Source: Polyangiaceae bacterium (GTDB lineage Bacteria; Myxococcota_A; Polyangia; Polyangiales; Polyangiaceae). Taken from it: 64,000 nucleotides of DNA. Under the pieces are notes generated by a model, which saw only the letters and a program-made list of their open reading frames with translations, was not told the origin of the DNA and did not search any database. Where the stretch lies: positions 1-64,000 of the forward strand of contig JAICQO010000018.1 in NCBI GenBank assembly GCA_025937835.1, read 5' to 3'. The translations under genes were made by a program, and so were the position numbers. Positions 1 to 64,000 of the stretch are shown one piece after another; the first letter of the stretch is position 1; each line of letters begins with the position of its first letter.

Positions 1-1347
<1,347 letters not shown>

Positions 1348-1377
1348 TCGGTTCCAAACGGTAGAACAGCCGTTCGA

Positions 1378-1420
1378 CGCGCGGCCGGCCTCTCACGAGG
1401 TGCGGCCGCGCGGCGTTTTG
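1378..1420 (+). terminator. Intrinsic terminator of groEL
   Basis: A perfect 10-base stem (1378-1387 with 1403-1412, CGCGCGGCCG pairing with its complement) has an inner CCTC/GAGG extension and is followed by GCG and TTTTG. It lies 30 bases after the groEL stop and before the next gene's ribosome site. The T-tract is short, but stem strength and position fit a factor-independent terminator. Confidence 0.75.
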
Positions 1421-1520
1421 TTCGGGCAAAAGCCCAATCAGCCAGCTTTTGGCGAACTTTGGGACGTCTACCGCGCCCCCTGCCCGCCCGGTACTCTGCG
1501 ATGGTGTCGGAGGCGATGCG

Positions 1521-2492
1521 GTGAACCTGAGGATGCTGATCGACGGGGTGGTTCGGCAGACCACGGTGCTGATCGCTCAGCTTTCGACGTCGTCGGGAGT
1601 GCGGGCGCCGCTCGCCCACCTGGCCGACCAGGTGTTCGTCGAGCTGGCGCGGGAGATCGAAGCGCAGGGCGTGCGGCGTCAGGTCGCAGCCGACATGTTC
1701 GGCATGGCGCTGCGCTCGTATCAGAAGAAAATGCGTCGCCTGACCGAGAGCGCGTCGGTCGGCGAACGCACACTGTGGCAAGCGGTGCTCGACCTCATCG
1801 AGCGGGAACAGCCGACGCGTCGGCGCGTGCTCGAGCGCTTCGAACGCGACGGGGAGCGCGAGGTGGCCGCGGTGTTGAAGGATCTGGTGCGGAGCGGCCT
1901 GGTGTGCGTGACGGGCACCGGTAACCAGGCGCTGTACGCGGTCACGAGCCAGGCCCTGCGCGACAAGCTGACGGCCGAGTCCGATCTCGACAGCGTGGCG
2001 AACCTGGCCTGGCTTTCGCTGTTCCGGCGTGAAGCCGAGACCGAGGCCGAGCTCACGACGTTGCTCGGCGTCGAGCCGGCGCTGGTCGCGAAGGCCGTCG
2101 ATGAGCTGGTCGAGGTGGGCCGGGTCACGCGCAACGGCGAGCGGCTCGAATCGAGCAATCTGGTGTTGCCGCTGGGCGCGGAGCAGGGCTGGGAAGCCGC
2201 GATCCTCGATCACTTTCGGGCCGTCACGGTCGCGATCGCCAGCAAGATCCAGTCCGGGTTCGGCGCGGCAGGCGCGTCCGACAAGACCGGGGGCTCGACG
2301 TTCACCTTCACCGTGACGCCGGGGCATCCGCACGAGCTCGAGGTGTACGAGCTCTTGAAGCGTACGCGGTCACTCGCGCAGGCGCTCTGGGACAAGGTGG
2401 CGGCGCACAATGAACGCGTGCCGCCCGATCCCGAGCGCAGCGTCCGCGTCACCTTCTACCTGGGGCAGTCGCTCGAAATCGACGAGGAATGA
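1521..2492 (+). CDS. Conserved hypothetical helical protein, possible winged-helix
   Basis: 323-residue soluble protein with no signal peptide. I do not recognise a named family. It is mostly helical: an N-terminal region with a stretch like AADMFGMALRSYQKKMRRL, then a middle section (about residues 95-200) of short helices and turns resembling winged-helix folds (VLKDLVRSGLVCVTG, AVDELVEVGRVTRNG), then a Thr/Gly-rich segment and a C-terminal beta/helix portion. The GTG at 1521 is chosen as start because a GGAGG sits at 1509-1513, seven bases upstream; an earlier in-frame ATG at 1449 lacks this. Its stop is one base before the next start, so it is probably co-transcribed with the following lipoprotein. 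Function unknown; a DNA-binding or regulatory role is only a guess. Confidence 0.75.
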   Translation: MNLRMLIDGVVRQTTVLIAQLSTSSGVRAPLAHLADQVFVELAREIEAQGVRRQVAADMFGMALRSYQKKMRRLTESASVGERTLWQAVLDLIEREQPTRRRVLERFERDGEREVAAVLKDLVRSGLVCVTGTGNQALYAVTSQALRDKLTAESDLDSVANLAWLSLFRREAETEAELTTLLGVEPALVAKAVDELVEVGRVTRNGERLESSNLVLPLGAEQGWEAAILDHFRAVTVAIASKIQSGFGAAGASDKTGGSTFTFTVTPGHPHELEVYELLKRTRSLAQALWDKVAAHNERVPPDPERSVRVTFYLGQSLEIDEE

Positions 2493-2493
2493 C

Positions 2494-3825
2494 ATGAGAA
2501 CGAAGACTTCGAGGTTCGGTTGGATATTCGGCGTGCTCGGGGCGTGGTCGTCGTACGCCGCCATCGTGATCGCGCCGGGCTGCGGTGCGACCGACACGCA
2601 GAACGGCGGAACCGACAGCAACACGCACTGGCTCGAGCCGTGCGACCGCGACTCCGAATGCGACGAGGGCCTGTCGTGCGTGTGCGGGGTCTGCACCGCG
2701 CCGTGTGAAGACGACGACGCGTGCTCGGCGCTCGACGGTGCGAGCTGCGCCCTCGCCAACACCTGTGCCGGGCCGCGCGAAGAGACGAGCTGCGTGGTCC
2801 AGTGCCAGCGCGACCGCGATTGCGCTGAGTTGGGCGCGAGCTTCGCCTGCGACGCCGGGCAATGCCTGCATCGGTCGATCGTCAGCGGCGGCAACGGCGG
2901 GCAAGCGGGCGAGGACGGCGGGCAGGGCGGCGCGGCGGGCGGAAAGGGCGGAACCGCCGGAACCGGCGCCGTCGCAGGCAACGGGGGCTCGGCGGGTGGG
3001 CCGTCTCCCGGAGGCTCGGGCGCTTTCGCCGGATCCGCGGGCGCTCCGAGCGGCGGGCGCACGACTGGGACGGGCGGCTCGGCAGGCAGCGGCGCGATCG
3101 CCGGCGCGGGCGCGCCCTCCACCGGAGGTAGCGGTCCGACCGGGCCGTGCGCGCCGATGGACGTGCAGGAAAGTGGTCTCGACCTCCCCTGCCTCCCAGG
3201 CCCTCCGACCTACTACTGGAACGGCAACTTCTGTACGCAGTTCTCCGGCTGCCAGTGCTCGGGGGAAGACTGCGACGAGGTCTATCCGACGATGGCCGCG
3301 TGCGACGAGAGCTACCGCGCTTGCTACACCGACCTCGGCATCACCGGCGCCTGCGAGAGCGACGCCGACTGCAAGCTCACCCATCGCGGCTGCTGCCCGA
3401 GCTGCGGTGAACAGAGCTTCGAGAGCCTGGCTGCGACGAACGAGGCCGAAGAGGCCCTCTGGCGCTACTGCCCGGGTAACCGAGCATGCCCGGATTGCGT
3501 GCAAGGTGCGCCCACGGCGGAGGCCGTTGCCAAATGCGAAGCCGGGCGCTGCACGGTGGCATCGCTCTGCACGCCGCTCGACGAAGCGGACTGCGAAGCC
3601 GAAGAGCTGTGCACCCCGCTGACGGCGTACACGTCGAGCGAATCGCGCGAGGTGTATGCGGGTTGCGTCTACTCGGAATCCGGCTCGCCCGCCTGCAACC
3701 TCGTCGAGTCGTGTGGCATCGCCAACGATCCAGCGGCGGACGTGGAGTGCCTGTTCTTCCCGACCTCGTGCCAGCCGCGGAATTATACGAAGGCCGATTG
3801 CGCCTCGCCGGCTTGCTTGCCTTGA
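2494..3825 (+). CDS. Cys-rich secreted lipoprotein with Gly/Ser/Ala linker
   Basis: 443 residues. A signal peptide ends in a lipobox-like APGC (Cys30), so it should be lipid-anchored outside the inner membrane. Residues about 32-128 hold many Cys pairs in a pattern like C-x-x-D-x-x-C repeats. Residues about 130-217 are a low-complexity Gly/Ser/Ala linker. The C-terminal 220 residues form further Cys-rich modules (WNGNFCTQFSGCQC and others), probably disulfide-stabilised. The start ATG is one base after the upstream stop and is served by a GAGG within the end of that gene, which suggests translational coupling. This layout is common in myxobacterial surface lipoproteins. No enzyme motif was seen, so binding or adhesion is an inference only. 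Confidence 0.8.
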   Translation: MRTKTSRFGWIFGVLGAWSSYAAIVIAPGCGATDTQNGGTDSNTHWLEPCDRDSECDEGLSCVCGVCTAPCEDDDACSALDGASCALANTCAGPREETSCVVQCQRDRDCAELGASFACDAGQCLHRSIVSGGNGGQAGEDGGQGGAAGGKGGTAGTGAVAGNGGSAGGPSPGGSGAFAGSAGAPSGGRTTGTGGSAGSGAIAGAGAPSTGGSGPTGPCAPMDVQESGLDLPCLPGPPTYYWNGNFCTQFSGCQCSGEDCDEVYPTMAACDESYRACYTDLGITGACESDADCKLTHRGCCPSCGEQSFESLAATNEAEEALWRYCPGNRACPDCVQGAPTAEAVAKCEAGRCTVASLCTPLDEADCEAEELCTPLTAYTSSESREVYAGCVYSESGSPACNLVESCGIANDPAADVECLFFPTSCQPRNYTKADCASPACLP

Positions 3826-3894
3826 AAGCAGGCGTTCCCACGCCGGTAGCGCGGTTTTTCTGATCCGCGCGGGCCCGTGATACAGATCGGGCCC

Positions 3895-4905
3895 GTGCGC
3901 CGCCGACTATTGGCTTTCGGGCTCGCTCTCGGGATTTCTCTCGTGCCTGGCTGCGGAAAGAAAACGCAGTCGGAGTCCGGTGCCGCAGGCTCTGCGCCCG
4001 CGCGTCTCCGGATCGCGGTGATCCCCAAAGGCACCACCCACGAGTTCTGGAAGAGCGTCCACGCCGGAGCCGCCAAGGCCGCGCGCGAGCTGGACGTGGA
4101 CATCGTCTGGAAGGGCCCGCTCAAAGAGGACGACCTGAAGAGCCAGATCGAGCTGGTTCAGTCGTTCACGGCCCAGAAGGCGTCCGGGATCGTGCTCGCA
4201 CCGCTCAACGACAAGGCGCTCGTCTCGTCGGTCGACGCCGCCGTCGCCGCGCAGATCCCGGTCGTGATCTTCGACTCGGCGCTCGCGGGCGGTAAGGTCT
4301 CGAGCTTCGTCGCGACCGATAACCGCGCCGCCGGGCGACTCGCGGGTGAGCGCCTGGTGAAGCTCCTCGACGGCAAGGGTAAAGTCGCGGTGCTCCGCTA
4401 CCAGGAAGGCTCCGCGAGCACGCGCGACCGGGAAGAGGGCTTCCTCGAGGTGGTGAAGAAGGCGCCGGAGATCGAGGTGGTGAGCGACAACCAGTACGGA
4501 GGCGCGACCACCGAGACGGCGGCTTCCGCGAGCGAGAGCCTGTTGCTGGCGAAGAATGCGGCCAAGGGCGGGCTTCACGGCGTGTTCACGCCGAACGAGT
4601 CGACCACCTTCGGCATGCTGCGCGCGCTAGAGAACACGAAGCTCGACGGCAAGCTGCGCTTCGTCGGCTTCGACGCCTCGGACAAGCTGGTCGAGGCCGT
4701 GCGCAAGGGCTCGATCGATGGCCTCGTGCTGCAAAACCCGTTCAACATGGGCTACCTCGCGGTCAAGGCCATCACCGCAAAGCTCAAGAATCAGCCGGTC
4801 GAGGCGCGCACGGACACCGGAGCAGAGCTGCTCGACAAGCAGAACATCGACGAGCCGGCGATGAAGGAGCTCGTCAAACCCGATCTCGCCAAGTGGCTCA
4901 AGTGA
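3895..4905 (+). CDS. Sugar ABC transporter substrate-binding lipoprotein (RbsB/LacI-type fold)
   Basis: Binding protein of a CUT2-type (ribose/xylose/galactose-like) importer, 336 residues from GTG 3895. An alternative GTG at 3877 only adds six residues. The signal peptide ends in VPGC, giving lipid attachment at Cys20. The mature part has the periplasmic-binding-protein type I fold: LRIAVIPKGTTHEFWKSV near the start, the ASGIVLAPLND core, VVIFDSALAGG, and FVGFDASDKLVEAVRKGSIDG near the end. It overlaps the ATPase gene by four bases (GTGA) and is followed by a permease, a standard importer order. The sugar is not determinable from sequence; the downstream isomerase-fold gene and the xylulokinase at 22.4 kb hint at a pentose or deoxyhexose. 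Confidence 0.92.
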   Translation: MRRRLLAFGLALGISLVPGCGKKTQSESGAAGSAPARLRIAVIPKGTTHEFWKSVHAGAAKAARELDVDIVWKGPLKEDDLKSQIELVQSFTAQKASGIVLAPLNDKALVSSVDAAVAAQIPVVIFDSALAGGKVSSFVATDNRAAGRLAGERLVKLLDGKGKVAVLRYQEGSASTRDREEGFLEVVKKAPEIEVVSDNQYGGATTETAASASESLLLAKNAAKGGLHGVFTPNESTTFGMLRALENTKLDGKLRFVGFDASDKLVEAVRKGSIDGLVLQNPFNMGYLAVKAITAKLKNQPVEARTDTGAELLDKQNIDEPAMKELVKPDLAKWLK

Positions 4906-6389
4906 GCGCGGCGCGGCTCTACGCGCGCGGCATCACCAAAGCCTTTTCCGGAACGCGCGCGCTCGACGACGTCGGGCTCGAGGTCCGCCCCGGCACGATC
5001 CACGCGGTGCTCGGTGAAAACGGCGCTGGCAAGAGCACCTTGATGCAGATCCTCGCCGGAGCGCTGCGGCCGGACAGCGGCGAGCTGATGCTGGACGGCG
5101 TGGCGTATGCGCCGCGCGACCCGGCTGCGGCGCGTCGGGCGGGCGTGGCGATCGTCTATCAGGAGCTGTCGGTGTGCCCGGACCTGACGGTCGCCGAGAA
5201 CGTGCTGCTCGGCGTGGAGCCGCGGCGCTTCGGTTTCGTCGATCGCGGCAGGCGCGACGCTCGCGCACGCCGGGCGCTCGAAAAGCTAGGGCGTGAGAGC
5301 CGCCTGCCCTTGGACGCTCCCGTGCGCGAGCTCTCGTCCGCGGAGCGACAACTGGTCGAAATCGCCCGGGCGCTCAGCCACGAGCAGCCGAAGCTCCTGA
5401 TCCTGGACGAGCCGACCAGCAGCCTGGGGAGCGACGACACCCAGCAGCTGTTCACGGCGCTCGCAGCGCTCAAGGAGACCGGGCTGTCGATCGTCTACAT
5501 CTCACATTTCCTCGAAGAGGTCCGGCGCATCGCCGACGACTACAGCGTGCTCCGCGACGGAAAGAGCGTGGCGAGCGGGGAGATGGCGCAGTCGACCAAC
5601 GACGAGCTCTTGCTCGCGATGGCGGGCCGCGGCCTCGAGACCGGTCAGCGCCGCGAGCGCCGCGCAGGCGAAGTCTTGCTCTCGCTCGAAAACCTGGCCG
5701 GCGAGAAGCTGCCGAAAGCAGCCTCGCTCGAGCTGCGGCGCGGCGAGGTCGTCGGGTTGTCCGGCCTCGTCGGCTCGGGCCGCACCGAGCTCGTGCGTGC
5801 GGTGTTCGGGCTCGACCCGGTGCGGCGGGGGGCGGTCCGGGTGCGGGCGCACGTTGGACCGCGCTCTCCCGTCGAGCGCTGGGCCGAGGGCGTGGGCATG
5901 CTGAGTGAAGACCGCAAGGGCGAAGGGCTCGCGCTGTCATTTCCGATTTCGCACAACACCACGCTCACGGCGCTGTCGCGGCTAAGGCGCCGCGGCCTGG
6001 TGTCGCTCGCGCAGGAGCGCCGCGAGAGCGAGCGGCTGATTCAGCGCCTGCGCGTGCGCTGCCGGGACGCCGATCAGCCGGTCTCCGAGCTGTCCGGCGG
6101 CAATCAGCAGAAGGTGGCGCTGATGCGGCTATTGTTCCACGACGCCGACGTGCTCCTGCTCGACGAGCCGACGCGCGGCATCGACGTCCGGAGCCGCGCC
6201 GAGATTCACTCGTTGATCGACGAGCTGTCTGCGAGGGGAAAGGCCGTGCTGGTGGTGTCGAGCTATTTGCCGGAGCTGCTCTCGCTCTGCGATCGGATCG
6301 CGGTCATGCACCGCGGCAGGCTCGGTGATTTCCGGCCGAGCGCGGAGTGGACGGAGCACACGCTGCTGCGAGAGGCGGCCGGGGCATGA
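4902..6389 (+). CDS. Sugar ABC transporter ATP-binding protein (RbsA/MglA type, two ATPase domains)
   Basis: Energising subunit of the CUT2 importer, 495 residues. Two fused nucleotide-binding domains are visible. The first has Walker A GENGAGKST, a degenerate signature LSSAERQLVEIARAL and Walker B LLILDEPTSSL. The second has the family-typical degenerate Walker A GLVGSGRTELVRAVFG, signature LSGGNQQKVALMRLL and Walker B VLLLDEPTRGID. This asymmetric arrangement is normal for RbsA/MglA/XylG proteins. The GTG at 4902 is chosen because it gives a GTGA overlap with the upstream stop; a GTG at 4893 is possible. The stop overlaps the permease start (ATGA). The three genes are clearly one operon. 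Confidence 0.95.
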   Translation: MSAARLYARGITKAFSGTRALDDVGLEVRPGTIHAVLGENGAGKSTLMQILAGALRPDSGELMLDGVAYAPRDPAAARRAGVAIVYQELSVCPDLTVAENVLLGVEPRRFGFVDRGRRDARARRALEKLGRESRLPLDAPVRELSSAERQLVEIARALSHEQPKLLILDEPTSSLGSDDTQQLFTALAALKETGLSIVYISHFLEEVRRIADDYSVLRDGKSVASGEMAQSTNDELLLAMAGRGLETGQRRERRAGEVLLSLENLAGEKLPKAASLELRRGEVVGLSGLVGSGRTELVRAVFGLDPVRRGAVRVRAHVGPRSPVERWAEGVGMLSEDRKGEGLALSFPISHNTTLTALSRLRRRGLVSLAQERRESERLIQRLRVRCRDADQPVSELSGGNQQKVALMRLLFHDADVLLLDEPTRGIDVRSRAEIHSLIDELSARGKAVLVVSSYLPELLSLCDRIAVMHRGRLGDFRPSAEWTEHTLLREAAGA

Positions 6390-7330
6390 CGCCGAGGGCC
6401 GTTTTGCGTTCGTCCTGGTTCGCGCCGCTGCTGGCGCTGCTCGCGTGCTACGCGCTTTTTTCGGGGCTCGCGCCCGACACGTTCCCCGGCGCCACCAACC
6501 TCTGGACGATGGCGCGCCAGACGGTCGTTGTCGCGATCGCGGCCGTGGGCATGACCTACGTGATCTTGCTCGGCGGCATCGATCTGTCGGTCGGCTCCGG
6601 CGTCGCGATCACTACGGTGGTCGTCGCGGCCTCGTTGCGTCAGGGGATCGGGCCCGCGGGCGCGATGGCTCTCGGCGTGTTGCTGCCGGCGCTGGTCGGG
6701 GCAGCCACGGGCGGGCTCGTGGCGCGGCTCAGGATCACGCCCTTCATCGTCACGCTCGGCACGATGAGCTTGCTGCGCGGCGCAGCCAAGGGCCTCGCCG
6801 ACGAGCAGAAGATCGACGCCGACCCGCACGGCCTCGACACCCTGATGTCCGCGCCGCTACCCGGCGAATTCCGGCTACCCCCGGGCGTCGCGATTGCCGT
6901 GCTGGTGGCGACGCTGGCGGCCATCGCGCTGCGCTACAGCGTTTTCGGCCGTCACGTCACGGCCATCGGCTCGAACGAGCAGACCGCGCGGCTGTGCGGC
7001 GTGCCTGTCTCGCGCGTGAAGATCGCGGTCTACGCGCTGTCGGGCCTGCTCGCGGGCCTCGCCGGCATCATGGAGTACGCGACGCTCACGGTCGGCGATC
7101 CCACCGATTCGATCGGGCTCGAGCTCGAGGTGATCGCCGCGGTCGTGATCGGAGGCGGCTCACTGTCGGGCGGACAGGGCTCGATCGTGGGCGCGTTGAT
7201 CGGGGCGCTGCTGATGACCGTGATCAAGACGGGCTGCACGCACATCGGCTTGCCGAACTGGGTGCAGGAGATCCTCACCGGCGCGATCATCGTCGTGGCG
7301 GTCGCGCTGGATCGCGTGCGCAAGCGCTGA
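6386..7330 (+). CDS. Sugar ABC transporter permease (RbsC/XylH type)
   Basis: Inner-membrane channel of the importer, 314 residues and strongly hydrophobic, with about eight to ten membrane segments. Family features are present: the Gly-rich stretch TYVILLGGIDLSVGS after the first segments, FIVTLGTMSLLRGAAKG, the cytoplasmic EAA-like region with the TAIGSNEQTARLCGVPV stretch, and VIGGGSLSGGQGSIVGALIGALLMTVI near the end. It starts at ATG 6386, overlapping the ATPase stop as ATGA. No sugar kinase or regulator follows in the same direction; the next genes are convergent. Confidence 0.94.
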   Translation: MTPRAVLRSSWFAPLLALLACYALFSGLAPDTFPGATNLWTMARQTVVVAIAAVGMTYVILLGGIDLSVGSGVAITTVVVAASLRQGIGPAGAMALGVLLPALVGAATGGLVARLRITPFIVTLGTMSLLRGAAKGLADEQKIDADPHGLDTLMSAPLPGEFRLPPGVAIAVLVATLAAIALRYSVFGRHVTAIGSNEQTARLCGVPVSRVKIAVYALSGLLAGLAGIMEYATLTVGDPTDSIGLELEVIAAVVIGGGSLSGGQGSIVGALIGALLMTVIKTGCTHIGLPNWVQEILTGAIIVVAVALDRVRKR

Positions 7331-7348
7331 AGCTCGGCCGGGCGAGCG

Positions 7349-8098
7349 TCATTCGAGCTCTCGTACCCGCGCGGCTGCGCGCTCGAGCGCCTTCTCGGCT
7401 TTGGCAACCGCGTCCTCGGCCTCCGAGGCGCGCCGTCGCGAGCGCTCGAGCTCGCGCTTGCGCTCTTCGAGCTCGCTCGCGGCGGCGCGGAGCTCCGCTT
7501 GCAAGCGCCGTTGTTCGGCTTTTGCGGCGGCCCGCTGCTCTTCACGCTGTTTTTTTTCGCGCAGCTCTTTCTCGCGCGCTTGCTTGTCGTCCGCGTGGCT
7601 CGGCCGCGGCTTTTCCTCCCTCTTCGGCAGCGCGGCGAAGCTCGCTGCGTCGAGCTCGCCGAACCCTGGCGGATCGCGATCGGTCCGCAGCGCGCCCGGT
7701 GGATCCGGCTCGAACCCGCCCGCAGCCGCCAGTGCCGCGAAGTTGGCCGACACTTTGCGTAGCGTGGCCTCGCTCGCGGAGTGACCGGCTTCGCGCAGGC
7801 GCTCGGCGGCGAGCCGGCGCATCTCCGCCAAAGCCTCGCGGTGCTCGGCCGCAACCGACAGATCACCGCCACGGAGCTTGGCCGCCACCGCGAGCAGTCG
7901 ATCGAAGCGCTTCCTTTGCTCGCGATACAGCTGGTTCACGACCCAGACCGACACCGACGGCTTCTCGAGCGCGGCGAGCTTCTGTGCTGCTGCCTTGTCT
8001 CCGGCGCTCTTGAGCTCGGCGGCCAGGCGCTTGCGCTCGGCCACGAAGCGCTCCGGGGCCGCGCGGTACAGGATCTCGACGGCTTCTTCAGCCGTCAC
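7349..8098 (-). CDS. Coiled-coil hypothetical protein
   Basis: 249 residues starting at GTG 8098. The N-terminal half (1-120) is helical with the stretch KPSVSVWVVNQL, which I associate with uncharacterised actinobacterial and myxobacterial proteins. A Pro/Gly-rich hinge (about 130-160) follows. The last 90 residues are an uninterrupted Lys/Glu/Arg/Ala-rich coiled coil (EERKRELERSRRRASEAEDA). It has no signal peptide or membrane segment. Its start overlaps the end of the upstream isomerase-like gene by 11 bases, so the two are probably translated from one message. Function unknown; a structural or scaffolding role is plausible. Confidence 0.75.
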   Translation of the reverse strand: MTAEEAVEILYRAAPERFVAERKRLAAELKSAGDKAAAQKLAALEKPSVSVWVVNQLYREQRKRFDRLLAVAAKLRGGDLSVAAEHREALAEMRRLAAERLREAGHSASEATLRKVSANFAALAAAGGFEPDPPGALRTDRDPPGFGELDAASFAALPKREEKPRPSHADDKQAREKELREKKQREEQRAAAKAEQRRLQAELRAAASELEERKRELERSRRRASEAEDAVAKAEKALERAAARVRELE

Positions 8099-9608
8099 GG
8101 CCGAGCACCCGGACTCGGAAGCCGAGCTCCTGGCTCAGCGCCACCATCTCACCGAACACGTCGCCGTACGCGACCGCCACGTGGTTCGACTGGTAGTGCG
8201 CCATCAAGGTGTCGCGGTCGACTCCCAGGTCCGCGGCCATGAACGGCCACTCGCGCGTCGTGCCCTTCCACCAGGCGTCGCGCTTCTCCGGCGGCAGCTT
8301 CACGACCTCACCGCGGCCGACGTCCATCCACAGCACGTCGTTCTTGATGTAGGCGCGCGCCCAGGTGATTTCTCCAGGCAAGCTCTCGCCGGCGAAGGTG
8401 CCGCCGGGGGTCGGGAAATACAGCGCGGGCTGACGATAACTGTGCGCGCCCTTCAGCGTGCTCGGATCGTGGTTGAACGCGTACGCTCCGCAAGACCCCG
8501 AGTTCAAGAGCACCCACAAGAACCGTCCGTCGTGCTCGGCTCCCCAGCGCACGTCGTGAAACATCACGGCCTGGTGCAGCCCTTTGTCCTTGAGCAGCCG
8601 CTTCAACATCTCCATCGGCACCACGTTGCCCTGGTCGGCTTCAGTGGCGCAGGCGATGGTGTCTCCGTCGGTCTCGGGGCGAGCGCTCGAGTTGAAGAGA
8701 CCCTCCGCGAGATCGGACGGCGGGCGCAGCGGGATCAGGCCGAGCTGGTACTGCCAGCCCAGGCAATCCGCGCCGAACTCGCGCATCAAGTCGAGCACGA
8801 CCAGGTAGTCGCGGAGCTGCTCGCGTGTGGCCTGCTCCGTGAAGTCCTTGGCATCGCCTTCGCCCCAGTGAAAGACGACGCCCTTGTCCTTCACGAATGC
8901 GAGGGCGTCCGAGATGCGCTGCTCGCTGATGGTGCGCCCGCGATCGATGATCCACGCCTGGTCGATCTTGTGCTCGGCGAACGCGTGCTTGGACAGCAAC
9001 CGCGGCCCGAAATAACCGTTGATCATGCCCATCGAGGTGTCGCCGAGCATCAAGATCAGCGGACGGCGCCGCTGGATCTCGGCCGCCACTTTGCGGGCCC
9101 GGGCGGAGGCCGACTCCGAGATCGGCGCGTGATAGCGGATGCCGTCTTCGGCGTAGGGGATCGCTCCCGAAGAACACCACGTGTCGAGCCGCTCCATGAA
9201 CTGCGGATCGGCCGAGAAGTCTTCGGAGCTGGTCCAGACGCGCGAGTGCTTACGGTTCAAGCTCTCGAGGCAAGCGCCCGTGTTGAGCAAGCCGACGAGG
9301 CCCGGCCAGCGCCCGGAGAAATTGCTCGCGAGCAGCAGCGGGTTGTCCTTGCCCAGCACGCCGTCGCAGGTGTGCGGGCCGTACACCCAGTGCACGAATA
9401 CGCCGACCGTCGGATCGTCGATCGGCCCGAGCTTGTCGCGCGACTCGTGCGGCTTGCTGAGGAAACCCTCGACGCGGTAAGGCTCGCGGCCGAGCTTCTT
9501 CAGCGCGCGCTCGATCTGGACCGTGGCGGCTTCGATATTCGGAAGCGCCAACTCGTTGGGTTTCGCGCGCGCGTCACCCGGCCAATACACCGCGACTTTT
9601 TTCGACAT
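8088..9608 (-). CDS. L-fucose/L-arabinose isomerase-fold protein
   Basis: 506-residue cytoplasmic protein that I place in the fucose-isomerase-like family, whose members convert aldoses to ketoses with a bound divalent metal. The N-terminal half has alternating Rossmann-like beta/alpha units (VAVYWPGDAR, VGVFVHWVYG, LILMLGDTSMGMINGYFGP). The C-terminal half holds the family-like sequence YAFNHDPSTLKG and a late HYQSNHVAVAYGD that could supply a metal-binding His. E. coli FucI is longer (about 590), so this is a shorter divergent member. An AGGAG ribosome site lies inside an inverted repeat just upstream (9609-9638). Proximity to the sugar importer and a xylulokinase 13 kb away suggests sugar catabolism, but the substrate is unproven. 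Confidence 0.75.
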   Translation of the reverse strand: MSKKVAVYWPGDARAKPNELALPNIEAATVQIERALKKLGREPYRVEGFLSKPHESRDKLGPIDDPTVGVFVHWVYGPHTCDGVLGKDNPLLLASNFSGRWPGLVGLLNTGACLESLNRKHSRVWTSSEDFSADPQFMERLDTWCSSGAIPYAEDGIRYHAPISESASARARKVAAEIQRRRPLILMLGDTSMGMINGYFGPRLLSKHAFAEHKIDQAWIIDRGRTISEQRISDALAFVKDKGVVFHWGEGDAKDFTEQATREQLRDYLVVLDLMREFGADCLGWQYQLGLIPLRPPSDLAEGLFNSSARPETDGDTIACATEADQGNVVPMEMLKRLLKDKGLHQAVMFHDVRWGAEHDGRFLWVLLNSGSCGAYAFNHDPSTLKGAHSYRQPALYFPTPGGTFAGESLPGEITWARAYIKNDVLWMDVGRGEVVKLPPEKRDAWWKGTTREWPFMAADLGVDRDTLMAHYQSNHVAVAYGDVFGEMVALSQELGFRVRVLGRDG

Positions 9609-9638
9609 GGCGAACGCTCCTGGTTCGGAACGTTCGCC
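9609..9638 (-). promoter_or_regulatory. Inverted repeat with the ribosome site of the isomerase-like gene in its loop
   Basis: Perfect 8-base arms GGCGAACG (9609-9616) and CGTTCGCC (9631-9638) flank a 14-base spacer. Read on the minus strand, the spacer contains the AGGAG ribosome site and the second arm abuts the ATG of the isomerase-like gene. It could be an operator, a hairpin that gates translation, or a weak terminator for the small upstream gene. There is no T-tract. Confidence 0.5.
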
Positions 9639-9653
9639 ATTCTAGTCGGAGGC

Positions 9654-9887
9654 TCAGTTCTCGTCTTTGGTCGCGTCCTCTGCGGCGTCGCCCGCGTCTT
9701 CCGCGGCTTCGCCGGCGCTTTCGGTGGCCTCCTCGGCGGAGTCTGCGGCGTCGTCGGCCGCCTCGTCCACCGCCTCGCCGGCGTTCTCGGCCGAGCCGTC
9801 GGGCTCTTCGGCGGGCTTGTTGCTACCGCCGCAAGCGGCAGCGAGACCAAACAGGAACACGGGCGCCAAACGAGTCAGGAGTTTCAT
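9654..9887 (-). CDS. Small acidic Ala/Glu/Asp-repeat lipoprotein
   Basis: 77-residue protein. A clear signal peptide ([19 protein letters not shown]) ends in a lipobox with Cys about 19, so it should be lipid-anchored in the envelope. The mature part is almost entirely Ala, Glu, Asp, Gly and Ser in short repeats such as [17 protein letters not shown], giving an extremely acidic, low-complexity helix or disordered tail. ATG 9887 is chosen because it begins the signal peptide exactly; an in-frame TTG at 9905 is less likely. Function unknown. It lies divergent from lemA and upstream of the isomerase-like gene, 45 bases away. It could be a periplasmic spacer or ion-binding lipoprotein, but that is speculation. 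Confidence 0.7.
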
Positions 9888-10074
9888 GGGGCGGCCCGTC
9901 TGCAACGCACATGCCGTTCAGCGAGCATCGACGAGTCGGCGAAAATTCCGCGGCAGCGCGCGCACGCAACCTTCCGTCGCGCTCCGCAAGCAGTGGCAAA
10001 GCGTCGCAGCTGTGGAAGACTGCCGCACTTATCGGGTTGCCAAGACGGGCGTGGGACCTTACTTGGTGGGAGCC

Positions 10075-10683
10075 ATGCAACGAACTTCTGCGTTCGCAAC
10101 CAAGCGTCGCTTCCTGGGCCTCGCGCTCGCGGCCACCCTCGCGCTCGGCACCAGCGGCTGCGGCTACAACGACGTCATCGATCGTGACGAGGACGTGAAG
10201 GCAGCCTGGGCGGAGGTAGAAAACCAGTACAAGCGCCGCAGCGACCTGGTGCCGAACCTGGTGAAGGTCGTGCAGGGCGCCGGCAAGTACGAGCAAGACA
10301 CGCTGCAAAAGGTGGTCGAGGCGCGCTCCAAGGTCGCGGGCGTCAAGGTGGATGCGTCGGTGATCGACGATCCGGCCAAGCTGAAGCAATTCGAGCAAGC
10401 ACAGCAGCAGCTCTCCGGTGCGCTCTCGCGCCTGATGGTGGTGGTCGAGAAGTACCCCGACCTGAAGGCTACCGAGGGCTACCGAGACCTGCAGGCCCAG
10501 CTCGAAGGCACCGAGAACCGCATCACGGTCGCGCGCAAGCGCTTCATCGAGAGCGTCGCCGAGTACAACAAGCTCGTTCAAAAGTTCCCGACCAGCATCG
10601 GCGCGAGCATCCGCGGCAAGAGCGTGCGCCCGACGTTCGAAGCGGGTCCGGGTCTGGACAAGCCGCCCGAAGTGAATCTCTGA
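10075..10683 (+). CDS. lemA: LemA family lipoprotein
   Basis: 202 residues. LemA proteins are membrane-anchored helical-bundle proteins found next to TPM-domain proteins; their biochemical role is not settled. The signal sequence ends in GTSGCGYN with a lipobox Cys, followed by the family signature of a helix beginning ...VKAAWAEVENQYKRRSDLVPNLV and the KYPDLKATEGYRDLQAQLEGTENRI core. The protein ends in a Pro-rich tail rather than a membrane segment. A GGGAG ribosome site precedes ATG 10075. The TPM gene starts seven bases after its stop, so this is the first gene of a three-gene cassette. Confidence 0.93.
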   Translation: MQRTSAFATKRRFLGLALAATLALGTSGCGYNDVIDRDEDVKAAWAEVENQYKRRSDLVPNLVKVVQGAGKYEQDTLQKVVEARSKVAGVKVDASVIDDPAKLKQFEQAQQQLSGALSRLMVVVEKYPDLKATEGYRDLQAQLEGTENRITVARKRFIESVAEYNKLVQKFPTSIGASIRGKSVRPTFEAGPGLDKPPEVNL

Positions 10684-10690
10684 GCGCGGC

Positions 10691-11497
10691 GTGTCGAAAG
10701 TCCTGACGTTCGAGAGGCCGCCGAGCGCGTGGCTGGTAGCGGTGTCACGAGCCGCGCTGCTCGTGTGCGCGCTGCTGTTCGCGCTGCCGTGCTGGGCGCT
10801 CACGCCGCCGAAGCTCGCCGGCCGCGTCAACGACCAGGCCGCGTTGCTGTCTCCGGCCGCAGCTCAGAGCCTGGAAAGGAAGCTCGAAGCGCACGAGAAG
10901 GCCACGGGCCAACAGTTCGCGCTGCTGACCGTGAAGAGCCTCGAGGGCGACGTGATCGAAGACTTCGCCGTCCGCGTCTTCGAGTCCTGGAAGCTCGGTA
11001 AGAAGGGCAAGGACGACGGCTTGTTGCTCGTCGTCGCGCTCGACGACCGCAAAATGAAGATCGAGGTCGGCTACGGCCTCGAAGGCGTGATCACGGACGC
11101 GGTCGCGTCGCGCGTGATCCGCGGTACGCTTTCGCCGGCGTTCAAGTCCAAGAACTACGAGGCCGGCATCGCGCGAGCGTTCGACGCGCTGATGGCGCGA
11201 GCGGGGGGTGAGCCCGGGGCCGAGCCGGCGCAATCAGCCCAGCCGGATCGGCCCGCCGCTCCGCGCTTCGGTCAGTGGCTGATCTTTTTGGTGTTCTTTC
11301 TGTTGTTCCCGTTCTTGCATTTCATCAACCGCAGCAGTGGCTTCGGGCGCCGCAGGGGCCTGTTCGGCGGCGGGTTCTACGGTGGTGGCCTCGGCGGCTT
11401 TGGGGGCGGCTATCGCTCCGGGGGCGGCTTCGGGGGTGGCGGCTTCTCGGGCGGCGGTGGCGGCTCGGGTGGCGGTGGCGCCTCGGGAGGCTGGTGA
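10691..11497 (+). CDS. TPM-domain (YgcG-like) membrane protein with Gly-rich tail
   Basis: 268 residues. A signal sequence or first membrane segment (about 17-37) is followed by a TPM domain (about 40-165) with VNDQAALLSPAAAQSLE, LLTVKSLEGDVIEDFAVRVFESWKLG, GLLLVVALDDRKMKIEVGYGLEG, then one membrane segment (about 195-213) and a tail of glycines with a terminal GGW. That is the classical architecture of YgcG/Psb32-type proteins, whose plant relatives act as phosphatases in photosystem repair; here it is probably an envelope protein working with LemA. Start is GTG 10691, supported by spacing to lemA rather than a strong ribosome site. The stop overlaps the next start (TGATG). Confidence 0.9.
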   Translation: MSKVLTFERPPSAWLVAVSRAALLVCALLFALPCWALTPPKLAGRVNDQAALLSPAAAQSLERKLEAHEKATGQQFALLTVKSLEGDVIEDFAVRVFESWKLGKKGKDDGLLLVVALDDRKMKIEVGYGLEGVITDAVASRVIRGTLSPAFKSKNYEAGIARAFDALMARAGGEPGAEPAQSAQPDRPAAPRFGQWLIFLVFFLLFPFLHFINRSSGFGRRRGLFGGGFYGGGLGGFGGGYRSGGGFGGGGFSGGGGGSGGGGASGGW

Positions 11498-12114
11498 TGT
11501 CGCTCGTCTCCGAGTCGGAAGCGGCCGAGATCGAGAAGGCCATCGAGCGCATCGAGGGCAAGACCTCGACCGAGCTCGTCGTCGCCGTGATCGAGCAAAG
11601 CCACGATTACGCAGGTCCCCGCGCGCTGTTCGCCTTCGGCTGGACGCTCGCCACGACGCTCGCCCTCCACTATTTCGTCGAGCAGCTCTCGAGCTGGTGG
11701 TTGATCCCGCTCGAGGTCCCGATCGGGCTCGCGCTCTACGCCCTGCTGGGCATCCCGGGGCTGCGGCGCCTGACGGTTCCGCGCGCGCTCGCAGAAGACG
11801 CGGTCCAGGCCCGCGCGTTCTCGGTGTTCGCCGAGCGCGGCTTGCACCGCACGCGCGATCGCACCGGGCTGCTCGTGCTTCTCTCCGAGCTCGAGCACCG
11901 CGTGGTGATCCTGGGAGACACCGGCATCCACGAGCTGGTCGGAGACAGCGGCTGGCAAGAGCACGTGGCGCGCATCGTCGAGCGCGTCCGCGAAGGCAAG
12001 GCCGCCCAGGGCATCCTCGAGTGCCTCGACGCGCTCGAGCCGCTGCTCGCTCAGCAGGCGCCACGCCGCGAAGACGACGAGAACGAGCTCGAAGATCGCG
12101 TGCTCCGCGGTTGA
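11497..12114 (+). CDS. Second TPM-domain protein with membrane hairpin
   Basis: 205 residues. It starts with an acidic cytoplasmic-looking segment (MSLVSESEAAEIEKAIERIEGKTSTELVV) that matches the start of a TPM fold. Two hydrophobic segments follow (about 40-60 and 68-86), then the second half of the fold: TGLLVLLSELEHRVVILGDTGIHELVG and WQEHVARIVERVREGKAAQG. It ends in a charged tail. Its ATG shares one base with the upstream TGA. Such LemA-TPM-TPM triplets are a recurrent arrangement; the two TPM proteins probably form a membrane complex, though this is inferred from context only. Confidence 0.85.
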   Translation: MSLVSESEAAEIEKAIERIEGKTSTELVVAVIEQSHDYAGPRALFAFGWTLATTLALHYFVEQLSSWWLIPLEVPIGLALYALLGIPGLRRLTVPRALAEDAVQARAFSVFAERGLHRTRDRTGLLVLLSELEHRVVILGDTGIHELVGDSGWQEHVARIVERVREGKAAQGILECLDALEPLLAQQAPRREDDENELEDRVLRG

Positions 12115-12118
12115 GCGC

Positions 12119-13258
12119 TCACCACACGCTGAAGTTCAGGTTCGCCCCGGCGTGCAGCCCGCCGACGTGCTCCATGTCCGACGGCACCATACGGTAGCCG
12201 CCGCGCGCGCTGACGAAGAAGTTCGGGTCCGAGAAGACGTGGAAGCCGAAGTAGGGCGTGGCCTGGAAGCGCGAATCGAAGGCCTCGTGAAAGATCTGTC
12301 CGAGCTCGAGCCCGTACACCGGGATCAGCCATTTTCTCTGCGGATTCCGCTCGAACGACAGTGAGAACCCGAACGAGTACGCGAACAGGTTCGGCACGTC
12401 GCTGTCCGACGAGTCGAAGATCTCCGCGTTGACGTAGATCCGGCCGTGGCTCGGGCCGCGGTTTTCGTTCCTGTGGATCCAGGTGCCGATCAATAGCTCC
12501 AGGGAGACCCCCTGAAAGGTTGCGAACGTGTCGCGGTCGCTCGGCGCGTACACGGAATAGCCGACGCCGGGCATCAGATACGACTCCCAGTTCGTGCGGT
12601 ACGAGCGCCGGGACTCCGGCTCGACAATCGCGAAGCTCAAGACCTGCGTGACGCGCAGGTGGCCGTCCGAGACCGCGACGGTCACGCGGCGCGTCCCGAC
12701 GTCGTCGTCCGCCAGCCGGCTCAGCGTCAGCACCCCGGTCGACGAGTCGAACTGCGAACCGGGCGGCGCGCCCTGGATCGTGTAGGTGAGCGGGTCGTGA
12801 TCGGGATCCTCTGCGGCGAACGAGATGGTGCTCACGCTGGAACCGGCTTCGACCTGGCGTTTCTGAACGCGGAAGTACGGCGGCCGGTTGTCGGTGACCT
12901 CGACGTGCAGCTCGCGAACTGCCTGCTTCACGCCGCCCCAGGCGATGAAGCGGAGCGACTGCAGCCCTCGCTGCGTCGGCGTCGGCGTCCAGCGCAGAAT
13001 GCGTTGTTCGTCCGAGAACGTCGCGCCCTCGGGCAGGCCCTCGACCGTGACCTTGAGGTCCGCGTTGTCCGGGTCGGACACCTCGACGCCGAGCTCGAAC
13101 AGCTCGCCGACGTTGGCCACGACGTCGCGCTGGTTGTAGCGGTCGGGCCAGATCCGCCTGAATACCGGCGGCTTGTCTTCGGTTTGTGCTGCGAGCGTTT
13201 GAGCGCCGAGCGCCGGTGTAAACAGCAGCACCACCAGCGCCGGAAAACACTTGCTCAT
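12119..13258 (-). CDS. Secreted Ig-like repeat protein with beta-barrel-like C-terminus
   Basis: 379 residues. A signal peptide (about 1-19) targets it to the envelope. Residues about 25-115 and 120-215 are two cadherin/putative-Ig (He_PIG-like) repeats, each ending in the pattern of ...VTVEGLPEGATF...LRWTPT and ...YTIQGAPPGSQFDSSTGVLTL. The C-terminal 160 residues alternate aromatic and polar residues (ESYLMPGVGYSVYAPSD, IYVNAEIFDSSDSD, GGYRMVPSDMEHVGGLHAG) and end in FSVW, which resembles an outer-membrane beta-barrel strand. It starts with an ATGA overlap with the MORN-repeat gene. Function unknown; a surface barrel carrying periplasmic or exposed Ig domains is a reasonable reading. Confidence 0.75.
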   Translation of the reverse strand: MSKCFPALVVLLFTPALGAQTLAAQTEDKPPVFRRIWPDRYNQRDVVANVGELFELGVEVSDPDNADLKVTVEGLPEGATFSDEQRILRWTPTPTQRGLQSLRFIAWGGVKQAVRELHVEVTDNRPPYFRVQKRQVEAGSSVSTISFAAEDPDHDPLTYTIQGAPPGSQFDSSTGVLTLSRLADDDVGTRRVTVAVSDGHLRVTQVLSFAIVEPESRRSYRTNWESYLMPGVGYSVYAPSDRDTFATFQGVSLELLIGTWIHRNENRGPSHGRIYVNAEIFDSSDSDVPNLFAYSFGFSLSFERNPQRKWLIPVYGLELGQIFHEAFDSRFQATPYFGFHVFSDPNFFVSARGGYRMVPSDMEHVGGLHAGANLNFSVW

Positions 13259-15255
13259 ACCCGCCTCAAGTCGCTCTGAAACGGCGACAGGTTCTCGGGA
13301 AACAGCGACCAGAACAGCACAGCGCGCGTCTCGAGCAGCTCGCTCGCCGCGATCTCGGCCAGCGAGGGCGACAGCTCGGAGATCGGCAGGCCCTCCCACT
13401 CGAACTCGGCGACGCCGCGTGCGCGCGACACGAGCCCCGCGGAGCGCAGCTGGTCGTGGGCGCGGAAACAGCGGCTCGTCGCGCGGTCGACCGCGACCGC
13501 GAACTCCTGCCGTTTCAGGAGCTGGTCTGGCAACGCGACGCGGTCGAGCCCCGCGGCCCAGCACAGCCAGCACAGCGCCGCCCAGTCCGCCCGCGCGCGC
13601 TGCATCCACGCGGGCACGCCGCGCTGGACCTCGAACGACAGGCCTTCGTCGATTTCGACCTCGCTCGACTCGGGGCCGGACTCGCCCTCGTCCGTGATCG
13701 TCGCCTTGAAGGAGCGCAGCTCGACCGGCCCGTCCGGTAGCAGCCCCGATAGATCGGGCGGCAACCAGTCCGGGCTCGCGCCGAGACGGCTCGACAAGAG
13801 CTCGCGGATGCGCCCGAGCCGGGTGGCATAGACCTGGATCGCCCGCAGCACCTGCTCAACGGGCTGGCCGATCTCGATCTCCCCGAGCTCCGGCGACTCG
13901 GGTGCCGGAACGGGTTCGTTGGCGGGCCAGAACGAGAAATCGCAAAACGTCACCCGCTCGAGCTCCAGCATGGCTCGCGCGGCCTCCGCCGATTCGCGCT
14001 CGACGATCCCGACGTCTTCGCGGAAACCCGCTCGATCGCCGCGTTCCAGGCGCAGCAGCGCGCGGGTCAGATGGGTTCGCGTATCGTCCGGCACGAGCAC
14101 CAGCGCGGCCTCGACCAGCTCCAGCGCGGCGGCGCTCGAGTGCGGCAACAGTGAAGCCAGCAAGCGCAGACAGCGCGACGGCCTGGCGCCCAATAGCAAC
14201 GCGTCGAGCACGTCGGCGAGCGACAGGTTGGTCTTGCTTTCGACCTCGTGCGCGCGCTGGTTTGCGACCGCGGCGGAGGCGCGCGGCACCCAGCGCTCGA
14301 CGAACGCCTCGAACTTCTCTGAATCTCGATCGCGTGCCAGGCAGCGGGCCGCAGCGACGAGCGCTTCGCGCACTCGCGCCTCCTTCGCGAGCGCTTCACA
14401 GGCAGCGTGCGTGACGTCCGCGACGATCACCCGCGAGCCGCGCAGCGCCGCGTCGTCGAGCGGCGTGCCGAGCTCGAACGAGCGCAGCAGCGCGCCGTCC
14501 GCGTCGTAGAGCCGCCACTGCGCCGCGGGGCGACCATCGACGAAGCTGCCCTCTTCGAGCACGATCCGCGCGTCCTCGAACGGCGGCTCCGGATAGCGCC
14601 GGAGATGGCGCCCCTGGGCCACGCCGCGCTCGTCGAAATGGCGCTCGGTCGAGAGTGCGCCGCGCGCGTCGTAACGAAAAGTGGCGCGGCGCTGGCCGCC
14701 CACGAATTCGTCTTCCTGGATGCGCGTCCCGTCGAGCGAGAAGAAGCGGTACCGCATGGAGCCGCCCTCGCCCGGCAACGAGAGCCGCCAGCAGCCGGCA
14801 CCTGCGTCGTATTCGACGTCCTCCGGCAGCGCCGGAGCGCGCTCGGGCCAGGGCGTCCCGTCCGAGCACAGCGGACGCCCCGCGCCGTCGAAGTACGTCT
14901 CGCGCTCGATCACACCCGCCGAGTAGACGGCGCGGAGCTCGCGCGCTCCGGGGGGCACACAACACGTGCGCAGAGGTTCAGCTCCCGCTTCGTCACTCGC
15001 GAAGCTCGCGACCGTGCCGTGGAGCTTTCCGTCCAGGTAACTGCCGCGGCGCGCCAGCCCGCCCTTCGGATGGTACGCGCTGAAGGGCCCCGACAAGACG
15101 CCGCTCGTGAACTGGCACTCGAGCTTGAGCGAGCCGTCGCTGCGGTAGAGCCGGCAGCCGCCGTGTCGAGCTCCGGCCGCATCCTTCTCGGACTGCTCCC
15201 AGGCGTCGAACTCGGAGTTGAACGCGGCGTCGGGCGGGAGCGCTGCGGGTTCCAC
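13255..15255 (-). CDS. Large MORN-type (YwqK-like) repeat protein, function unknown
   Basis: 666 residues from GTG 15255, without signal peptide. Residues about 30-260 carry repeats of the MORN_2/YwqK kind (GCRLYRSDGSLKLECQFTSG, GPFSAYHPKGGLARRGSYLDG, EEGSFVDGRPAAQWRLYDADG). Residues about 270-450 are Leu/Ala/Arg-rich helices resembling TPR or HEAT repeats (ALELVEAALVLVPDDTRTHL). The remainder is helical with an acidic patch. It overlaps the next gene (Ig-repeat protein) by ATGA, so a large cytosolic repeat protein is produced with an envelope protein. The start is not strongly supported by a ribosome site. I do not recognise a function. Confidence 0.7.
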   Translation of the reverse strand: MEPAALPPDAAFNSEFDAWEQSEKDAAGARHGGCRLYRSDGSLKLECQFTSGVLSGPFSAYHPKGGLARRGSYLDGKLHGTVASFASDEAGAEPLRTCCVPPGARELRAVYSAGVIERETYFDGAGRPLCSDGTPWPERAPALPEDVEYDAGAGCWRLSLPGEGGSMRYRFFSLDGTRIQEDEFVGGQRRATFRYDARGALSTERHFDERGVAQGRHLRRYPEPPFEDARIVLEEGSFVDGRPAAQWRLYDADGALLRSFELGTPLDDAALRGSRVIVADVTHAACEALAKEARVREALVAAARCLARDRDSEKFEAFVERWVPRASAAVANQRAHEVESKTNLSLADVLDALLLGARPSRCLRLLASLLPHSSAAALELVEAALVLVPDDTRTHLTRALLRLERGDRAGFREDVGIVERESAEAARAMLELERVTFCDFSFWPANEPVPAPESPELGEIEIGQPVEQVLRAIQVYATRLGRIRELLSSRLGASPDWLPPDLSGLLPDGPVELRSFKATITDEGESGPESSEVEIDEGLSFEVQRGVPAWMQRARADWAALCWLCWAAGLDRVALPDQLLKRQEFAVAVDRATSRCFRAHDQLRSAGLVSRARGVAEFEWEGLPISELSPSLAEIAASELLETRAVLFWSLFPENLSPFQSDLRRV

Positions 15256-15385
15256 GCGCGAACTCTAACAGCCCTTTTCCACGCCGCCCGGAATCGCCGG
15301 GATCCTCGGAAAACCGGGGTAAATTCGCTCGAACGCCGCGGGGCCCGTGCCGCGCGCGAGGGCGTGTTATAGAAGTTCGGCGCGG

Positions 15386-15595
15386 ATGGATCTGTGTGGT
15401 CAAAAAGCAGTCTTGATCGTGACGAAGCAGGTGCCCGACACCGCGACGAACGTCGCGCGCCGGCGCATCGACCTGGCCTGCAACCTGCCCGCGGGACACC
15501 CTGGCCTCCACCAGGACACGCAACACGGCGAGCAGTGGGGCGCGTCCTCCGGTCCCATTGCGACACTGTTTCGACATGAAGACGAAGACGCCTAG
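15386..15595 (+). CDS. Small Cys/His protein
   Basis: 69 residues from ATG 15386. Notable residues: Cys4, then CNLPAGHPGLHQDTQH, where Cys and several His are spaced as in small metal-binding peptides of the C-x-LPxGHxGxH type seen in various actinobacterial and myxobacterial proteins. No signal peptide. It lies alone between the divergent MORN gene and enolase, on the enolase strand. Codon usage fits a coding region but the short length makes this a moderate call. Function unknown. Confidence 0.5.
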   Translation: MDLCGQKAVLIVTKQVPDTATNVARRRIDLACNLPAGHPGLHQDTQHGEQWGASSGPIATLFRHEDEDA

Positions 15596-15629
15596 GCGCT
15601 CGCCGCGCCGTCGCTTCGCTCGCATCTGA

Positions 15630-16976
<1,347 letters not shown>

Positions 16977-17017
16977 ATCCCGGCACGACAGCTGGCGGCC
17001 GATGGCTGACAGCCAAA

Positions 17018-17059
17018 CTCAGGGAACCCGAGGCCCTCCTCCGGTTCCCTGAGTCATTT
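17018..17059 (+). terminator. Enolase terminator
   Basis: Perfect 11-base stem CTCAGGGAACC (17018-17028) with GGTTCCCTGAG (17043-17053), 14-base loop, followed by TCATTTC. It lies 42 bases after the enolase stop and just before the convergent TetR gene's stop, so it may stop transcription from both sides. The T-tract is imperfect. Confidence 0.75.
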
Positions 17060-17074
17060 CAGAGGGTTACGCGT

Positions 17075-17794
17075 CTACGGCCTGCCGGGCGCTTTTTTCT
17101 GCCGGTCCCCCTTAAGACCGGCTCGAGACTGGCCGCTCTTGGGGGGGCTTTGCGCAGGAGTCCTGCGCGGTAGTCCGGACGGCGCCGGAGTCTTCGCGCC
17201 GATCCCCGAAAAGAGCGCACGGACGAGCTGGGCCGGCAGGTCCTCCGGCGACTTGGGACCGGGCAGAGGCAGGTGGCTGCCCACGATTCGGTGGGCGACC
17301 GGAGGCAGCGCGCCGAGCGAGATGATCGCCGTCGCCACCACGAACGGCGGCAGCGAGGGGTCGAGCGAGCCGTTGGCGAAGCCTTCGAGCACGGTGCGGA
17401 TCACGATCGGAAAATGTCCGCGCTCGAAGCGCTCGAGCAGCCGCTCGCGCCGCGCCGCCGAGGTCAAGGACTCGCGAACCACCAGGCGCAGCACGTCGCG
17501 CTCGCCGGCGTCCAACCGAACGATGCGCTCGTAGAGGCGGAGGATGCGCGCTTCGACGTCGACGTCGGACCCGAGCGCTTTCTCGATGTCACGCAGCACG
17601 CGCTGGTACACCTCCTCGACGACCCCGAAGAACAGGTCGTCCTTGGTCGGGAAGTAGTAATAAATCATCCCGATGCTGGTGCGCGCATCCTTGGCCACCG
17701 CTCGGAGCGACGCACCGTCCACGCCCTCGGCGAGAAAGCGCACGCGCGCGGCGCGGAGGATCCGCTGATCGATGTCACCTTTCGGTCGTGCCAT
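17075..17794 (-). CDS. TetR family transcriptional regulator
   Basis: 239 residues. The N-terminal TetR helix-turn-helix is clear: RILRAARVRFLAEGVDGASLRAVAKDARTSIGMIYYYFPTKDDLF is the typical pattern of the DNA-binding domain (about residues 10-55). The C-terminal ligand domain follows, and the last 40 residues are a Pro/Arg/Lys-rich tail that is unusual for the family. It starts at ATG 17794, 11 bases after the ABC permease stop, so it is the last gene of the exporter operon and probably regulates it. E. coli ybhGFSR pairs the same exporter parts with a TetR protein (CecR), which is a useful analogue. Confidence 0.92.
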   Translation of the reverse strand: MARPKGDIDQRILRAARVRFLAEGVDGASLRAVAKDARTSIGMIYYYFPTKDDLFFGVVEEVYQRVLRDIEKALGSDVDVEARILRLYERIVRLDAGERDVLRLVVRESLTSAARRERLLERFERGHFPIVIRTVLEGFANGSLDPSLPPFVVATAIISLGALPPVAHRIVGSHLPLPGPKSPEDLPAQLVRALFSGIGAKTPAPSGLPRRTPAQSPPKSGQSRAGLKGDRQKKAPGRP

Positions 17795-17805
17795 GTGTGT
17801 ATCCG

Positions 17806-18927
17806 TCAGGCGAGCTTCTTCGAGAAGCGGGTCGACGCGAGGACGATCAAGACGCCCAGGATCACCACCAGGAACAACAGCTCTCGCTCGAGGTCCGAGA
17901 AGAACGCGCCCTTCAGCGTGATGCCGCGCACGATCCTGAGAAAATGCGTGAGCGGCAGCGCCTCGGCGAGCAGCTGTGCCGGCCGGGGCATCGCCTCGAA
18001 CGGGAACATGAAGCCGCTCAGCAAAATGTTCGGCAACAGAAAGAAGAACGACATCTGCATCGCTTGCTGCTGCGTCTTGGCCAGGGTCGAGAAGAACAGC
18101 CCGAGCGCCAGGTTCGCCGCGATGAACACGAACGCGAGCGCGTACAAGAGCGGCAGTGAGCCGCCGAGCGGCACGTCGAAGACGAAGCTGCCCGCCGACA
18201 AGATCAGAGTCATCTGCACGTAGCCGATCACCACGTACGGCGCGATCTTGCCGAGCACGAGCTCCAGCCGCTTCACGGGCGAGACGATCAGCTGCTCCAG
18301 CGTGCCCCGCTCGCGCTCGCGGGCGATCGCCATCGACGTCAACATCACCATGGTCATGGTCAGGATCACGCCGACCAGGCCCGGAACGACGAAGACCGCC
18401 GTGCGCAGCTCCGGGTTGTACCAGGTGCTCGGCTCGAGCCTCAGCGGCGGGCCGAGCGCACCGGCCGGACCCAGCCGTTGCAGCAGCAGCGCGGTGGATT
18501 TGGCGGACGCGAGCGATGCTGCGGTGTTGGTGGCGCTGGCCACGGTCTGCGGATCGGAGCCGTCCACCACGAGCTGGAGCGACGCCGGCTGCTTCCGGGC
18601 GAGCTTGGTCGCATACCCCGCCGGGATCACCAGAGCTACCTTGGCAGCGCCGGCGCGCAGCGCGTGCTCGATCTCGGCGTGGCTCCCGACATGGCCGACC
18701 ACGTCGTAAAAGCCGCTCGCGGTGAGGCTCCGTTCCAAGCTGCGCGACGCGCTGGTGTGATCGGAGTCGAACACCAGCGTCGGCATGTGGCGAACGTCGG
18801 TGTTGATGGCATAGCCGAACAGCAAGAGCTGCAGCAGCGGCAACACCACCATCATCGCCAGCGTCATCCGGTCGCGGCGCAGCTGGAGCAGCTCCTTTCC
18901 GGCGATCGAAAGCGGCCTCGTGATCAC
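17806..18927 (-). CDS. ABC-2 type exporter permease
   Basis: 373 residues. Architecture is a first membrane helix (about 25-45, MMVVLPLLQLLLFGYAINTD), a large extracytoplasmic domain (about 50-170) and five membrane helices in the last 200 residues with ARERERGTLEQLIVSPVKRLELVLGK between them, a hallmark of ABC-2 permeases such as YbhS/YhhJ. The start GTG 18927 is backed by a GGGAG six bases upstream and by a GTGA overlap with the ATPase stop. Only one permease gene is present, whereas the E. coli homologue has two (YbhS, YbhR), so this one may act as a homodimer. Confidence 0.92.
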   Translation of the reverse strand: MITRPLSIAGKELLQLRRDRMTLAMMVVLPLLQLLLFGYAINTDVRHMPTLVFDSDHTSASRSLERSLTASGFYDVVGHVGSHAEIEHALRAGAAKVALVIPAGYATKLARKQPASLQLVVDGSDPQTVASATNTAASLASAKSTALLLQRLGPAGALGPPLRLEPSTWYNPELRTAVFVVPGLVGVILTMTMVMLTSMAIARERERGTLEQLIVSPVKRLELVLGKIAPYVVIGYVQMTLILSAGSFVFDVPLGGSLPLLYALAFVFIAANLALGLFFSTLAKTQQQAMQMSFFFLLPNILLSGFMFPFEAMPRPAQLLAEALPLTHFLRIVRGITLKGAFFSDLERELLFLVVILGVLIVLASTRFSKKLA

Positions 18928-19901
18928 GACGCTCTCCCAAGTTGAGCCCGTTGCTCGTCTTCGGCGCGAACCGTCGAGACGAACGCGTCTTCTACCGTAG
19001 CTCGCACGACGCGCGCGCTGACGAGCCCTATCCCCGCCGCTTCGAGCCGGGCGCGAACCCAGGTTTCCACGTCGGACACGCCGCGGGTCGCGATCCGGAT
19101 CCGGTGCCCGAGGTGCATCACCTCGTCCGTCTCCGGCAGCTTGCGGAGCTCGTCCGCAGCGCGCACCGGCGCGGCCACCTCGGCCTCGAGCACCGACAAC
19201 GAACGCGCGGCCACCACCTCTTCGGGCGTGCCGACGCTCAGCAAGCGCCCGTTGAAGATGAAGGCCAGCCGGTGGCAGCGCTCGGCTTCGTCCATGTAGT
19301 GCGTGGTGACGAGCACGGTGGTGCCCTCGGCGGCGATGCGGTGGATCTGATCCCAAAACTGCCGCCTGCTGACCGGGTCGACGCCCGCGGTCGGCTCGTC
19401 GAGGAACAACAGCGGAGGCTCGTGAATGGTTGCGCTCGCCAGGGCCACGCGCTGCTTCCAGCCGCCGGACAGCGTGCCGGCGAGCTGCTTGCGCCGCGGC
19501 AAGAGGCCCGACGCCTCGAGCACTTTCTCGATGCGGGCGCGCCGGGCGGCGAACGAAAGACCGTAAATGCCGGCGTAAAACCGCAGGTTCTCCTCGACGC
19601 TCAAGTCCTCGTACAGGCTGAAGCGCTGGGTCATGTAGCCGATGCGCTCCTTGATGCGTTCCGGCTCCTTCTGGATGTCGTAGCCGACGACCGTGCCCCG
19701 CCCGCCGCTAGGGTCGAGGATGCCGCACAGCATGCGAATCGTCGTCGACTTGCCGGCGCCGTTCGGGCCGAGCACGCCGAAGATCTCGCCGCGGTGTACC
19801 TCTAGCGAGACGTCGCGCACGGCGACGAGCTCCCCGAAGCGCCGCTCGAGGTGCTCGGTGCGGATCACGACCTCGGGCGCGGGGGCCGGGGTCTGCGTCA
19901 T
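18924..19901 (-). CDS. ABC exporter ATP-binding protein
   Basis: 325 residues with a single nucleotide-binding domain. Walker A GPNGAGKST (about 45-53), Q-loop region near YMTQRFSLYEDLSVEEN, signature LSGGWKQRVALASA and Walker B PPLLFLDEPTAGVDP, with the switch His in LVTTHYMDEAERC. The C-terminal 90 residues form a regulatory extension. It is of the drug/multi-protein exporter type (YbhF/CcmA-like, but with one domain rather than YbhF's two). ATGA overlap with the fusion-protein gene and GTGA overlap with the permease show it is the middle gene of a tight operon. Confidence 0.95.
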   Translation of the reverse strand: MTQTPAPAPEVVIRTEHLERRFGELVAVRDVSLEVHRGEIFGVLGPNGAGKSTTIRMLCGILDPSGGRGTVVGYDIQKEPERIKERIGYMTQRFSLYEDLSVEENLRFYAGIYGLSFAARRARIEKVLEASGLLPRRKQLAGTLSGGWKQRVALASATIHEPPLLFLDEPTAGVDPVSRRQFWDQIHRIAAEGTTVLVTTHYMDEAERCHRLAFIFNGRLLSVGTPEEVVAARSLSVLEAEVAAPVRAADELRKLPETDEVMHLGHRIRIATRGVSDVETWVRARLEAAGIGLVSARVVRATVEDAFVSTVRAEDEQRAQLGRAS

Positions 19902-20899
19902 GGCGCGCTCGCGCTGGGTGAAGCGGCGGCGCCGCGACTCGAGATCGCGACGAACGCGGGCGTCCCGGCGTGGAGCCGCTCGCGCGCGTCGTCGATACGG
20001 ATGCGTACGCGCGCCACGAGCGCCGCGCGCTCGCGCTCACTGAACACGAAGCGCGGCGTGAACTCGAGCTCGCGCGCGATGTGCTCGACGCGACCCGAAA
20101 GCGCGGCCGGCTCGGCATCGACGCGCACCTGGGCCTTGCCGCCCACGGCGATCCCGCCGAGCTCCGCCTGCGGCACGAACACATCGACGTGCGGCCGCAG
20201 CGTATCGCCCACGGTCATGATCGGCATCCCGGCCACCGCGACCTCACCGGGCTCGACGTGAACGTCCAGCACCGTGGCAGCCAGCGGTGCGCGCAGCACC
20301 GTGCGCGCGATGCGCTGATCGGTGAGCGCGAGCTGGGCGTCGGCCGCGTCGGCTCGCGCGGCGGCACCCGCGCGTTCTTCCCGCCGCGCGCCCTTCCGCA
20401 GCGATGCTGTCTGCGCCTCGGCCGACTCGCGCTCGGCCCGTGCGCGAGAGAGCTCGGCCTCGAGCTGATCGACGGAAGCTTGGGGAACGGCGTTCTGTTG
20501 GAACAGCGTGCGCTCACGGGCCAGGTTCTTCTCGAGCAGCTGCTCCGTGGCGCGCGCGGCGCGGGCGCGTGCAGCGAGCACGGCCACGTCCTCGCGCCGA
20601 GCGCCGGCGTCGGTGAGCGCAGACTGGGCGTGCTGTGCCTCGGCCTCGCGAGCCTGCGTCACACGCTCGGCCTGGAGCAGGTCGTCGTCGAGCGAGGCCA
20701 CGATCGCGCCGTGCGTGACGCGGTCGCCCTCGTCGAACAGCACCCGCTCGATGCGGCCACCCGCTTCGAAAGCGAGCGTGACCTCCTCGAGCTCGATCAC
20801 GCCCTGATAGGGAAACGGCAGCGGCTCGGCAGCGCGCGCACGCTCGCAGCCGCCGAGGAACCACGCGCCGAGCAGCAGAGCGACGTAGTTTTTTATCAT
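19898..20899 (-). CDS. HlyD-type membrane fusion lipoprotein of an ABC exporter
   Basis: 333 residues. Signal peptide with lipobox LGGC (Cys about 18), a barrel-sandwich lipoyl-like segment split in two (AGGRIERVLFDEGDRVTHGAIVASLDDD near the start and RTVLRAPLAATVLDVHVEPGEVAVAG near residue 210), and a long Ala/Glu/Arg coiled-coil hairpin between them (about 85-200). This is the YbhG/EmrA-like adaptor that links an inner-membrane exporter to the outer membrane. First gene of the operon; no TolC gene is nearby. Its short upstream region is AT-rich (20906-20920) and shared divergently with ahpC. Confidence 0.92.
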   Translation of the reverse strand: MIKNYVALLLGAWFLGGCERARAAEPLPFPYQGVIELEEVTLAFEAGGRIERVLFDEGDRVTHGAIVASLDDDLLQAERVTQAREAEAQHAQSALTDAGARREDVAVLAARARAARATEQLLEKNLARERTLFQQNAVPQASVDQLEAELSRARAERESAEAQTASLRKGARREERAGAAARADAADAQLALTDQRIARTVLRAPLAATVLDVHVEPGEVAVAGMPIMTVGDTLRPHVDVFVPQAELGGIAVGGKAQVRVDAEPAALSGRVEHIARELEFTPRFVFSERERAALVARVRIRIDDARERLHAGTPAFVAISSRGAAASPSASAP

Positions 20900-21010
20900 G
20901 CGACCAATAATAAACTCATTCCCCTATCTCGGCCAATCGGCCCGGATCGCGTTAAATCTCCCTCCGCGCGCCCGCAAACGGATGCCGGTCGGGGATTGAC
21001 TCCGTAGAGA

Positions 21011-21027
21011 TTTAGATTAAGTCTAAA
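21011..21027 (+). promoter_or_regulatory. Palindromic box upstream of ahpC
   Basis: Perfect 6-base arms TTTAGA and TCTAAA separated by TTAAG, 47 bases before the ahpC start and in an AT-rich island. A TTGACT at 20996-21001 just upstream could be a -35 element, which would place the box over the promoter. The layout resembles Fur-family (PerR/Irr-like) boxes of the form TTTAGAAnnnTTCTAAA, but the assignment to a regulator is inferred. Confidence 0.55.
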
Positions 21028-21074
21028 CGGCGCCGCACGGATCAGAGCCGGCGGTAGCCAAGGAGACAAAGACC

Positions 21075-21626
21075 ATGATCAGCCCCGGTTCCCAGTTGCC
21101 CGAGTTCGCCGTTCCCGCAGTCGTCAGCCTCGAGAAAGGCAAGGAGTTCGAGACGATCAGCTCGAAGTCCTACCCGGGCAAGTGGCTCGTGATCTACAGC
21201 TACCCGAAGGACTTCACGTTCGTCTGCCCGACCGAGATCGTCGATTTCGACAAGAAGCTCGGTGATTTCGCGGATCGTGACGCAGTGGTGCTCGGAGGCT
21301 CGACCGACAACGAGCACTCGCACCTCGCGTGGCGTCAGAACCACGCCGACCTCAAGGGTCTCAAGCACCCGCTCTTGTTCTTCTCGCCCGCGTTCGCCCA
21401 GGCGCTCGGCATCGTGCACCCCACCGCCGGCGTGGCGCTGCGCGCGACGCTGATCGTCGATCCCCAGGGCGTGGTCCGCTTCGCCAGCGCCAACGACCTC
21501 AACGTCGGTCGCAACGTCGACGAAGTGTTGCGTGTCCTCGACGGCCTCCAGACGGACGAGCTCTGCCCGTGCAACTGGAAGAAGGGCGAAGAGACCCTCA
21601 CGCAGCAGATGAAGAAGACGGGCTGA
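21075..21626 (+). CDS. ahpC: Alkyl hydroperoxide reductase C (peroxiredoxin)
   Basis: Thiol peroxidase that reduces H2O2, organic peroxides and peroxynitrite. 183 residues. Peroxidatic Cys51 sits in DFTFVCPTE. The C-terminal DELCPCNWKKGEETL has Cys164 and Cys166, the arrangement of actinobacterial AhpC proteins that are reduced by AhpD instead of AhpF. An AGGAG ribosome site precedes ATG 21075. ahpD follows 127 bases downstream, supporting that pairing, and a palindromic box lies upstream. Confidence 0.96.
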   Translation: MISPGSQLPEFAVPAVVSLEKGKEFETISSKSYPGKWLVIYSYPKDFTFVCPTEIVDFDKKLGDFADRDAVVLGGSTDNEHSHLAWRQNHADLKGLKHPLLFFSPAFAQALGIVHPTAGVALRATLIVDPQGVVRFASANDLNVGRNVDEVLRVLDGLQTDELCPCNWKKGEETLTQQMKKTG

Positions 21627-21669
21627 GTTACCGCCCGAATTTCACGAGCAACCCGACACACGAGCACCC

Positions 21670-21702
21670 GCGCGGCTGGCTCTCGACCGAGACCAGCCGC
21701 GC
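21670..21702 (+). other. Hairpin between ahpC and ahpD
   Basis: GCGCGGCTGG (21670-21679) pairs perfectly with CCAGCCGCGC (21693-21702). After one bulged C, TCTC (21681-21684) pairs with GAGA (21689-21692), giving a 14-base-pair stem with a 4-base loop. There is no T-tract after it, so it is more likely an mRNA processing or stabilising element or partial attenuator than a full terminator. Confidence 0.6.
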
Positions 21703-21753
21703 GCCGCAGCCGACACTCATCGATCCCACCATACCCTCAATCTAGGAAAAGCC

Positions 21754-22296
21754 ATGGACGCGACACCCCTCCACCGAATTCGCGAAGCCCTGCCGGAAGC
21801 GGCCAAGGACATCAAGATCAACCTCGGCAACGTGCTCCAGCCGGGCGCGCTCAATCAAGCGCAGGTGTTCGGGGTCGCGCTCGCCAGCGCCTACACGTCC
21901 CGCAATGCCGAGCTCGTGACGGCGCTGGTGGCGGAGGCGCGCGCCGCGGACGTGGCTCCCGGAGTGATCGAGGACGCGAAGGCCGCGGCCGTGCTGATGG
22001 GCATGAACAACGTGCTGTACCGCTTCAAGCACGTGCTCGGAAAAGACGACTACCAGCAGCGCCCGGCCAAGCTCCGCATGCAACGCCTGGCTCAGGTGGC
22101 GACCAGCAAGGCCGACTTCGAGCTCTACTGCCTCGCGGTGAGCGCGATCAACAATTGCCAGACCTGCATGGCCTCGCACGAGGCGAGCGTGCTCCAGCAC
22201 GGGCTCACGGCGGACCACGTCTGGGACGCGGTGCGCATCGCCTCCACCGTGAACGCCGCCGCGATCGGCCTCGAGGTCGCCGAGCAGAGCCCGTAG
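21754..22296 (+). CDS. ahpD: Alkyl hydroperoxidase D
   Basis: Carboxymuconolactone-decarboxylase-fold thiol protein that reduces AhpC, or acts as a peroxidase itself. 180 residues. Catalytic CXXC is Cys135/Cys138 in NNCQTCMASHE, with His142 four residues later and Glu123 twelve before Cys135. This matches the E-C-C-H proton relay of mycobacterial AhpD. Ribosome site AGGAAA precedes ATG 21754. Same-strand order with ahpC supports a functional pair, with dihydrolipoamide the usual electron donor (known for the family; not visible here). Confidence 0.95.
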   Translation: MDATPLHRIREALPEAAKDIKINLGNVLQPGALNQAQVFGVALASAYTSRNAELVTALVAEARAADVAPGVIEDAKAAAVLMGMNNVLYRFKHVLGKDDYQQRPAKLRMQRLAQVATSKADFELYCLAVSAINNCQTCMASHEASVLQHGLTADHVWDAVRIASTVNAAAIGLEVAEQSP

Positions 22297-22389
22297 GCCG
22301 GCGCTCTGGGCAGGGCCGCCCGCCTTTCCCGTGCCGTCCGAATAAAACGCGACTCCACGGCGGCAAACCGCGGCTAAACTCCCGGCGCC

Positions 22390-23955
22390 ATGGCGCACTA
22401 CCTCGGATTGGATTCGAGCACCCAGAGCCTGTCCGCACTCGTGATCGACGCGGAGGCGGGCCAGATCGTCCTCGACGAATCGCTGAACTTCGGGAAGGAC
22501 CTGCCCGAGTTCGCGTCGCCGCACGGCTTCCTCGACAACGAGGACGCGCGCATCAAGCACTCCGATCCGTTGATGTGGGTCGCCGCGGTCGACCTGCTCT
22601 TTTCGCGCATCAAGCAGAAGGGTTTCGACCTATCGAGCGTGCGCGGCGTCAGCGGCGCCGGCCAGCAGCACGGCTCCGTGTACCTGAAGATGCCGCTCGG
22701 GGAGACACGCTTCACGCCGGAGCGCTCACTCGCCGACCAGGTGCGGCCGCTGCTCGCGCGCAAGACGGCGCCGATCTGGATGGACAGCTCGACCAGCGCG
22801 GAGTGTCGAGAAATCGCGGCCGCGGTCGGTGGGGACGCGCGCGTCACGGCCATCTCCGGCTCGCGCGCGATCGAGCGCTTCACGGGCCCGCAGATCCGGC
22901 GCTTCTTCAAGACCGACCCCAGCGCCTACGCGGCGACCCGAGAGATCCAGCTCGTCAGCAGCTTCATCGCGTCGATCTTGTCGGGGCGTTCGGCGGCCGT
23001 CGATTTCGGCGACGGCGCGGGCATGAACTTGCTCGATCTGTCGCGCTGCGAGCTCAGCCCCGAGCTGATGTCGGCGACCGCGCCCGAGCTCGATCGCAAG
23101 CTCCGACCGGCCGTGGCTTCGCGCACGCAGGTCGGCACGATGTCCTCCTACTTCGTGGAGAAGTACGGGTTCAAAGAGGGCACTCCGGTGATCGCGTTCA
23201 CGGGCGACAACCCGAGCAGCCTGGTCGGGATGGGCGCGACCGCCCCGGGCACGGCCGTGATCAGCCTCGGTACGAGCGACACCGTGTTCGCCGCCATGAG
23301 CGCGCCGCGCACCGATCCTCGCGGCTTCGGCCACGTCTTCGGCAACCCCGCGGGCGGCTTCATGTGCCTGATCTGCTTCGCCAACGGGTCGCTCGCGCGC
23401 GAGAAGCTCGCCGAAAAGGTGGGGCTCGACTGGCCGGCATTCGAGCGGGCGATCTTGAAGGACACGCAGCCGGGCAACGGCGGTGCGCTGCTCTTGCCCT
23501 ATTTCGTTCCCGAGATGACGCCGAAGATCCTGAAGCCCGAGCTCCGGGCCTTCGGCGACTCCGAGTTCACGCGTTTCGAACAGCCGGCTCGCGCAGCGCG
23601 CGCCATCGTCGAGGCTCAAGCGCTCGCCATGCAGCGCTACTCCGACTTCATCGGAGAGAAGCCGACGAAGATCCGCGCCACCGGCGGCGCCGCCAAGAAC
23701 CGCGGCATCTTGCAGGTCATCGCCGACGTGTTCCAGGCCGAGGTCACGACCTTCAAGGTCGGTAATTCCTCCGCGCTCGGCGGCGCGCTGCGGGCGGCCG
23801 AGGCCGTCGGCGGGCTCGGCTGGGCCTCGCTCAGCGAGCGCTTCTGCGCCACGGATCCGGGCACGCGCGTCACGCCGAGCGTCGGCCCCGGCGCCTACGA
23901 CGAGCTGCGCCGTCGCTTCGAGGCCGAGGTCGACGCGCTGGCCACGCGCACCTGA
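22390..23955 (+). CDS. xylB: Xylulokinase, eukaryotic-like FGGY kinase
   Basis: Phosphorylates D-xylulose to xylulose-5-phosphate for the pentose phosphate pathway. 521 residues, normal for FGGY kinases. Evidence: YLGLDSSTQSLSALVI at the N-terminus (phosphate loop), GVSGAGQQHGSVY (characteristic of animal/fungal xylulokinases), IWMDSSTSAEC with the catalytic Asp, AFTGDNPSSLVGMGA, VISLGTSDTVFA (ATP-binding) and RATGGAAKNRGILQVIADVF near the end. It lies 94 bases after ahpD but is functionally unrelated, and may serve a sugar route with the importer at 4 kb and the isomerase-fold protein at 8 kb. Sugar specificity is inferred from subfamily motifs. Confidence 0.85.
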   Translation: MAHYLGLDSSTQSLSALVIDAEAGQIVLDESLNFGKDLPEFASPHGFLDNEDARIKHSDPLMWVAAVDLLFSRIKQKGFDLSSVRGVSGAGQQHGSVYLKMPLGETRFTPERSLADQVRPLLARKTAPIWMDSSTSAECREIAAAVGGDARVTAISGSRAIERFTGPQIRRFFKTDPSAYAATREIQLVSSFIASILSGRSAAVDFGDGAGMNLLDLSRCELSPELMSATAPELDRKLRPAVASRTQVGTMSSYFVEKYGFKEGTPVIAFTGDNPSSLVGMGATAPGTAVISLGTSDTVFAAMSAPRTDPRGFGHVFGNPAGGFMCLICFANGSLAREKLAEKVGLDWPAFERAILKDTQPGNGGALLLPYFVPEMTPKILKPELRAFGDSEFTRFEQPARAARAIVEAQALAMQRYSDFIGEKPTKIRATGGAAKNRGILQVIADVFQAEVTTFKVGNSSALGGALRAAEAVGGLGWASLSERFCATDPGTRVTPSVGPGAYDELRRRFEAEVDALATRT

Positions 23956-24027
23956 GGTGTCGCCGTGGGCACCGACAGCGCGGCGCTGTGGCTTCACGGA
24001 GAGCTCTGAGTTAGCCTCCGGCTCGGG

Positions 24028-25506
24028 ATGGTTGTTCGTTTTGCGTCGGGCGTCGCGCTCTGGCTCGTCGGTTCGTCGTTGTTGGTGTCCAGCTGCGGTG
24101 ACTCGCAGCCTGGTAGCTCAGCGCATACCAGCAGCGGAGGCGCCCCGAACGGGAACGGCGGCACCAGCGGCGGTCACGCACCGAGCGGCGGCGGAGGCTC
24201 GGTTGCGACCGGCGGCGCCTCGGAACGTGGCGGAGCGAGCTCCGGCGGGCTGAACGCCACAGGCGGCACGCAGGAAAGCGGCGGGAGCGGCGGCAGCGAA
24301 ACGCCGGGCTCCGCGGGAGCGCCGGGCGGCGCGGGCAGCGACACGCCGAGCGCCGAGCACTGCACGCCCGGGGAACCGATCCGAACCTATCCGTCGGAGG
24401 TCGTGACGCCCTGCTACGGCGACGTGTTCCGCCATCGCCTGCCGAACGCCTCGGAGGTCCAGCTCGAAGACTTCGAGCTCGCGACGCCCGCCGCCGCCGG
24501 TGAGCGCTTTGCCGTCTCGGTCCGCCACCTGGGGAAAGGACCATTCGCCGTCGAGCTCTGGGGCGCGCACGAAGAGTGCGGGGTCGCCGAGGAGCTCTTG
24601 TGGTGGGGGCCGATGGTCGAGGGCATCCAGTGCGGTGAGTTCGTCCCGAGCGACACGTATTCACACCTGCTCTACGTCTACAGGAAGCTCAGAAACGAGA
24701 GCTATTCGTTCTCGAGCCCGGAGCTCGGGCTGTGCAACGGCGGCCGCTGCCCGGCGGGAGCCGAGGGCGAAGGGCGCGAGCCCGGCGTGGCTCCGGCGGG
24801 CGCGCCGCTGGTCGTGCGGGCCACGCTCGCGAACACGCACCGTCGCGCGTTCGACCTCGAGCTCGGGATCTACGGGCGCATGGTGTTGTTGCACCGCGAC
24901 GGAAAGCAGCCGAAGGGCACGCCGAACGCGATCCACGGCGGGTTCTTCCGTATGCCGCCCGACGATCGCTTCGGTGACGCCTGGTACTGCATTGGTGACG
25001 GCTCCTCGCTCGTCCAGTCGGCAGAGAACGACACCTTCGAGGTGGCGCTCCGAAACATTACGCGCTTGCCGAGCTGCAGCCCTCGAACGGGCACACTCTC
25101 GGTGCGCATCGGGCTCGACGACATCGTGCTCACGAGCTCTTTCGACGACCTCGGTAGTCCGAACCCGTTCACCGTGGAACAGAGCTGCAACGGGACGTCC
25201 TGCGCGTTCCTGTTCCAGGACCGCGAGACCACCGAGTCCAAACACTGGCTGTACCTGACGCCCTCCGAGTCGGTGGGCAGCTACTTCATGCCGACCAAGA
25301 CGCCGACGACCATCGCGAACGCCCTGCTGTTCCATCAGGCGACGCAGGACGGAGCGGTCGCGATCAGCTGCGCCGAGTCCGGCAGTATCACCTACGATCC
25401 GGCGGCGGAGTCGCGGATCGAGCTCGATGCGATGAGCGAGCGCTTCGCCTGCCCGGGCGAGCCGCTCGCAGAAGACGTGCTCGAGTTTTCCACGATCGAG
25501 CCCTGA
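24028..25506 (+). CDS. Secreted lipoprotein with Gly/Ser linker, unknown C-terminal domain
   Basis: 492 residues. Signal peptide ends in a lipobox VSSC (Cys about 23). Residues about 28-110 are a Gly/Ser/Ala/Thr linker of GGxSGG-like repeats. The remaining 380 residues look like a mostly beta protein with paired cysteines (EHCTPGEPI, CGVAEELLWW, CNGGRCPAGAEG, CNGTSCAFLF) and no enzyme signature I recognise. Terminates just before the convergent GT-C gene (25509). Probably an envelope or surface protein of unknown function. Confidence 0.75.
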   Translation: MVVRFASGVALWLVGSSLLVSSCGDSQPGSSAHTSSGGAPNGNGGTSGGHAPSGGGGSVATGGASERGGASSGGLNATGGTQESGGSGGSETPGSAGAPGGAGSDTPSAEHCTPGEPIRTYPSEVVTPCYGDVFRHRLPNASEVQLEDFELATPAAAGERFAVSVRHLGKGPFAVELWGAHEECGVAEELLWWGPMVEGIQCGEFVPSDTYSHLLYVYRKLRNESYSFSSPELGLCNGGRCPAGAEGEGREPGVAPAGAPLVVRATLANTHRRAFDLELGIYGRMVLLHRDGKQPKGTPNAIHGGFFRMPPDDRFGDAWYCIGDGSSLVQSAENDTFEVALRNITRLPSCSPRTGTLSVRIGLDDIVLTSSFDDLGSPNPFTVEQSCNGTSCAFLFQDRETTESKHWLYLTPSESVGSYFMPTKTPTTIANALLFHQATQDGAVAISCAESGSITYDPAAESRIELDAMSERFACPGEPLAEDVLEFSTIEP

Positions 25507-25508
25507 GC

Positions 25509-27041
25509 TCAGCGCTGCTCCGGCGGGCGTTCCCAGTACTCGTCCAGACCGATCGCCGCGCCCGTGATCATGCGCACACGGGCGTCCGGCGGCACTTCGT
25601 GGCGGATGAAGCGCCTGCGCACCTTGCGCGGGAACGGACCGCCGTCTTTCGAGTGGAGCATGACCCAGCGCGCGCCGGACTTCTCCATCGCGGCAAACTC
25701 GTCCATCGGTGTCCCGGCCCACTCGAGGTCCCAGGCGGCCATCGCGTGCCAGTGCAGGTTGTCATGGCCGTTGTGCGCGGGCAGAAACGCGAGCTGCGGA
25801 ACCACCACGCCGCCGCGCAACGAGGAGACCAACGCGTTCAGCTTGGCAGCCGCGCGGCGGTCGTCGGCAGTGGGCAGGTATTCTTCCGGCTTCAGCGAGC
25901 GCTGGTAGATGAAGAAGGACAGCACGGCGAGCAGGCCGTAGCGCGCGAACGCCGCGAGCTCGTCGTTCTTCCAGGCCAGATCCGCGACGAACAGCGTGAG
26001 CACCGGACCCGCGAGCATCACCATCGGGATCAGGTTGTTCTGGTAGCCGCCGACCTTGGCGTAAGGCAGTAGCGATGCCGGCACGGCGATCATCAGCGCG
26101 CCGGCCCACAGCACGCTGCGCGGGCTCAGGCTGCGCCGCAACGCGAGCAGCGCCATCGCGAACGGCAAGAGCGCGATGAACGGCGCGAAGCGGAACGTCT
26201 GACGCAGGCCCTCGACGAGCCGGCCGTCGTCCACCTTCTGCTGCTCGAGCACGCGGATCGTCCAATACCAGAAGCCGCCGCCGGTCCCGAGCTGAAGCGC
26301 GATCAAGAGCAGCAGCGACAGGCCGAAGGTCGCGAATCCGAGGCTCAGGCCGGCGCGCGGGTTGCGCACGAACGCGAACGCGCACGCCCAGGCCACGAAC
26401 AACGCAGCCGTCTGCTTCGTGTACAGCGCCGCAGTCAAGATCACGGCTGTGATCAGGATCTCGCGCGGCGCCGGGTCGAGCTTTCCAGCCCGCGAAAGGC
26501 CGATCACGCACAACGCCAACATCATGGTGTCGACGCGAACCAGGTCGTACCACTGCCCGACCAGCGGATACGCGCAGACGACGGAAGCAACGGACAGCAA
26601 ACCCGCGGCGATGCCGAAGCTGCTCTTCCCGAGGTGCGTGTAGATCTGCCGAAACAGCACCCCGCACAGCACCGCGAACCAGAGCACGCTGATCAGGCGC
26701 CCCGACCAGAAGTCGAGATCGACCAGGCCGACCAGAGCGAGGAGCGCGGTGTGCGCGGGCGGATACGGCCATGGCGCCCAGCTCGGATCGTCGCGCGAGT
26801 AGATGGCGAGGCCGCTCAGCAGTCGCTGGGCCTGATAGAGGATGCCGCCCTCGCACCATTCCAGATCCATCGGATAAGTCAGACGCGAAGCGAATACCGA
26901 AACGAGCACTGCGATTGGCCAGAGCGCCCACGCGGATGCGGCGAGCTCCACGGCCAGTCGCAGCGGGTGCACGCGTTCCCCCCGGAAGCGCGTCCAGTTC
27001 GCGGCCATTCCTGTCAGCCAGCTTCGAACGCGGTTCATCAT
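25509..27041 (-). CDS. GT-C-like polytopic membrane glycosyltransferase
   Basis: 510 residues with about eleven membrane segments from residue 30 to 400 and a soluble C-terminal domain of about 110 residues. The first extracytoplasmic loop holds acidic residues MDLEWCEGG, the position of the DxE/DxD catalytic motif in GT-C enzymes such as ArnT/PMT families, followed by WPYPPAHTALLALVG. Such enzymes transfer sugars from polyprenyl-phosphate donors on the outer face of the inner membrane. It is divergent from a polyprenyl-phosphate glycosyltransferase gene at 27179 that could provide its donor. Two Mets (27041 and 27038) can start it. Acceptor unknown. Confidence 0.75.
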   Translation of the reverse strand: MMNRVRSWLTGMAANWTRFRGERVHPLRLAVELAASAWALWPIAVLVSVFASRLTYPMDLEWCEGGILYQAQRLLSGLAIYSRDDPSWAPWPYPPAHTALLALVGLVDLDFWSGRLISVLWFAVLCGVLFRQIYTHLGKSSFGIAAGLLSVASVVCAYPLVGQWYDLVRVDTMMLALCVIGLSRAGKLDPAPREILITAVILTAALYTKQTAALFVAWACAFAFVRNPRAGLSLGFATFGLSLLLLIALQLGTGGGFWYWTIRVLEQQKVDDGRLVEGLRQTFRFAPFIALLPFAMALLALRRSLSPRSVLWAGALMIAVPASLLPYAKVGGYQNNLIPMVMLAGPVLTLFVADLAWKNDELAAFARYGLLAVLSFFIYQRSLKPEEYLPTADDRRAAAKLNALVSSLRGGVVVPQLAFLPAHNGHDNLHWHAMAAWDLEWAGTPMDEFAAMEKSGARWVMLHSKDGGPFPRKVRRRFIRHEVPPDARVRMITGAAIGLDEYWERPPEQR

Positions 27042-27178
27042 TGCCTGCTGTCTCGCGTCAAGCTCGCTCGCCGCACGTCACCACGCGCACCCCTTCCGGG
27101 AGCCGGCTCGAGCATGCTACGCCCACACTGTCCCCTCATATTCGTCGGGGGCTTCTGGCTTCGAGCCGGGCGGCGCAC

Positions 27179-28123
27179 ATGAACATCGCGGTCTGTATTC
27201 CAATCTACAACGACTGGCAATCGGCCCTGCAATTGCTCCAGCAATTGGAGGCCGTGGCGTCGCGCCTTCCGCACCGCTTCGACGTGCTGTTCGTAGACGA
27301 CGGCTCGGACGAGCCGCTGCCCGCCTCTCTCGAGACCCTGATCTCGCTCGCCCGCGTGTCGGTTCTGCGGTTGCGCCGCAACCTGGGCCACCAGCGCGCC
27401 ATCGCGATCGGCCTGACGCACCTGTACCAGAACGGCACGCACGACGCGGTTCTGATCATGGACAGCGACGGCGAGGACAACCCCGAGTGGATCCCGGCGC
27501 TGGTCGGCCGCTCCGTGGTGTCGAACGGCACCAAGGTCGTGTTCGGCGCGCGCTCGCGCCGCTCCGAGGGCACCGGGTTCCGCGTCGGTTACCAGGTGTT
27601 CCGGCTGCTCCACCGCTGGCTGGTGGGCAGCGCGGTGATCGGCGGCAACTTCAGCATCGTGCCCCGCTCCGCGCTCGAGCGTCTGGTGTTCTCCCACGAG
27701 CTCTGGAACCACTACGTGGCCAGCGTGCAGCGCCTGAAGCTACCGACCGACTCGGTGCCCGCGCCCCGCGCCAAGCGCATCGCCGGCCAATCCAAGATGA
27801 ACGCCGTCTCGCTCACCGTGCACGGCTTCTCCGCGATCGCGGCTCACGCGGAAATTGCCGTGGTGCGCTGGATGGTCAGCATGGCCGTGTTCGGTTTGCT
27901 GGCCCTGGTGCTCGGCTCGTGGGTCGGCTCGCTCGTCACCCTCGCGGGTTTCGGCTTCCTCGGCCTCGCGGTGCTGGGCTTGCCGCTGTCGCTCCTGACG
28001 CTGGTCGGGCGCTCGAACGCCACGTTCTTGCCCGTGCGGGACTGCGCGACGTTCGTGATCGAGGAGCACGAATTTCAGGGCAGCGACATCGAAGACACGA
28101 AGATCGTCAGCGCCGCTACCTGA
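27179..28123 (+). CDS. Glycosyltransferase family 2 with C-terminal membrane helices (polyprenyl-phosphate type)
   Basis: 314 residues. N-terminal GT-A fold: AVCIPIYNDWQSALQLL, DVLFVDDGSDEPL, a first DxD-like acidic patch in VLIMDSDGEDNPEWIPAL, and VGYQVFRLLHRWLVGSAVIGGNFSI. Two hydrophobic helices near the C-terminus (about 225-280) resemble the membrane anchor of GtrB/dolichol-phosphate-mannose-synthase-type enzymes, which make polyprenyl-phosphate sugars. ATG 27179 begins the fold exactly. It ends convergent with the flippase-like gene, sharing 8 bases (28116-28123). Divergent from the GT-C gene. Confidence 0.85.
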   Translation: MNIAVCIPIYNDWQSALQLLQQLEAVASRLPHRFDVLFVDDGSDEPLPASLETLISLARVSVLRLRRNLGHQRAIAIGLTHLYQNGTHDAVLIMDSDGEDNPEWIPALVGRSVVSNGTKVVFGARSRRSEGTGFRVGYQVFRLLHRWLVGSAVIGGNFSIVPRSALERLVFSHELWNHYVASVQRLKLPTDSVPAPRAKRIAGQSKMNAVSLTVHGFSAIAAHAEIAVVRWMVSMAVFGLLALVLGSWVGSLVTLAGFGFLGLAVLGLPLSLLTLVGRSNATFLPVRDCATFVIEEHEFQGSDIEDTKIVSAAT

Positions 28124-29084
28124 GTCGGCGTGTGGCCGCGTTCTTCGAGAGCAGCACGCCGATTCCCAGCACCAGCGTGTCCGCCAGCAACGCCGAGGCT
28201 CGCCAGATCAACGCCGCGGCGACGATCACGTCAGCGCCGACGCTCGTCCCGAGGAAGGTGTTCAGCGCCGTCTCGCGCACGCCAATCCCCGCGGGCGCGC
28301 CCGGCAGCAGATAGCCAATCAGCCAGCTCGCCGTGGCGGCAGCGGGCACCTTCCAAGCGTGTTCGGGGAAGTGTCCCGCGACACCCCACAGACAAATCGC
28401 GAGCCCGAACCCGAGCCCCGCGTAGCTCACGAGGTGCACGCCGAGATACGCCGCGAGCAAGCCCGGTCGCAGCGAGATCGGCTCCTCCAACTTCAAGAGC
28501 CGGCGCACGAACGCGGGCGGAGTGAGCAGGAGCCGGCGCAAGAGCCAGGTGCCGAAAGCCCATCCGCCGACCAGCAGCGCGAGCAGCAGCGGCGCGCGTT
28601 CGTTCAAATCCCCGCCACCGAGCCCCGCCATCACGCTGACGCCGACCACGAGCGCGCCAGCCCCCAGCGCGAAGCCGTTTTCGACGAACAGGCTCAACAC
28701 GACGCGCCCCGTCTGCCAGCCGCGCCGGTGCGCGAGCGCGACGCGGCCGATGTGCTGACCGATGTTGCCGACGTACTTGGCGAACTGCGAGACCGCGAAG
28801 ATGCCGGCCGCGCTGCGATCGGTGGCGGGCACGCCGAGGCCGCGCAACAGCCAGCCCCACGACCAGGCGTCGAGCAACACGGCGGCGGTCGTGAGCAACG
28901 TGGTGAGCACGAGGCAGAGCGCGACCCGCGGCGTCCAGGCCAGGGCCGACACCGCAGGCCAGCGCTGCCATACCTCGCGCGCGAAATGGCCGAGGCACAC
29001 GACGGCGACGACGATCGCCACCGCGCGCCACACCTTGCGAATCGTCGAGGTGCGCGCTCTCTCGATGGGCGCGGTGTCGTTCAA
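28116..29084 (-). CDS. Flippase-like membrane protein (LPG synthase TM / UPF0104 family)
   Basis: 322 residues, eight or nine membrane helices. The C-terminal sequence LPGAPAGIGVRETAL is the family mark of the membrane part of lysylphosphatidylglycerol synthetases and the archaeal AglD/bacterial flippase-like proteins. It lacks the cytoplasmic lysyltransferase domain, which points to a stand-alone lipid or polyprenyl-sugar flippase. The start codon is TTG (29084), backed by GAGG eight bases upstream; GTG 29030 is the alternative. Last gene of the minus-strand glycan operon. In this context it may flip a lipid-linked sugar; that is inferred. Confidence 0.8.
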   Translation of the reverse strand: MNDTAPIERARTSTIRKVWRAVAIVVAVVCLGHFAREVWQRWPAVSALAWTPRVALCLVLTTLLTTAAVLLDAWSWGWLLRGLGVPATDRSAAGIFAVSQFAKYVGNIGQHIGRVALAHRRGWQTGRVVLSLFVENGFALGAGALVVGVSVMAGLGGGDLNERAPLLLALLVGGWAFGTWLLRRLLLTPPAFVRRLLKLEEPISLRPGLLAAYLGVHLVSYAGLGFGLAICLWGVAGHFPEHAWKVPAAATASWLIGYLLPGAPAGIGVRETALNTFLGTSVGADVIVAAALIWRASALLADTLVLGIGVLLSKNAATRRLR

Positions 29085-29105
29085 GCGCTGGCCTCGTCCG
29101 CGAGC

Positions 29106-29834
29106 TCAGGGAGAAGCGGCGACCACGAAGCCGTTCCCGAGCTCGGTGTTGCGGAACACGCGCTGCACCGTTGCAAACGGCAAGATCGTCCGATCGTTCA
29201 GCAGGCGAGAGACCGCGCGCACCAGCGGCGCCTTGTGCCGCAAGCCGGTCACGCCCGTCTCGGCGCGCTCTTCGGCTCCGCGTTGCGTGCGCAGCCGGTG
29301 ATAAGCATTGAGCGCGGGCCGCATCAGGTTCACGAGCGGGAACCCGTAGTTCCAGAGCTCCGGCTCACGGAAGCCCGCGCGCGCCAGGATTTCTCGAATC
29401 TCTCCGGGCGAGAAGCTCTTCTGGTCGGCCTGCACCTCGTGGGCGTAGACGGCGTTCTTGCCGTTGAACGACATCACGAACTTGCCGCTCGGAGCGAGCA
29501 GCTCGCGGTAGCGCGTGAGCTCGCGCACCGGATCGTCCAGGTACCCGATGACCTCCATCAAGAACACGAAATCGAACCGCTCGGCCTCGGACAAACCGAC
29601 GGGCAACGAATCCAGCAGCTCGACGCCGTGGATGTCGCGCTCGCGGAGCAGGGCTTCGGCCTCTGCACGCGCTTGCGGCGACGGATCGTAGCCTGCGCCG
29701 GAGTAACCGAGGTCCGCGAGCGCCTCGAGCAAGTACCCCGCGCCGTAGCCGATCTCGAGGAACCGCCCTCGGGGCCAGCCCTTCAAGCGCTCACGCACGG
29801 TGAGCTCGCGCAACAGTAGCCGGGGAGGGCGCAT
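29106..29834 (-). CDS. SAM-dependent methyltransferase
   Basis: 242 residues, class I Rossmann fold. Motif I FLEIGYGAGYLLEALADLG is clear, with an acidic residue at the end of strand 2 (GYDPSPQARAEAEAL), motif post-I DFVFLMEVIGYLDDPVRELTRYRELLAPSG. The C-terminal 70 residues are basic. It starts six bases after the SDR gene's stop on the same strand, inside the glycan operon, so a role in O- or C-methylating a sugar or a lipid carrier is likely. Substrate unknown. Confidence 0.85.
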   Translation of the reverse strand: MRPPRLLLRELTVRERLKGWPRGRFLEIGYGAGYLLEALADLGYSGAGYDPSPQARAEAEALLRERDIHGVELLDSLPVGLSEAERFDFVFLMEVIGYLDDPVRELTRYRELLAPSGKFVMSFNGKNAVYAHEVQADQKSFSPGEIREILARAGFREPELWNYGFPLVNLMRPALNAYHRLRTQRGAEERAETGVTGLRHKAPLVRAVSRLLNDRTILPFATVQRVFRNTELGNGFVVAASP

Positions 29835-29839
29835 GCCGC

Positions 29840-30775
29840 TCAGTGGACTCGCGCGTTCCGGATCAGCTCGATGCTGCGCTGGATCTCGCGCTCGAGGCTA
29901 CCCTGGAACTGGAAGCCTTGCGCGCGGAAGCGCTCGCAGGCCACCGTGTACGAGAGCTGGTTCATGATCTTGGTGTCGACGAGCTGCACCTCGAGATCCG
30001 GCACGTGCTTCTTGATGGTGTCCACGACCTGCCTGACGGTCAGGTTGTCGGTGAGTACGTTGTAGATCTGGCCGTCGAACAGGTTCTTCTTCAGGATGAA
30101 GCGCAGCGCCTCCACCGCGTCGTTCAGCTCCAGGTACGGCCGCTTCTGATCGAGCGCCGTTCGCCAGACGGTGATCGGCTGACCCATGCAGGCTTGCCAG
30201 ACGAACTTGTTCACGGCCGTGTGGAAGCGCATGCCGATCGACGTGCCGTAGATCGTGCCAAAGCGGCAGCTGATGAAGCGCAGCCCTTCCTTCGCCCCGA
30301 GCTCGGCGCACATTTTTTCGGCGCGCAGCTTGCTCGTCGCATACGGGCTCTGGGGCCGGAGCTCGCTCTCCGAGCAGGTCTCATCGACCACGTCGGCGGC
30401 CGTACCGTAGACGCTGGTCGTGGACAGGAACACGAGCCCGCTTCCGCTCTTCACGCAAGCGCGAGCGATACGCTCGGTGCCGTCGTAGTTCACCGCCTCG
30501 ACCTGGTCCTGGATGTCGAAGCTGCCGGCGGCGTTGGTGATCGCCGCCAGGTGAATCACCGCGTCGATGCCCGAGAACAGCTTCTCGAGGTCCGCCTTCA
30601 TGATGTCGGCCTCGATGAAGTTGTACGGTACACCCGCGGGCAGGTTGAACAGCGACGGGTAGCGCTGCGTCGCCAGGTTGTCGATCAACCGGACCTCGTC
30701 GAACTCGCCCGGCTTCAAGGCGTGGATCAGCTTCGACCCGATGTGGCCGAGCGCACCCGTAACGGCAAGCTTCAT
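29840..30775 (-). CDS. NAD-dependent sugar nucleotide epimerase/dehydratase (SDR)
   Basis: 311 residues, extended short-chain dehydrogenase. NAD-binding motif TGALGHIGSKLIHAL (GxxGxxG), strand-2 acidic residue in LIDNLATQ, AVIHLAAITNA, catalytic triad in FLSTTSVYGT and YATSKLRAEKM (YxxxK). The conserved YGTS and FRAQGFQFQGSLEREI come near the end. The STTSVYG active-site triad lacks the DE pair typical of 4,6-dehydratases, so an epimerase or ketoreductase is more likely. ATGA overlap with the next upstream gene. Substrate unknown. Confidence 0.85.
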   Translation of the reverse strand: MKLAVTGALGHIGSKLIHALKPGEFDEVRLIDNLATQRYPSLFNLPAGVPYNFIEADIMKADLEKLFSGIDAVIHLAAITNAAGSFDIQDQVEAVNYDGTERIARACVKSGSGLVFLSTTSVYGTAADVVDETCSESELRPQSPYATSKLRAEKMCAELGAKEGLRFISCRFGTIYGTSIGMRFHTAVNKFVWQACMGQPITVWRTALDQKRPYLELNDAVEALRFILKKNLFDGQIYNVLTDNLTVRQVVDTIKKHVPDLEVQLVDTKIMNQLSYTVACERFRAQGFQFQGSLEREIQRSIELIRNARVH

Positions 30776-31734
30776 TTGTTCTTTCCTTCGCTGAGCAGAA
30801 TCTCTTTGGTCCGCTCGAGCCCTTGACTGAAATCGTAGCGCGGCTTCCAACCGGTCTTTTCGCGGAGCAGCTTCGAGGAGATGCGCACGTCGTCGATCTC
30901 GATGCGCTTGCGCTCGTCGGGCCAATCCACGTGGTTCAGCCGGCCACGGCCGAAGATCTGGATCATGCGCTCGGCGATCTCGATCACGCTCAGGTGCTCT
31001 TCGTGCGTTGCGAAGAACACCTCGCCGAACAGCTTCGGTTCCTGCGCGGCGCGGTACAGGATCTCCGTCGCGTCCTCCACGTAGGTGACGTTGCGCTGCT
31101 GCTTGCCGGAGCCGAAGATCTTGATTTCCTGATCGGTCCAGGCGAGGTTCAGAAAGTAATTCACGAACCCGAACTCCGGGAACCCCTTGCCGTACGGCCC
31201 GTACAGGTTCGCGAAGCGCAGCATCACCGTCTTCAGGTCGTGGACGCGGTTGTAGATGCGGTAGTACTTCTCCGCCACGCCCTTGTTCGCCGAGTAGATG
31301 TCGAGCGGCTTCTCGCCGTGCTTCTCGTCGACCAGGTCGCCCTCGGCCTTGCCGATCACCGTGCTGCTCGAGGTGTAGACCACCACCGCGCCCGGGTTCA
31401 GGAGCCGCACCGCCTCGAGCACGCGCAGGTTGCCGACGCAGTTGATCTCCGCGTCGTGGATCGGATCCGTGAGCGACAGCGGGTGCGAGGTCTGCGCCGC
31501 GCAGTTGAAGATCACGTCCTTGCCCTGGACGATGTCCGCGATCAGCGGCTCGTCGCCCATGCTCCCGCGCACGAACTTGATCTGGTTCCACACGCTGCGA
31601 AGGTTCTGCGTCGTGGCCTTCAGCTTCGGGTCCAGCGTGTCGAGCACGGTGACCTGATTTTTCGGCTCGAGGAGGCAGCGGCGCACCAGGTTCGCGCCCA
31701 GAAAGCCCGCGCCGCCGATGATCAGGATGTTCAT
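30772..31734 (-). CDS. NAD-dependent sugar nucleotide epimerase (SDR)
   Basis: 320 residues. Rossmann motif IIGGAGFLGANLVRRCL (GxxGxxG), LDTLDPKL, VIFNCAAQTSHPL, active site VVYTSSSTVIGKAEGD and catalytic YSANKGVAEKYYR, plus FGSGKQQRNVTYVEDATEIL in the substrate part and RISSKLLREKTGWKPRYDFSQGLERTKEI at the end. It resembles UDP-sugar 4-epimerase/decarboxylase-type SDRs; the SSSTVIG triad argues against RmlB-type dehydratase. ATGA overlaps on both sides place it in the operon. Confidence 0.87.
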   Translation of the reverse strand: MNILIIGGAGFLGANLVRRCLLEPKNQVTVLDTLDPKLKATTQNLRSVWNQIKFVRGSMGDEPLIADIVQGKDVIFNCAAQTSHPLSLTDPIHDAEINCVGNLRVLEAVRLLNPGAVVVYTSSSTVIGKAEGDLVDEKHGEKPLDIYSANKGVAEKYYRIYNRVHDLKTVMLRFANLYGPYGKGFPEFGFVNYFLNLAWTDQEIKIFGSGKQQRNVTYVEDATEILYRAAQEPKLFGEVFFATHEEHLSVIEIAERMIQIFGRGRLNHVDWPDERKRIEIDDVRISSKLLREKTGWKPRYDFSQGLERTKEILLSEGKNK

Positions 31735-32726
31735 GGATTCTCCGTTTTCTCTGCGAACGCCGCGACCGTCCGGCGGATGCCCTCGTCGAGCGCGATGCTC
31801 GGGGAAAAGCCGGTGATCTTCTTGAGCAGGCCGACGTCGCCCACGAAATTGCGCCGCTCGATCGGCGATAGGCCGGGCGGTGCGTCGGCTTCTTCGACCG
31901 TGACGGGCTTCTCCGTGTGCTCCTCGACGAACGCCGCGACGCGGCCGATGGCCTGGCGCAGCGTCGTGCCCTGCCCGTTCGAGAGCACGAAGCTCCGCCC
32001 ACCGAGCGCGCCGGCGTGCTCGGCAGCCTTGACGAAGGCGCGCGCCACGTCCTCGACGTAGATGTAGTCGCGGATCAGATCGCCGTAACCGCGGTAGAGC
32101 TTGAGCGGTTCGCCCGCGAGCGCGCGGCGCACCATCGCGTTCAACACGCCCCGATCGGGCCGGCTGCTCTTCGGGCCCGGTCCGTAGACGTTCGCGAGCC
32201 GGAGCGAGCCGCCGGCGACCAACCCGCGCCGCACGTAAAACTCGAGGTACTGCTCGGCCATGCGCTTGTGCACGTCGTAGGTCGTGACGGGCACGTCCGG
32301 CGTCGCCTCGTTGACCGGCAGCTTCTCGGCCAGGCCCGTGATGGTCACGGTGCTGGCGAACAGAATCGCCCGCTTTTTTCCCTGGTTCCGGCAGATCTCG
32401 AGCAGGTGCTGGATCGGCAGGACATTGGCCTCGAGGTCCGCGGGCGGGTCGGCGTCGGACACGTAGACGCTGGTCTGCGAAGCCAGGTGAAACACCACGT
32501 CGATGCCGTCGAGCGCGCGCTCGACGTCTGCGCGGACACGGACGTCACCCACCATGTCCTCGACCGGCGCGCGATCGAAGGCGGGCTCAGGCAGCGGCGG
32601 CCGCGACTCCGAGCGACCGAAGCGCCGGATCGAAGCCGCGACCGGCAACAGCTCGTTCACCAGGCTGGCCGCGACGTAGCCCGCGCCACCCGTGATCAGA
32701 CAGTGTTTGCCGGCGACCTCGCTCAT
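31731..32726 (-). CDS. NAD-dependent sugar nucleotide epimerase/reductase (SDR)
   Basis: 331 residues, third SDR of the cluster. ITGGAGYVAASLVNEL, VVFHLASQTSVYVSDADP, catalytic ASTVTITGLAE and YDVHKRMAEQYLEFYVRRG, LANVYGPGPK, IYVEDVARAFVKA and the terminal GFSPSIALDEGIRRTVAAF. Weaker similarity to the typical 4-epimerases suggests another position or a 4-ketoreductase. Three bases separate its start from the cupin gene's stop; ATGA with the next SDR. The presence of three different SDRs side by side implies sequential steps on one sugar nucleotide, or parallel sugars. Confidence 0.85.
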   Translation of the reverse strand: MSEVAGKHCLITGGAGYVAASLVNELLPVAASIRRFGRSESRPPLPEPAFDRAPVEDMVGDVRVRADVERALDGIDVVFHLASQTSVYVSDADPPADLEANVLPIQHLLEICRNQGKKRAILFASTVTITGLAEKLPVNEATPDVPVTTYDVHKRMAEQYLEFYVRRGLVAGGSLRLANVYGPGPKSSRPDRGVLNAMVRRALAGEPLKLYRGYGDLIRDYIYVEDVARAFVKAAEHAGALGGRSFVLSNGQGTTLRQAIGRVAAFVEEHTEKPVTVEEADAPPGLSPIERRNFVGDVGLLKKITGFSPSIALDEGIRRTVAAFAEKTENP

Positions 32727-32729
32727 CGT

Positions 32730-33188
32730 CTACTTGATGACGGGCCCCTTGTGCCAGTCGTAGCCGATCTCGGGATCGTCGTGCGGGATGCGCCCCTCGT
32801 CTTCCGGGTTGTAGACGTGGGACGTGATGTAGAAGAGATGCACGGGGCCCATGATCGCCTTGCAGCCGTGGGCCACGAGCTGCGGCACGCGCACCACGCG
32901 ACCGGGCTGCAGATCGCCGAGGAAAATCTCCTGCGTCTGGCGGTACGTGGGCGAGTCTTTTCGGGTGTCGAACAGCGCAAGCTTCAGCACGCCGCTCGCG
33001 ACGTACCACCAGTCGATCTGGATCTTGTGGATGTGCCAGGCCTTCGACACCCCCGTGTGCATCAGCGAGTGACCCCACTGACCGAAGCCCTCCTTGAAGA
33101 AGTCGTCGGTGTTGCGGATGATCTCGCGGAAGAAGCCGCGCTCGTCTACGTTGGTGACGAGCTCCTTGATAACGACGCCTTCGATCAT
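32730..33188 (-). CDS. RmlC-like cupin, sugar 3,5-epimerase family
   Basis: 152 residues, single cupin. Resembles dTDP-4-dehydrorhamnose 3,5-epimerases: ERGFFREIIRNTDDFF, the histidine-containing stretch MHTGVSKAWHIHKIQIDWWYVASG and RVPQLVAHGCKAIMG. RmlC is usually about 180 residues, so this is short and may be a single-site epimerase or other sugar isomerase. ATG 33188 overlaps the aminotransferase stop by ATGA. Substrate is probably a 4-keto-6-deoxysugar nucleotide, inferred from neighbours (C-methyltransferase and aminotransferase). Confidence 0.8.
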   Translation of the reverse strand: MIEGVVIKELVTNVDERGFFREIIRNTDDFFKEGFGQWGHSLMHTGVSKAWHIHKIQIDWWYVASGVLKLALFDTRKDSPTYRQTQEIFLGDLQPGRVVRVPQLVAHGCKAIMGPVHLFYITSHVYNPEDEGRIPHDDPEIGYDWHKGPVIK

Positions 33189-34288
33189 GCGGACTCCGTG
33201 AAACGTTTGACGGCGCTCACGACGCGGTCGACCTCGTCGTTCGTGAGCTCGGGGTACATGGGCAAGGACAGCACTTCGAGCGCGGCGCGCTCCGTCTCCG
33301 GCAGGGACTCACCGCCGCGGACTCGGCCCGCGTAGGCCTTCTGGCGGTGCACCGGCACCGGGTAGTGGATCAGCGCGCCGACCTCCGCCTGCTTGAGCGA
33401 CTCGAGCAGCGCGTCGCGCTTTTGCGAGCGCAGCACGTACAGGTGAAACACGTGGCTCGTGTTCGGACGGCGCTTCGGCAGCACGAGGCCGGCGCCAGCG
33501 AGCGCACGGTCGTAGCGCGCGGCAATATCGGCGCGCTTCTGGTTGTCGGCGTCGAGCGCCGCGAGCTTGACCCGCAGCACGGCCGCCTGCAGCTCGTCCA
33601 GCCGCGAGTTTTGCCCGGGGATGTGGCTCACGTAGCGCTCGGCCCAGCCATACTCGCGGATCAGCTTGCAGCGCTGGGCGAGCTCCGCGTCGGAGGTGAC
33701 GATCGCGCCACCGTCCCCGAGCGCGCCCAGGTTCTTGGTCGGGTATGAGCTGAAGCAGGCGATGTCACCGATGCTGCCGAGGCGTTTCTCGCCGTAGCGC
33801 GCGCCGTGGCACTGCGCGCAGTCCTCGACCAGGCGCAAGCCGTGGCGCTTCGCTATCGCCTGAAGCTCGTCGAGCGCGGCCGGCTGCCCGTAAATGTGGA
33901 CCGCGACGATCGCCTTGGTCTTCGGCGAGATCATCTGCTCGACCTTGGCCGGGTCGAGCGTGAAGTAGTCGCGCTCGATGTCTGCGAACACGGCGGACGC
34001 GCCGCTGAGCTCGATGGCGGCGACGGTGGCGACCGCGGTGTGCGCCGTGGTGATCACCTCGTCACCCGGGCCGATGCCGAGCGCCTTCAGCGCGATCGCG
34101 ATCGCGTCCGTGCCGTTGGCGACGCCGACGGCGTGCCCGGCGCCGATGTACGCTGCGAACTCGGCCTCGAACGCCGCGACCTCGGGCCCCAGCACGTAGC
34201 GCCCGTTCTCGAGCACGCGCTGGATCGCCGCGTCGATGCCCGCCTTGTGCGCCAGATACTGCGCCTTCGGGTTCGCGCAGAGGATCAC
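33185..34288 (-). CDS. DegT/DnrJ/EryC1/StrS family sugar aminotransferase
   Basis: 367 residues, PLP-dependent enzyme that converts a keto sugar nucleotide to an amino sugar using glutamate. Evidence: NGRYVLGPEVAAFEAEFAAYIGAGHAVGVANGTDAIAIAL, VITTAHTAVATVAAI, and the PLP lysine Lys185 in SSYPTKNLGALGDGG. The aspartate in VEDCAQCHGA stacks on PLP. GTG 34288 overlaps the C-methyltransferase stop as GTGA, making the pair tightly coupled. Acting position on the sugar is not determinable. Confidence 0.93.
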   Translation of the reverse strand: MILCANPKAQYLAHKAGIDAAIQRVLENGRYVLGPEVAAFEAEFAAYIGAGHAVGVANGTDAIAIALKALGIGPGDEVITTAHTAVATVAAIELSGASAVFADIERDYFTLDPAKVEQMISPKTKAIVAVHIYGQPAALDELQAIAKRHGLRLVEDCAQCHGARYGEKRLGSIGDIACFSSYPTKNLGALGDGGAIVTSDAELAQRCKLIREYGWAERYVSHIPGQNSRLDELQAAVLRVKLAALDADNQKRADIAARYDRALAGAGLVLPKRRPNTSHVFHLYVLRSQKRDALLESLKQAEVGALIHYPVPVHRQKAYAGRVRGGESLPETERAALEVLSLPMYPELTNDEVDRVVSAVKRFTESA

Positions 34289-35505
34289 AGCGTGTGCACC
34301 TTGGGCACGTAGAGCAGGAACTTGCCGCCGTTTTCGCGGTACTGCTGCTCCTTGGCCAGGATCTCTTCGGCGTGATTCCAGGCGAAGAGCAGCGTGTGAG
34401 ACGGCGGGTTCTTGGCGAACACCTCGTGCGGAACCACCGGGATGTGCGTGCCGGGCGAGAACTTGCCCTGCTTGATCGGCGTCGTGTCGCTGATGAATTC
34501 GACGAGGTCGGGGCCGATGCCGCAGTAGTTCGTGACCGTGGTGCTCTTCGAGGTCGCGCCGTAAGCGCCGACTCGCTGACCCTGCCGCTTGAGACCGTTC
34601 AACAGCTCGAGCAGGTCGTTCTTCGACTGAGCCACGTTCTTCGCGAACTTCCGGTACGTCTCCGGATCGTGCAGGCCGAGCTGGTCCTCGAAGGCCCTTT
34701 GCCGGCCAACGTTCTCGGACACCGGGCGCGCGCCCTTGTGGCCGATCACGTAGCGCATCGAGCCGCCGTGCACGGGCTGGCGGATCACGTCGATCACCTC
34801 GAGATCGTGGCGGCTGACCAGGTACTCGATCGAGGTCACCGAGAAGTAGAAGGCGTGCTCGTCGTAGATCTGGTCGTACGAGGTCTTCTCGATGATGTCG
34901 CCGAGGTACGGATCCTCGAACACCAGCACGCCCTTGGGCTTCAGCAGGGTTTTGATGCCCGCCATCACCGAGTGCAGGTACGGGATGTGGCACATCACGT
35001 TCGCGGCCAGGAACGCGTCGGCCTGGCCCTTCTGTGCGACGATGCGCTCCGCCACCTTCTGGTCGAAGAACTCGGAGATGGTCTCGATGCCCTTGTCGCG
35101 GGCGGCCTGGGCCACGTTCGCCGAGGGCTCGATGCCGAGGTGACGGATGCCGGCGTTGGCGAAGTTCTGCAGCATGATGCCGTCGTTCGAGCCGATCTCG
35201 ACGACGAACGGATCCTCCGAGCTCGCGAAGAAGGTCTCGCGCACGGACTCCGCGAAGCGGCGGAAGTGCTCGGCCATACGCCGCGAGGTGGACGAGAAGA
35301 ACGCGTAGTTCTCGTGGAACATCTTCTTCTCGTCGACCAGCTCGGTGAGCTGGACCATCTTCGACTCGGGGCAGTACCCGACCTTCAGCTCGAAGAAGTG
35401 TTCGTTCGGGTAGTCTTTCGCTTCGAGGAAACCGTTGGCGATCGGCATCTTGCCGAAGGACAGAAAGGTCTCGGTCTCCGCACCGCTAATCAAGCATTTC
35501 GTCAT
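34285..35505 (-). CDS. TylC3-type sugar C-methyltransferase with altered zinc site
   Basis: 406 residues; class I methyltransferase with N-terminal zinc-binding part, SAM domain (VEIGSNDGIMLQNFANAGIR, about 98-117) and C-terminal Methyltransf_14-like domain (VGAYGATSKSTTVTNYCGIG). These enzymes C-methylate a 4-keto sugar nucleotide. The catalytic Glu-His pair is kept in YDQIYDEHAFYFS. Unusually the zinc knuckle reads Cys4-x-x-Ser7 and Cys45-x-x-Ser48 instead of two CxxC pairs. ATG 35505 is right where a possible promoter at 35531-35558 ends. Product may be a branched amino sugar, given the adjoining aminotransferase and cupin. Confidence 0.88.
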   Translation of the reverse strand: MTKCLISGAETETFLSFGKMPIANGFLEAKDYPNEHFFELKVGYCPESKMVQLTELVDEKKMFHENYAFFSSTSRRMAEHFRRFAESVRETFFASSEDPFVVEIGSNDGIMLQNFANAGIRHLGIEPSANVAQAARDKGIETISEFFDQKVAERIVAQKGQADAFLAANVMCHIPYLHSVMAGIKTLLKPKGVLVFEDPYLGDIIEKTSYDQIYDEHAFYFSVTSIEYLVSRHDLEVIDVIRQPVHGGSMRYVIGHKGARPVSENVGRQRAFEDQLGLHDPETYRKFAKNVAQSKNDLLELLNGLKRQGQRVGAYGATSKSTTVTNYCGIGPDLVEFISDTTPIKQGKFSPGTHIPVVPHEVFAKNPPSHTLLFAWNHAEEILAKEQQYRENGGKFLLYVPKVHTL

Positions 35506-35530
35506 GGTCGGGCTCCGCCGCGCGCGCGGG

Positions 35531-35558
35531 ATTCTCGCATCCGTTGCCCGAAAGTCAA
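35531..35558 (-). promoter_or_regulatory. Possible internal promoter before the C-methyltransferase
   Basis: On the minus strand, TTGACT (35553-35558) and GAGAAT (35531-35536) are spaced by 16 bases, ending 25 bases before the ATG at 35505. This fits a housekeeping promoter, in a rare 104-base gap within the operon; a GGGGG...CCCCC hairpin (35562-35580) lies just upstream. Not experimentally supported. Confidence 0.4.
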
Positions 35559-35609
35559 CGTGGGGGCGGTTCCAACCCCCGAGATTCAAGCTGGATTCGA
35601 ACTCTCCGG

Positions 35610-36824
35610 CTAGGCCAGGGCCGCGATCACGCTCTCGGCGATCGTTTGGCCGATCGAGAGCGACGAGGTCGCTGCCGGCGACGGTGCGTTGCACACGTGG
35701 AGCTGCCGCGGCGTTCTGCGCAGCTCGAAGTCGTCGAGCAGCTTTCCGTCCCTGCCACAGGCTTGCGCCCGGACGCCGGCCCCGGCCGGTTCCAGGTCCT
35801 CCGACCTCACCTCGGGGATCAAGCGCTGCAGCGCCGCGACGAAATGCGGCTTGTACCAGGAGCGAATCAGCTCTGCGGTGCCCTCGCGCCAGTGCTTTTG
35901 CACGAGCTTGTAGAACCCGGGCCAGCTCAGGGTCTCGAACAGATCCCCCGGATCGAGATCGGTGCGGCCATAGCCTTCGCGCTTCAGCGCCAGCACCGCG
36001 TTCGGCCCCGCGTCGATGTCACCCCAGGCCGTGCGCGTGAAATGCACGCCGAGAAACGGGAAGTCCGGATTCGGCACTGGGTAGATCAGGTTTTTGACGA
36101 GGTGCTTGGCCTCGGGCTTGAGTCGATAATACTCACCTCGGAACGGGACGATCCGCAGCGGCAGCTCCGGCTCCACGGCGCGCGCCAGTCGATCGCTGTG
36201 GAGCCCCGCGCAGCCGACCAAAAACCGCGCCTGCACCGGGCGACCGTCGGTGGCGAGCTCGACGCCGTCGCTCGCCTCGTGGACGCCGCGCACGTTCTCG
36301 TTGAACCGCACCTGTGCGCCGCGCTCCTGGACCTTCTCGAGCAGCGCCCGGGCGACCACGCGAAAATCGACGATCCCGGTCTGCGGCACGAACAGCGCCT
36401 CGATGCCGTTCACGTGCGGCTCGACGGCGCGGATCTCGTCGAGCTCGGTCAGGCGCCGGATGCCGTCGAGCCCGTTCTCTCGGCCGCGTTCCTCGAGGGT
36501 GCGCAGCCGAGGCAGCTCGCTCTCGTCGGTCGCCACGATCAGCTTGCCGCAGATCTCGTGCGGCAGCTCGGCTTCGCGCAAGAACTCGAGCAGCAGCCGG
36601 TAGCCGCGCACGCAGTTTTGCGCCTTGAGGCTGCCGGGCTTGTAATAGATGCCGGAGTGGATCACGCCGCTGTTGTGGCCAGTCTGGTGCGCGGCGACTC
36701 CGGCCTCTTTCTCGAGCACGACCACGCCGAGCTTCGGCCTGGCCTTTAGCAAGCGGTAGGCGGTCGCGAGCCCGACGATGCCGGCCCCGACGATCACGAC
36801 GTCGGCCTTTCCGTTCAGTGCCAT
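35610..36824 (-). CDS. lhgO: L-2-hydroxyglutarate oxidase (LhgO family)
   Basis: FAD-dependent enzyme oxidising L-2-hydroxyglutarate to 2-oxoglutarate, 404 residues. FAD motif VVIVGAGIVGLATAYRL, EKEAGVAAHQTGHNSGVIHSGIYYKPGSLKA and FRGEYYRLKPEAKHLVKNLIYPVPNPDFPFLGVHFTR are hallmarks. The C-terminal SSLSIGQTIAESVIAAL completes the fold. It has an AGGAAGG ribosome site and lies inside the glycan operon between the GT-C gene and the methyltransferase, with gaps on each side (35506-35609 and 36825-36992). Position next to sugar dehydrogenase and aminotransferase genes raises a specific hypothesis (see findings). Confidence 0.93.
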   Translation of the reverse strand: MALNGKADVVIVGAGIVGLATAYRLLKARPKLGVVVLEKEAGVAAHQTGHNSGVIHSGIYYKPGSLKAQNCVRGYRLLLEFLREAELPHEICGKLIVATDESELPRLRTLEERGRENGLDGIRRLTELDEIRAVEPHVNGIEALFVPQTGIVDFRVVARALLEKVQERGAQVRFNENVRGVHEASDGVELATDGRPVQARFLVGCAGLHSDRLARAVEPELPLRIVPFRGEYYRLKPEAKHLVKNLIYPVPNPDFPFLGVHFTRTAWGDIDAGPNAVLALKREGYGRTDLDPGDLFETLSWPGFYKLVQKHWREGTAELIRSWYKPHFVAALQRLIPEVRSEDLEPAGAGVRAQACGRDGKLLDDFELRRTPRQLHVCNAPSPAATSSLSIGQTIAESVIAALA

Positions 36825-36940
36825 CGGCCTTCCTGTTTCATGCGGCGAGCAACGAGCTTGGTTCGGGTAGCGAGCGCGACCTTCTGGCTCCCTTCGACTG
36901 ACGAGGCAACTGCGCAGCGCTCCAGAGCGAGCGGCGAACG

Positions 36941-36966
36941 CCGGTCAGCCGAACGGCCTGAACCGG
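36941..36966 (-). terminator. Imperfect hairpin between the GT-C gene and lhgO
   Basis: CCGGT/ACCGG, CAG/CTG and CC/GG pair around the loop GAAC, with two single-base bulges. It falls 27 bases downstream of the GT-C stop on the minus strand, in a 168-base gap where no other feature is seen. There is no T-tract; it may be a partial terminator separating the operon into two halves. Confidence 0.35.
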
Positions 36967-36992
36967 AACATCCTTATCTGCGCGGCGCGCCT

Positions 36993-38339
36993 TCACCAAT
37001 CGCACTCCGGCGGAGTGACGGTGAAAGACCAATCCTTGCGCTTGGAACACCGGTGCTCGAAGCCGCACGGGCCTCCATGAGCGCGCTCGAGCTCGGCGAT
37101 TTCGCTCATGCACTCTGCGATGCGTTCGCCGTTGTCCGCCCGTTCGTCGCGGTAGTTTTCGAGGTCCCTGAGACAGAGCGCCGAGGCGTAGACCAGCGTG
37201 CCTGCGCCGAGCACGGCTTGCACGACCCGCCCTCTCCCCGGCATGCGCGACCCGAGCTCCGCCACCGCGAGGCACACGAGCAAAATGCAACACAGGGATT
37301 GGACGTAAGCGTAGCGCGTCGCGTTTTGATCCGGCACCTCGCTCGAGACCACGGCCAGCGACAGAACCATCACGAAGTACGCGAGGAGCGCGTAGGTCCG
37401 CCGCGCCGTCTGCCTCGGCCGCAACACGACCGCCAGCGTCACGACGCCGAGCGTCGCGAGCGTGAGAACCGTGGGTAACGCGGAGGGTTGCTCGGCCAGC
37501 GAGGCGGCGGTGTTCACACCGAGGAGCGAGCGCGGCACCACGATCTCCAGCACGTACCTCGCTCCCGCGGGCAGCGTCTCGAGCCAGAAGTCGCTGGCGT
37601 CTTCCGCGCCGTGAACGCGCGCGCGGCGGAACGAGACGCCGAGCACGACGTGCAGGGCTTGCATCGCGACCACCGCCACGGCCGAAATGCGTTGGACCCA
37701 ACCGCGGTCCCAGACCACGCGCAGCAATTGTACCGGTAGCGCCACGAATGACAGCGGATGCGACCAGATCAACAGCGATCGCCCGGCGAAGCCCAGCAGC
37801 GCTTGCAGCGGCCGCCCGGAGCCTGGCAACAGCGAGACCAGCAGCAACAGGAACAGCGCATTCCAGATCGCGTAATCCGTGTGGCAGATGAACCAGTAAG
37901 AGCCGATCGGCATCAGCGCGAGCAAGAGACACGCGCACAGCCGCACTCCGCGTGACGAAACGACGCTCGAAAACTCGGAGCGCGCAAACCAGGTGAACGA
38001 GAGTAGCGACAGGCCCGCCGGCAGCAGCGTCAGAAAGTACGGCGACCACGTCGCGGGCAAGCGCACGGCCGCAAAGCCCAGCAGATTGGGCAACAGCGGA
38101 ATGTATCCGGCCTTCTCGCGGACCAGATACTCGAGCTCACGGTTACTGTAGAAATACGCGAAGATGCGCTTGCCGTCTTCGGCCGGAAGCGTGGGATGGA
38201 GAAACATCGGCCAACAGCGCGCGACCAGCACGCCGCTCACGACCAGCACGAGCGCCGCGATCTGCCAGGCGTCGCTCGTGGCGACCCATGCCCGAGCGCG
38301 CCGCTGCCACCCGCTCAGTTTCCCGACAATCCGCTCCAC
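36993..38339 (-). CDS. GT-C-like polytopic membrane protein of the glycan cluster
   Basis: 448 residues from GTG 38339 with about ten membrane segments. The first extracytoplasmic loop starts LPAEDGKRIFAYFYSNRELEYL followed by GYIPLLPNLLGFAAVRLP. The EDG acidic motif at that position resembles GT-C polymerase/transferase proteins in O-antigen and arabinan-type glycan clusters. The C-terminal 60 residues are soluble and contain several Cys (CGFEHRCSKRKD). No periplasmic-binding sequence. It follows the GT2 gene at a spacing of 12 bases. Probable role: transferring a lipid-linked sugar outside the cell membrane. Confidence 0.72.
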   Translation of the reverse strand: MERIVGKLSGWQRRARAWVATSDAWQIAALVLVVSGVLVARCWPMFLHPTLPAEDGKRIFAYFYSNRELEYLVREKAGYIPLLPNLLGFAAVRLPATWSPYFLTLLPAGLSLLSFTWFARSEFSSVVSSRGVRLCACLLLALMPIGSYWFICHTDYAIWNALFLLLLVSLLPGSGRPLQALLGFAGRSLLIWSHPLSFVALPVQLLRVVWDRGWVQRISAVAVVAMQALHVVLGVSFRRARVHGAEDASDFWLETLPAGARYVLEIVVPRSLLGVNTAASLAEQPSALPTVLTLATLGVVTLAVVLRPRQTARRTYALLAYFVMVLSLAVVSSEVPDQNATRYAYVQSLCCILLVCLAVAELGSRMPGRGRVVQAVLGAGTLVYASALCLRDLENYRDERADNGERIAECMSEIAELERAHGGPCGFEHRCSKRKDWSFTVTPPECDW

Positions 38340-38351
38340 GGCGAGCGACTT

Positions 38352-39086
38352 TCACCTGCGCCGCAGCGGCACGCTGTTCGGCGAGGGCTTCAGATAGGTC
38401 GTCTCGAAGGCGTACGCGTACCACTTCAAATACGGCGGGATCCACTTGAATACCCGAAACCGGCTCTGTCCCTGCTTGCGCTCGAACCAGCGCGCGGGCA
38501 CCTGCTCCACCCGCCAGCCCAGGCGGTGCGCCTTGACCAAGAGCTCGATGCTGTACGTGAACCCGACCGTCGACTCGATCTCGATGCTGTCGAGCAAGCG
38601 CCGGGAAAACAGCCGGAGTCCGTTGCTCGCGTCGTGCGTCGGCAGCTTACCCAGGTGGCGCAGCGTAAACGCGCCGGAGCGCACCAGCACGGCCTTCAGC
38701 CACGGGCAGCCGACCATCGTGCCGCCCGGCATGAAGCGACTCGCGCACACGATGTCGGCGCCGCCCTCGGCGACCTCGCGCATGCGCTGAAAGGTGTCGG
38801 CGTTGTAGTCGTCGTCGGCCGGGATCACCATCACCAGCGGTGCCGTGGTGGCGCGGAGGCCGGTGACGACTGCGCCGTGCGGGCCCTTCCGGATCGCGTT
38901 CTTCACGGGGATGACCGGGTAGCCCGGGTCGTAGCCGCTCAGCGCCGAGAGCGTGGTGTCGTCGTCTTGGTCGTAGCAGATGAAGACGCGCAGCGGCGCC
39001 GCGACGCCCTGCTTCAGCGACTCGAGCACGGGGCGGATGTTGTCGCCCTCGTTGTAGACCGGGATCACGAAGTCGATCGCGAGCAT
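38352..39086 (-). CDS. Glycosyltransferase family 2 (polyprenyl-phosphate type)
   Basis: 244 residues, soluble. FVIPVYNEGDNIRPVLESL, DQDDDTTLSAL, IPADDDYNADTFQRMREVAEGGADIVCASRF (DxD-like DDD), and AFTLRHLGKLPTHDASNGLRLFSR, then a C-terminal FEWKWIP-like aromatic segment. It resembles dolichol-phosphate-mannose synthase catalytic domains without the membrane anchor. It is followed (12 bases) by the GT-C-like gene, a common donor-synthase plus membrane-transferase pairing. Confidence 0.87.
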   Translation of the reverse strand: MLAIDFVIPVYNEGDNIRPVLESLKQGVAAPLRVFICYDQDDDTTLSALSGYDPGYPVIPVKNAIRKGPHGAVVTGLRATTAPLVMVIPADDDYNADTFQRMREVAEGGADIVCASRFMPGGTMVGCPWLKAVLVRSGAFTLRHLGKLPTHDASNGLRLFSRRLLDSIEIESTVGFTYSIELLVKAHRLGWRVEQVPARWFERKQGQSRFRVFKWIPPYLKWYAYAFETTYLKPSPNSVPLRRR

Positions 39087-39101
39087 GCGAACCTTCCCTG
39101 C

Positions 39102-40364
39102 TCAGGCGATGCGCGGCTCGGGCAGCGGCACGATGAACTTTCCGCCGAAGCCCTTTTGACGCAGCTTCGGCATCAGCTCCTCGGCGATGTGCCAGGACAG
39201 GAGCAGCGCATAATCCGGCGGATCCTGGAACAACGCCTGCTCGCCGACGATCGGCACGCGCGTGCCGGGCAGGTAGTTGCCGATCTTGTAAGAGCCCTCG
39301 ATCTCGAGGACGCGGTCGATCATCGCGTCGTCGATGCCGACGTAGTTCACGAGCGTGCTCGCGCGCGACGGCGCGCTGATCGCGTCCACCCGCTTGCCCT
39401 CGGCCTTGATGCCGCGGAGCAGGGACAACAGGTCGAGCTTCGACTTCAGCACCTTCTGCCGGAACTCCGCCAGGCGCTCGGCGCCGATGCCGAAGCTCTT
39501 CTCCTTCTCGAACGCCGCGGCGACGCTCGGCAACACCTGGCGCGAGCCCTTCTTCGCGGCGTACACGCGGATCGAGCCGCCGTGCGTCGGAATCGCCTTG
39601 GCGTGGACGATCTCGAGGCCGTGCATGCCGAGCAGGTAGGACAGGCTCTCGAGCGAATAGTAGCGGAGGTGCTCGTGATAAATCGTGTCGTACTGCAGCG
39701 TCTCGAGCAGCGGCATCAGGTAGTGCGACTCGGAGACGAAGATGCCGTCGTCGGCCAGCAGATCGTTGATCGAGCGCACCACCTCGTGCACCTGATCGAT
39801 GTGCGCGAACACGTTGGTGGCCGTGACGAGCTTGGCCTTGCCCTGGGTCTTCAAGACCTCTTCCACCGCTGCCTTGCCGAAGTAGGTGAACAGCGTGGGG
39901 ATGCCGCGCGCCACCGCGAGCTTGCCGATGTCCTCCGGCGTGATGCCGAGCACGCGCGCGTGATCTTTGAAGTTGCTGAGCAGGTTGCCGTCGTTGGAGC
40001 CGATGTCCACGACCAGATCGTTCGGTGCGAGGCCGTACAACGCGCGCACTTCCTCGGATAGCTCCGCGAAGTTCTCGCGGAGGATGCGCGTGGTGCTGCT
40101 GGTGTACGGGTATTCGGCCGGGAACAACACCGACGCGCTGACCACCAGCCCGAGCTGGGCGAGGCCGCAGCGCTTGCAATGCAAGAGCTCGGCCGGGTAC
40201 GCGGGCTGCTCGCTCAGCGCCTGACCGGCCTTCTGCATCAGGTTCACCGGCGGCAGGAAGCCGAGGAACAACACCGAGTCGAGCTCGCTGCTGTCGCAGA
40301 TCTGGCAAGCCGTCACTTCGGTGCTGTTGCGCTTGCCCAGCACGTTCTTCTTGTCGTCGATCAT
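39102..40364 (-). CDS. TylC3-type sugar C-methyltransferase
   Basis: 420 residues; second C-methyltransferase of the cluster. Zinc knuckle intact: Cys20/Cys23 (CQIC) and Cys63/Cys66 (CKRC). SAM motif VVDIGSNDGNLLSNF near residue 107; catalytic Glu-His in YDTIYHEHLRYYS. Methyltransf_14-like C-terminus (VDAISAPSRASTLVNYVGID). It differs from the one at 34285, which lost two of the four Cys. ATGA overlap with the SDR gene upstream. Two paralogues suggest two branched sugars or sequential methylations. Confidence 0.9.
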   Translation of the reverse strand: MIDDKKNVLGKRNSTEVTACQICDSSELDSVLFLGFLPPVNLMQKAGQALSEQPAYPAELLHCKRCGLAQLGLVVSASVLFPAEYPYTSSTTRILRENFAELSEEVRALYGLAPNDLVVDIGSNDGNLLSNFKDHARVLGITPEDIGKLAVARGIPTLFTYFGKAAVEEVLKTQGKAKLVTATNVFAHIDQVHEVVRSINDLLADDGIFVSESHYLMPLLETLQYDTIYHEHLRYYSLESLSYLLGMHGLEIVHAKAIPTHGGSIRVYAAKKGSRQVLPSVAAAFEKEKSFGIGAERLAEFRQKVLKSKLDLLSLLRGIKAEGKRVDAISAPSRASTLVNYVGIDDAMIDRVLEIEGSYKIGNYLPGTRVPIVGEQALFQDPPDYALLLSWHIAEELMPKLRQKGFGGKFIVPLPEPRIA

Positions 40365-41344
40365 GGTTGGCTCTTCTGCCCGTGCTCCAGGTACCAGGCC
40401 ACGGTGCGCTTCAGGCCTTCTTCGAGGCTGACTTTCGGGGAGTAACCGAGCTTCGAGACTTTGCCGATGTCCGGGCAGCGCCGCGGAGTTCCGCCGGGGG
40501 CCAGCGGCCCTGCCTGAATTTCGAGCTTCACGCCGGCAGCCTCACCCACGAGCTCGGCCAGGCGACGGATCGGCTCTTCGCGCTGTGTACCCACGTGATA
40601 GATGTTCATGTGCTCACCCCGCTCGAGCACTCGCAGCGTGCCGTCGACGAAGTCGTCGATGTACACGAAGGCGCGCGTCTCGGTGCCGGAGCCCTGGATC
40701 GGGAACGGCAGCGGGGCCTCGGCTCCGCGCTCGGCGATCAGCTTGGCGATCCTCAGCGCAAACTGCGGGATCACGTGCTCGAAGCCCATGTCCGGCCCGT
40801 ACACGTTGTGCGGCCGCACGATCGTGACGCGCTCGATGCGGCTGCGCCCGTAGTTGATCGCGAGCAGCTCGCTGATCAGCTTGCCACCGGCGTACGAGTA
40901 CCGCGGGTTCAGCGGATCGGGGATGAAGAACGGCGCGCTCTCGTCGGTCGGTACCTTGGACGGGGTCTGATACACCTCAGAGCTCGACATCAGCATCAGC
41001 TCGGGGACCTTCTCGGAGGCCATCGCGTCGAGCACGTTGATCATGCCTTTCACGCCGACCTCGAGCACCAGCTCGGGCTTCTGATAGAAGAACTCGGTGC
41101 CGTTCACGAACGCGAGGTGGGCGATCGCGTCGGTGCCGCGCGCGGCCTGTTGCACGGCGAGCGGATCGCGCACGTCGCCGGGCACGAACTCGAGGTGCGA
41201 CGCGACGTCGGCGAGCCGCCCCGAGCGACCGCGCGACTCGTCGTCGAGCACGCGCACGCGATGGCCCGCGTGGACCAGCGCGCGCACCAGCGCGCTGCCG
41301 ATGAAGCCGGTTCCTCCGGTGACCAGGTAGTGCTTTGCCTTCAT
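40361..41344 (-). CDS. NAD-dependent SDR, UDP-uronate decarboxylase/epimerase-like
   Basis: 327 residues. Motif VTGGTGFIGSALVRALV, DDESRGRSGRLAD, IAHLAFVNGTEF, active site MLMSSSEVYQTPSKVPTDES with catalytic YSYAGGKLISEL. The S-x-E-V-Y motif and GSGTETRAFVYIDDFVDGTL resemble UDP-glucuronate decarboxylases and dTDP-glucose-4,6-dehydratase relatives more than plain 4-epimerases. With the upstream UDP-sugar dehydrogenase, a UDP-uronate to UDP-pentose step would be consistent, though unproven. ATGA overlaps on both sides. Confidence 0.83.
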   Translation of the reverse strand: MKAKHYLVTGGTGFIGSALVRALVHAGHRVRVLDDESRGRSGRLADVASHLEFVPGDVRDPLAVQQAARGTDAIAHLAFVNGTEFFYQKPELVLEVGVKGMINVLDAMASEKVPELMLMSSSEVYQTPSKVPTDESAPFFIPDPLNPRYSYAGGKLISELLAINYGRSRIERVTIVRPHNVYGPDMGFEHVIPQFALRIAKLIAERGAEAPLPFPIQGSGTETRAFVYIDDFVDGTLRVLERGEHMNIYHVGTQREEPIRRLAELVGEAAGVKLEIQAGPLAPGGTPRRCPDIGKVSKLGYSPKVSLEEGLKRTVAWYLEHGQKSQP

Positions 41345-42366
41345 GCTTTTCCGTGGGTTCTGGCCTGTTCGAGCCAGCGCTCGATGCGCGCGCCGTCGCC
41401 GAGATCCGGCGAGCAACGAGCTCCGCGTTCGATCCAATCGCCGAGGCGCCTCAACAAGGAAGCGACTGCGGCGACCCGGCCGTCGACCCCTGGCGCGGGC
41501 TGAAAGCTCGAGGCCTCGCGAAGCGCGACGTGGCCCGGCTCGTCGAACAGCGACAGGGTGAAGCCGCTGATGTAGTCGGTGTTCGGGTTGTCGAGCACGA
41601 TCGCCCCCGAGTCACCGTGGATCTCGATGCGGTGCCCGTTGCCGGCCCGCGAACACGAGCTCGCCGCGACCGAGACCGGGACCGCGCCGCACAGGAGCGA
41701 AGCGTGCACCACCTCCTCGGCGGCATCCTCGGCCACGAGCGGATCCGCGACGAGCCGCGCATGGAGCCCGGTAATGCGCTGATGCAGCAGCCACTCTAGG
41801 TAGTAGAACGAGTGCGACAAGAACAGGCCGAGCACCCCGGCACCGGCGCTCGCCGACACTTTCCAGCCGTCGCGGAGCCCGTGACGGTGCGCGTAGGATT
41901 CGATGTGCCACGCAACCGTTGCGTGCCGCACCCGGCCGATCTTGCCCTCGTCGAGCCAGGCGCGCGCCCGCTGGAAGACGTCGATTTCCGGGAACTCGAA
42001 GTCGACCACGTGCGCGACACCGAGCTCGTCGGCGCGCTCCGCGAAGCTCCGAGCGCGCGCGGCTCCGCCGCCGATCGGCTTCTCGGCGAAGACGTGCTTC
42101 TTCGCGTCGAGCACCAGCTCGAGCAGGTCTGGCTGCTCGCGCGGCGGCACCGCGATGCTCACGAGGTCGATGTTCGGATCGTTCACGAGCTCGGCGGCGC
42201 TCGAGTACACCTTGCCGATGCCGGCCTTGTCCGCGGCGGCTCGAGCGCGCTCCGGCGCTCGGGACGCGAGCCCCACGAGCTCGAAGCGAGGGTCGAGGCG
42301 GAACGCCGGTGCCTGCACGCGTGCGCCGAAGCCGCCCCCGATCACGCCGACGCGGATCCGACTCAT
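41341..42366 (-). CDS. Gfo/Idh/MocA family oxidoreductase
   Basis: 341 residues. Rossmann motif GVIGGGFGARVQAPAF, EKPIGGGAARARSFAERADELGV in the middle and a C-terminal beta-sheet domain with WKVSASAGAGVLGLFLSHSFYYLEWLL that binds sugar substrate. The EKP motif is the family mark. In O-antigen clusters such enzymes oxidise the sugar 3-hydroxyl to make a substrate for a DegT aminotransferase. The family includes 2-oxoglutarate-dependent members, but nothing in this sequence settles that. ATGA overlap with the UDP-sugar dehydrogenase stop. Confidence 0.88.
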   Translation of the reverse strand: MSRIRVGVIGGGFGARVQAPAFRLDPRFELVGLASRAPERARAAADKAGIGKVYSSAAELVNDPNIDLVSIAVPPREQPDLLELVLDAKKHVFAEKPIGGGAARARSFAERADELGVAHVVDFEFPEIDVFQRARAWLDEGKIGRVRHATVAWHIESYAHRHGLRDGWKVSASAGAGVLGLFLSHSFYYLEWLLHQRITGLHARLVADPLVAEDAAEEVVHASLLCGAVPVSVAASSCSRAGNGHRIEIHGDSGAIVLDNPNTDYISGFTLSLFDEPGHVALREASSFQPAPGVDGRVAAVASLLRRLGDWIERGARCSPDLGDGARIERWLEQARTHGKA

Positions 42367-43580
42367 CCCCGGAGCTCGGCGGGCATCGCGGTCCCTCGAT
42401 TGAAGAAGTTCCACACGTCGATCACGGGCTTCTTGCCGAGGTCGAGGCCGCGGTAGGCCTGGTGCGGGACGCACAGGATCAACACGTCGCTCTCGTTCAC
42501 CACGCGCTCGAGCGGCAGGAGCTCGGAGTCGGTCGTCACGTGCGGGTCGGTGCACAGCACGCGCGAGGCGCGCAGGCGCAGCGCCTTCTTCAGCTTGTAG
42601 CTGAGCGACGAGCGCGTATCGTCGCTGTTGGCCTTGAAGGCCATGCCGAGCAGGCCCACCGTGGCCTTAGCGAGCTCGACTCGGTTCGCGATCTGCTCCA
42701 CCAAGAACAGCGGTAGCCCTTCGTTGACCAGCATTGCATCCATGCCGATGCTGAACTGGTTGTTCGAGTACGAGGTGAGCTGCATCGTGTCCTTGAACAG
42801 ACACGGCCCCGCGGCGAAGCCCTGCCGCGGAAAGTCGCTCATCCGCGCGTAGTTCTGGGTGATCCCCGCGTGGATCTTGGCGTAGTCGAGGCCGGCGCGC
42901 GTCACCATCATGTAGAACTGGTTGGTGGCCGCGAACTGGATGTAGCGGTACGCGTTGCAGAACAGCTTTCCGAACTCCGCCTCGCGCGGCGACATGCGCA
43001 CGATCTCGGGCGCGAGTGCCTGGAACAGCTGAGCCGCCGCCTCTTCCGCCTCCGGCGTCGTGCCGCTGACTATCTGAGGCAGCGAGCGGATCTGCTCGAT
43101 GGCGTAGCCTTGAACGACGCGCTCCGGGCAGAAGGCGACCCTGAGCCGCTTGCCGCGCGCCTTCAGGTACTCGTCGAGCCACTCGGTCGTGCCCGGGCAC
43201 ACCGTCGAGCGCAGCACCAGCAGCTGGTCATCGCTCAGGATCGGAAACAGCGAATCGATGCAGTCCTGAATCGCCTTGGTCGACGGGTTCAGGAACTCGT
43301 CCACCGGTGTGCCGACCGTGATCACGATCGCCGGCACGCCTGCCAGGTCGGAGGCTTTGGTGGTGAAGTGCAGCTTCCGCTTCTCGAGCACCTCGTGCAG
43401 CAGCGGCTCTGCGTGCTCCTCGAGGAACGGCATCTTTCCGGAGCGGACGACGTCGATCGTCTTCTGGTTCAGGTCGTAGACCAGCGTCTCGAGCCCCCGC
43501 TGCGCGAGCAGGATCGAGAGCGGCAGGCCGATATGCCCCGCTCCACCGAGCACACAAATGTCCATCCGCTTGGTTTGCAT
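42363..43580 (-). CDS. UDP-glucose/GDP-mannose dehydrogenase family protein (UDP-sugar 6-dehydrogenase)
   Basis: 405 residues. NAD-binding ICVLGGAGHIGLPLSILLAQRG, LRSTVCPGTTEWLDEYL, EFGKLFCNAYRYIQFAATNQFY and the active-site Cys260 in AAGPCLFKDTMQL. C-terminal NAD domain VGLLGMAFKANSDDTRSS. It oxidises a UDP- or GDP-hexose to the uronic acid in two steps. Family subtypes cannot be told from the sequence alone; ManNAc/GlcNAc-type WecC/WbpA and glucose-type Ugd are both possible. ATG 43580 has GAGGA upstream. First gene of the minus-strand operon; the palindrome at 43659-43677 lies 79-97 bases before it. Confidence 0.92.
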   Translation of the reverse strand: MQTKRMDICVLGGAGHIGLPLSILLAQRGLETLVYDLNQKTIDVVRSGKMPFLEEHAEPLLHEVLEKRKLHFTTKASDLAGVPAIVITVGTPVDEFLNPSTKAIQDCIDSLFPILSDDQLLVLRSTVCPGTTEWLDEYLKARGKRLRVAFCPERVVQGYAIEQIRSLPQIVSGTTPEAEEAAAQLFQALAPEIVRMSPREAEFGKLFCNAYRYIQFAATNQFYMMVTRAGLDYAKIHAGITQNYARMSDFPRQGFAAGPCLFKDTMQLTSYSNNQFSIGMDAMLVNEGLPLFLVEQIANRVELAKATVGLLGMAFKANSDDTRSSLSYKLKKALRLRASRVLCTDPHVTTDSELLPLERVVNESDVLILCVPHQAYRGLDLGKKPVIDVWNFFNRGTAMPAELRG

Positions 43581-43658
43581 CGTCGTTCCTCGAACCCGTC
43601 CGCCCTGCTGGGCCCGGCGGAAACTGGCGCTTGGGCGGCTATGGGTCAATCGGATACA

Positions 43659-43677
43659 AATAACGCATCGCGTTATT
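43659..43677. promoter_or_regulatory. Perfect palindrome in the divergent promoter region
   Basis: AATAACGC (43659-43666), spacer ATC, GCGTTATT (43670-43677): perfect 8-base arms, 19 bases overall. It lies in the 132-base gap between the glycan operon (start 43580) and the plus-strand gene at 43713. TTGGGC (43631-43636) and TACAAA (43655-43660) to its left could be -35/-10 elements for the plus strand. The sequence is AT-rich in a GC-rich region and a likely operator. Confidence 0.6.
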
Positions 43678-43712
43678 GCGAATCGTCGGCCACACGGCTA
43701 GTCGCACAGTCC

Positions 43713-44210
43713 ATGGCCGTGCCTCGAGCGCCCTACCGCATCTTCGCTCAAGCCCCCGATGCGGTCGTGGACCCGGCGGCTCTGGTTCGCGCGGCCACCC
43801 GCTTCTTCGAGGCCGATCTCGAGGTGCTCGAGCTCCGGGATCGGCGTTCCGAGGTGCCACCGGTCGAGGGTCAGGAGCTTCGCGTGCGATTGGAAAGCAA
43901 GCGCCGGGTGTTTCGCTCGGAGTTCCTGATCCAAAGTCGCCCGGCCAGCGCCGACGACTACCGGGAAGCGCGCGATGCAGAAGAGCGCGGGCGTGCGGGT
44001 GGGATGGGGCTGCTCGCGGCGCGCTGTCCTTCCGTCTGGGAGCTCACGCCGGTTCGGGAGGACATCGAAGCCGCAACCCTCAATCTGTGCGCGATCGCCG
44101 CGACCGTAGCGCTCGGTCCCACGCTTCCACCCGACGGGTCCACGCTGTTCGGCGTGCGCGGTGCCATGGAGCGGCTCGAGCGACTCACGGGCGCTTCTCT
44201 GCTGCGCTGA
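43713..44210 (+). CDS. Hypothetical protein, divergent from the glycan operon
   Basis: 165 residues, no signal peptide or membrane helices and no enzyme motif I recognise. An N-terminal helix/strand mix (AALVRAATRFFEADLEVLELRDRRSE) is followed by a middle Arg/Glu-rich section and LLAARCPSVWELTPVREDIEAATLNLCAIAATVALGP, then MERLERLTGASLL. The start ATG 43713 follows the operator-like palindrome by 35 bases. It could regulate the cluster but no helix-turn-helix is evident. Confidence 0.65.
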   Translation: MAVPRAPYRIFAQAPDAVVDPAALVRAATRFFEADLEVLELRDRRSEVPPVEGQELRVRLESKRRVFRSEFLIQSRPASADDYREARDAEERGRAGGMGLLAARCPSVWELTPVREDIEAATLNLCAIAATVALGPTLPPDGSTLFGVRGAMERLERLTGASLLR

Positions 44211-44288
44211 CGAGGGGATCCGAAAAAAATCGTCGCGGCCTGTCGATCCGCGTCGCCGCCGTTCGACCTCTCTGAAAAGGAGAAAGCC

Positions 44289-44936
44289 ATGGCCAAAGTA
44301 CGAGTGAACTGCTTCTCGATTTCGCTGGACGGATACGGCGCGGGCCCCGATCAGAGCACCCAGGACCCGCTCGGCAAGCTGGGGGAAGACCTGCATCCCT
44401 GGCTGGTCTCGACGCGCACCTTCAAGAGCATGTACGGGAGCTCGGACCAGGGGACGACCGGGCTGGACGACGAGTTCGCGCGCCGTGGCACGGAAAACCT
44501 CGGCGCCTGGATCCTGGGCCGCAACATGTTCGGCCCGGTCCGCGGCGAATGGCCCGACGAGACCTGGCGCGGCTGGTGGGGGAAGAGCCCGCCGTACCAC
44601 GTGCCGGTGTTCGTGCTCACGCATCACGCTCGGCCCTCGCTCGAGATGGAGGGCGGAACGATTTTCCACTTCGTCACGGGCGGCATCGAAGAGGCGCTGC
44701 GGCGAGCGCGGGAAGCGGCGGGGGAGCGCGACATCCGTATCGGCGGCGGTGTCGAGACGATCCGCCAATACCTGAAGGCGCGCCTGATCGACGAGATGCA
44801 CCTGGCCGTGGCGCCCGTGATCCTCGGCAAGGGCGAGCACCTGCTGCACGGCCTCGATCTGAACGAGCTCGGATATCAGCTCGTCGATCGCTCCAACACC
44901 GAGCAAGCGACGCACCTGTCGTTTCGGCGGACGTGA
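44289..44936 (+). CDS. Dihydrofolate-reductase-like protein (RibD C-terminal-type)
   Basis: 215 residues. NAD(P)H-binding DHFR/RibD-reductase fold: VRVNCFSISLDGYGAGPDQST (SxDG motif near the start), LGAWILGRNMFGPVRGEWPD, VPVFVLTHH, IRIGGGVETIRQYLKARLIDEMHLAVAPVILGKGEHLL. Members of this family reduce pterin or other heterocyclic substrates; most are uncharacterised. Ribosome site GGAGA directly before ATG 44289. Substrate unknown. Confidence 0.9.
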   Translation: MAKVRVNCFSISLDGYGAGPDQSTQDPLGKLGEDLHPWLVSTRTFKSMYGSSDQGTTGLDDEFARRGTENLGAWILGRNMFGPVRGEWPDETWRGWWGKSPPYHVPVFVLTHHARPSLEMEGGTIFHFVTGGIEEALRRAREAAGERDIRIGGGVETIRQYLKARLIDEMHLAVAPVILGKGEHLLHGLDLNELGYQLVDRSNTEQATHLSFRRT

Positions 44937-44958
44937 GCTAAGCTCCCCGGCTGAGGCC

Positions 44959-45417
44959 ATGGATCGTCACGAGAAACATGGTGATTTTTACCACCAGCTG
45001 CGCGAGCGCATCGCCGCCTGGTTGACGGACCGCGGGGAGGGCTTTCGCCACGCGCAGGTGCTCCTGCTCGCGCCTGATCTCTTCCATTTGATGTGCCGGC
45101 TCGCGCTCGACAAGCGCGTCCCGGTTGCGGACAAGGCCAAGCTCGCCGCGGCGATCGCCTACTTCGTCTCCCCGATCGACGCCCTGCCGGAAGCAGTGCT
45201 CGGTCCGGTGGGCTACGTGGACGACGTCGCGGTCGCGGCCTACGCGCTGAACAGCGTGATCAACTCCGGCAACGGCGAGATCGCGAAAGAGTATTGGGCG
45301 GGTGAAGGCGACTTGCTCGCCGCCGTCCAGCAAGTGCTCGCCGTGGCAGACGACATGATCGGCTCCGGCCTGTGGCGGAAGATCCGCGGCATGTTCGACG
45401 GAGCTCAATCCCGTTAG
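44959..45417 (+). CDS. DUF1232 (YkvA-like) protein
   Basis: 152 residues. The C-terminal half carries the DUF1232 core AAIAYFVSPIDALPEAVLGPVGYVDDVAVAAYALNSVI, where FVSPIDALPE and GYVDDVAV are the signature. In YkvA-type proteins this is a short helical membrane-associated module of unknown function. Starts 22 bases after the DHFR-like gene. No signal peptide. Confidence 0.88.
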   Translation: MDRHEKHGDFYHQLRERIAAWLTDRGEGFRHAQVLLLAPDLFHLMCRLALDKRVPVADKAKLAAAIAYFVSPIDALPEAVLGPVGYVDDVAVAAYALNSVINSGNGEIAKEYWAGEGDLLAAVQQVLAVADDMIGSGLWRKIRGMFDGAQSR

Positions 45418-45539
45418 GGCGGACAGCGAGCGACTGACTCGCGCTCTCTGACACACACTGGCACAAGCCCCGCTGCGGCTTTTCCGCGAGAAACCAGCGA
45501 GGCAGGCGCTGGTCCGGCGCTTGCTGGTGTCTCGGCACC

Positions 45540-46940
45540 ATGAGAGCCTATTGGTTGGGGTTGTCGGTCCTCGCGTTGGGCGCGTGTAGCTCCGAGGACG
45601 CCTCGATGAGGGACGGAGCGGGTGCGGAAGCCGGAAGCGCGGACGCCTGCGAGCCGCTCGAAGGACCGCTCGAGGACGAGCTGTCAGTGAGTCTCGAGTT
45701 CCCGGGCTTGAACAGGGGTTACGTATGGCCGCCGCAGGTCCTCACGATCGAAGGCGAGGTGTTCGTCGAGCGCGCCTCGCCCGAGCAGCTCGACCTGGTC
45801 GACGAGGGAGGCCAGCGCGTCTCGCTGTTCGTGCGGGGTGCGTCGTCGGTCTCGTTCGAAGGCGTCGCGATCGGTACGCGCTTCTGGCTGTCGGCCTGGG
45901 AACGCTCCGAGAGGCCGAACCCCTTGGCGTCGGTGCCTTCGCAAGCGTTCTCCCTGCGAACCGAGCAAGACGGCCCGGTGCTGCTCGCAACCCTGGCAGG
46001 CGCGACCAGCGCCGAGGGCGCTCTGGGACTACCGATCTCGATTCAGTCTCTTTGCACGGCCGAGTACGTGCTGGATCGTGGCGGCGACACGGACTGTGTG
46101 CGCCAAATCGAGCGCTTCGAGGCCGTGATCGACGCCGACCGAGCCGTGCGTGTCGCGCCCGGCACGCGTATCACCACACGGATTGACGGAAGCACCTACG
46201 ACGTTCGCCTTCGCCAAGCGTCTTACGAGACGTACTCCGACGCGAACCCGAGCTCCGGCACGCCTTGCGCTCCGGCCGACTTTGCACCGCGCGTGGAGCT
46301 CGATCTGAACGTGGTGTCGACCGAGTGGGCAGAGCTCTCGGCAGAGCAGCCGGTCGAATTGGCCGGATTGCCGGAATGCCGGCTCGGAACTGACACGCCG
46401 CCCATCTCGGTCGACACCAGTCAGCTCGATTGGGACCTGTTCTCGAGCGGGGGCGCCGAGTTGGCCCTCTCCCTCGTCGGTTCGACGACCAACTCGCTCG
46501 AGTTTTCCACGGAGTACGGGCCGCTACGCGTGACCGGCGATGCCGCAGTACTGACGCTGCTGAAACGAGCAGCGTGGCTCACCATCAGCGAATACTACAC
46601 CGTACTGTTGCGGGAGACGCCGGCCGGGGACGCCCTGGTTGCCTACTCGAAGGGCGCCCTTTCGGAGGTCTCGGCCCTGGCTCGGCGCACCGATGTCCTC
46701 GGCTCCGATCTTGTCCTCGAGCCGCGCTGCGACTGGTTGCTCGATGCGTGCCCCGTCGATGGCGGGTTCGAAGCCATGGCTCTCTCCGACATCGTTTACG
46801 GCGACGGCACGCGCGTTCCTTCGCACGAAACAGGAGAAATCAGCGTCGGGAATCGCCGATTCGACGTTTATGTCGCCGTGTCCCCTTCGTGCAACGCCGA
46901 TCCCACGGCGCTCGCGGTCTTCGTGGCCCGCGACGAATAG
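45540..46940 (+). CDS. Secreted lipoprotein of unknown function
   Basis: 466 residues. Signal peptide with lipobox LGAC (Cys16). The mature protein is mostly beta-like with scattered Cys (CEPLEGPLEDEL, CTAEYVLDRGGDTDCVRQIERFEA, CAPADFAPRVELDL, CRLGTDTPPI, CDWLLDACPVD), suggesting several disulfides, and no linker repeats. I do not recognise a domain. Convergent with the phytoene-desaturase-like gene; 11 bases separate the two stops. Confidence 0.75.
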   Translation: MRAYWLGLSVLALGACSSEDASMRDGAGAEAGSADACEPLEGPLEDELSVSLEFPGLNRGYVWPPQVLTIEGEVFVERASPEQLDLVDEGGQRVSLFVRGASSVSFEGVAIGTRFWLSAWERSERPNPLASVPSQAFSLRTEQDGPVLLATLAGATSAEGALGLPISIQSLCTAEYVLDRGGDTDCVRQIERFEAVIDADRAVRVAPGTRITTRIDGSTYDVRLRQASYETYSDANPSSGTPCAPADFAPRVELDLNVVSTEWAELSAEQPVELAGLPECRLGTDTPPISVDTSQLDWDLFSSGGAELALSLVGSTTNSLEFSTEYGPLRVTGDAAVLTLLKRAAWLTISEYYTVLLRETPAGDALVAYSKGALSEVSALARRTDVLGSDLVLEPRCDWLLDACPVDGGFEAMALSDIVYGDGTRVPSHETGEISVGNRRFDVYVAVSPSCNADPTALAVFVARDE

Positions 46941-46951
46941 CCCCCACACTC

Positions 46952-48475
46952 TCACAGATCCGCGAGCACGCGCTTTGCCGCGTTGAAGCCGCACATTCCA
47001 TGCGTGCCGCCGCCCGGGTGCGTCGATGCCGAGCACAGGTACAGGCCGGCGACGGGCATCCGGTAGCGGAACGCGGGGAAGAACGGGCGCAGAAACAGCT
47101 GCTGCGACCACACGTTCGAGCCCCCGCCGAGATCGCCCTGCACCAGATTCGAGTTCCAGCGCTCGAGATCGTCGGGCGCCCAGGCCTTGCGTCCCAGAAC
47201 GCGCGCGCGAAACCCGGGCGCGAGCCCCTCGATGCGCGTCTCGATGTCGTCGGCGAAGCGCTCGCGCGCCGCGTCCCAGCCGCACTCGATCCGCCCCGGA
47301 ACGTGCGTGTACACGTACAACGTGTGGCAGCCCTCGGGCGCGCGCGTCGGATCGAACAGCGATTGCTGCCCCACCACGAGGTACGGCTTCTGCGGCAAGC
47401 GCCCGCTGCGCACTTCGGCCGTGAAGCGCGCCAGATCCTCGATGCTCTCGCCGAGGTGCACGGTGGCGCTCTGCTGCGCGCGTGGGTCGCGCCACGGCAC
47501 TTGCCCGGCGAGCGCAAAATCGACCTTGAAGGTGCCCCATCCGGGCTCGAACTTCGCCGCCGCGCGCGCCGCCCAATTCGGCAGATGCTCGCGCCCCACC
47601 AGCTCCAGAAGCAATGCGGACGGCGCCGTGTCCGCCACGATCGCGCGCGCGGCCGGGATCTCGTCGCCGCCGTTCACGCGCACGGCCACGGCGCGCCCGC
47701 CGCGCACGATCACGCGCTCCACGCGCGCGCCGAGCCGCAGCCGCCCGCCCCATTTTTCGAGCAGCGTCACGAGCGCGTCGGTGATGCGCTGCGCGCCGCC
47801 CCGCGGCACCGGATAGCCGACCGTCCCCGCGCTGAACGTCAACACGTAGCCGGTCGCTCCGCCCAGAGGATCGCTCGGCCCGAGGTCGGCGTGCAGCGCG
47901 AGCCCTGGCAAGACGCGCCGCGCGGCTTCGCTCTCGAACCAGCGCCGCGACAGGCCGCCGCTGGTGGAAAGAAAATAGCTCCCGAGCTTCAGCAACCGGA
48001 TCAGCCCGATACCGAGCCAATTGCCGATACCCGGCAGCGGTGACAACAGCGCGCGGAACAACGCCGGCTCGTGCTTGGCGTGGACGTCGAGCAGGAGATT
48101 CCACGTCGCCGTGTCGGCCTCGCTCCCGAAGTGATCGGGGCGTGCACCCTCGCGCCGATCGCGCCGGAAAATGCTGGCCGAGCTTCCGTCGAGCGCCGGG
48201 TGCACCGACTCGACGTCCGCGCTCAACCACTCCACGCCGTGCTGCTCGATCGGCAGATCGCGGTAAGCGCTGCTGACGCGCGCGAGCGGAAAAAAACCGG
48301 CGCCCAGGTCGTGCGTGAACCCGGGCACGGTCGTCTCACCGCTGCCCACCGCGCCGCCGGGCCGATCCGGATTCGCCTCCAGCACCATCACGCGCAGCCC
48401 TTGCCGCGCCAGGGTCGCTGCGGCCACGAGCCCGTTGGGGCCGGAGCCTACCACGACCACGTCCGGATCATTCAT
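46952..48475 (-). CDS. FAD-dependent oxidoreductase, phytoene desaturase-like
   Basis: 507 residues. FAD motif DVVVVGSGPNGLVAAATLARQGLRVMVLEANPDRPGGAVG at the N-terminus, characteristic of the CrtI/retinol-saturase-like superfamily (PYROXD2-like). Then GVEWLSADVESVHPALDGSSAS, RGGAQRITDALVTLLEKWGGRLRLGARVERVIV and the C-terminal LYLCSASTHPGGGTHGMCGFNAAKRVLADL. Its partners are not carotenoid genes here, so the substrate is unknown. ATG 48475. Confidence 0.88.
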   Translation of the reverse strand: MNDPDVVVVGSGPNGLVAAATLARQGLRVMVLEANPDRPGGAVGSGETTVPGFTHDLGAGFFPLARVSSAYRDLPIEQHGVEWLSADVESVHPALDGSSASIFRRDRREGARPDHFGSEADTATWNLLLDVHAKHEPALFRALLSPLPGIGNWLGIGLIRLLKLGSYFLSTSGGLSRRWFESEAARRVLPGLALHADLGPSDPLGGATGYVLTFSAGTVGYPVPRGGAQRITDALVTLLEKWGGRLRLGARVERVIVRGGRAVAVRVNGGDEIPAARAIVADTAPSALLLELVGREHLPNWAARAAAKFEPGWGTFKVDFALAGQVPWRDPRAQQSATVHLGESIEDLARFTAEVRSGRLPQKPYLVVGQQSLFDPTRAPEGCHTLYVYTHVPGRIECGWDAARERFADDIETRIEGLAPGFRARVLGRKAWAPDDLERWNSNLVQGDLGGGSNVWSQQLFLRPFFPAFRYRMPVAGLYLCSASTHPGGGTHGMCGFNAAKRVLADL

Positions 48476-48528
48476 GCGTTCCCGAGCCTACCACCCGGGA
48501 TCACGAGTCGCCTAGCCGGCGCTGAAAC

Positions 48529-49293
48529 TCACTCGAACAGCCAGACGTCGTCGAGCCACACGTCGAAGATCGAGTTCGGCGAGACCACGAAGTCGATCTG
48601 GTACACCTGGCTCAAGTCGAGCTCGGCCTTCACCCCGAAGTCGCGCTGCTTCAAGCTGGCGAAGCCAATCGAGTACTCGTTCCACTCCGTGTCGAGCGGC
48701 TTCACGTCGATCCCGAACGAGTCCCAGCACCCGACGCCGACCTCCATCGTGTTCGGATCGCAGATCCCACCCTTGCCGTGGGTGTGCACGTCGTGCACGC
48801 CGAAGCGCAGCGTCGCCGTGTTGAGCTCCCCGGCGCGCGCGAAGAACCGAACCCCGCGGTACTGGCTCAGATCGACCGGCACCTCTCCCGGGCCGTCTTC
48901 CCAGCGCAGGCTCACGCTCAGGGCCGCGCCCCAGTCGGTGAAGCCTTGCCCGCTCAGGTGCAGACCGTACAGGCTCTTCTCGCAGCGCCCGCCGACGATG
49001 CGCTCGGGTAACACGGCGCCTTCGAGCGGCGTGCTCTCGCCCGTGGTTCCGTCGGGCGTCATCCACCACTGGCTCTGGCGGCCTTCGTTCATCGCCAAAT
49101 CCGCGTCGCCGTCTTCGAAATCGTCGAGCAGCGCCGCCGGATTGATCGGCCCAGCCGCGGCCGCGCACAGCGTGCTCGGGCCGCTGCCACCCGCGCCGTC
49201 GCCGGAGCCGTCGGAGTCATCGGACTTGTCGTCGCTGCCGCAACCGAGCGCCGCGAGCGCGCCGCTGATCGCAATCAAAGCCGTCACGTTCAT
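48529..49293 (-). CDS. Lipoprotein with carbohydrate-binding-like beta domain
   Basis: 254 residues. A signal peptide ends in ALGCG (lipobox Cys about 18), then an Asp/Ser/Gly linker (SDDKSDDSDGSGDGAGG), then a domain of about 200 residues with DFEDGDADLAMNEGRQ, VDLSQYRGVRFFARAG, WNEYSIGFASLKQRDFG, VYQIDFVVSPNSIFDVWLDDVWLFE. This pattern resembles galactose-binding-like/CBM11-like beta-sandwiches that hold sugars at their concave face. ATG 49293 starts the signal peptide. It lies six bases after the DUF1552 gene on the same strand. Confidence 0.8.
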   Translation of the reverse strand: MNVTALIAISGALAALGCGSDDKSDDSDGSGDGAGGSGPSTLCAAAAGPINPAALLDDFEDGDADLAMNEGRQSQWWMTPDGTTGESTPLEGAVLPERIVGGRCEKSLYGLHLSGQGFTDWGAALSVSLRWEDGPGEVPVDLSQYRGVRFFARAGELNTATLRFGVHDVHTHGKGGICDPNTMEVGVGCWDSFGIDVKPLDTEWNEYSIGFASLKQRDFGVKAELDLSQVYQIDFVVSPNSIFDVWLDDVWLFE

Positions 49294-49298
49294 GAATT

Positions 49299-50600
49299 TC
49301 ACACCATCCCTGAGAGTGGTCCGTTGCACCAATCCGCAAAACCGAAGCTCTGGTCCGGCACGCCGAGCACGTTGAGCACCGACACCAAGAAGTCGTTGTG
49401 CGGCGGATCGCCGTCGTAACGCAGGTAGCGGCCCGTCTCGAGCGCGCCGCCCGCGCTCCCGGCCAGCACGTACGGCGCATGCTTGCGGCTGTGGCTGTTG
49501 CCTTTACCGAGCTCGTTGCACCACAAGAGGAGGCTATTGTCGAACAGCGTTCCGTCACCCTCGGGATAGGACTTCAGCCGTTCGATCAGCGTCGCGAACT
49601 GTTCGGCGTACCAGGCGTTGATCTGCGTGAGCTTATCCATCGCTGGCGCGTCCGAGTCCGGCAGGTGCGACAGCTCGTGGTGCGACTCCTGGATCCCGAG
49701 CCACGTGAACCGCACTTGCGACACCGAACGCGACCATTGCAGCGAAGCGACCCGCGTCCGCCCGCACGAAAGCGCCAGCGCGAGCAAATCCATCTGCAGC
49801 GCGCCCTGCTCCGGGTACGAGTCGTTGCTGGCGGGCAGCTCCGGCGGCCTCGCTGGCACCGAACAGGAGAGCGTCTCGCTCTCGGCTTTTCCGAGGCGCT
49901 CCTCGACCTCGCGCAGATACGTCAAATGCCGGTCCAGCCGCTGCCGATCCGCGCTCCCGAGCTCTGAAGACAGCGCCGAGAACTCGCCCTTCGCAAAGTC
50001 CAGCACCGACGCCCGGCGCGACCGCAGCTTCTCGCGCTGCGCGGGATCCGCGTGCACCGGCGCGAACAACGTCTCGAACACGCGCCGCGGCTCGTCCAGC
50101 GGCGGCAGCGGCCGGTTGCGCGCGCGGTAACACATCCGTCCGAAGTTGTCGGCGGTCCCCGTTTGCACCCCGAGCTCGAGGGAACGGAACGCCGTATCGC
50201 GCCCGATCACGTCGGCCACGCGCTGGTCTACCGAGGGTCCGCTCGACCACCCCGTCGGCGGCACGCCCTGTCCCGCGAACTTCCCGGGCAATAGCGGTGC
50301 ACCGGTCAGCATCCCGCCGATGCCGTTCTGGTGCCCGTCGCCCTTGTCGCCCATCTGCTGCACGCCCTGCACGATCACCAGGTCCTCCTGGTACCCCGCG
50401 AGCGGTTCCAGGATCGGCCCGAGCGTGAAGTCGCGCTCCGTTCCCGACGGCGCCCAGCGTGGCTCGATCGTGCCGTTCGCCGAAAACATCACCACGAAGC
50501 GCTTGGGCGGCGCCTCCTGGGCGTGCGCGAGCCCTTCCAAGAATGGCAACCCGAAGCCCGTGACGAGCAACCCGCCCAGCATTTGTCGTCGCGTGCTCAC
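49299..50600 (-). CDS. DUF1552 protein with Tat-like signal
   Basis: 433 residues. The start is STRRQMLGGLLVTGFGLPFLEGLAHAQ: twin-arginine signal (TRRQ) for Tat export of a folded protein. The mature part is the DUF1552 fold, probably related to sulfatase/phosphatase-like enzymes, with GTIEPRWAP, SLELGVQTGTADNF, LGIQESHHELSHLPDSD (the HxxSHH-type motif, here HELSHL) and LLLWCNELGKGNSHSRKHAPYVLAG. Its GTG start overlaps the upstream DUF1592 stop as GTGA. The family is known in planctomycetes and myxobacteria but has no established biochemical function. Confidence 0.88.
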   Translation of the reverse strand: MSTRRQMLGGLLVTGFGLPFLEGLAHAQEAPPKRFVVMFSANGTIEPRWAPSGTERDFTLGPILEPLAGYQEDLVIVQGVQQMGDKGDGHQNGIGGMLTGAPLLPGKFAGQGVPPTGWSSGPSVDQRVADVIGRDTAFRSLELGVQTGTADNFGRMCYRARNRPLPPLDEPRRVFETLFAPVHADPAQREKLRSRRASVLDFAKGEFSALSSELGSADRQRLDRHLTYLREVEERLGKAESETLSCSVPARPPELPASNDSYPEQGALQMDLLALALSCGRTRVASLQWSRSVSQVRFTWLGIQESHHELSHLPDSDAPAMDKLTQINAWYAEQFATLIERLKSYPEGDGTLFDNSLLLWCNELGKGNSHSRKHAPYVLAGSAGGALETGRYLRYDGDPPHNDFLVSVLNVLGVPDQSFGFADWCNGPLSGMV

Positions 50601-52243
50601 GGCTCTTCCTCCGCTTCGGGTTCGGGCGCCGGCGAAAGGAACGGCGTCGTCTGCGTCAGCGCCAGCATCAGCAATTTCAGGTCGCCGCCGGAGCGCACGA
50701 ACACGTCCTCCAGCTTGTCCAGCGTGCACGCATCGCCCGCGGTCTCGCCGCGCCCGAACGCATAGCGAAACCATTGCGTCGCGACGCAACGCTTCACCTG
50801 CGCGCTGGCGAGCAGCTTCTCCGAGAGCCCGGACACGCCCTGAAACGCGCCGTCCACGTCCGTCCCGACCAGGTAGCCCGAGTCGTCGATCGCGTTCGTG
50901 CCCTCGCGCTCTCGGTAGCGTCCGGTCGCGTCGAAGTGCTCGAACCCGAAGCCCACCGGATCCAAGAGCTCGTGACAGGCATTGCACGCCGGATCCTCGC
51001 GGTGCTGCGCGAACCGCTCGCGCGTCGTCACTCGGTTCGCGGCGTCGAGCGGCGGCGGGAACACCACCAGATCGGGAGGAGGGGGCGCCGGGATCGTACA
51101 CAGGAGCTGCGTTCGCACGAACTTCCCGCGGTGGATCGGCGAAGACTGGTTCGCGGTCGCGAACCGGCTCAGGATCGCGCCCTGACTCAGTATCCCGCGC
51201 CGCTCCTGCTCGGCCGGCAGCGCTGTCTTCACGAAAGCCTTCGCGTCGTTCGAAACCGGCGCCACGCCGTAGAAGTCCGCGACCAGTGGCGTCGCGTACG
51301 TGAACGAAGCTCCGAGCAGCGTCGACAGCTTGGCCCCCTCCTCCCAGATCACCCCCTCCACGAAGTGCAGCGTTTCCCCGCGCAAGAGCTCGCGCATCTC
51401 GTCGTTCCACCGCGGAAACAGCCGCCGATCCTTATCGACGAACTCCAGCTGAGAGAGCCCCAGCCAGTACTCGTAGAAGTGCGAGAGCCCGCGCTTCGCC
51501 CGTGGCTCCTCGAGCATCCGTTGCGCTTGGGCCAGCACGTCCGCGGGCGACGCCAGCGCCCCCGCAGCGGCGGCATCCAGGAGCTCGTCGTCGGGCCCCG
51601 AGCCCCACAACAGAAACGATAGCCGCGAAGCCAACACCCACGGCGAGGCCAGCCCGCCCTCGCCGGCCGCTCGCTCCACGCGATACAAGAACTCCGGCGA
51701 CAACAGTAGCGCTCCGATCACGCTCGCCGCGCCCTCCGTGAAGCTCGTCCCCGGCGCGTCGAACAACGCGTTCAGCTTCTCGCGCTCGCCGTCGTTCAGC
51801 TCACGCCGCATCAAGCGCCGTCCCCAGGACTCGACGAACCGCGACGCGCACTGGGCTTCGTCCTCAGCGCAAGGAGAAAGCGCCGCGACCTTCGCCGGGT
51901 CGCTCGACAGTGTCTCGATGACGGCCTCCGCCAGGCGCAGCTGCCCGTCCACGTGCAGATCCGTGACGGTGATCGTGTCGGCCTGGTTCTCGAACCCGTA
52001 CGACTCCTCGTCCGGCGGCAATCCCGACGAGTCCACGCTCAGGCCGAGCGCATCCGAGATCGCGTTCTCCAGCTCGAACCGCGTCAGCCGCCGCAGCGAC
52101 ACCGGCTCGGGCAGCGCCTCGCAGCGCAAATCGAGCACGTCGACCCCGCTCGGCTCCGCCCCCGCCGGCGAGCCGTCGCTTCCGGCGCCGCAGCCGACCA
52201 TGGCCGCGGCCAGCGCCGGAACGAGAGCCCTGAGAGCGATCAC
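50597..52243 (-). CDS. DUF1592/DUF1588/DUF1595-type lipoprotein with CxxCH motif
   Basis: 548 residues from GTG 52243. Lipobox in ALVPALAAAMVGCGAG. Domain order follows planctomycete/myxobacterial large proteins: N-terminal DUF1587-like (LRRLTRFELENAISDALGLS), DUF1595/1592 (RRLMRRELNDGEREKLNALF, LLSPEFLYRVERAAG, FYEYWLGLSQLEF) and DUF1588 (GRFVRTQLLCTIPAPPPP-like), where C420NAC423H424 is a heme-c-type CxxCH followed by DPVGFGFEHFDATGRYR. A DUF1585-like C-terminus (KRCVATQWFRYAFGRGE) ends it. Overlaps the DUF1552 gene by GTGA. The single CxxCH and export signal suggest a mono-heme envelope protein. Role unknown. Confidence 0.88.
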   Translation of the reverse strand: MIALRALVPALAAAMVGCGAGSDGSPAGAEPSGVDVLDLRCEALPEPVSLRRLTRFELENAISDALGLSVDSSGLPPDEESYGFENQADTITVTDLHVDGQLRLAEAVIETLSSDPAKVAALSPCAEDEAQCASRFVESWGRRLMRRELNDGEREKLNALFDAPGTSFTEGAASVIGALLLSPEFLYRVERAAGEGGLASPWVLASRLSFLLWGSGPDDELLDAAAAGALASPADVLAQAQRMLEEPRAKRGLSHFYEYWLGLSQLEFVDKDRRLFPRWNDEMRELLRGETLHFVEGVIWEEGAKLSTLLGASFTYATPLVADFYGVAPVSNDAKAFVKTALPAEQERRGILSQGAILSRFATANQSSPIHRGKFVRTQLLCTIPAPPPPDLVVFPPPLDAANRVTTRERFAQHREDPACNACHELLDPVGFGFEHFDATGRYREREGTNAIDDSGYLVGTDVDGAFQGVSGLSEKLLASAQVKRCVATQWFRYAFGRGETAGDACTLDKLEDVFVRSGGDLKLLMLALTQTTPFLSPAPEPEAEEEP

Positions 52244-52357
52244 GCCGTGCCTATGTAGGGACGCCCGGGGAGCGATCCCTTTTCGTCGCCGAAGCTGAGC
52301 CAAATTTTAATTCGGTCCCCACCTATGGCCGACGCACCCACGAGGAGCTCGGCGCCC

Positions 52358-52912
52358 ATGGATGATGGACTTTGGATGGTCTTGTTGCTGACCCTCGCCC
52401 CGAGTTGCGGCGGAAGAGCCGAAAGCAACGAGCCGGAAGCGCCTCCAAGCGTCGGGGACGTGTGCATTTCCGAGCTCGAGGACGAGGGCGCCTTCACCGG
52501 TTTCACTGCCAGCGAGGTCCTGGTCGAAACCGCGTCAGCTGCGTGCGCAACGGGCGTCTGTGTCGTGCACGGCTTCCAGGGGCGCGTCAGTTGTCCCTAC
52601 GGGCAGAGCGCGGCGTCGGACGGCTGTGTCACTCCATTTGGCGCAGAGCCCGTGAGTGTCGCGGTTCAGCCTCAGCTCGTGGAGCGGCCACCGAGCATCG
52701 GGTCCGTCTGCAGCTGCCCCTGTGACGGCGCAGGCGCGGGGCCCTACTGCACCTGCCCTTCCACCATGGTGTGTGTCGACTTCGTCGGGGCCACCGCCGT
52801 CGACCTGAACCTGGATTCGTACTGCGTGCCCAGGGGCTCCCTGAATTTTCGTGCCGTGGGCGGCGGCGTTTGTGAAGCGGGAGCAGCGAATTGCGAGGAC
52901 CGCGTGCCGTGA
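52358..52912 (+). CDS. Small Cys-rich lipoprotein
   Basis: 184 residues from ATG 52358, supported by GAGGAG ten bases upstream; the earlier ATG 52325 lacks a ribosome site. Signal peptide ends APSC (lipobox Cys about 17). The mature part holds around a dozen Cys (CATGVCVVHG, CSCPCDGAGAGPYCTCPSTMVC), a pattern of tight disulfides. Unknown function; part of a run of Cys-rich lipoproteins in this genome. Confidence 0.7.
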   Translation: MDDGLWMVLLLTLAPSCGGRAESNEPEAPPSVGDVCISELEDEGAFTGFTASEVLVETASAACATGVCVVHGFQGRVSCPYGQSAASDGCVTPFGAEPVSVAVQPQLVERPPSIGSVCSCPCDGAGAGPYCTCPSTMVCVDFVGATAVDLNLDSYCVPRGSLNFRAVGGGVCEAGAANCEDRVP

Positions 52913-52916
52913 GCCC

Positions 52917-53555
52917 TTACGCCGCCTGGACGCGCTCGCAATAAGCGGCGAAGGCGCGCTCCCATGCCGGCCGTCCCAGGCAGCGCGCCCGGTACGCGAG
53001 CACGTTTGCGCAGGGCTCGAGTAGCCCCGGATCGGTGCCACCGCCCAGCACGTGCGTCATGAGGATGTCGGCGACCGTGAACTGGTCCGTCGCGACGAAC
53101 TCACGCCCTGCAAGCCAGCCGTCGAGCTGTTGGACGCGCATCGCTCCCCAGCCACGCAGCGCCTCGCTCGGCTTCGTGCCCTTGCCGCCGCTCAGATTCA
53201 CGAACCAGTGCGACAGCAGAGGTAGCTCCACCGTGCTCAGCGCGGCCACGCTCCAGCGCAACACCTGAGCCTCGCCCGCCAGATCGCGCGGCATCAGCTT
53301 GCCGCTCTGGCGCCCCAAGTAGAGCAGGATCGCTCCCGACTCCGTCACCACCGTCCCGTCGTCATCGATCGCCGGGATCTGCCCGAACGGATTCACCGCG
53401 CGGTACTCCGCCGAATCCAGATCGTGGTTCGGATGATCCAGCCCCACGATCTCGTACCCGAGCCCCATCTCTTCCAGCGCCCACAGCACCCGCAAGTCCC
53501 GCGTGTTGCCGCGCGCCCCGCGATTCACGCGAGCAAATCCGTAAACCTTGAGCAT
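52917..53555 (-). CDS. Glutathione S-transferase family protein
   Basis: 212 residues. Thioredoxin-like N-domain (about 1-80) with LRVLWALEEMGLGYEIV, NPFGQIPAIDDDGTVVTESGAILLYL (cis-Pro and the ESG motif that binds glutathione), then the helical C-domain with SVAALSTVELPLLSHW and FVATDQFTVADILMTHVLGG (the D of VADI is the N-capping box). ATG 53555 begins the fold; a longer reading to 53606 adds an unlikely basic leader. Convergent neighbour ends at 52912, with 4 bases between. Substrate unknown. Confidence 0.92.
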   Translation of the reverse strand: MLKVYGFARVNRGARGNTRDLRVLWALEEMGLGYEIVGLDHPNHDLDSAEYRAVNPFGQIPAIDDDGTVVTESGAILLYLGRQSGKLMPRDLAGEAQVLRWSVAALSTVELPLLSHWFVNLSGGKGTKPSEALRGWGAMRVQQLDGWLAGREFVATDQFTVADILMTHVLGGGTDPGLLEPCANVLAYRARCLGRPAWERAFAAYCERVQAA

Positions 53556-53678
53556 GCGCGAGTTATACCCGAGCCGGGCTCTCGGCCGAGCCTGGCGAGC
53601 CGTCACTGCCAGATGCGTCGGATCAGACTCCCAGCGCCGTTGCTAGGCACGAACAGCCGGACTATTGAAGGACTGACG

Positions 53679-54293
53679 ATGCGGAGTGTTTGGGGATCGA
53701 GCGTTTCGGGGTTGATGATCGCGGGCTTGCTGTTGGGCTGCGGTGGGCACGTGACGCTCCAGGCGCCGGCTGCGAACGCTGCCGAATCCGAGCGGCTCCG
53801 TGCTTATGAGCGCCTGCGGCCGATTGATCGATCGGTCACACGCAAATCGGAGCCGTCGCCGGATCTGGGCAAGCGCAACCGTACGTCCCACCGGACCGAC
53901 TACATCGTGCTCGGCAACGGTCAACGGGTCGAGCACGTTCAAGACCTGCTGCCCGTCGTCCCATCCGATTCGAGCATGGCGAGTGACGTGCGCGCGAGCT
54001 CAGCGCTGGGTGTGCTCGGTACCGGAATGATCGTCGTCGGCATCGTGGCGGCGGCGGGCGCCGGTGTGTTGGTGATCGCGAAACCCGACGAATACCCTGG
54101 AGGACTCACGTGGGGCTGTGCTGGGGCGTCCGGCTTGGCGTTCGGCATCGGGTTCGGTGCTCGGGTCCAGTCCGGGCATCGCGCAAGCCGCGCTTTCAGC
54201 GCCTACGACCACGCCCTCCGGCGTCACCTCGACCTCTGCGAGACCGGGGGTGTGCTCGCTACGTGTAAACACCTACCGCCGGTAGTTCCATGA
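53679..54293 (+). CDS. Lipoprotein with two hydrophobic helices
   Basis: 204 residues. Signal peptide with lipobox LLGC (Cys about 20), a charged stretch to about 85, then a hydrophobic pair (VLGTGMIVVGIVAAAGAGVLVI and GCAGASGLAFGIGFGARV) that would span or associate with a membrane. Ends in a segment with LCETGGVLATCKHLPP. It overlaps the YdeI-like gene by ATGA, so is co-translated with it. Function unknown. Confidence 0.7.
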   Translation: MRSVWGSSVSGLMIAGLLLGCGGHVTLQAPAANAAESERLRAYERLRPIDRSVTRKSEPSPDLGKRNRTSHRTDYIVLGNGQRVEHVQDLLPVVPSDSSMASDVRASSALGVLGTGMIVVGIVAAAGAGVLVIAKPDEYPGGLTWGCAGASGLAFGIGFGARVQSGHRASRAFSAYDHALRRHLDLCETGGVLATCKHLPPVVP

Positions 54294-54883
54294 AGAACAA
54301 GACCGCACCGGCAGCAGAGCTGCCGACCCTGTCCTTTGCGACGCCGCGCGCGTTCTCGAAGTGGCTCGCTGGCCATCACGCTTCGTCACGCGGTATCTGG
54401 CTGAGGCTCGCGAAGAAGGCGTCGGGCATTCCTTCCGTCACCTACGCCGAGGCGGTCGAGGTGGCGCTCACCTGGGGCTGGATCGACGGACAGAAGCAGC
54501 GCGGCGACGAAACCTCCTGGCTTCAGAAGTTCACGCCGCGCGGCGCAAAGAGCGTCTGGTCCAAGATCAACCGCGAGAAGGCGCTGAAGCTGATCGAGGC
54601 GGGCACGATGCAACCAGCAGGGCTCGCGCAGGTCGAACGCGCCAAGCAGGACGGGCGCTGGGACGTTGCCTACGATTCACCGAGCCGCGCGACGGTGCCC
54701 GAGGACCTCCAAGCGGCTCTCGCGAAGAACAAGCAGGCCGCCGCCTTCTTCAAAACACTGAATTCGGCGAACCGTTACGCCGTGCTGTGGCGCGTCCAAA
54801 CGGCGAAGAAGGCTGAAACGCGCGAAAAGCGCATCGCCACGCTGGTAGCAATGCTCGCCCGCGGAGAGAAGCTGCATCCTTGA
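54290..54883 (+). CDS. YdeI/OmpD-associated family protein
   Basis: 197 residues. Family marks: ASSRGIWLRLAKKASG near the start, TYAEAVEVALTWGWIDGQKQ (the GWIDG motif), WLQKFTPRGAKSVWSKINREKALKLIEAG and AAFFKTLNSANRYAVLWRVQTAKKAETREKRIATLV. This matches the bacteriocin-protection YdeI/OmpD-associated family, small cytosolic proteins of poorly known function. Overlap with the upstream lipoprotein gene is ATGA. Confidence 0.93.
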   Translation: MKNKTAPAAELPTLSFATPRAFSKWLAGHHASSRGIWLRLAKKASGIPSVTYAEAVEVALTWGWIDGQKQRGDETSWLQKFTPRGAKSVWSKINREKALKLIEAGTMQPAGLAQVERAKQDGRWDVAYDSPSRATVPEDLQAALAKNKQAAAFFKTLNSANRYAVLWRVQTAKKAETREKRIATLVAMLARGEKLHP

Positions 54884-54893
54884 ACAGCGAGGG

Positions 54894-55517
54894 ATGACGA
54901 CGCTGGGCCCCGAGCTACTCGAACGATTGGACACGGAGCTAGCGGCCGCCGCAGTAGCGCGCGGGCAGGTCACCGTGACTGGCGACTGGACCTCGCGCAC
55001 GCGGCGGACCTACCAGGCAGCCGAGCAGCTCGGTTCCGGAGCGGGACCCTACGTCGAGGTTGTCGACCAACTCTGGAATGGCCGCTTGTGCGGCGCGCAC
55101 CCGTTCACGGGCATTGCGTTCATGCACACCGAGTCTGGGCTGTATTGGGCCAAGGCCGCGCATCTGTCCGCGGAGCTTGGTATTCGCGTGTCCGTGCACG
55201 GGACGAAGGACGACACTGATGGCGTCATGTTTTCCGCTGGGCTCGACGACGCTTTCTTGCCGGCAGTCCCCGCGGATCGGGCCTTCGACCATCCGTCGGA
55301 GTGCTTGCTTGCCACCGAGGTCGTTCCCTTGGGTCGCGTCTCCTGCGTTGCTCGCGCGGGTGGAAACGCATTTTTCGTCGTGCTGTTCGCGGCTTATTCG
55401 GTCAAGTTCGGACGCAATCGGCTGTGGCGGCTTCGGGATCCTATTGCTGATCGACTAGCGCCCGACCTTCGCGAGCTGCTGACGCGCCGCAGGGCCGGCA
55501 GTACGCCCGGATTCTAG
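54894..55517 (+). CDS. Hypothetical protein
   Basis: 207 residues, soluble, no signal peptide and no motif I recognise. Contains DWTSRTRRTYQAAEQL, a run of aromatic and His/Cys residues (LCGAHPFTGIAFMHTESGLYWAKAAHLS), and FVVLFAAYSVKFGRNRLWRLRDPIADRLAPDLRELLTRRR. Ten bases after the YdeI-like gene, probably same operon. Function unknown. Confidence 0.65.
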   Translation: MTTLGPELLERLDTELAAAAVARGQVTVTGDWTSRTRRTYQAAEQLGSGAGPYVEVVDQLWNGRLCGAHPFTGIAFMHTESGLYWAKAAHLSAELGIRVSVHGTKDDTDGVMFSAGLDDAFLPAVPADRAFDHPSECLLATEVVPLGRVSCVARAGGNAFFVVLFAAYSVKFGRNRLWRLRDPIADRLAPDLRELLTRRRAGSTPGF

Positions 55518-55715
55518 CCGGCTTCAATCCCAGCCATGCGGAGCGATCCTACCGTTCGAGCCCTCGAGCGCTGGCTACGAAACAAGACGTCAGAGCACTT
55601 CAGAACCTGGCTCGTGGCCGCGGACAATCGCATGCTCGTTGCGGAGCTTGGCACGACACTGTCGACCTTGCGCCAGGGCGCTCGGTCGCCACCGGTGCTA
55701 CGCTCGCGCGCGGGC

Positions 55716-56447
55716 ATGGCGAAACGTTGGCAATGGCTAGGTGTGTTGTTCTCGGTGGTCACGGTGGTCTCGGCGTGCGGAGGAGAGTCCCGCAACGAGC
55801 CCGAGAACCCCGAGCCCGAGAACCCCGAGCCCGAGAATACGGAGCTCGAGTGCAGCGAGGTTCGCGACCAATCGCTAGCCATCTTGGTGGAAGCCGAAGC
55901 GAACGCGCCGGCTGAGTGTCGCTCTGCCAGCGATTGCCGCTTGTTCACGGGAATCACGAAATGCAGCTACGGTTGCGGCTGGGTCGTCGCCACGACCGAC
56001 GAGGCACCCCTGAAGGACGCAGTCGACGAGGCGAACGCGCTGTGTCGCGACGAGTGCCGACAACCTGCACCTCCTTGCGTTCCGACGAAGAACGTCGCCG
56101 ACTGTGTTTCCGGCAAGTGCGTGGTGGTTGACGAGCTACATCGGGAGGATTGCGCTGCGGTGCGCTCCAAATCGCTGACACTGCTGTCCGTGGCCGTAGC
56201 GAACGCTCCGTTGGCGTGCGACTCCTCGAGCGACTGCAAGCTGTTCGGGAGGCGCCCCAAATGCGTCTACGACTGTGGCTTCTCGGCGCCGACGACGGAC
56301 CTTGCGCCGCTCGAGTCCGCGGTTGCCCAAGTCGACGCGCTCTGCCCGGACGAGTGCATTCAGGTCCCGTCCTCGTGTGGCGGCCCGAGACCCCAGCAGT
56401 CCGTCCATTGCGTGGACGGCGGCTGCGTGCTCGAAGAGAACGAATAG
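55716..56447 (+). CDS. Cys-rich lipoprotein with two duplicated domains
   Basis: 243 residues from ATG 55716. Signal peptide with lipobox VSAC, then a Pro-Glu-Asn linker encoded by a 15-base DNA repeat (55797-55837). Two homologous domains follow, each about 95 residues with six to eight Cys: the first starts CSEVRDQSLAILVEAEANAP, the second CAAVRSKSLTLLSVAVANAP, and both contain SASDC/SSSDC, KC-x-YxCG and a final CVSGKC/CVDGGC. This is a clear internal duplication. Disulfide-rich surface lipoprotein; function unknown. Confidence 0.75.
   Translation: MAKRWQWLGVLFSVVTVVSACGGESRNEPENPEPENPEPENTELECSEVRDQSLAILVEAEANAPAECRSASDCRLFTGITKCSYGCGWVVATTDEAPLKDAVDEANALCRDECRQPAPPCVPTKNVADCVSGKCVVVDELHREDCAAVRSKSLTLLSVAVANAPLACDSSSDCKLFGRRPKCVYDCGFSAPTTDLAPLESAVAQVDALCPDECIQVPSSCGGPRPQQSVHCVDGGCVLEENE
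55797..55837 (+). repeat. 15-base tandem repeat encoding Pro-Glu-Asn linker
   Basis: Two perfect copies of GAGCCCGAGAACCCC (55797-55811 and 55812-55826) and a third partial copy. Each unit encodes EPENP, so unit gain or loss keeps the reading frame. It lies just after the lipoprotein's lipid anchor and changes linker length only. Confidence 0.7.
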
Positions 56448-56504
56448 CGCCCAGGCGCGCTATCGCTCTTGAGCGCGACGCCCGGCGTTGTCTCCCGCGT
56501 CGTT

Positions 56505-56524
56505 TGGCATTATTGTCTCTGCCA
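56505..56524. promoter_or_regulatory. Possible autoregulatory inverted repeat before the toxin-antitoxin operon
   Basis: TGGCA (56505-56509) and TGCCA (56520-56524) flank a 10-base AT-richer spacer directly before the antitoxin ATG. Short arms and no independent support, but antitoxins of this class bind their own promoters. Confidence 0.3.
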
Positions 56525-56525
56525 G

Positions 56526-56963
56526 ATGGCAGAACCGGCCCAAGTTCACGTGAGCGATCTACTGGGCGGGAAAAAGGTGCTCGGGCGCATTTCCGAGACG
56601 GAGGGCATGCTTCGCAGAGTTCGCGATGGCTTGCCCTACGCTTCGCTGGAAGCGCTCACCATCCAGCTCGGGCTCGAGCCTGGAGACATCGGGGCAGTGG
56701 TCGGGATCCCGCCGCGAACGCTGGCTCGGCGTAAGCACACTCGCCAACTCTCGCCGATCGAGTCGGACCGGCTGTATCGGCTCGCCTACGTGACGCACGT
56801 GGCTTCGGCTGCGCTCGGCGGCGTGAGCGCTGCGCGACGATGGTTGTCCCAAGCCAATCGATCGCTCGGTGGCGTCGCCCCCCTGAGCCTGCTGGACACG
56901 GATATCGGTTGCCGGCGAGTGGAAGAAGCGCTCGTTCGCCTCAACTACGGCCTGTACGCCTAG
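56526..56963 (+). CDS. DUF2384 (Xre-MbcA-ParS) antitoxin
   Basis: 145 residues. The N-terminal part (about 30-80) looks like a helix-turn-helix (ASLEALTIQLGLEPGDIGAVVGIPPRTLARRK); the C-terminal part carries the DUF2384 signature ALGGVSAARRWLSQANRSLGGVAPLSLLDTDIGCRRVEEAL. These antitoxins neutralise RES-domain toxins and repress their own operon. ATG 56526 chosen over an upstream GTG-frame extension that adds a weak leader. The toxin gene starts within its stop codon (TAGTG). Confidence 0.9.
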   Translation: MAEPAQVHVSDLLGGKKVLGRISETEGMLRRVRDGLPYASLEALTIQLGLEPGDIGAVVGIPPRTLARRKHTRQLSPIESDRLYRLAYVTHVASAALGGVSAARRWLSQANRSLGGVAPLSLLDTDIGCRRVEEALVRLNYGLYA

Positions 56964-57427
56964 TGCGAGTCTTCCGCATCGCGCGCAAGCCCTTCGCTCG
57001 CGACCCCTTGGACGGTCGGGGTGGGATCTTCGCTTCAGGGCGCTGGCACACTCGGGGTCGATTGGTCTGCTATGCGTCGGACTCACTGGCGCTGGCGAGC
57101 CTGGAGATCCTCGTTCACTGCGACCGCGATCTGGTGCCTGAAGATTTGATCGCGATCGAGATCAGGGTGCCGAAGAGCGTGTCCATGGAGAGCATCGAGC
57201 CGCGAGCGCTGCCGCGCAAATGGCGGTCGTATCCGGCACCCCGGTCGCTCCAGAGCCAGGGAAACGCCTGGCTCGACGGAGGCTCAGCGTGCCTCCTGCG
57301 AGTTCCGTCCGCATTGATCCCGTCGGAAAGCAATTTCCTCATCAACCCAGCTCACCCCGACTGTCGAAAACTGCGTGTGGTTCGAAAGACCGCGTTCCAT
57401 TTCGATGATCGATTGAAAGCCCGCTGA
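56963..57427 (+). CDS. RES-domain toxin (NAD-phosphorylase type)
   Basis: 154 residues from GTG 56963. RES-domain features: VFRIARKPFARDPLDGRGGIFASGRWHTRGRLVCYASDSLALASLEILVH, with an Arg in GRW, the Tyr/Ser of YAS and Glu of ASLEIL that make the R-E-S active site, and a C-terminal Arg/Lys/His-rich end. RES toxins degrade NAD+ in the cell when freed from the antitoxin. Overlaps the antitoxin stop by one base (TAGTG). This is a typical mbcAT/parST-style pair. Confidence 0.9.
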   Translation: MRVFRIARKPFARDPLDGRGGIFASGRWHTRGRLVCYASDSLALASLEILVHCDRDLVPEDLIAIEIRVPKSVSMESIEPRALPRKWRSYPAPRSLQSQGNAWLDGGSACLLRVPSALIPSESNFLINPAHPDCRKLRVVRKTAFHFDDRLKAR

Positions 57428-57502
57428 GTCGCGGAAAAGCCCTCAGCGCCGCGGCGCCAAAGCCGCGGGAATGAAAGCCGCTCGCCGCGTGTCTCCTCGA
57501 TC

Positions 57503-58192
57503 TTGCCGAGTCTTCGAGCATCGAGCCTGATAGCGGGGTTATTCGCAGTGAGCTGTGTGCTCACGGATCCAGCGTCGACGGCCGCGGCGGCGGATGCGAT
57601 CTGGGACGGACTGCCCGGCGATCGCTACGCGCTCGACGACAGGGAGCGCTACGTTGAATCGCCGCGGAAGAGCTGCGATCCGGGTGCGATGATCACGTAC
57701 CGCGGGACCAAGCTGCGGTACTCGGTGCCGGTGACGGTGCACAGCGCGTTCCGTGAACGACTGGAGCGATTCGAGACGGTCGCTGCGGAAGTTGCCACTC
57801 GGGTGTACGGACGCACGCCGCAGCGGATCCGGCATGCGGGCGGGTACAACTGCCGCACGTCGACCGGGCGGCACCGCGGGCGGCTGAGCGAGCATGCCCT
57901 GGGCAACGCCATCGACATCGTCGGCTTCGACTTCGGCCCCGCGAAGAAGACGGACGTGCTCCCGGCGGATCTGCCGAAACCGCTGCGCCACGGGTTCCAG
58001 GTACGCGTGCAAAAGCACTGGGGCTCGAGTCGCAGCGCTTCCGCCGCGCTGCACGCCCGCTTCTTACGCGAGCTCACGGAGGAGCTCAGAGATCGGCGTG
58101 ACATCTTCCGCGGCTTGATTGGCCCGGCGGATCCGAAGCACGCCGATCATCTGCACTTCGACGTTTCTCCCTGGCGTTACGTGAGGCTCTAG
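57503..58192 (+). CDS. Extensin-like family lipoprotein, probable peptidase
   Basis: 229 residues. TTG 57503 is used as start because no ATG/GTG gives a full signal peptide; it yields SLIAGLFAVSC with a lipobox Cys about 18. The C-terminal half is the extensin-like domain: HAGGYNCRTSTGRHRGRLSEHALGNAIDIVGFDFG and ADPKHADHLHFDVSPW. The SEHA/GNAIDI and HxDHLHFD residues form the metal-binding active site of the LAS/D-Ala-D-Ala-carboxypeptidase-like fold. It probably trims peptidoglycan peptides in the envelope. Confidence 0.85.
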   Translation: MPSLRASSLIAGLFAVSCVLTDPASTAAAADAIWDGLPGDRYALDDRERYVESPRKSCDPGAMITYRGTKLRYSVPVTVHSAFRERLERFETVAAEVATRVYGRTPQRIRHAGGYNCRTSTGRHRGRLSEHALGNAIDIVGFDFGPAKKTDVLPADLPKPLRHGFQVRVQKHWGSSRSASAALHARFLRELTEELRDRRDIFRGLIGPADPKHADHLHFDVSPWRYVRL

Positions 58193-58265
58193 AGCGACAA
58201 ACGCTTAGGAATCTGCCGAGATTGGCGGAAAACTCCGACGAAAGGCGTGAGCGCGTGGGGAGGGG

Positions 58266-58312
58266 CCCCGCCGAATTCACTTCGGCGGGGAGGGGCGGCG
58301 CGTGCCGCCCCT
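58266..58312. terminator. Two tandem hairpins between convergent genes
   Basis: CCCCGCCGAA/TTCGGCGGGG (58266-58275 with 58281-58290, 5-base loop) and AGGGGCGGC/GCCGCCCCT (58291-58299 with 58304-58312, 4-base loop). They sit between the extensin-like stop and the protease gene's stop (opposite strand), so they could end transcription in both directions. Neither has a T-tract. Confidence 0.55.
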
Positions 58313-58324
58313 GAGAACAGAACC

Positions 58325-61300
58325 TCACCAGACCGTGAACGCGGCGTAGGACTGATTGCCGCTCGTGGTCTGGATACAATACCCCCCGTTCTTAGCGGCG
58401 GGCAGCGCGGTCCAGTTGCTCCAGTTGCAGGGCACCTGCACGCCGTTGACGAGCAGCTTGCGCGGGTTGACGAAGTTGCCGCAAGTGCCGCCGACCAGCG
58501 GGGACGTGGTTTCGTGGCAAGTGGCTGCGCTGCCGAGGTTGCCGGAGGGGTAGCTGCCGCTGATCGTGAAGCGCGTCGGGTTCGAACAGTAATCGGCGCA
58601 GGGGCGCGGACCGTCGCGATCACTCTCGGCGGGGCCCGTGCCGGTCGGCGTGAACGACTGCGTGCGGGTGAGGATCAGCTTGTCGAAGGAGAAGCCGTCC
58701 TCACGCATCCAGACGTGGAGGGTGTGGACGCCCGCCTGGCTCACCTGAAGCGTGGCCACCGGGCCGTCCATCGTGTTGCGGCTCCAGCCGAGGGCGTTCG
58801 TGAAGCCCGTGATGCGATCGGAGCTCGCGGTCGCCGCGCCGTCGAGACCGACGTGCAGCGAGTCGTCGTTGGCGCTCGGTCCGAGGCCGCGCACCCACAC
58901 GTGGTAGGTGCCGGTCGTCGCAAAGCGAACCGGCACTGCGAGCTCGGGGCTGGCCGAGCTGTAGTTGGTGTCGAACGTCTGGTTCGAGTTCGGGTTCGCG
59001 GTCATCAGCGCCTGGCCGGACGCTTGACCGTGCGAGACCCGATCCCAGCGGTGCGCCGAGCGCGGCGTGTTGGTGGCAAAGCTTTCGGCCTCGACGACCA
59101 CTCGACCGTTCGACTCGAGGAAGGCGCCCGAAACGGGGCAGGTGCCTTCCGCGACGCAGGGATCGACGTGGGCGTAGACCACGAGGTCGTCCACGGCGAA
59201 GCCGCGTCGCGTGTTGTTGCGGGGGTCCACGGCGTTGAAGAACAGCTGAATGCGGATGTTGCTCGGACCCGCCGGTAGCAAATCGGAGATGCCGAAGCGC
59301 ACCGGGCGCCAACTGTTGCCCTCGGTCAGCGCTTCTCCACCGCTGTTGTTGCTGGCCACGACCTGGAACGGGCCGCCGTCCACGGAGATGCGCACCTCGG
59401 CCGTGTCGTAGTTCGGGTCGTTTTCGGTTTCGAGGAAGTAGTTGAACCCGAGCTCGGCCATCAGCGGATCCACAATCGCGATTTCCGGTGAGGTGATCGC
59501 ATGCGGGATCGGCGTCGGGGTCGTGTAGTTGCACAGGTCGGGCTTGGCGTAGTGCAGGCTGCCCGGAGCCGAGTGACCCGGGAGCGTGTCGACGCACGTC
59601 GTCGCCCGATGCCACAGGTTGTCGACCACTCCGTCGAGCGTAAAGCCCTCATCGCCGTCGTCGAAGTCGGCGGTGTAAATCGGAACCGGCGCGCCCACGC
59701 GCAGCTTCACGGTGCGGGTCACGTTGCCGGTCCCACCGCTCTCGTTCACGAAGCTCACCTGCGCCGTGTAGTCGCCGTCGGGGAGCAGCGCGGCCTGGGT
59801 CTCGTCGATCGAGACCGTCACGGTAGCGGTTTCACCGAGCGGGATGCTGCCTCCAGTCGTGCCGAGCACGAGCCAGGGCGCGTTCGCGGACTTCGTGACC
59901 GAGTAGGTCAGGGTCTGCGAAGGGCCGAGGTTGTGCAGCGTGTAGTCTGCGCTGACGGGCTCGAAAGGTCCGTCGCTCGGGCCCTCCGCATCGAGATCGG
60001 TGCCCTTCACGACCAGGCCGTCGACGATCGGCGGGCAGTCCATCCCGTGCGCTGCGAAGCCCGCGCAGATCTCGGCGTAGTGCGGGGTGCCGTTCTCGAT
60101 GAGCTCGTCGTCGTCGTCGAGCGTCAGGAAGTCGACGGCGATCGACGGGTCGATGGCGTCCCCCGTGTGCATCGGGATCGAGCTGAACACGAGCGAGCGG
60201 ATCAGGTCGTCCGACGTCGCCGGCTCCGTCGCGTCGAGCGCCTGCCAGATGTCCCAGATCGTGCCCGTGAGCACGGCGCCGCACTCGTAGATACCCGGTC
60301 CGCACGAGGAGCAGTCCGTTTCGCTGTACTGGCAGTCGTTGTCGGCGTTGCGCAGGAAGCGCGAGCAATCCCCGGCGTAGTAGCCGACGGCGATCCTCGG
60401 GTCCTTCGAGAGCAGCATGGCGATGGCGTCGGCCATGCCCTCGCCGTACTCGCTCTGGTTGCTGCCGCCCATGTCGATGATGTGGTGGCCGTACTCGTGG
60501 TGCACGATGCCGCCGAACGCGGTGTTGTTGCGCTCGGCGGTCTTCGGGCAGAAGTTCAGGCTCCGGACGCTGCTGTCGTTGTCGTACCAGGCGCCGCCGG
60601 TGCGATCGCAAGTGACCGTGTCGGACTGGTTGACGTGGATCGGGAAGTCCGTTTGCTCGGAAATGATCGGGTACCCGGGCACGTAATCGAGCAGCAGATC
60701 GCGCAGCTCGTTCGCGTGTTGGTAAGCATTGAGCTGTGCGAGCACGGCCTCTTTCGGCGTGGCCGAGTCGCGATGCAGGAAATCTGCCGAAGCCGGCGGG
60801 GTGACCGTGAGCGACAAGGAAGCGGGGCTGCTGCCGTCGCTCGTGATCTCGAAGAAGCGGCCGGAGACGCGCGAGGTGACGGTAACGGGCCCGCTGCCTT
60901 GCTGCACGATCGTGAACGCACCGCTCGGGCTCGTGATGGCGTTGCCCGCGGCCGACGTCACTTCCGCGTGGGCGAGCGGGACGTTACCGAGCTCCGCACA
61001 TTCCATGGACGCGGAGCCCGTCGTGACCTCGGCGTTGACGCTGCCGGTGACGTCGAAGTGGAGGTTGCTCTCGACATGCAAGATTTCGCCGGTCTCTGCG
61101 TCGGCGACGAAGGTCCACTTGCCGGGACCGCTGACGTCTTGCGCCGTGTATTGCAAGGCGAGGCGCGGCTCGGCGCTGTCCGCGCCGACTCCCGCGAAGA
61201 TCGTGCGCGTCGGCGTTCCGAGCTGACGAAGCGCCGACGGAGCCGTGGCGCCGCTCTGCGCGCGCAACGCGGCGAGCGACTTGGCTGGATCCACCGCTCG

Positions 61301-61855
61301 CGGCTTGACGGCGCGGACCCGGAAGTTGCCCATGGGTCGAAGGTCGGCGTTGGCCCACACCACGGGGTTGTCGCTGCCCTCTCTCACCAGAGTGCGCAGC
61401 CCCGAACGGAACACCGGCACGCCGTCGCGCTCTTGCGCGTAGCTGAACAGGCGAAACTTGTACTTGCCGGTCGCGCGGTCGTACATCAAGCCCACGCCGT
61501 TCGAACCAGACGTGCTGCGAAGGCTCGCCGAAGCAGCGAGCTTGGCCGCCCTGAGCTCGTCCGCATCGATCCCGAACGCGGAGGCCGCCTTCTGCCGGAA
61601 ACTCTCGGCGGCGGCCGGGGGCGTCTTTCCCGTGGCGGTCGGGCCGTAAATCCGGCGGATTCTATCGCCCCGCACGCCCACCTGGGCCTTCGGGTGCACG
61701 GCCTTCAGCCGCGAGAGCGTCGAAGCGAGCGACGGCGGAGCTGCCTTGCCGCTGCTCTCGACCGGCGCATCCCCCTCGCTACATCCGGCGAAGCCCGCGG
61801 CAGCAGCCAGCAGGCACAGCGCAGCGGATAACTCGACCCGTTTCCCGTAAGACAT
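58325..61855 (-). CDS. Very large secreted zinc metalloprotease with carbohydrate-binding-like C-terminus
   Basis: 1176 residues. Lipobox signal (ALCLLAAAAGFAGC). Residues about 40-290 resemble an FTP-type propeptide (ADELRAAKLAASASL, AQERDGVPVFRSGLRTLV, FVADAETGEILHVESNLHFDVTG). The peptidase core has the zinc site H453-E-Y-G-H457 with H458, and downstream E472 in YGEGMADAIAML (gluzincin type). Cys-rich part follows (CSRFLRNADNDCQYSETDCSSCGPGIYECG). C-terminal domains: two beta-sandwich regions (about 610-880), a CBM6-like stretch (RVVVEAESFATNTPRSAHRW) and a final Cys-rich module ending NGGYCIQTTSGNQSYAAFTVW, seen in sugar-degrading enzymes of myxobacteria. Probably predatory or scavenging protease bound to cell surface polymers. 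Confidence 0.85.
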   Translation of the reverse strand: MSYGKRVELSAALCLLAAAAGFAGCSEGDAPVESSGKAAPPSLASTLSRLKAVHPKAQVGVRGDRIRRIYGPTATGKTPPAAAESFRQKAASAFGIDADELRAAKLAASASLRSTSGSNGVGLMYDRATGKYKFRLFSYAQERDGVPVFRSGLRTLVREGSDNPVVWANADLRPMGNFRVRAVKPRAVDPAKSLAALRAQSGATAPSALRQLGTPTRTIFAGVGADSAEPRLALQYTAQDVSGPGKWTFVADAETGEILHVESNLHFDVTGSVNAEVTTGSASMECAELGNVPLAHAEVTSAAGNAITSPSGAFTIVQQGSGPVTVTSRVSGRFFEITSDGSSPASLSLTVTPPASADFLHRDSATPKEAVLAQLNAYQHANELRDLLLDYVPGYPIISEQTDFPIHVNQSDTVTCDRTGGAWYDNDSSVRSLNFCPKTAERNNTAFGGIVHHEYGHHIIDMGGSNQSEYGEGMADAIAMLLSKDPRIAVGYYAGDCSRFLRNADNDCQYSETDCSSCGPGIYECGAVLTGTIWDIWQALDATEPATSDDLIRSLVFSSIPMHTGDAIDPSIAVDFLTLDDDDELIENGTPHYAEICAGFAAHGMDCPPIVDGLVVKGTDLDAEGPSDGPFEPVSADYTLHNLGPSQTLTYSVTKSANAPWLVLGTTGGSIPLGETATVTVSIDETQAALLPDGDYTAQVSFVNESGGTGNVTRTVKLRVGAPVPIYTADFDDGDEGFTLDGVVDNLWHRATTCVDTLPGHSAPGSLHYAKPDLCNYTTPTPIPHAITSPEIAIVDPLMAELGFNYFLETENDPNYDTAEVRISVDGGPFQVVASNNSGGEALTEGNSWRPVRFGISDLLPAGPSNIRIQLFFNAVDPRNNTRRGFAVDDLVVYAHVDPCVAEGTCPVSGAFLESNGRVVVEAESFATNTPRSAHRWDRVSHGQASGQALMTANPNSNQTFDTNYSSASPELAVPVRFATTGTYHVWVRGLGPSANDDSLHVGLDGAATASSDRITGFTNALGWSRNTMDGPVATLQVSQAGVHTLHVWMREDGFSFDKLILTRTQSFTPTGTGPAESDRDGPRPCADYCSNPTRFTISGSYPSGNLGSAATCHETTSPLVGGTCGNFVNPRKLLVNGVQVPCNWSNWTALPAAKNGGYCIQTTSGNQSYAAFTVW

Positions 61856-61986
61856 CCCACGACTCCCGATTGTCTCGGGGGCGACCCACTGCCGCCCCAC
61901 CACAGCCGCGTGGTTTGTACCTCGGAAGAGTCAGCGCCGCCTATCCCCACAAAAGGCGGGTTCGCCCAGTTACAGTAGCGACACGA

Positions 61987-62853
61987 ATGACCAACCCTCC
62001 CGACTCGTTCTTCCGCAGCTTTCGCCCGCCCGTGGGCGGCGAGGTCATCGAGCACGACGGACGTACGTTCAGGATCCACGAGCAGCTCGGCGCGGGCTCG
62101 TTCGGTCAGGTGTTCGCCTGCTCCGACGACTGGGGAAACGAGCTCGCGGCCAAGGTGCTGGTGCCGAAGGGGCGCACGTTTCGCGAAGTGCACGAGAGCT
62201 GGGAGGCCGAGCTCGTGGCCCTGCTGACGGTGCGGCACCCGAACATCACCTTCGTCCACGACGCGTTCGTTTACGCCGATACGTTTTACATCATCGTCGA
62301 ACGTTGCGTCTGGCCCGTGGCAAGCCTGCTCCACGGCTCGCCCGCGGAGAGCTGGGTCCCTTACATCGCGCGCGACCTGCTGCAGGCCGTGTCGTTCGTG
62401 CACGGGCGCGGCTACATCCACAAGGACATCCACGCCGGCAACGTCTTCGTCTTTCAGGCCAAAGACGCGATGGTCCCCGAAAAACCCGCGGTCTGGTCGT
62501 TCAAGCTCGGTGATTTCGGCATCTCGAGGCTCGCCGACGAGATCCACTCGGACACCGTCATGGCGCAGTGGATGTTCCCTCCCGAAGCCATTCGGCCGGC
62601 CGAGTTCGGCTCGATCGGAACTGCGACCGATATCTACCACAGCGCCTTGTTGCTGCTGTCGTTCGTCGTCGGCAGGCAGATCGAGTTCACTCAAGAACAG
62701 ATCGTGAGCGGCTACCCGCGACAGGTCGCAGAACAGACGGGTTCGCGCTACGCCGGGCCGCTCGGACGAGCGTTGAGGCGCCACGTCGCCGCGCGCACCC
62801 CGAGCGCGCTCGAGCTCTGGCGCGACATCCGAGCAGCGGCAGCTGCACCGTAA
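61987..62853 (+). CDS. Ser/Thr protein kinase
   Basis: 288 residues; the kinase domain fills nearly the whole protein and there is no membrane helix. Gly-rich loop GAGSFGQV (35-42), ATP Lys56 (AAKVL), catalytic loop GYIHKDIHAGNVFV (Asp147, Asn152) with Lys146 instead of Arg in HRD, DFG at Asp176 (KLGDFGISRL), and FPPEAI in place of APE. Activation loop is short. The HKD variant and the lack of RD-Arg suggest a kinase not regulated by activation-loop phosphorylation. Divergent from the protease gene with a 131-base gap. Substrates unknown. Confidence 0.9.
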   Translation: MTNPPDSFFRSFRPPVGGEVIEHDGRTFRIHEQLGAGSFGQVFACSDDWGNELAAKVLVPKGRTFREVHESWEAELVALLTVRHPNITFVHDAFVYADTFYIIVERCVWPVASLLHGSPAESWVPYIARDLLQAVSFVHGRGYIHKDIHAGNVFVFQAKDAMVPEKPAVWSFKLGDFGISRLADEIHSDTVMAQWMFPPEAIRPAEFGSIGTATDIYHSALLLLSFVVGRQIEFTQEQIVSGYPRQVAEQTGSRYAGPLGRALRRHVAARTPSALELWRDIRAAAAAP

Positions 62854-62877
62854 CGCAGGCTATAGGGACTCGGTTCA

Positions 62878-63399
62878 ATGATCCCCCTCCTGCCGCGCCG
62901 CAAATTCGACCTCGTCAGCCCGAGCCCGCCGGATGAAGTGGTTCGGGCGTTGAGCAAGCAGATAGAACCCAGACAGTGGATCCGCTCCCGGGCGAATCGG
63001 CGCTTCGAAGGCACGATCAGCGGGACGACGTTCGACGTTTCGCGGATCATCCTTTATCGCAACTCGTTCCGACCGCGGATCCGCGGCACGATCACCCCCG
63101 AGGGTAGCGGCTCGCGGATTGCAGTTTCGATGAGCCTCCACACGGTGGCGCTGGTTTTCCTGCTGTCGTGGATAGGGCTCGTGTGCACGATGGCCGCGTA
63201 TCTCGGCTTGACCTCGCTCCGCTACGGCGGCAGCGCCACGGAAGCGCTGATCCCCGTGGGGCTGTTCCTGTTCGCCTGGGCGATGACCGTCGGTGGCTTC
63301 TGGTTCGAGGCCTGGAAAGCCGAGCGGCTGCTTTGCTCGATCACCGGCGGAACGCGGCGGCGGGGAAAGCTCGGAGCGAAACCGGCCGGGTTCTTTTGA
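62878..63399 (+). CDS. Small conserved membrane protein
   Basis: 173 residues. Soluble N-terminal half with SRANRRFEGTISGTTFDVSRIILYRNSFRPRIRGTI, which I have seen as a recurrent motif in uncharacterised bacterial proteins, then two membrane helices (about 85-108 and 122-143) and a basic tail. It follows the kinase by 24 bases, so may be cotranscribed. Function unknown. Confidence 0.75.
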   Translation: MIPLLPRRKFDLVSPSPPDEVVRALSKQIEPRQWIRSRANRRFEGTISGTTFDVSRIILYRNSFRPRIRGTITPEGSGSRIAVSMSLHTVALVFLLSWIGLVCTMAAYLGLTSLRYGGSATEALIPVGLFLFAWAMTVGGFWFEAWKAERLLCSITGGTRRRGKLGAKPAGFF

Positions 63400-63400
63400 G

Positions 63401-63982
63401 TCAGCGCTCGAGCTGTAGCGCGTGCTTCGTGAGCCACTCTTCCATGCGTGCGGGGGTGACGCCGTAGATCGCCGCGAGGCGCTCGCGGCGCACCTCGGGC
63501 TTCATGGCCTGGGCACGCAGGAGCGGCTCGTCCGGATGGTACTGGAGCACCCACGCCCCGAGCTGGCGGCGCACTTCCAGCTCGCAAATGCCCTCGATCA
63601 CCTCGATGCCGGCATCGCGGATGATCTGCGCGCCTGCGCCGTTCACGCGCGGGTTCGGGTCGCGCATACCGGTCACGACCAGGGCTACGCCGCGTGCTGC
63701 GATCGAGGTGGCGCAGGCGGGGGTGCGGCCGTGGAACGAGCACGGCTCGAGCGTGGAGTAGAGCGTCGCACCGACGACGGAGTGACCGCGAGCCTGAGCA
63801 TCTCGCGCGGCGGCGATCTCGGCGTGGTCTTCCCCCGGGCCCTGGGTGTGGCCGCACCCGAGCAGCTCACCGCGAAAGCTGACGATCGCGCAACCCACCC
63901 AGGGGTTGTCGCCGGTCGTGCCTCGCGCAAGCTCCGCCTCTTGCATCGCCACCCGCATCCAGTGTTCGTGTTCGGCGGTCAT
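63401..63982 (-). CDS. Stand-alone RibD-type deaminase domain
   Basis: 193 residues. Zinc deaminase signature: H53-A-E55 (GEDHAEIAAARD) and PC81SFHGRTPAC90, with ASIVSFRGELLGCG earlier. This matches the deaminase half of the riboflavin-pathway RibD, which removes the amino group of a pyrimidine intermediate; the reductase half is absent. The C-terminal 60 residues (VRRQLGAWVLQYHPDEPLLRAQAM) are unique to this protein. It may serve riboflavin synthesis with a separate reductase, or a different nucleobase. ATG 63982. Confidence 0.85.
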   Translation of the reverse strand: MTAEHEHWMRVAMQEAELARGTTGDNPWVGCAIVSFRGELLGCGHTQGPGEDHAEIAAARDAQARGHSVVGATLYSTLEPCSFHGRTPACATSIAARGVALVVTGMRDPNPRVNGAGAQIIRDAGIEVIEGICELEVRRQLGAWVLQYHPDEPLLRAQAMKPEVRRERLAAIYGVTPARMEEWLTKHALQLER

Positions 63983-64000
63983 CGAGCTCTCCGGGGTATG

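Follow-up and report, generated by a model that had tools for sequence, protein, structure and literature searches.

The palindrome upstream of ahpC and ahpD is very probably the operator of P0001, a cysteine-free PerR-type repressor of the Fur family encoded in the same genome. From sequence comparisons, we propose that the metal-bound PerR would repress ahpC-ahpD and perR-dps and that peroxide would release it. We hold this reading to be very probable because the same site precedes the repressor's own gene and also recurs ahead of corresponding genes in bacteria both close and remote.

Palindrome and promoter of ahpC-ahpD

We refer to the whole 64-kb stretch of DNA analyzed as the window. 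A sequence check placed the palindrome TTTAGATTAAGTCTAAA, with exact TTTAGA/TCTAAA arms, at positions 21011 to 21027 of the + strand. The first-pass annotation had reported this palindrome, a 47-base gap between it and ahpC, and a neighboring TTGACT, and all three observations were borne out (exact arms, ATG of ahpC at 21075, TTGACT at 20996 to 21001). The features of the locus are as follows.

20996..21001, + strand: TTGACT, probable -35 element, starting 23 bases before the box center in a register conserved in relatives
21011..21027, no strand assigned: TTTAGA-n5-TCTAAA, putative PerR-type operator (sequence, genome scan, and conservation before ahpC and perR in relatives)
21012..21026, inside the palindrome: 7-1-7 core TTAGATT-A-AGTCTAA, centered at 21019
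21019..21024, + strand: AAGTCT, possible -10 element in the right half of the box, with a 17-bp spacer and a poor match to TATAAT, assigned from spacing only
21060..21065, + strand: AAGGAG, probable ribosome-binding site of ahpC (sequence)
21075..21626, + strand: ahpC, AhpC/TSA-family peroxiredoxin, 183 aa (Pfam AhpC-TSA, 95.2 bits; cutoff, 26)
21754..22296, + strand: ahpD, alkylhydroperoxidase of the AhpD family, 180 aa (TIGR00778 core domain, Pfam CMD)

The possible -10 element at 21019 to 21024 was not reported by a consensus promoter scan. The ahpC product scored 119 bits against the NCBIfam AhpC equivalog, below the cutoff of 272, and the ahpD product scored 151.7 bits against TIGR00777, below the cutoff of 191.95, and 36.5 bits against the AhpD core domain TIGR00778, above the cutoff of 27.8. 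We found no terminator-like site on the + strand between 20700 and 22450, and ahpC and ahpD are probably cotranscribed.

A divergent gene of the HlyD type (19898 to 20899, - strand) has a promoter-like site of its own, TTGGCC-18-TATTAT, at 20936 to 20907. The -10 element of this site ends 7 bases ahead of the ATG, so the message may be leaderless. We do not favor this gene as a second target of the box, its promoter-like site lying about 75 bases away.

We then evaluated the palindrome against shuffled sequences. It is the sole match in the window, even when 2 mismatches are allowed, and shuffles of the window gave a mean of 0.14 matches at up to 2 mismatches, with at least one match in 14 of 100. 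The 175-bp intergenic stretch upstream of ahpC, in which the palindrome lies, has a GC content of 57% overall; 6-5-6 dyads arose in 5.5% of its 2,000 dinucleotide shuffles and any 6-n(3-9)-6 dyad arose in 28%. Palindromy by itself is thus not significant, and the evidence is the second site in the genome together with conservation. Within the 7-1-7 core, the symmetry of the arms TTAGATT and AGTCTAA is broken by one pair (T against G). No repeats of at least 10 bases were reported in positions 20890 to 21075, and Rfam gave no match over the window at gathering thresholds.

A second site precedes the gene for a PerR-type protein

We scanned the host genome (6,922,069 bases, 95.76% complete) for TTTAGA-n5-TCTAAA, allowing 1 mismatch, and found one further site, namely, TTTAGACTCAGTCTAGA on another contig (C21:9519-9535). 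It ends 4 bases (5 bases for the 7-1-7 core) before the ATG, at 9540, of the gene for P0001, a Fur-family protein of 139 aa, and dps comes next on the same strand. When the pattern of the 7-1-7 register, TTAGACTNAGTCTAA, was used for site searches, the sites before ahpC and before the P0001 gene were the only two in the host genome at up to 2 mismatches. Both have 1 mismatch, and the next eight sites have 3, with seven of these eight falling within open reading frames 150 codons or more in length.

The first-pass annotation had advised looking for the box near catalase and fur genes. The box is indeed present before the PerR-type fur gene of the host. For catalase genes the outcome was divided: the box precedes katG in two relatives (G038 and G180), but none was found within about 300 bp upstream of the match to the only catalase of the host, whose genome gave no PF00141 match for katG.

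We then analyzed the sequence of P0001. A Fur-family domain is present (Pfam FUR, 69.6 bits; cutoff, 23.1), and the best relatives of solved structure are Leptospira PerR (5nl9, 1.3e-17) followed by Bacillus subtilis PerR (2fe3, 1.5e-13). A gap-free alignment matched H34, N58, D82, H88, H90, and D101 of P0001 with H37, N61, D85, H91, H93, and D104 of the B. subtilis protein, so that all six residues are kept, and they are invariant in 17 aligned orthologues. They include all five ligands of the regulatory metal (H34, D82, H88, H90, and D101), and N58 and D101 stand at the positions of N61 and D104, which PMC8638851 presents as the canonical residues that distinguish PerR from Fur. P0001 contains no cysteine and so differs from B. 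subtilis PerR, whose structural-zinc cysteines it lacks; the site with two CxxC motifs is absent. According to PMC8638851, both Leptospira PerRs are without the cysteinate motif, and the CxxC zinc site is therefore not required for a PerR.

P0001 scores below the cutoffs of all curated PerR models, which are narrow (PerRB, 85.1 of 250 bits; PerRA, 85.0 of 200; PerR [NF052545], 73.1 of 180), and also below those of the Irr models (IrrA, 85.6 of 150; Irr, 81.6 of 170).

Irr, Fur, and OxyR as alternatives

We considered whether an Irr-type sensor of iron or heme, and not a peroxide sensor, controls ahpC according to iron or heme status. P0001 matches IrrA as well as it does PerRB and PerRA, the three models being tied at about 85 bits. 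VYN and the Asp are likewise found in Irr-type proteins of Rhodoblastus, which have no CxxC motif; because these residues are shared, N58 and D101 provide no grounds for setting Irr aside. The Irr box, with its TTAGAA half-sites, resembles the box studied here, and TTAGAA-type boxes do occur in a few relatives. Against this, a tree placed the Irr-like proteins in a group of their own (99/94) and P0001 in another (95/94), with bootstrap support that is not fully settled. A true Irr from Rhodoblastus (L179) reached 152 bits on the IrrA model, just over the cutoff, a score far from that of P0001, and the genes found in company with the box are ahpC, ahpD, dps, and katG. On balance we judge control by Irr unlikely. 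The first-pass annotation had read the box as similar to those of PerR or Irr: the PerR half is supported by the box before a PerR-type gene in the host and before perR, ahpC, or katG in relatives, and the Irr half is disfavored by gene company and by the tree.

TTAGAA-type half-sites (TTAGAACGATTCTAA and similar) were seen before a few perR-type genes (L055 of G018, L122, and L149). Their closeness to the Irr box suggests, at the level of sequence, half-site switching within the group of P0001-type regulators.

The host genome encodes a second Fur-family protein (contig C188), and Fur boxes are likewise of the 7-1-7 type, so we also weighed binding of this classical Fur paralogue to the box, which would make ahpC answer to iron. 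The paralogue has VYR, ITEF, and CxxC motifs and is thus of the Fur type, with the classical recognition-helix Arg and Glu ligand where P0001 has Asn and Asp. The box, however, precedes the PerR-type gene and co-occurs with perR orthologues, and the contig of the fur gene, where the first-pass annotation had suggested looking, has no site at up to 3 mismatches. We regard this possibility as very improbable.

A chance palindrome, with ahpC under other control such as that of OxyR, is just as improbable: shuffles do yield such dyads and the host has LysR-family proteins, with 14 matches to the OxyR model, but the box is conserved before ahpC orthologues and has a copy before perR, the best OxyR match reaches 107.5 bits against a cutoff of 329 (a model that could miss a diverged OxyR), and the window has no OxyR-type site at up to 3 mismatches.

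Conservation within the order

We looked into the placement of the box in 183 genomes of the order and found 29 sites at up to 1 mismatch in 25 genomes, 6 of which belong to one genus (g15), so that the relatives are not mutually independent. Two of these sites are the host's own. The reversed pattern, used as a control, gave 32 sites, and since the real count shows no excess over it, the placement of the sites is informative and not their number. In this respect, 28 of the 29 sites precede perR, ahpC, or katG, and the gene arrangements found behind the boxes are perR alone, perR-ahpC, perR-dps, ahpC-ahpD, and katG (G038 and G180). Absence of the box from relatives, named in the first-pass annotation as a finding that would speak against it, is thus not what we observed.

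The katG frame of G038 (L105, 664 to 2901) encodes a catalase-peroxidase (NCBIfam, 1107 bits; cutoff, 770), and that of G180 (L097, from 1544) begins with nearly the same N-terminal residues. No box precedes the perR gene of G038 or that of G058. A 1-mismatch box in G027 (L100, position 1509) has no recognized peroxide gene nearby, and the next sizeable frame downstream encodes a cytochrome c.

Among the ahpC orthologues, those of G001, G004, G005, G006, and G027 have the box at up to 2 mismatches, at a distance of 64 to 84 bases upstream of the match, and those of G002 and G018 have it with 3 mismatches. Tandem boxes were seen before ahpC in G005 (L006) and G006 (L007), the second box having 3 mismatches and the centers lying 17 bp apart.

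Co-occurrence of the box with a perR orthologue was evaluated in the 23 genomes (of 59) whose AhpC reaches 50% identity or more, and a box was counted when it had no more than 3 mismatches. A box at the head of ahpC or perR-ahpC was present in all 9 genomes with a perR orthologue versus 2 of the 14 without (Fisher P, 6.7e-5). For ahpC alone, the counts were 6 of 9 versus 2 of 14 (Fisher P, 0.023). G001 and G004 have the box before ahpC, and no perR orthologue was found in their assemblies, which are 84% and 88% complete.

The box in distant phyla

A profile search of named genomes returned at least 80 perR-like relatives from many phyla, and we examined 79 of them. Among the matches listed, 37 of the 79 perR-like genes had a box in the 150 bp preceding them when up to 3 mismatches were allowed; in the same set, 100 shuffled half-site palindromes gave a mean of 0.8 and at most 7. 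Likewise among the matches listed, 31 relatives had at least 50% identity, of which 18 had the box, 13 a nearby ahpC, and 7 a nearby dps, and many loci below 45% identity had no box. The box is present without any mismatch in Acidobacteriota (L121) and Melainabacteria (L144 and L148). The perR promoter sequence of G005 is identical to that of a Polyangiaceae metagenome-assembled genome (L110), an identity that would place the window within or close to the Polyangiaceae of the Myxococcota.

In perR loci of Zixibacteria and Elusimicrobia (L129, L134, L136 to L138, L140, and L146), we observed a site like CTTGACATTGTCTAA, which has 4 mismatches to the consensus and coincides with the -35 element.

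Promoter design

We aligned 34 sites from the order and 31 from named genomes on the box center. TTGAC is conserved at -23 to -19 (29, 30, 29, 26, and 28 of the 34 sites of the order; 26, 26, 28, 24, and 18 of the 31 from named genomes), and the TTGACT of the window, already pointed out in the first-pass annotation, sits exactly in this -23 register. TC is conserved at -14 and -13 (28 and 31 of 34; 22 and 26 of 31). The geometry of the box is repeated around -17, with GAC at -21 to -19 and GTC at -15 to -13. At -17, the mean dyad score was 3.8/7 in the perR promoters (n = 23), 2.6 in the ahpC/katG sites (n = 11), and 2.7 in the distant set. Scores at the remaining centers mostly ranged from 0.8 to 2.4; the exceptions were side peaks of the box near +3/-3 and, in the perR set, a value of 3.0 at -20. 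The ahpC promoter of the window scored 3/7 at -17. From these -17 scores, a second operator fused with the -35 element is plausible for perR, and for ahpC it is unproven. The perR message may be leaderless, since its start codon closely follows the box.

Whether these features amount to a common design is, in our estimate, an even question. Under such a design, a clade of cysteine-free PerRs from Myxococcota, Planctomycetota, Acidobacteriota, Krumholzibacteriota, Melainabacteria, and others would share the operator TTAGACTNAGTCTAA and a fixed promoter, in which the box lies over the -10 side, the -35 TTGAC is merged with a second, weaker dyad of the same geometry whose center lies 17 bp upstream of that of the box, and perR is often transcribed without a leader. 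The box would have moved onto the -35 element in Elusimicrobiota and Zixibacteria.

Proposed mechanism and relation to known systems

For the host, we infer that a PerR dimer carrying Fe(II) or Mn(II) would bind the operator just downstream of the TTGAC -35 element, over the spacer and the -10 region. With the promoter so covered, RNA polymerase would be kept off ahpC-ahpD and perR-dps. Peroxide would oxidize a His ligand of iron-bound P0001, as in known PerR proteins, and the oxidized P0001 would let go, allowing AhpC, AhpD, and Dps to be made.

The B. subtilis PerR box, TTATAATNATTATAA, has the 7-1-7 form in common with the host box, and the half-sites differ (TTAGACT here versus TTATAAT in B. 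subtilis). Alphaproteobacterial Irr is, like P0001, a cysteine-poor Fur-family protein with VYN and Asp, no CxxC motif, and a related TTAGAA box, but it belongs to a separate tree group, keeps other gene company, and has GAA in its half-site where GACT is found here. At the protein level, PerRA (5nl9) and PerRB of Leptospira resemble P0001 in being cysteine-free with the canonical N and D (PMC8638851), and they differ from it in phylum and in lying on another branch of the tree. Searches of the open-access literature listed no study of a PerR operator from Myxococcota, which is not proof that none exists.

The predicted regulon in the host genome consists of ahpC-ahpD and perR-dps. With a putative operator and regulator defined and a small regulon predicted, peroxide control would become directly testable in Myxococcota, and the box motif could be used for annotating peroxide regulons across several little-studied phyla.
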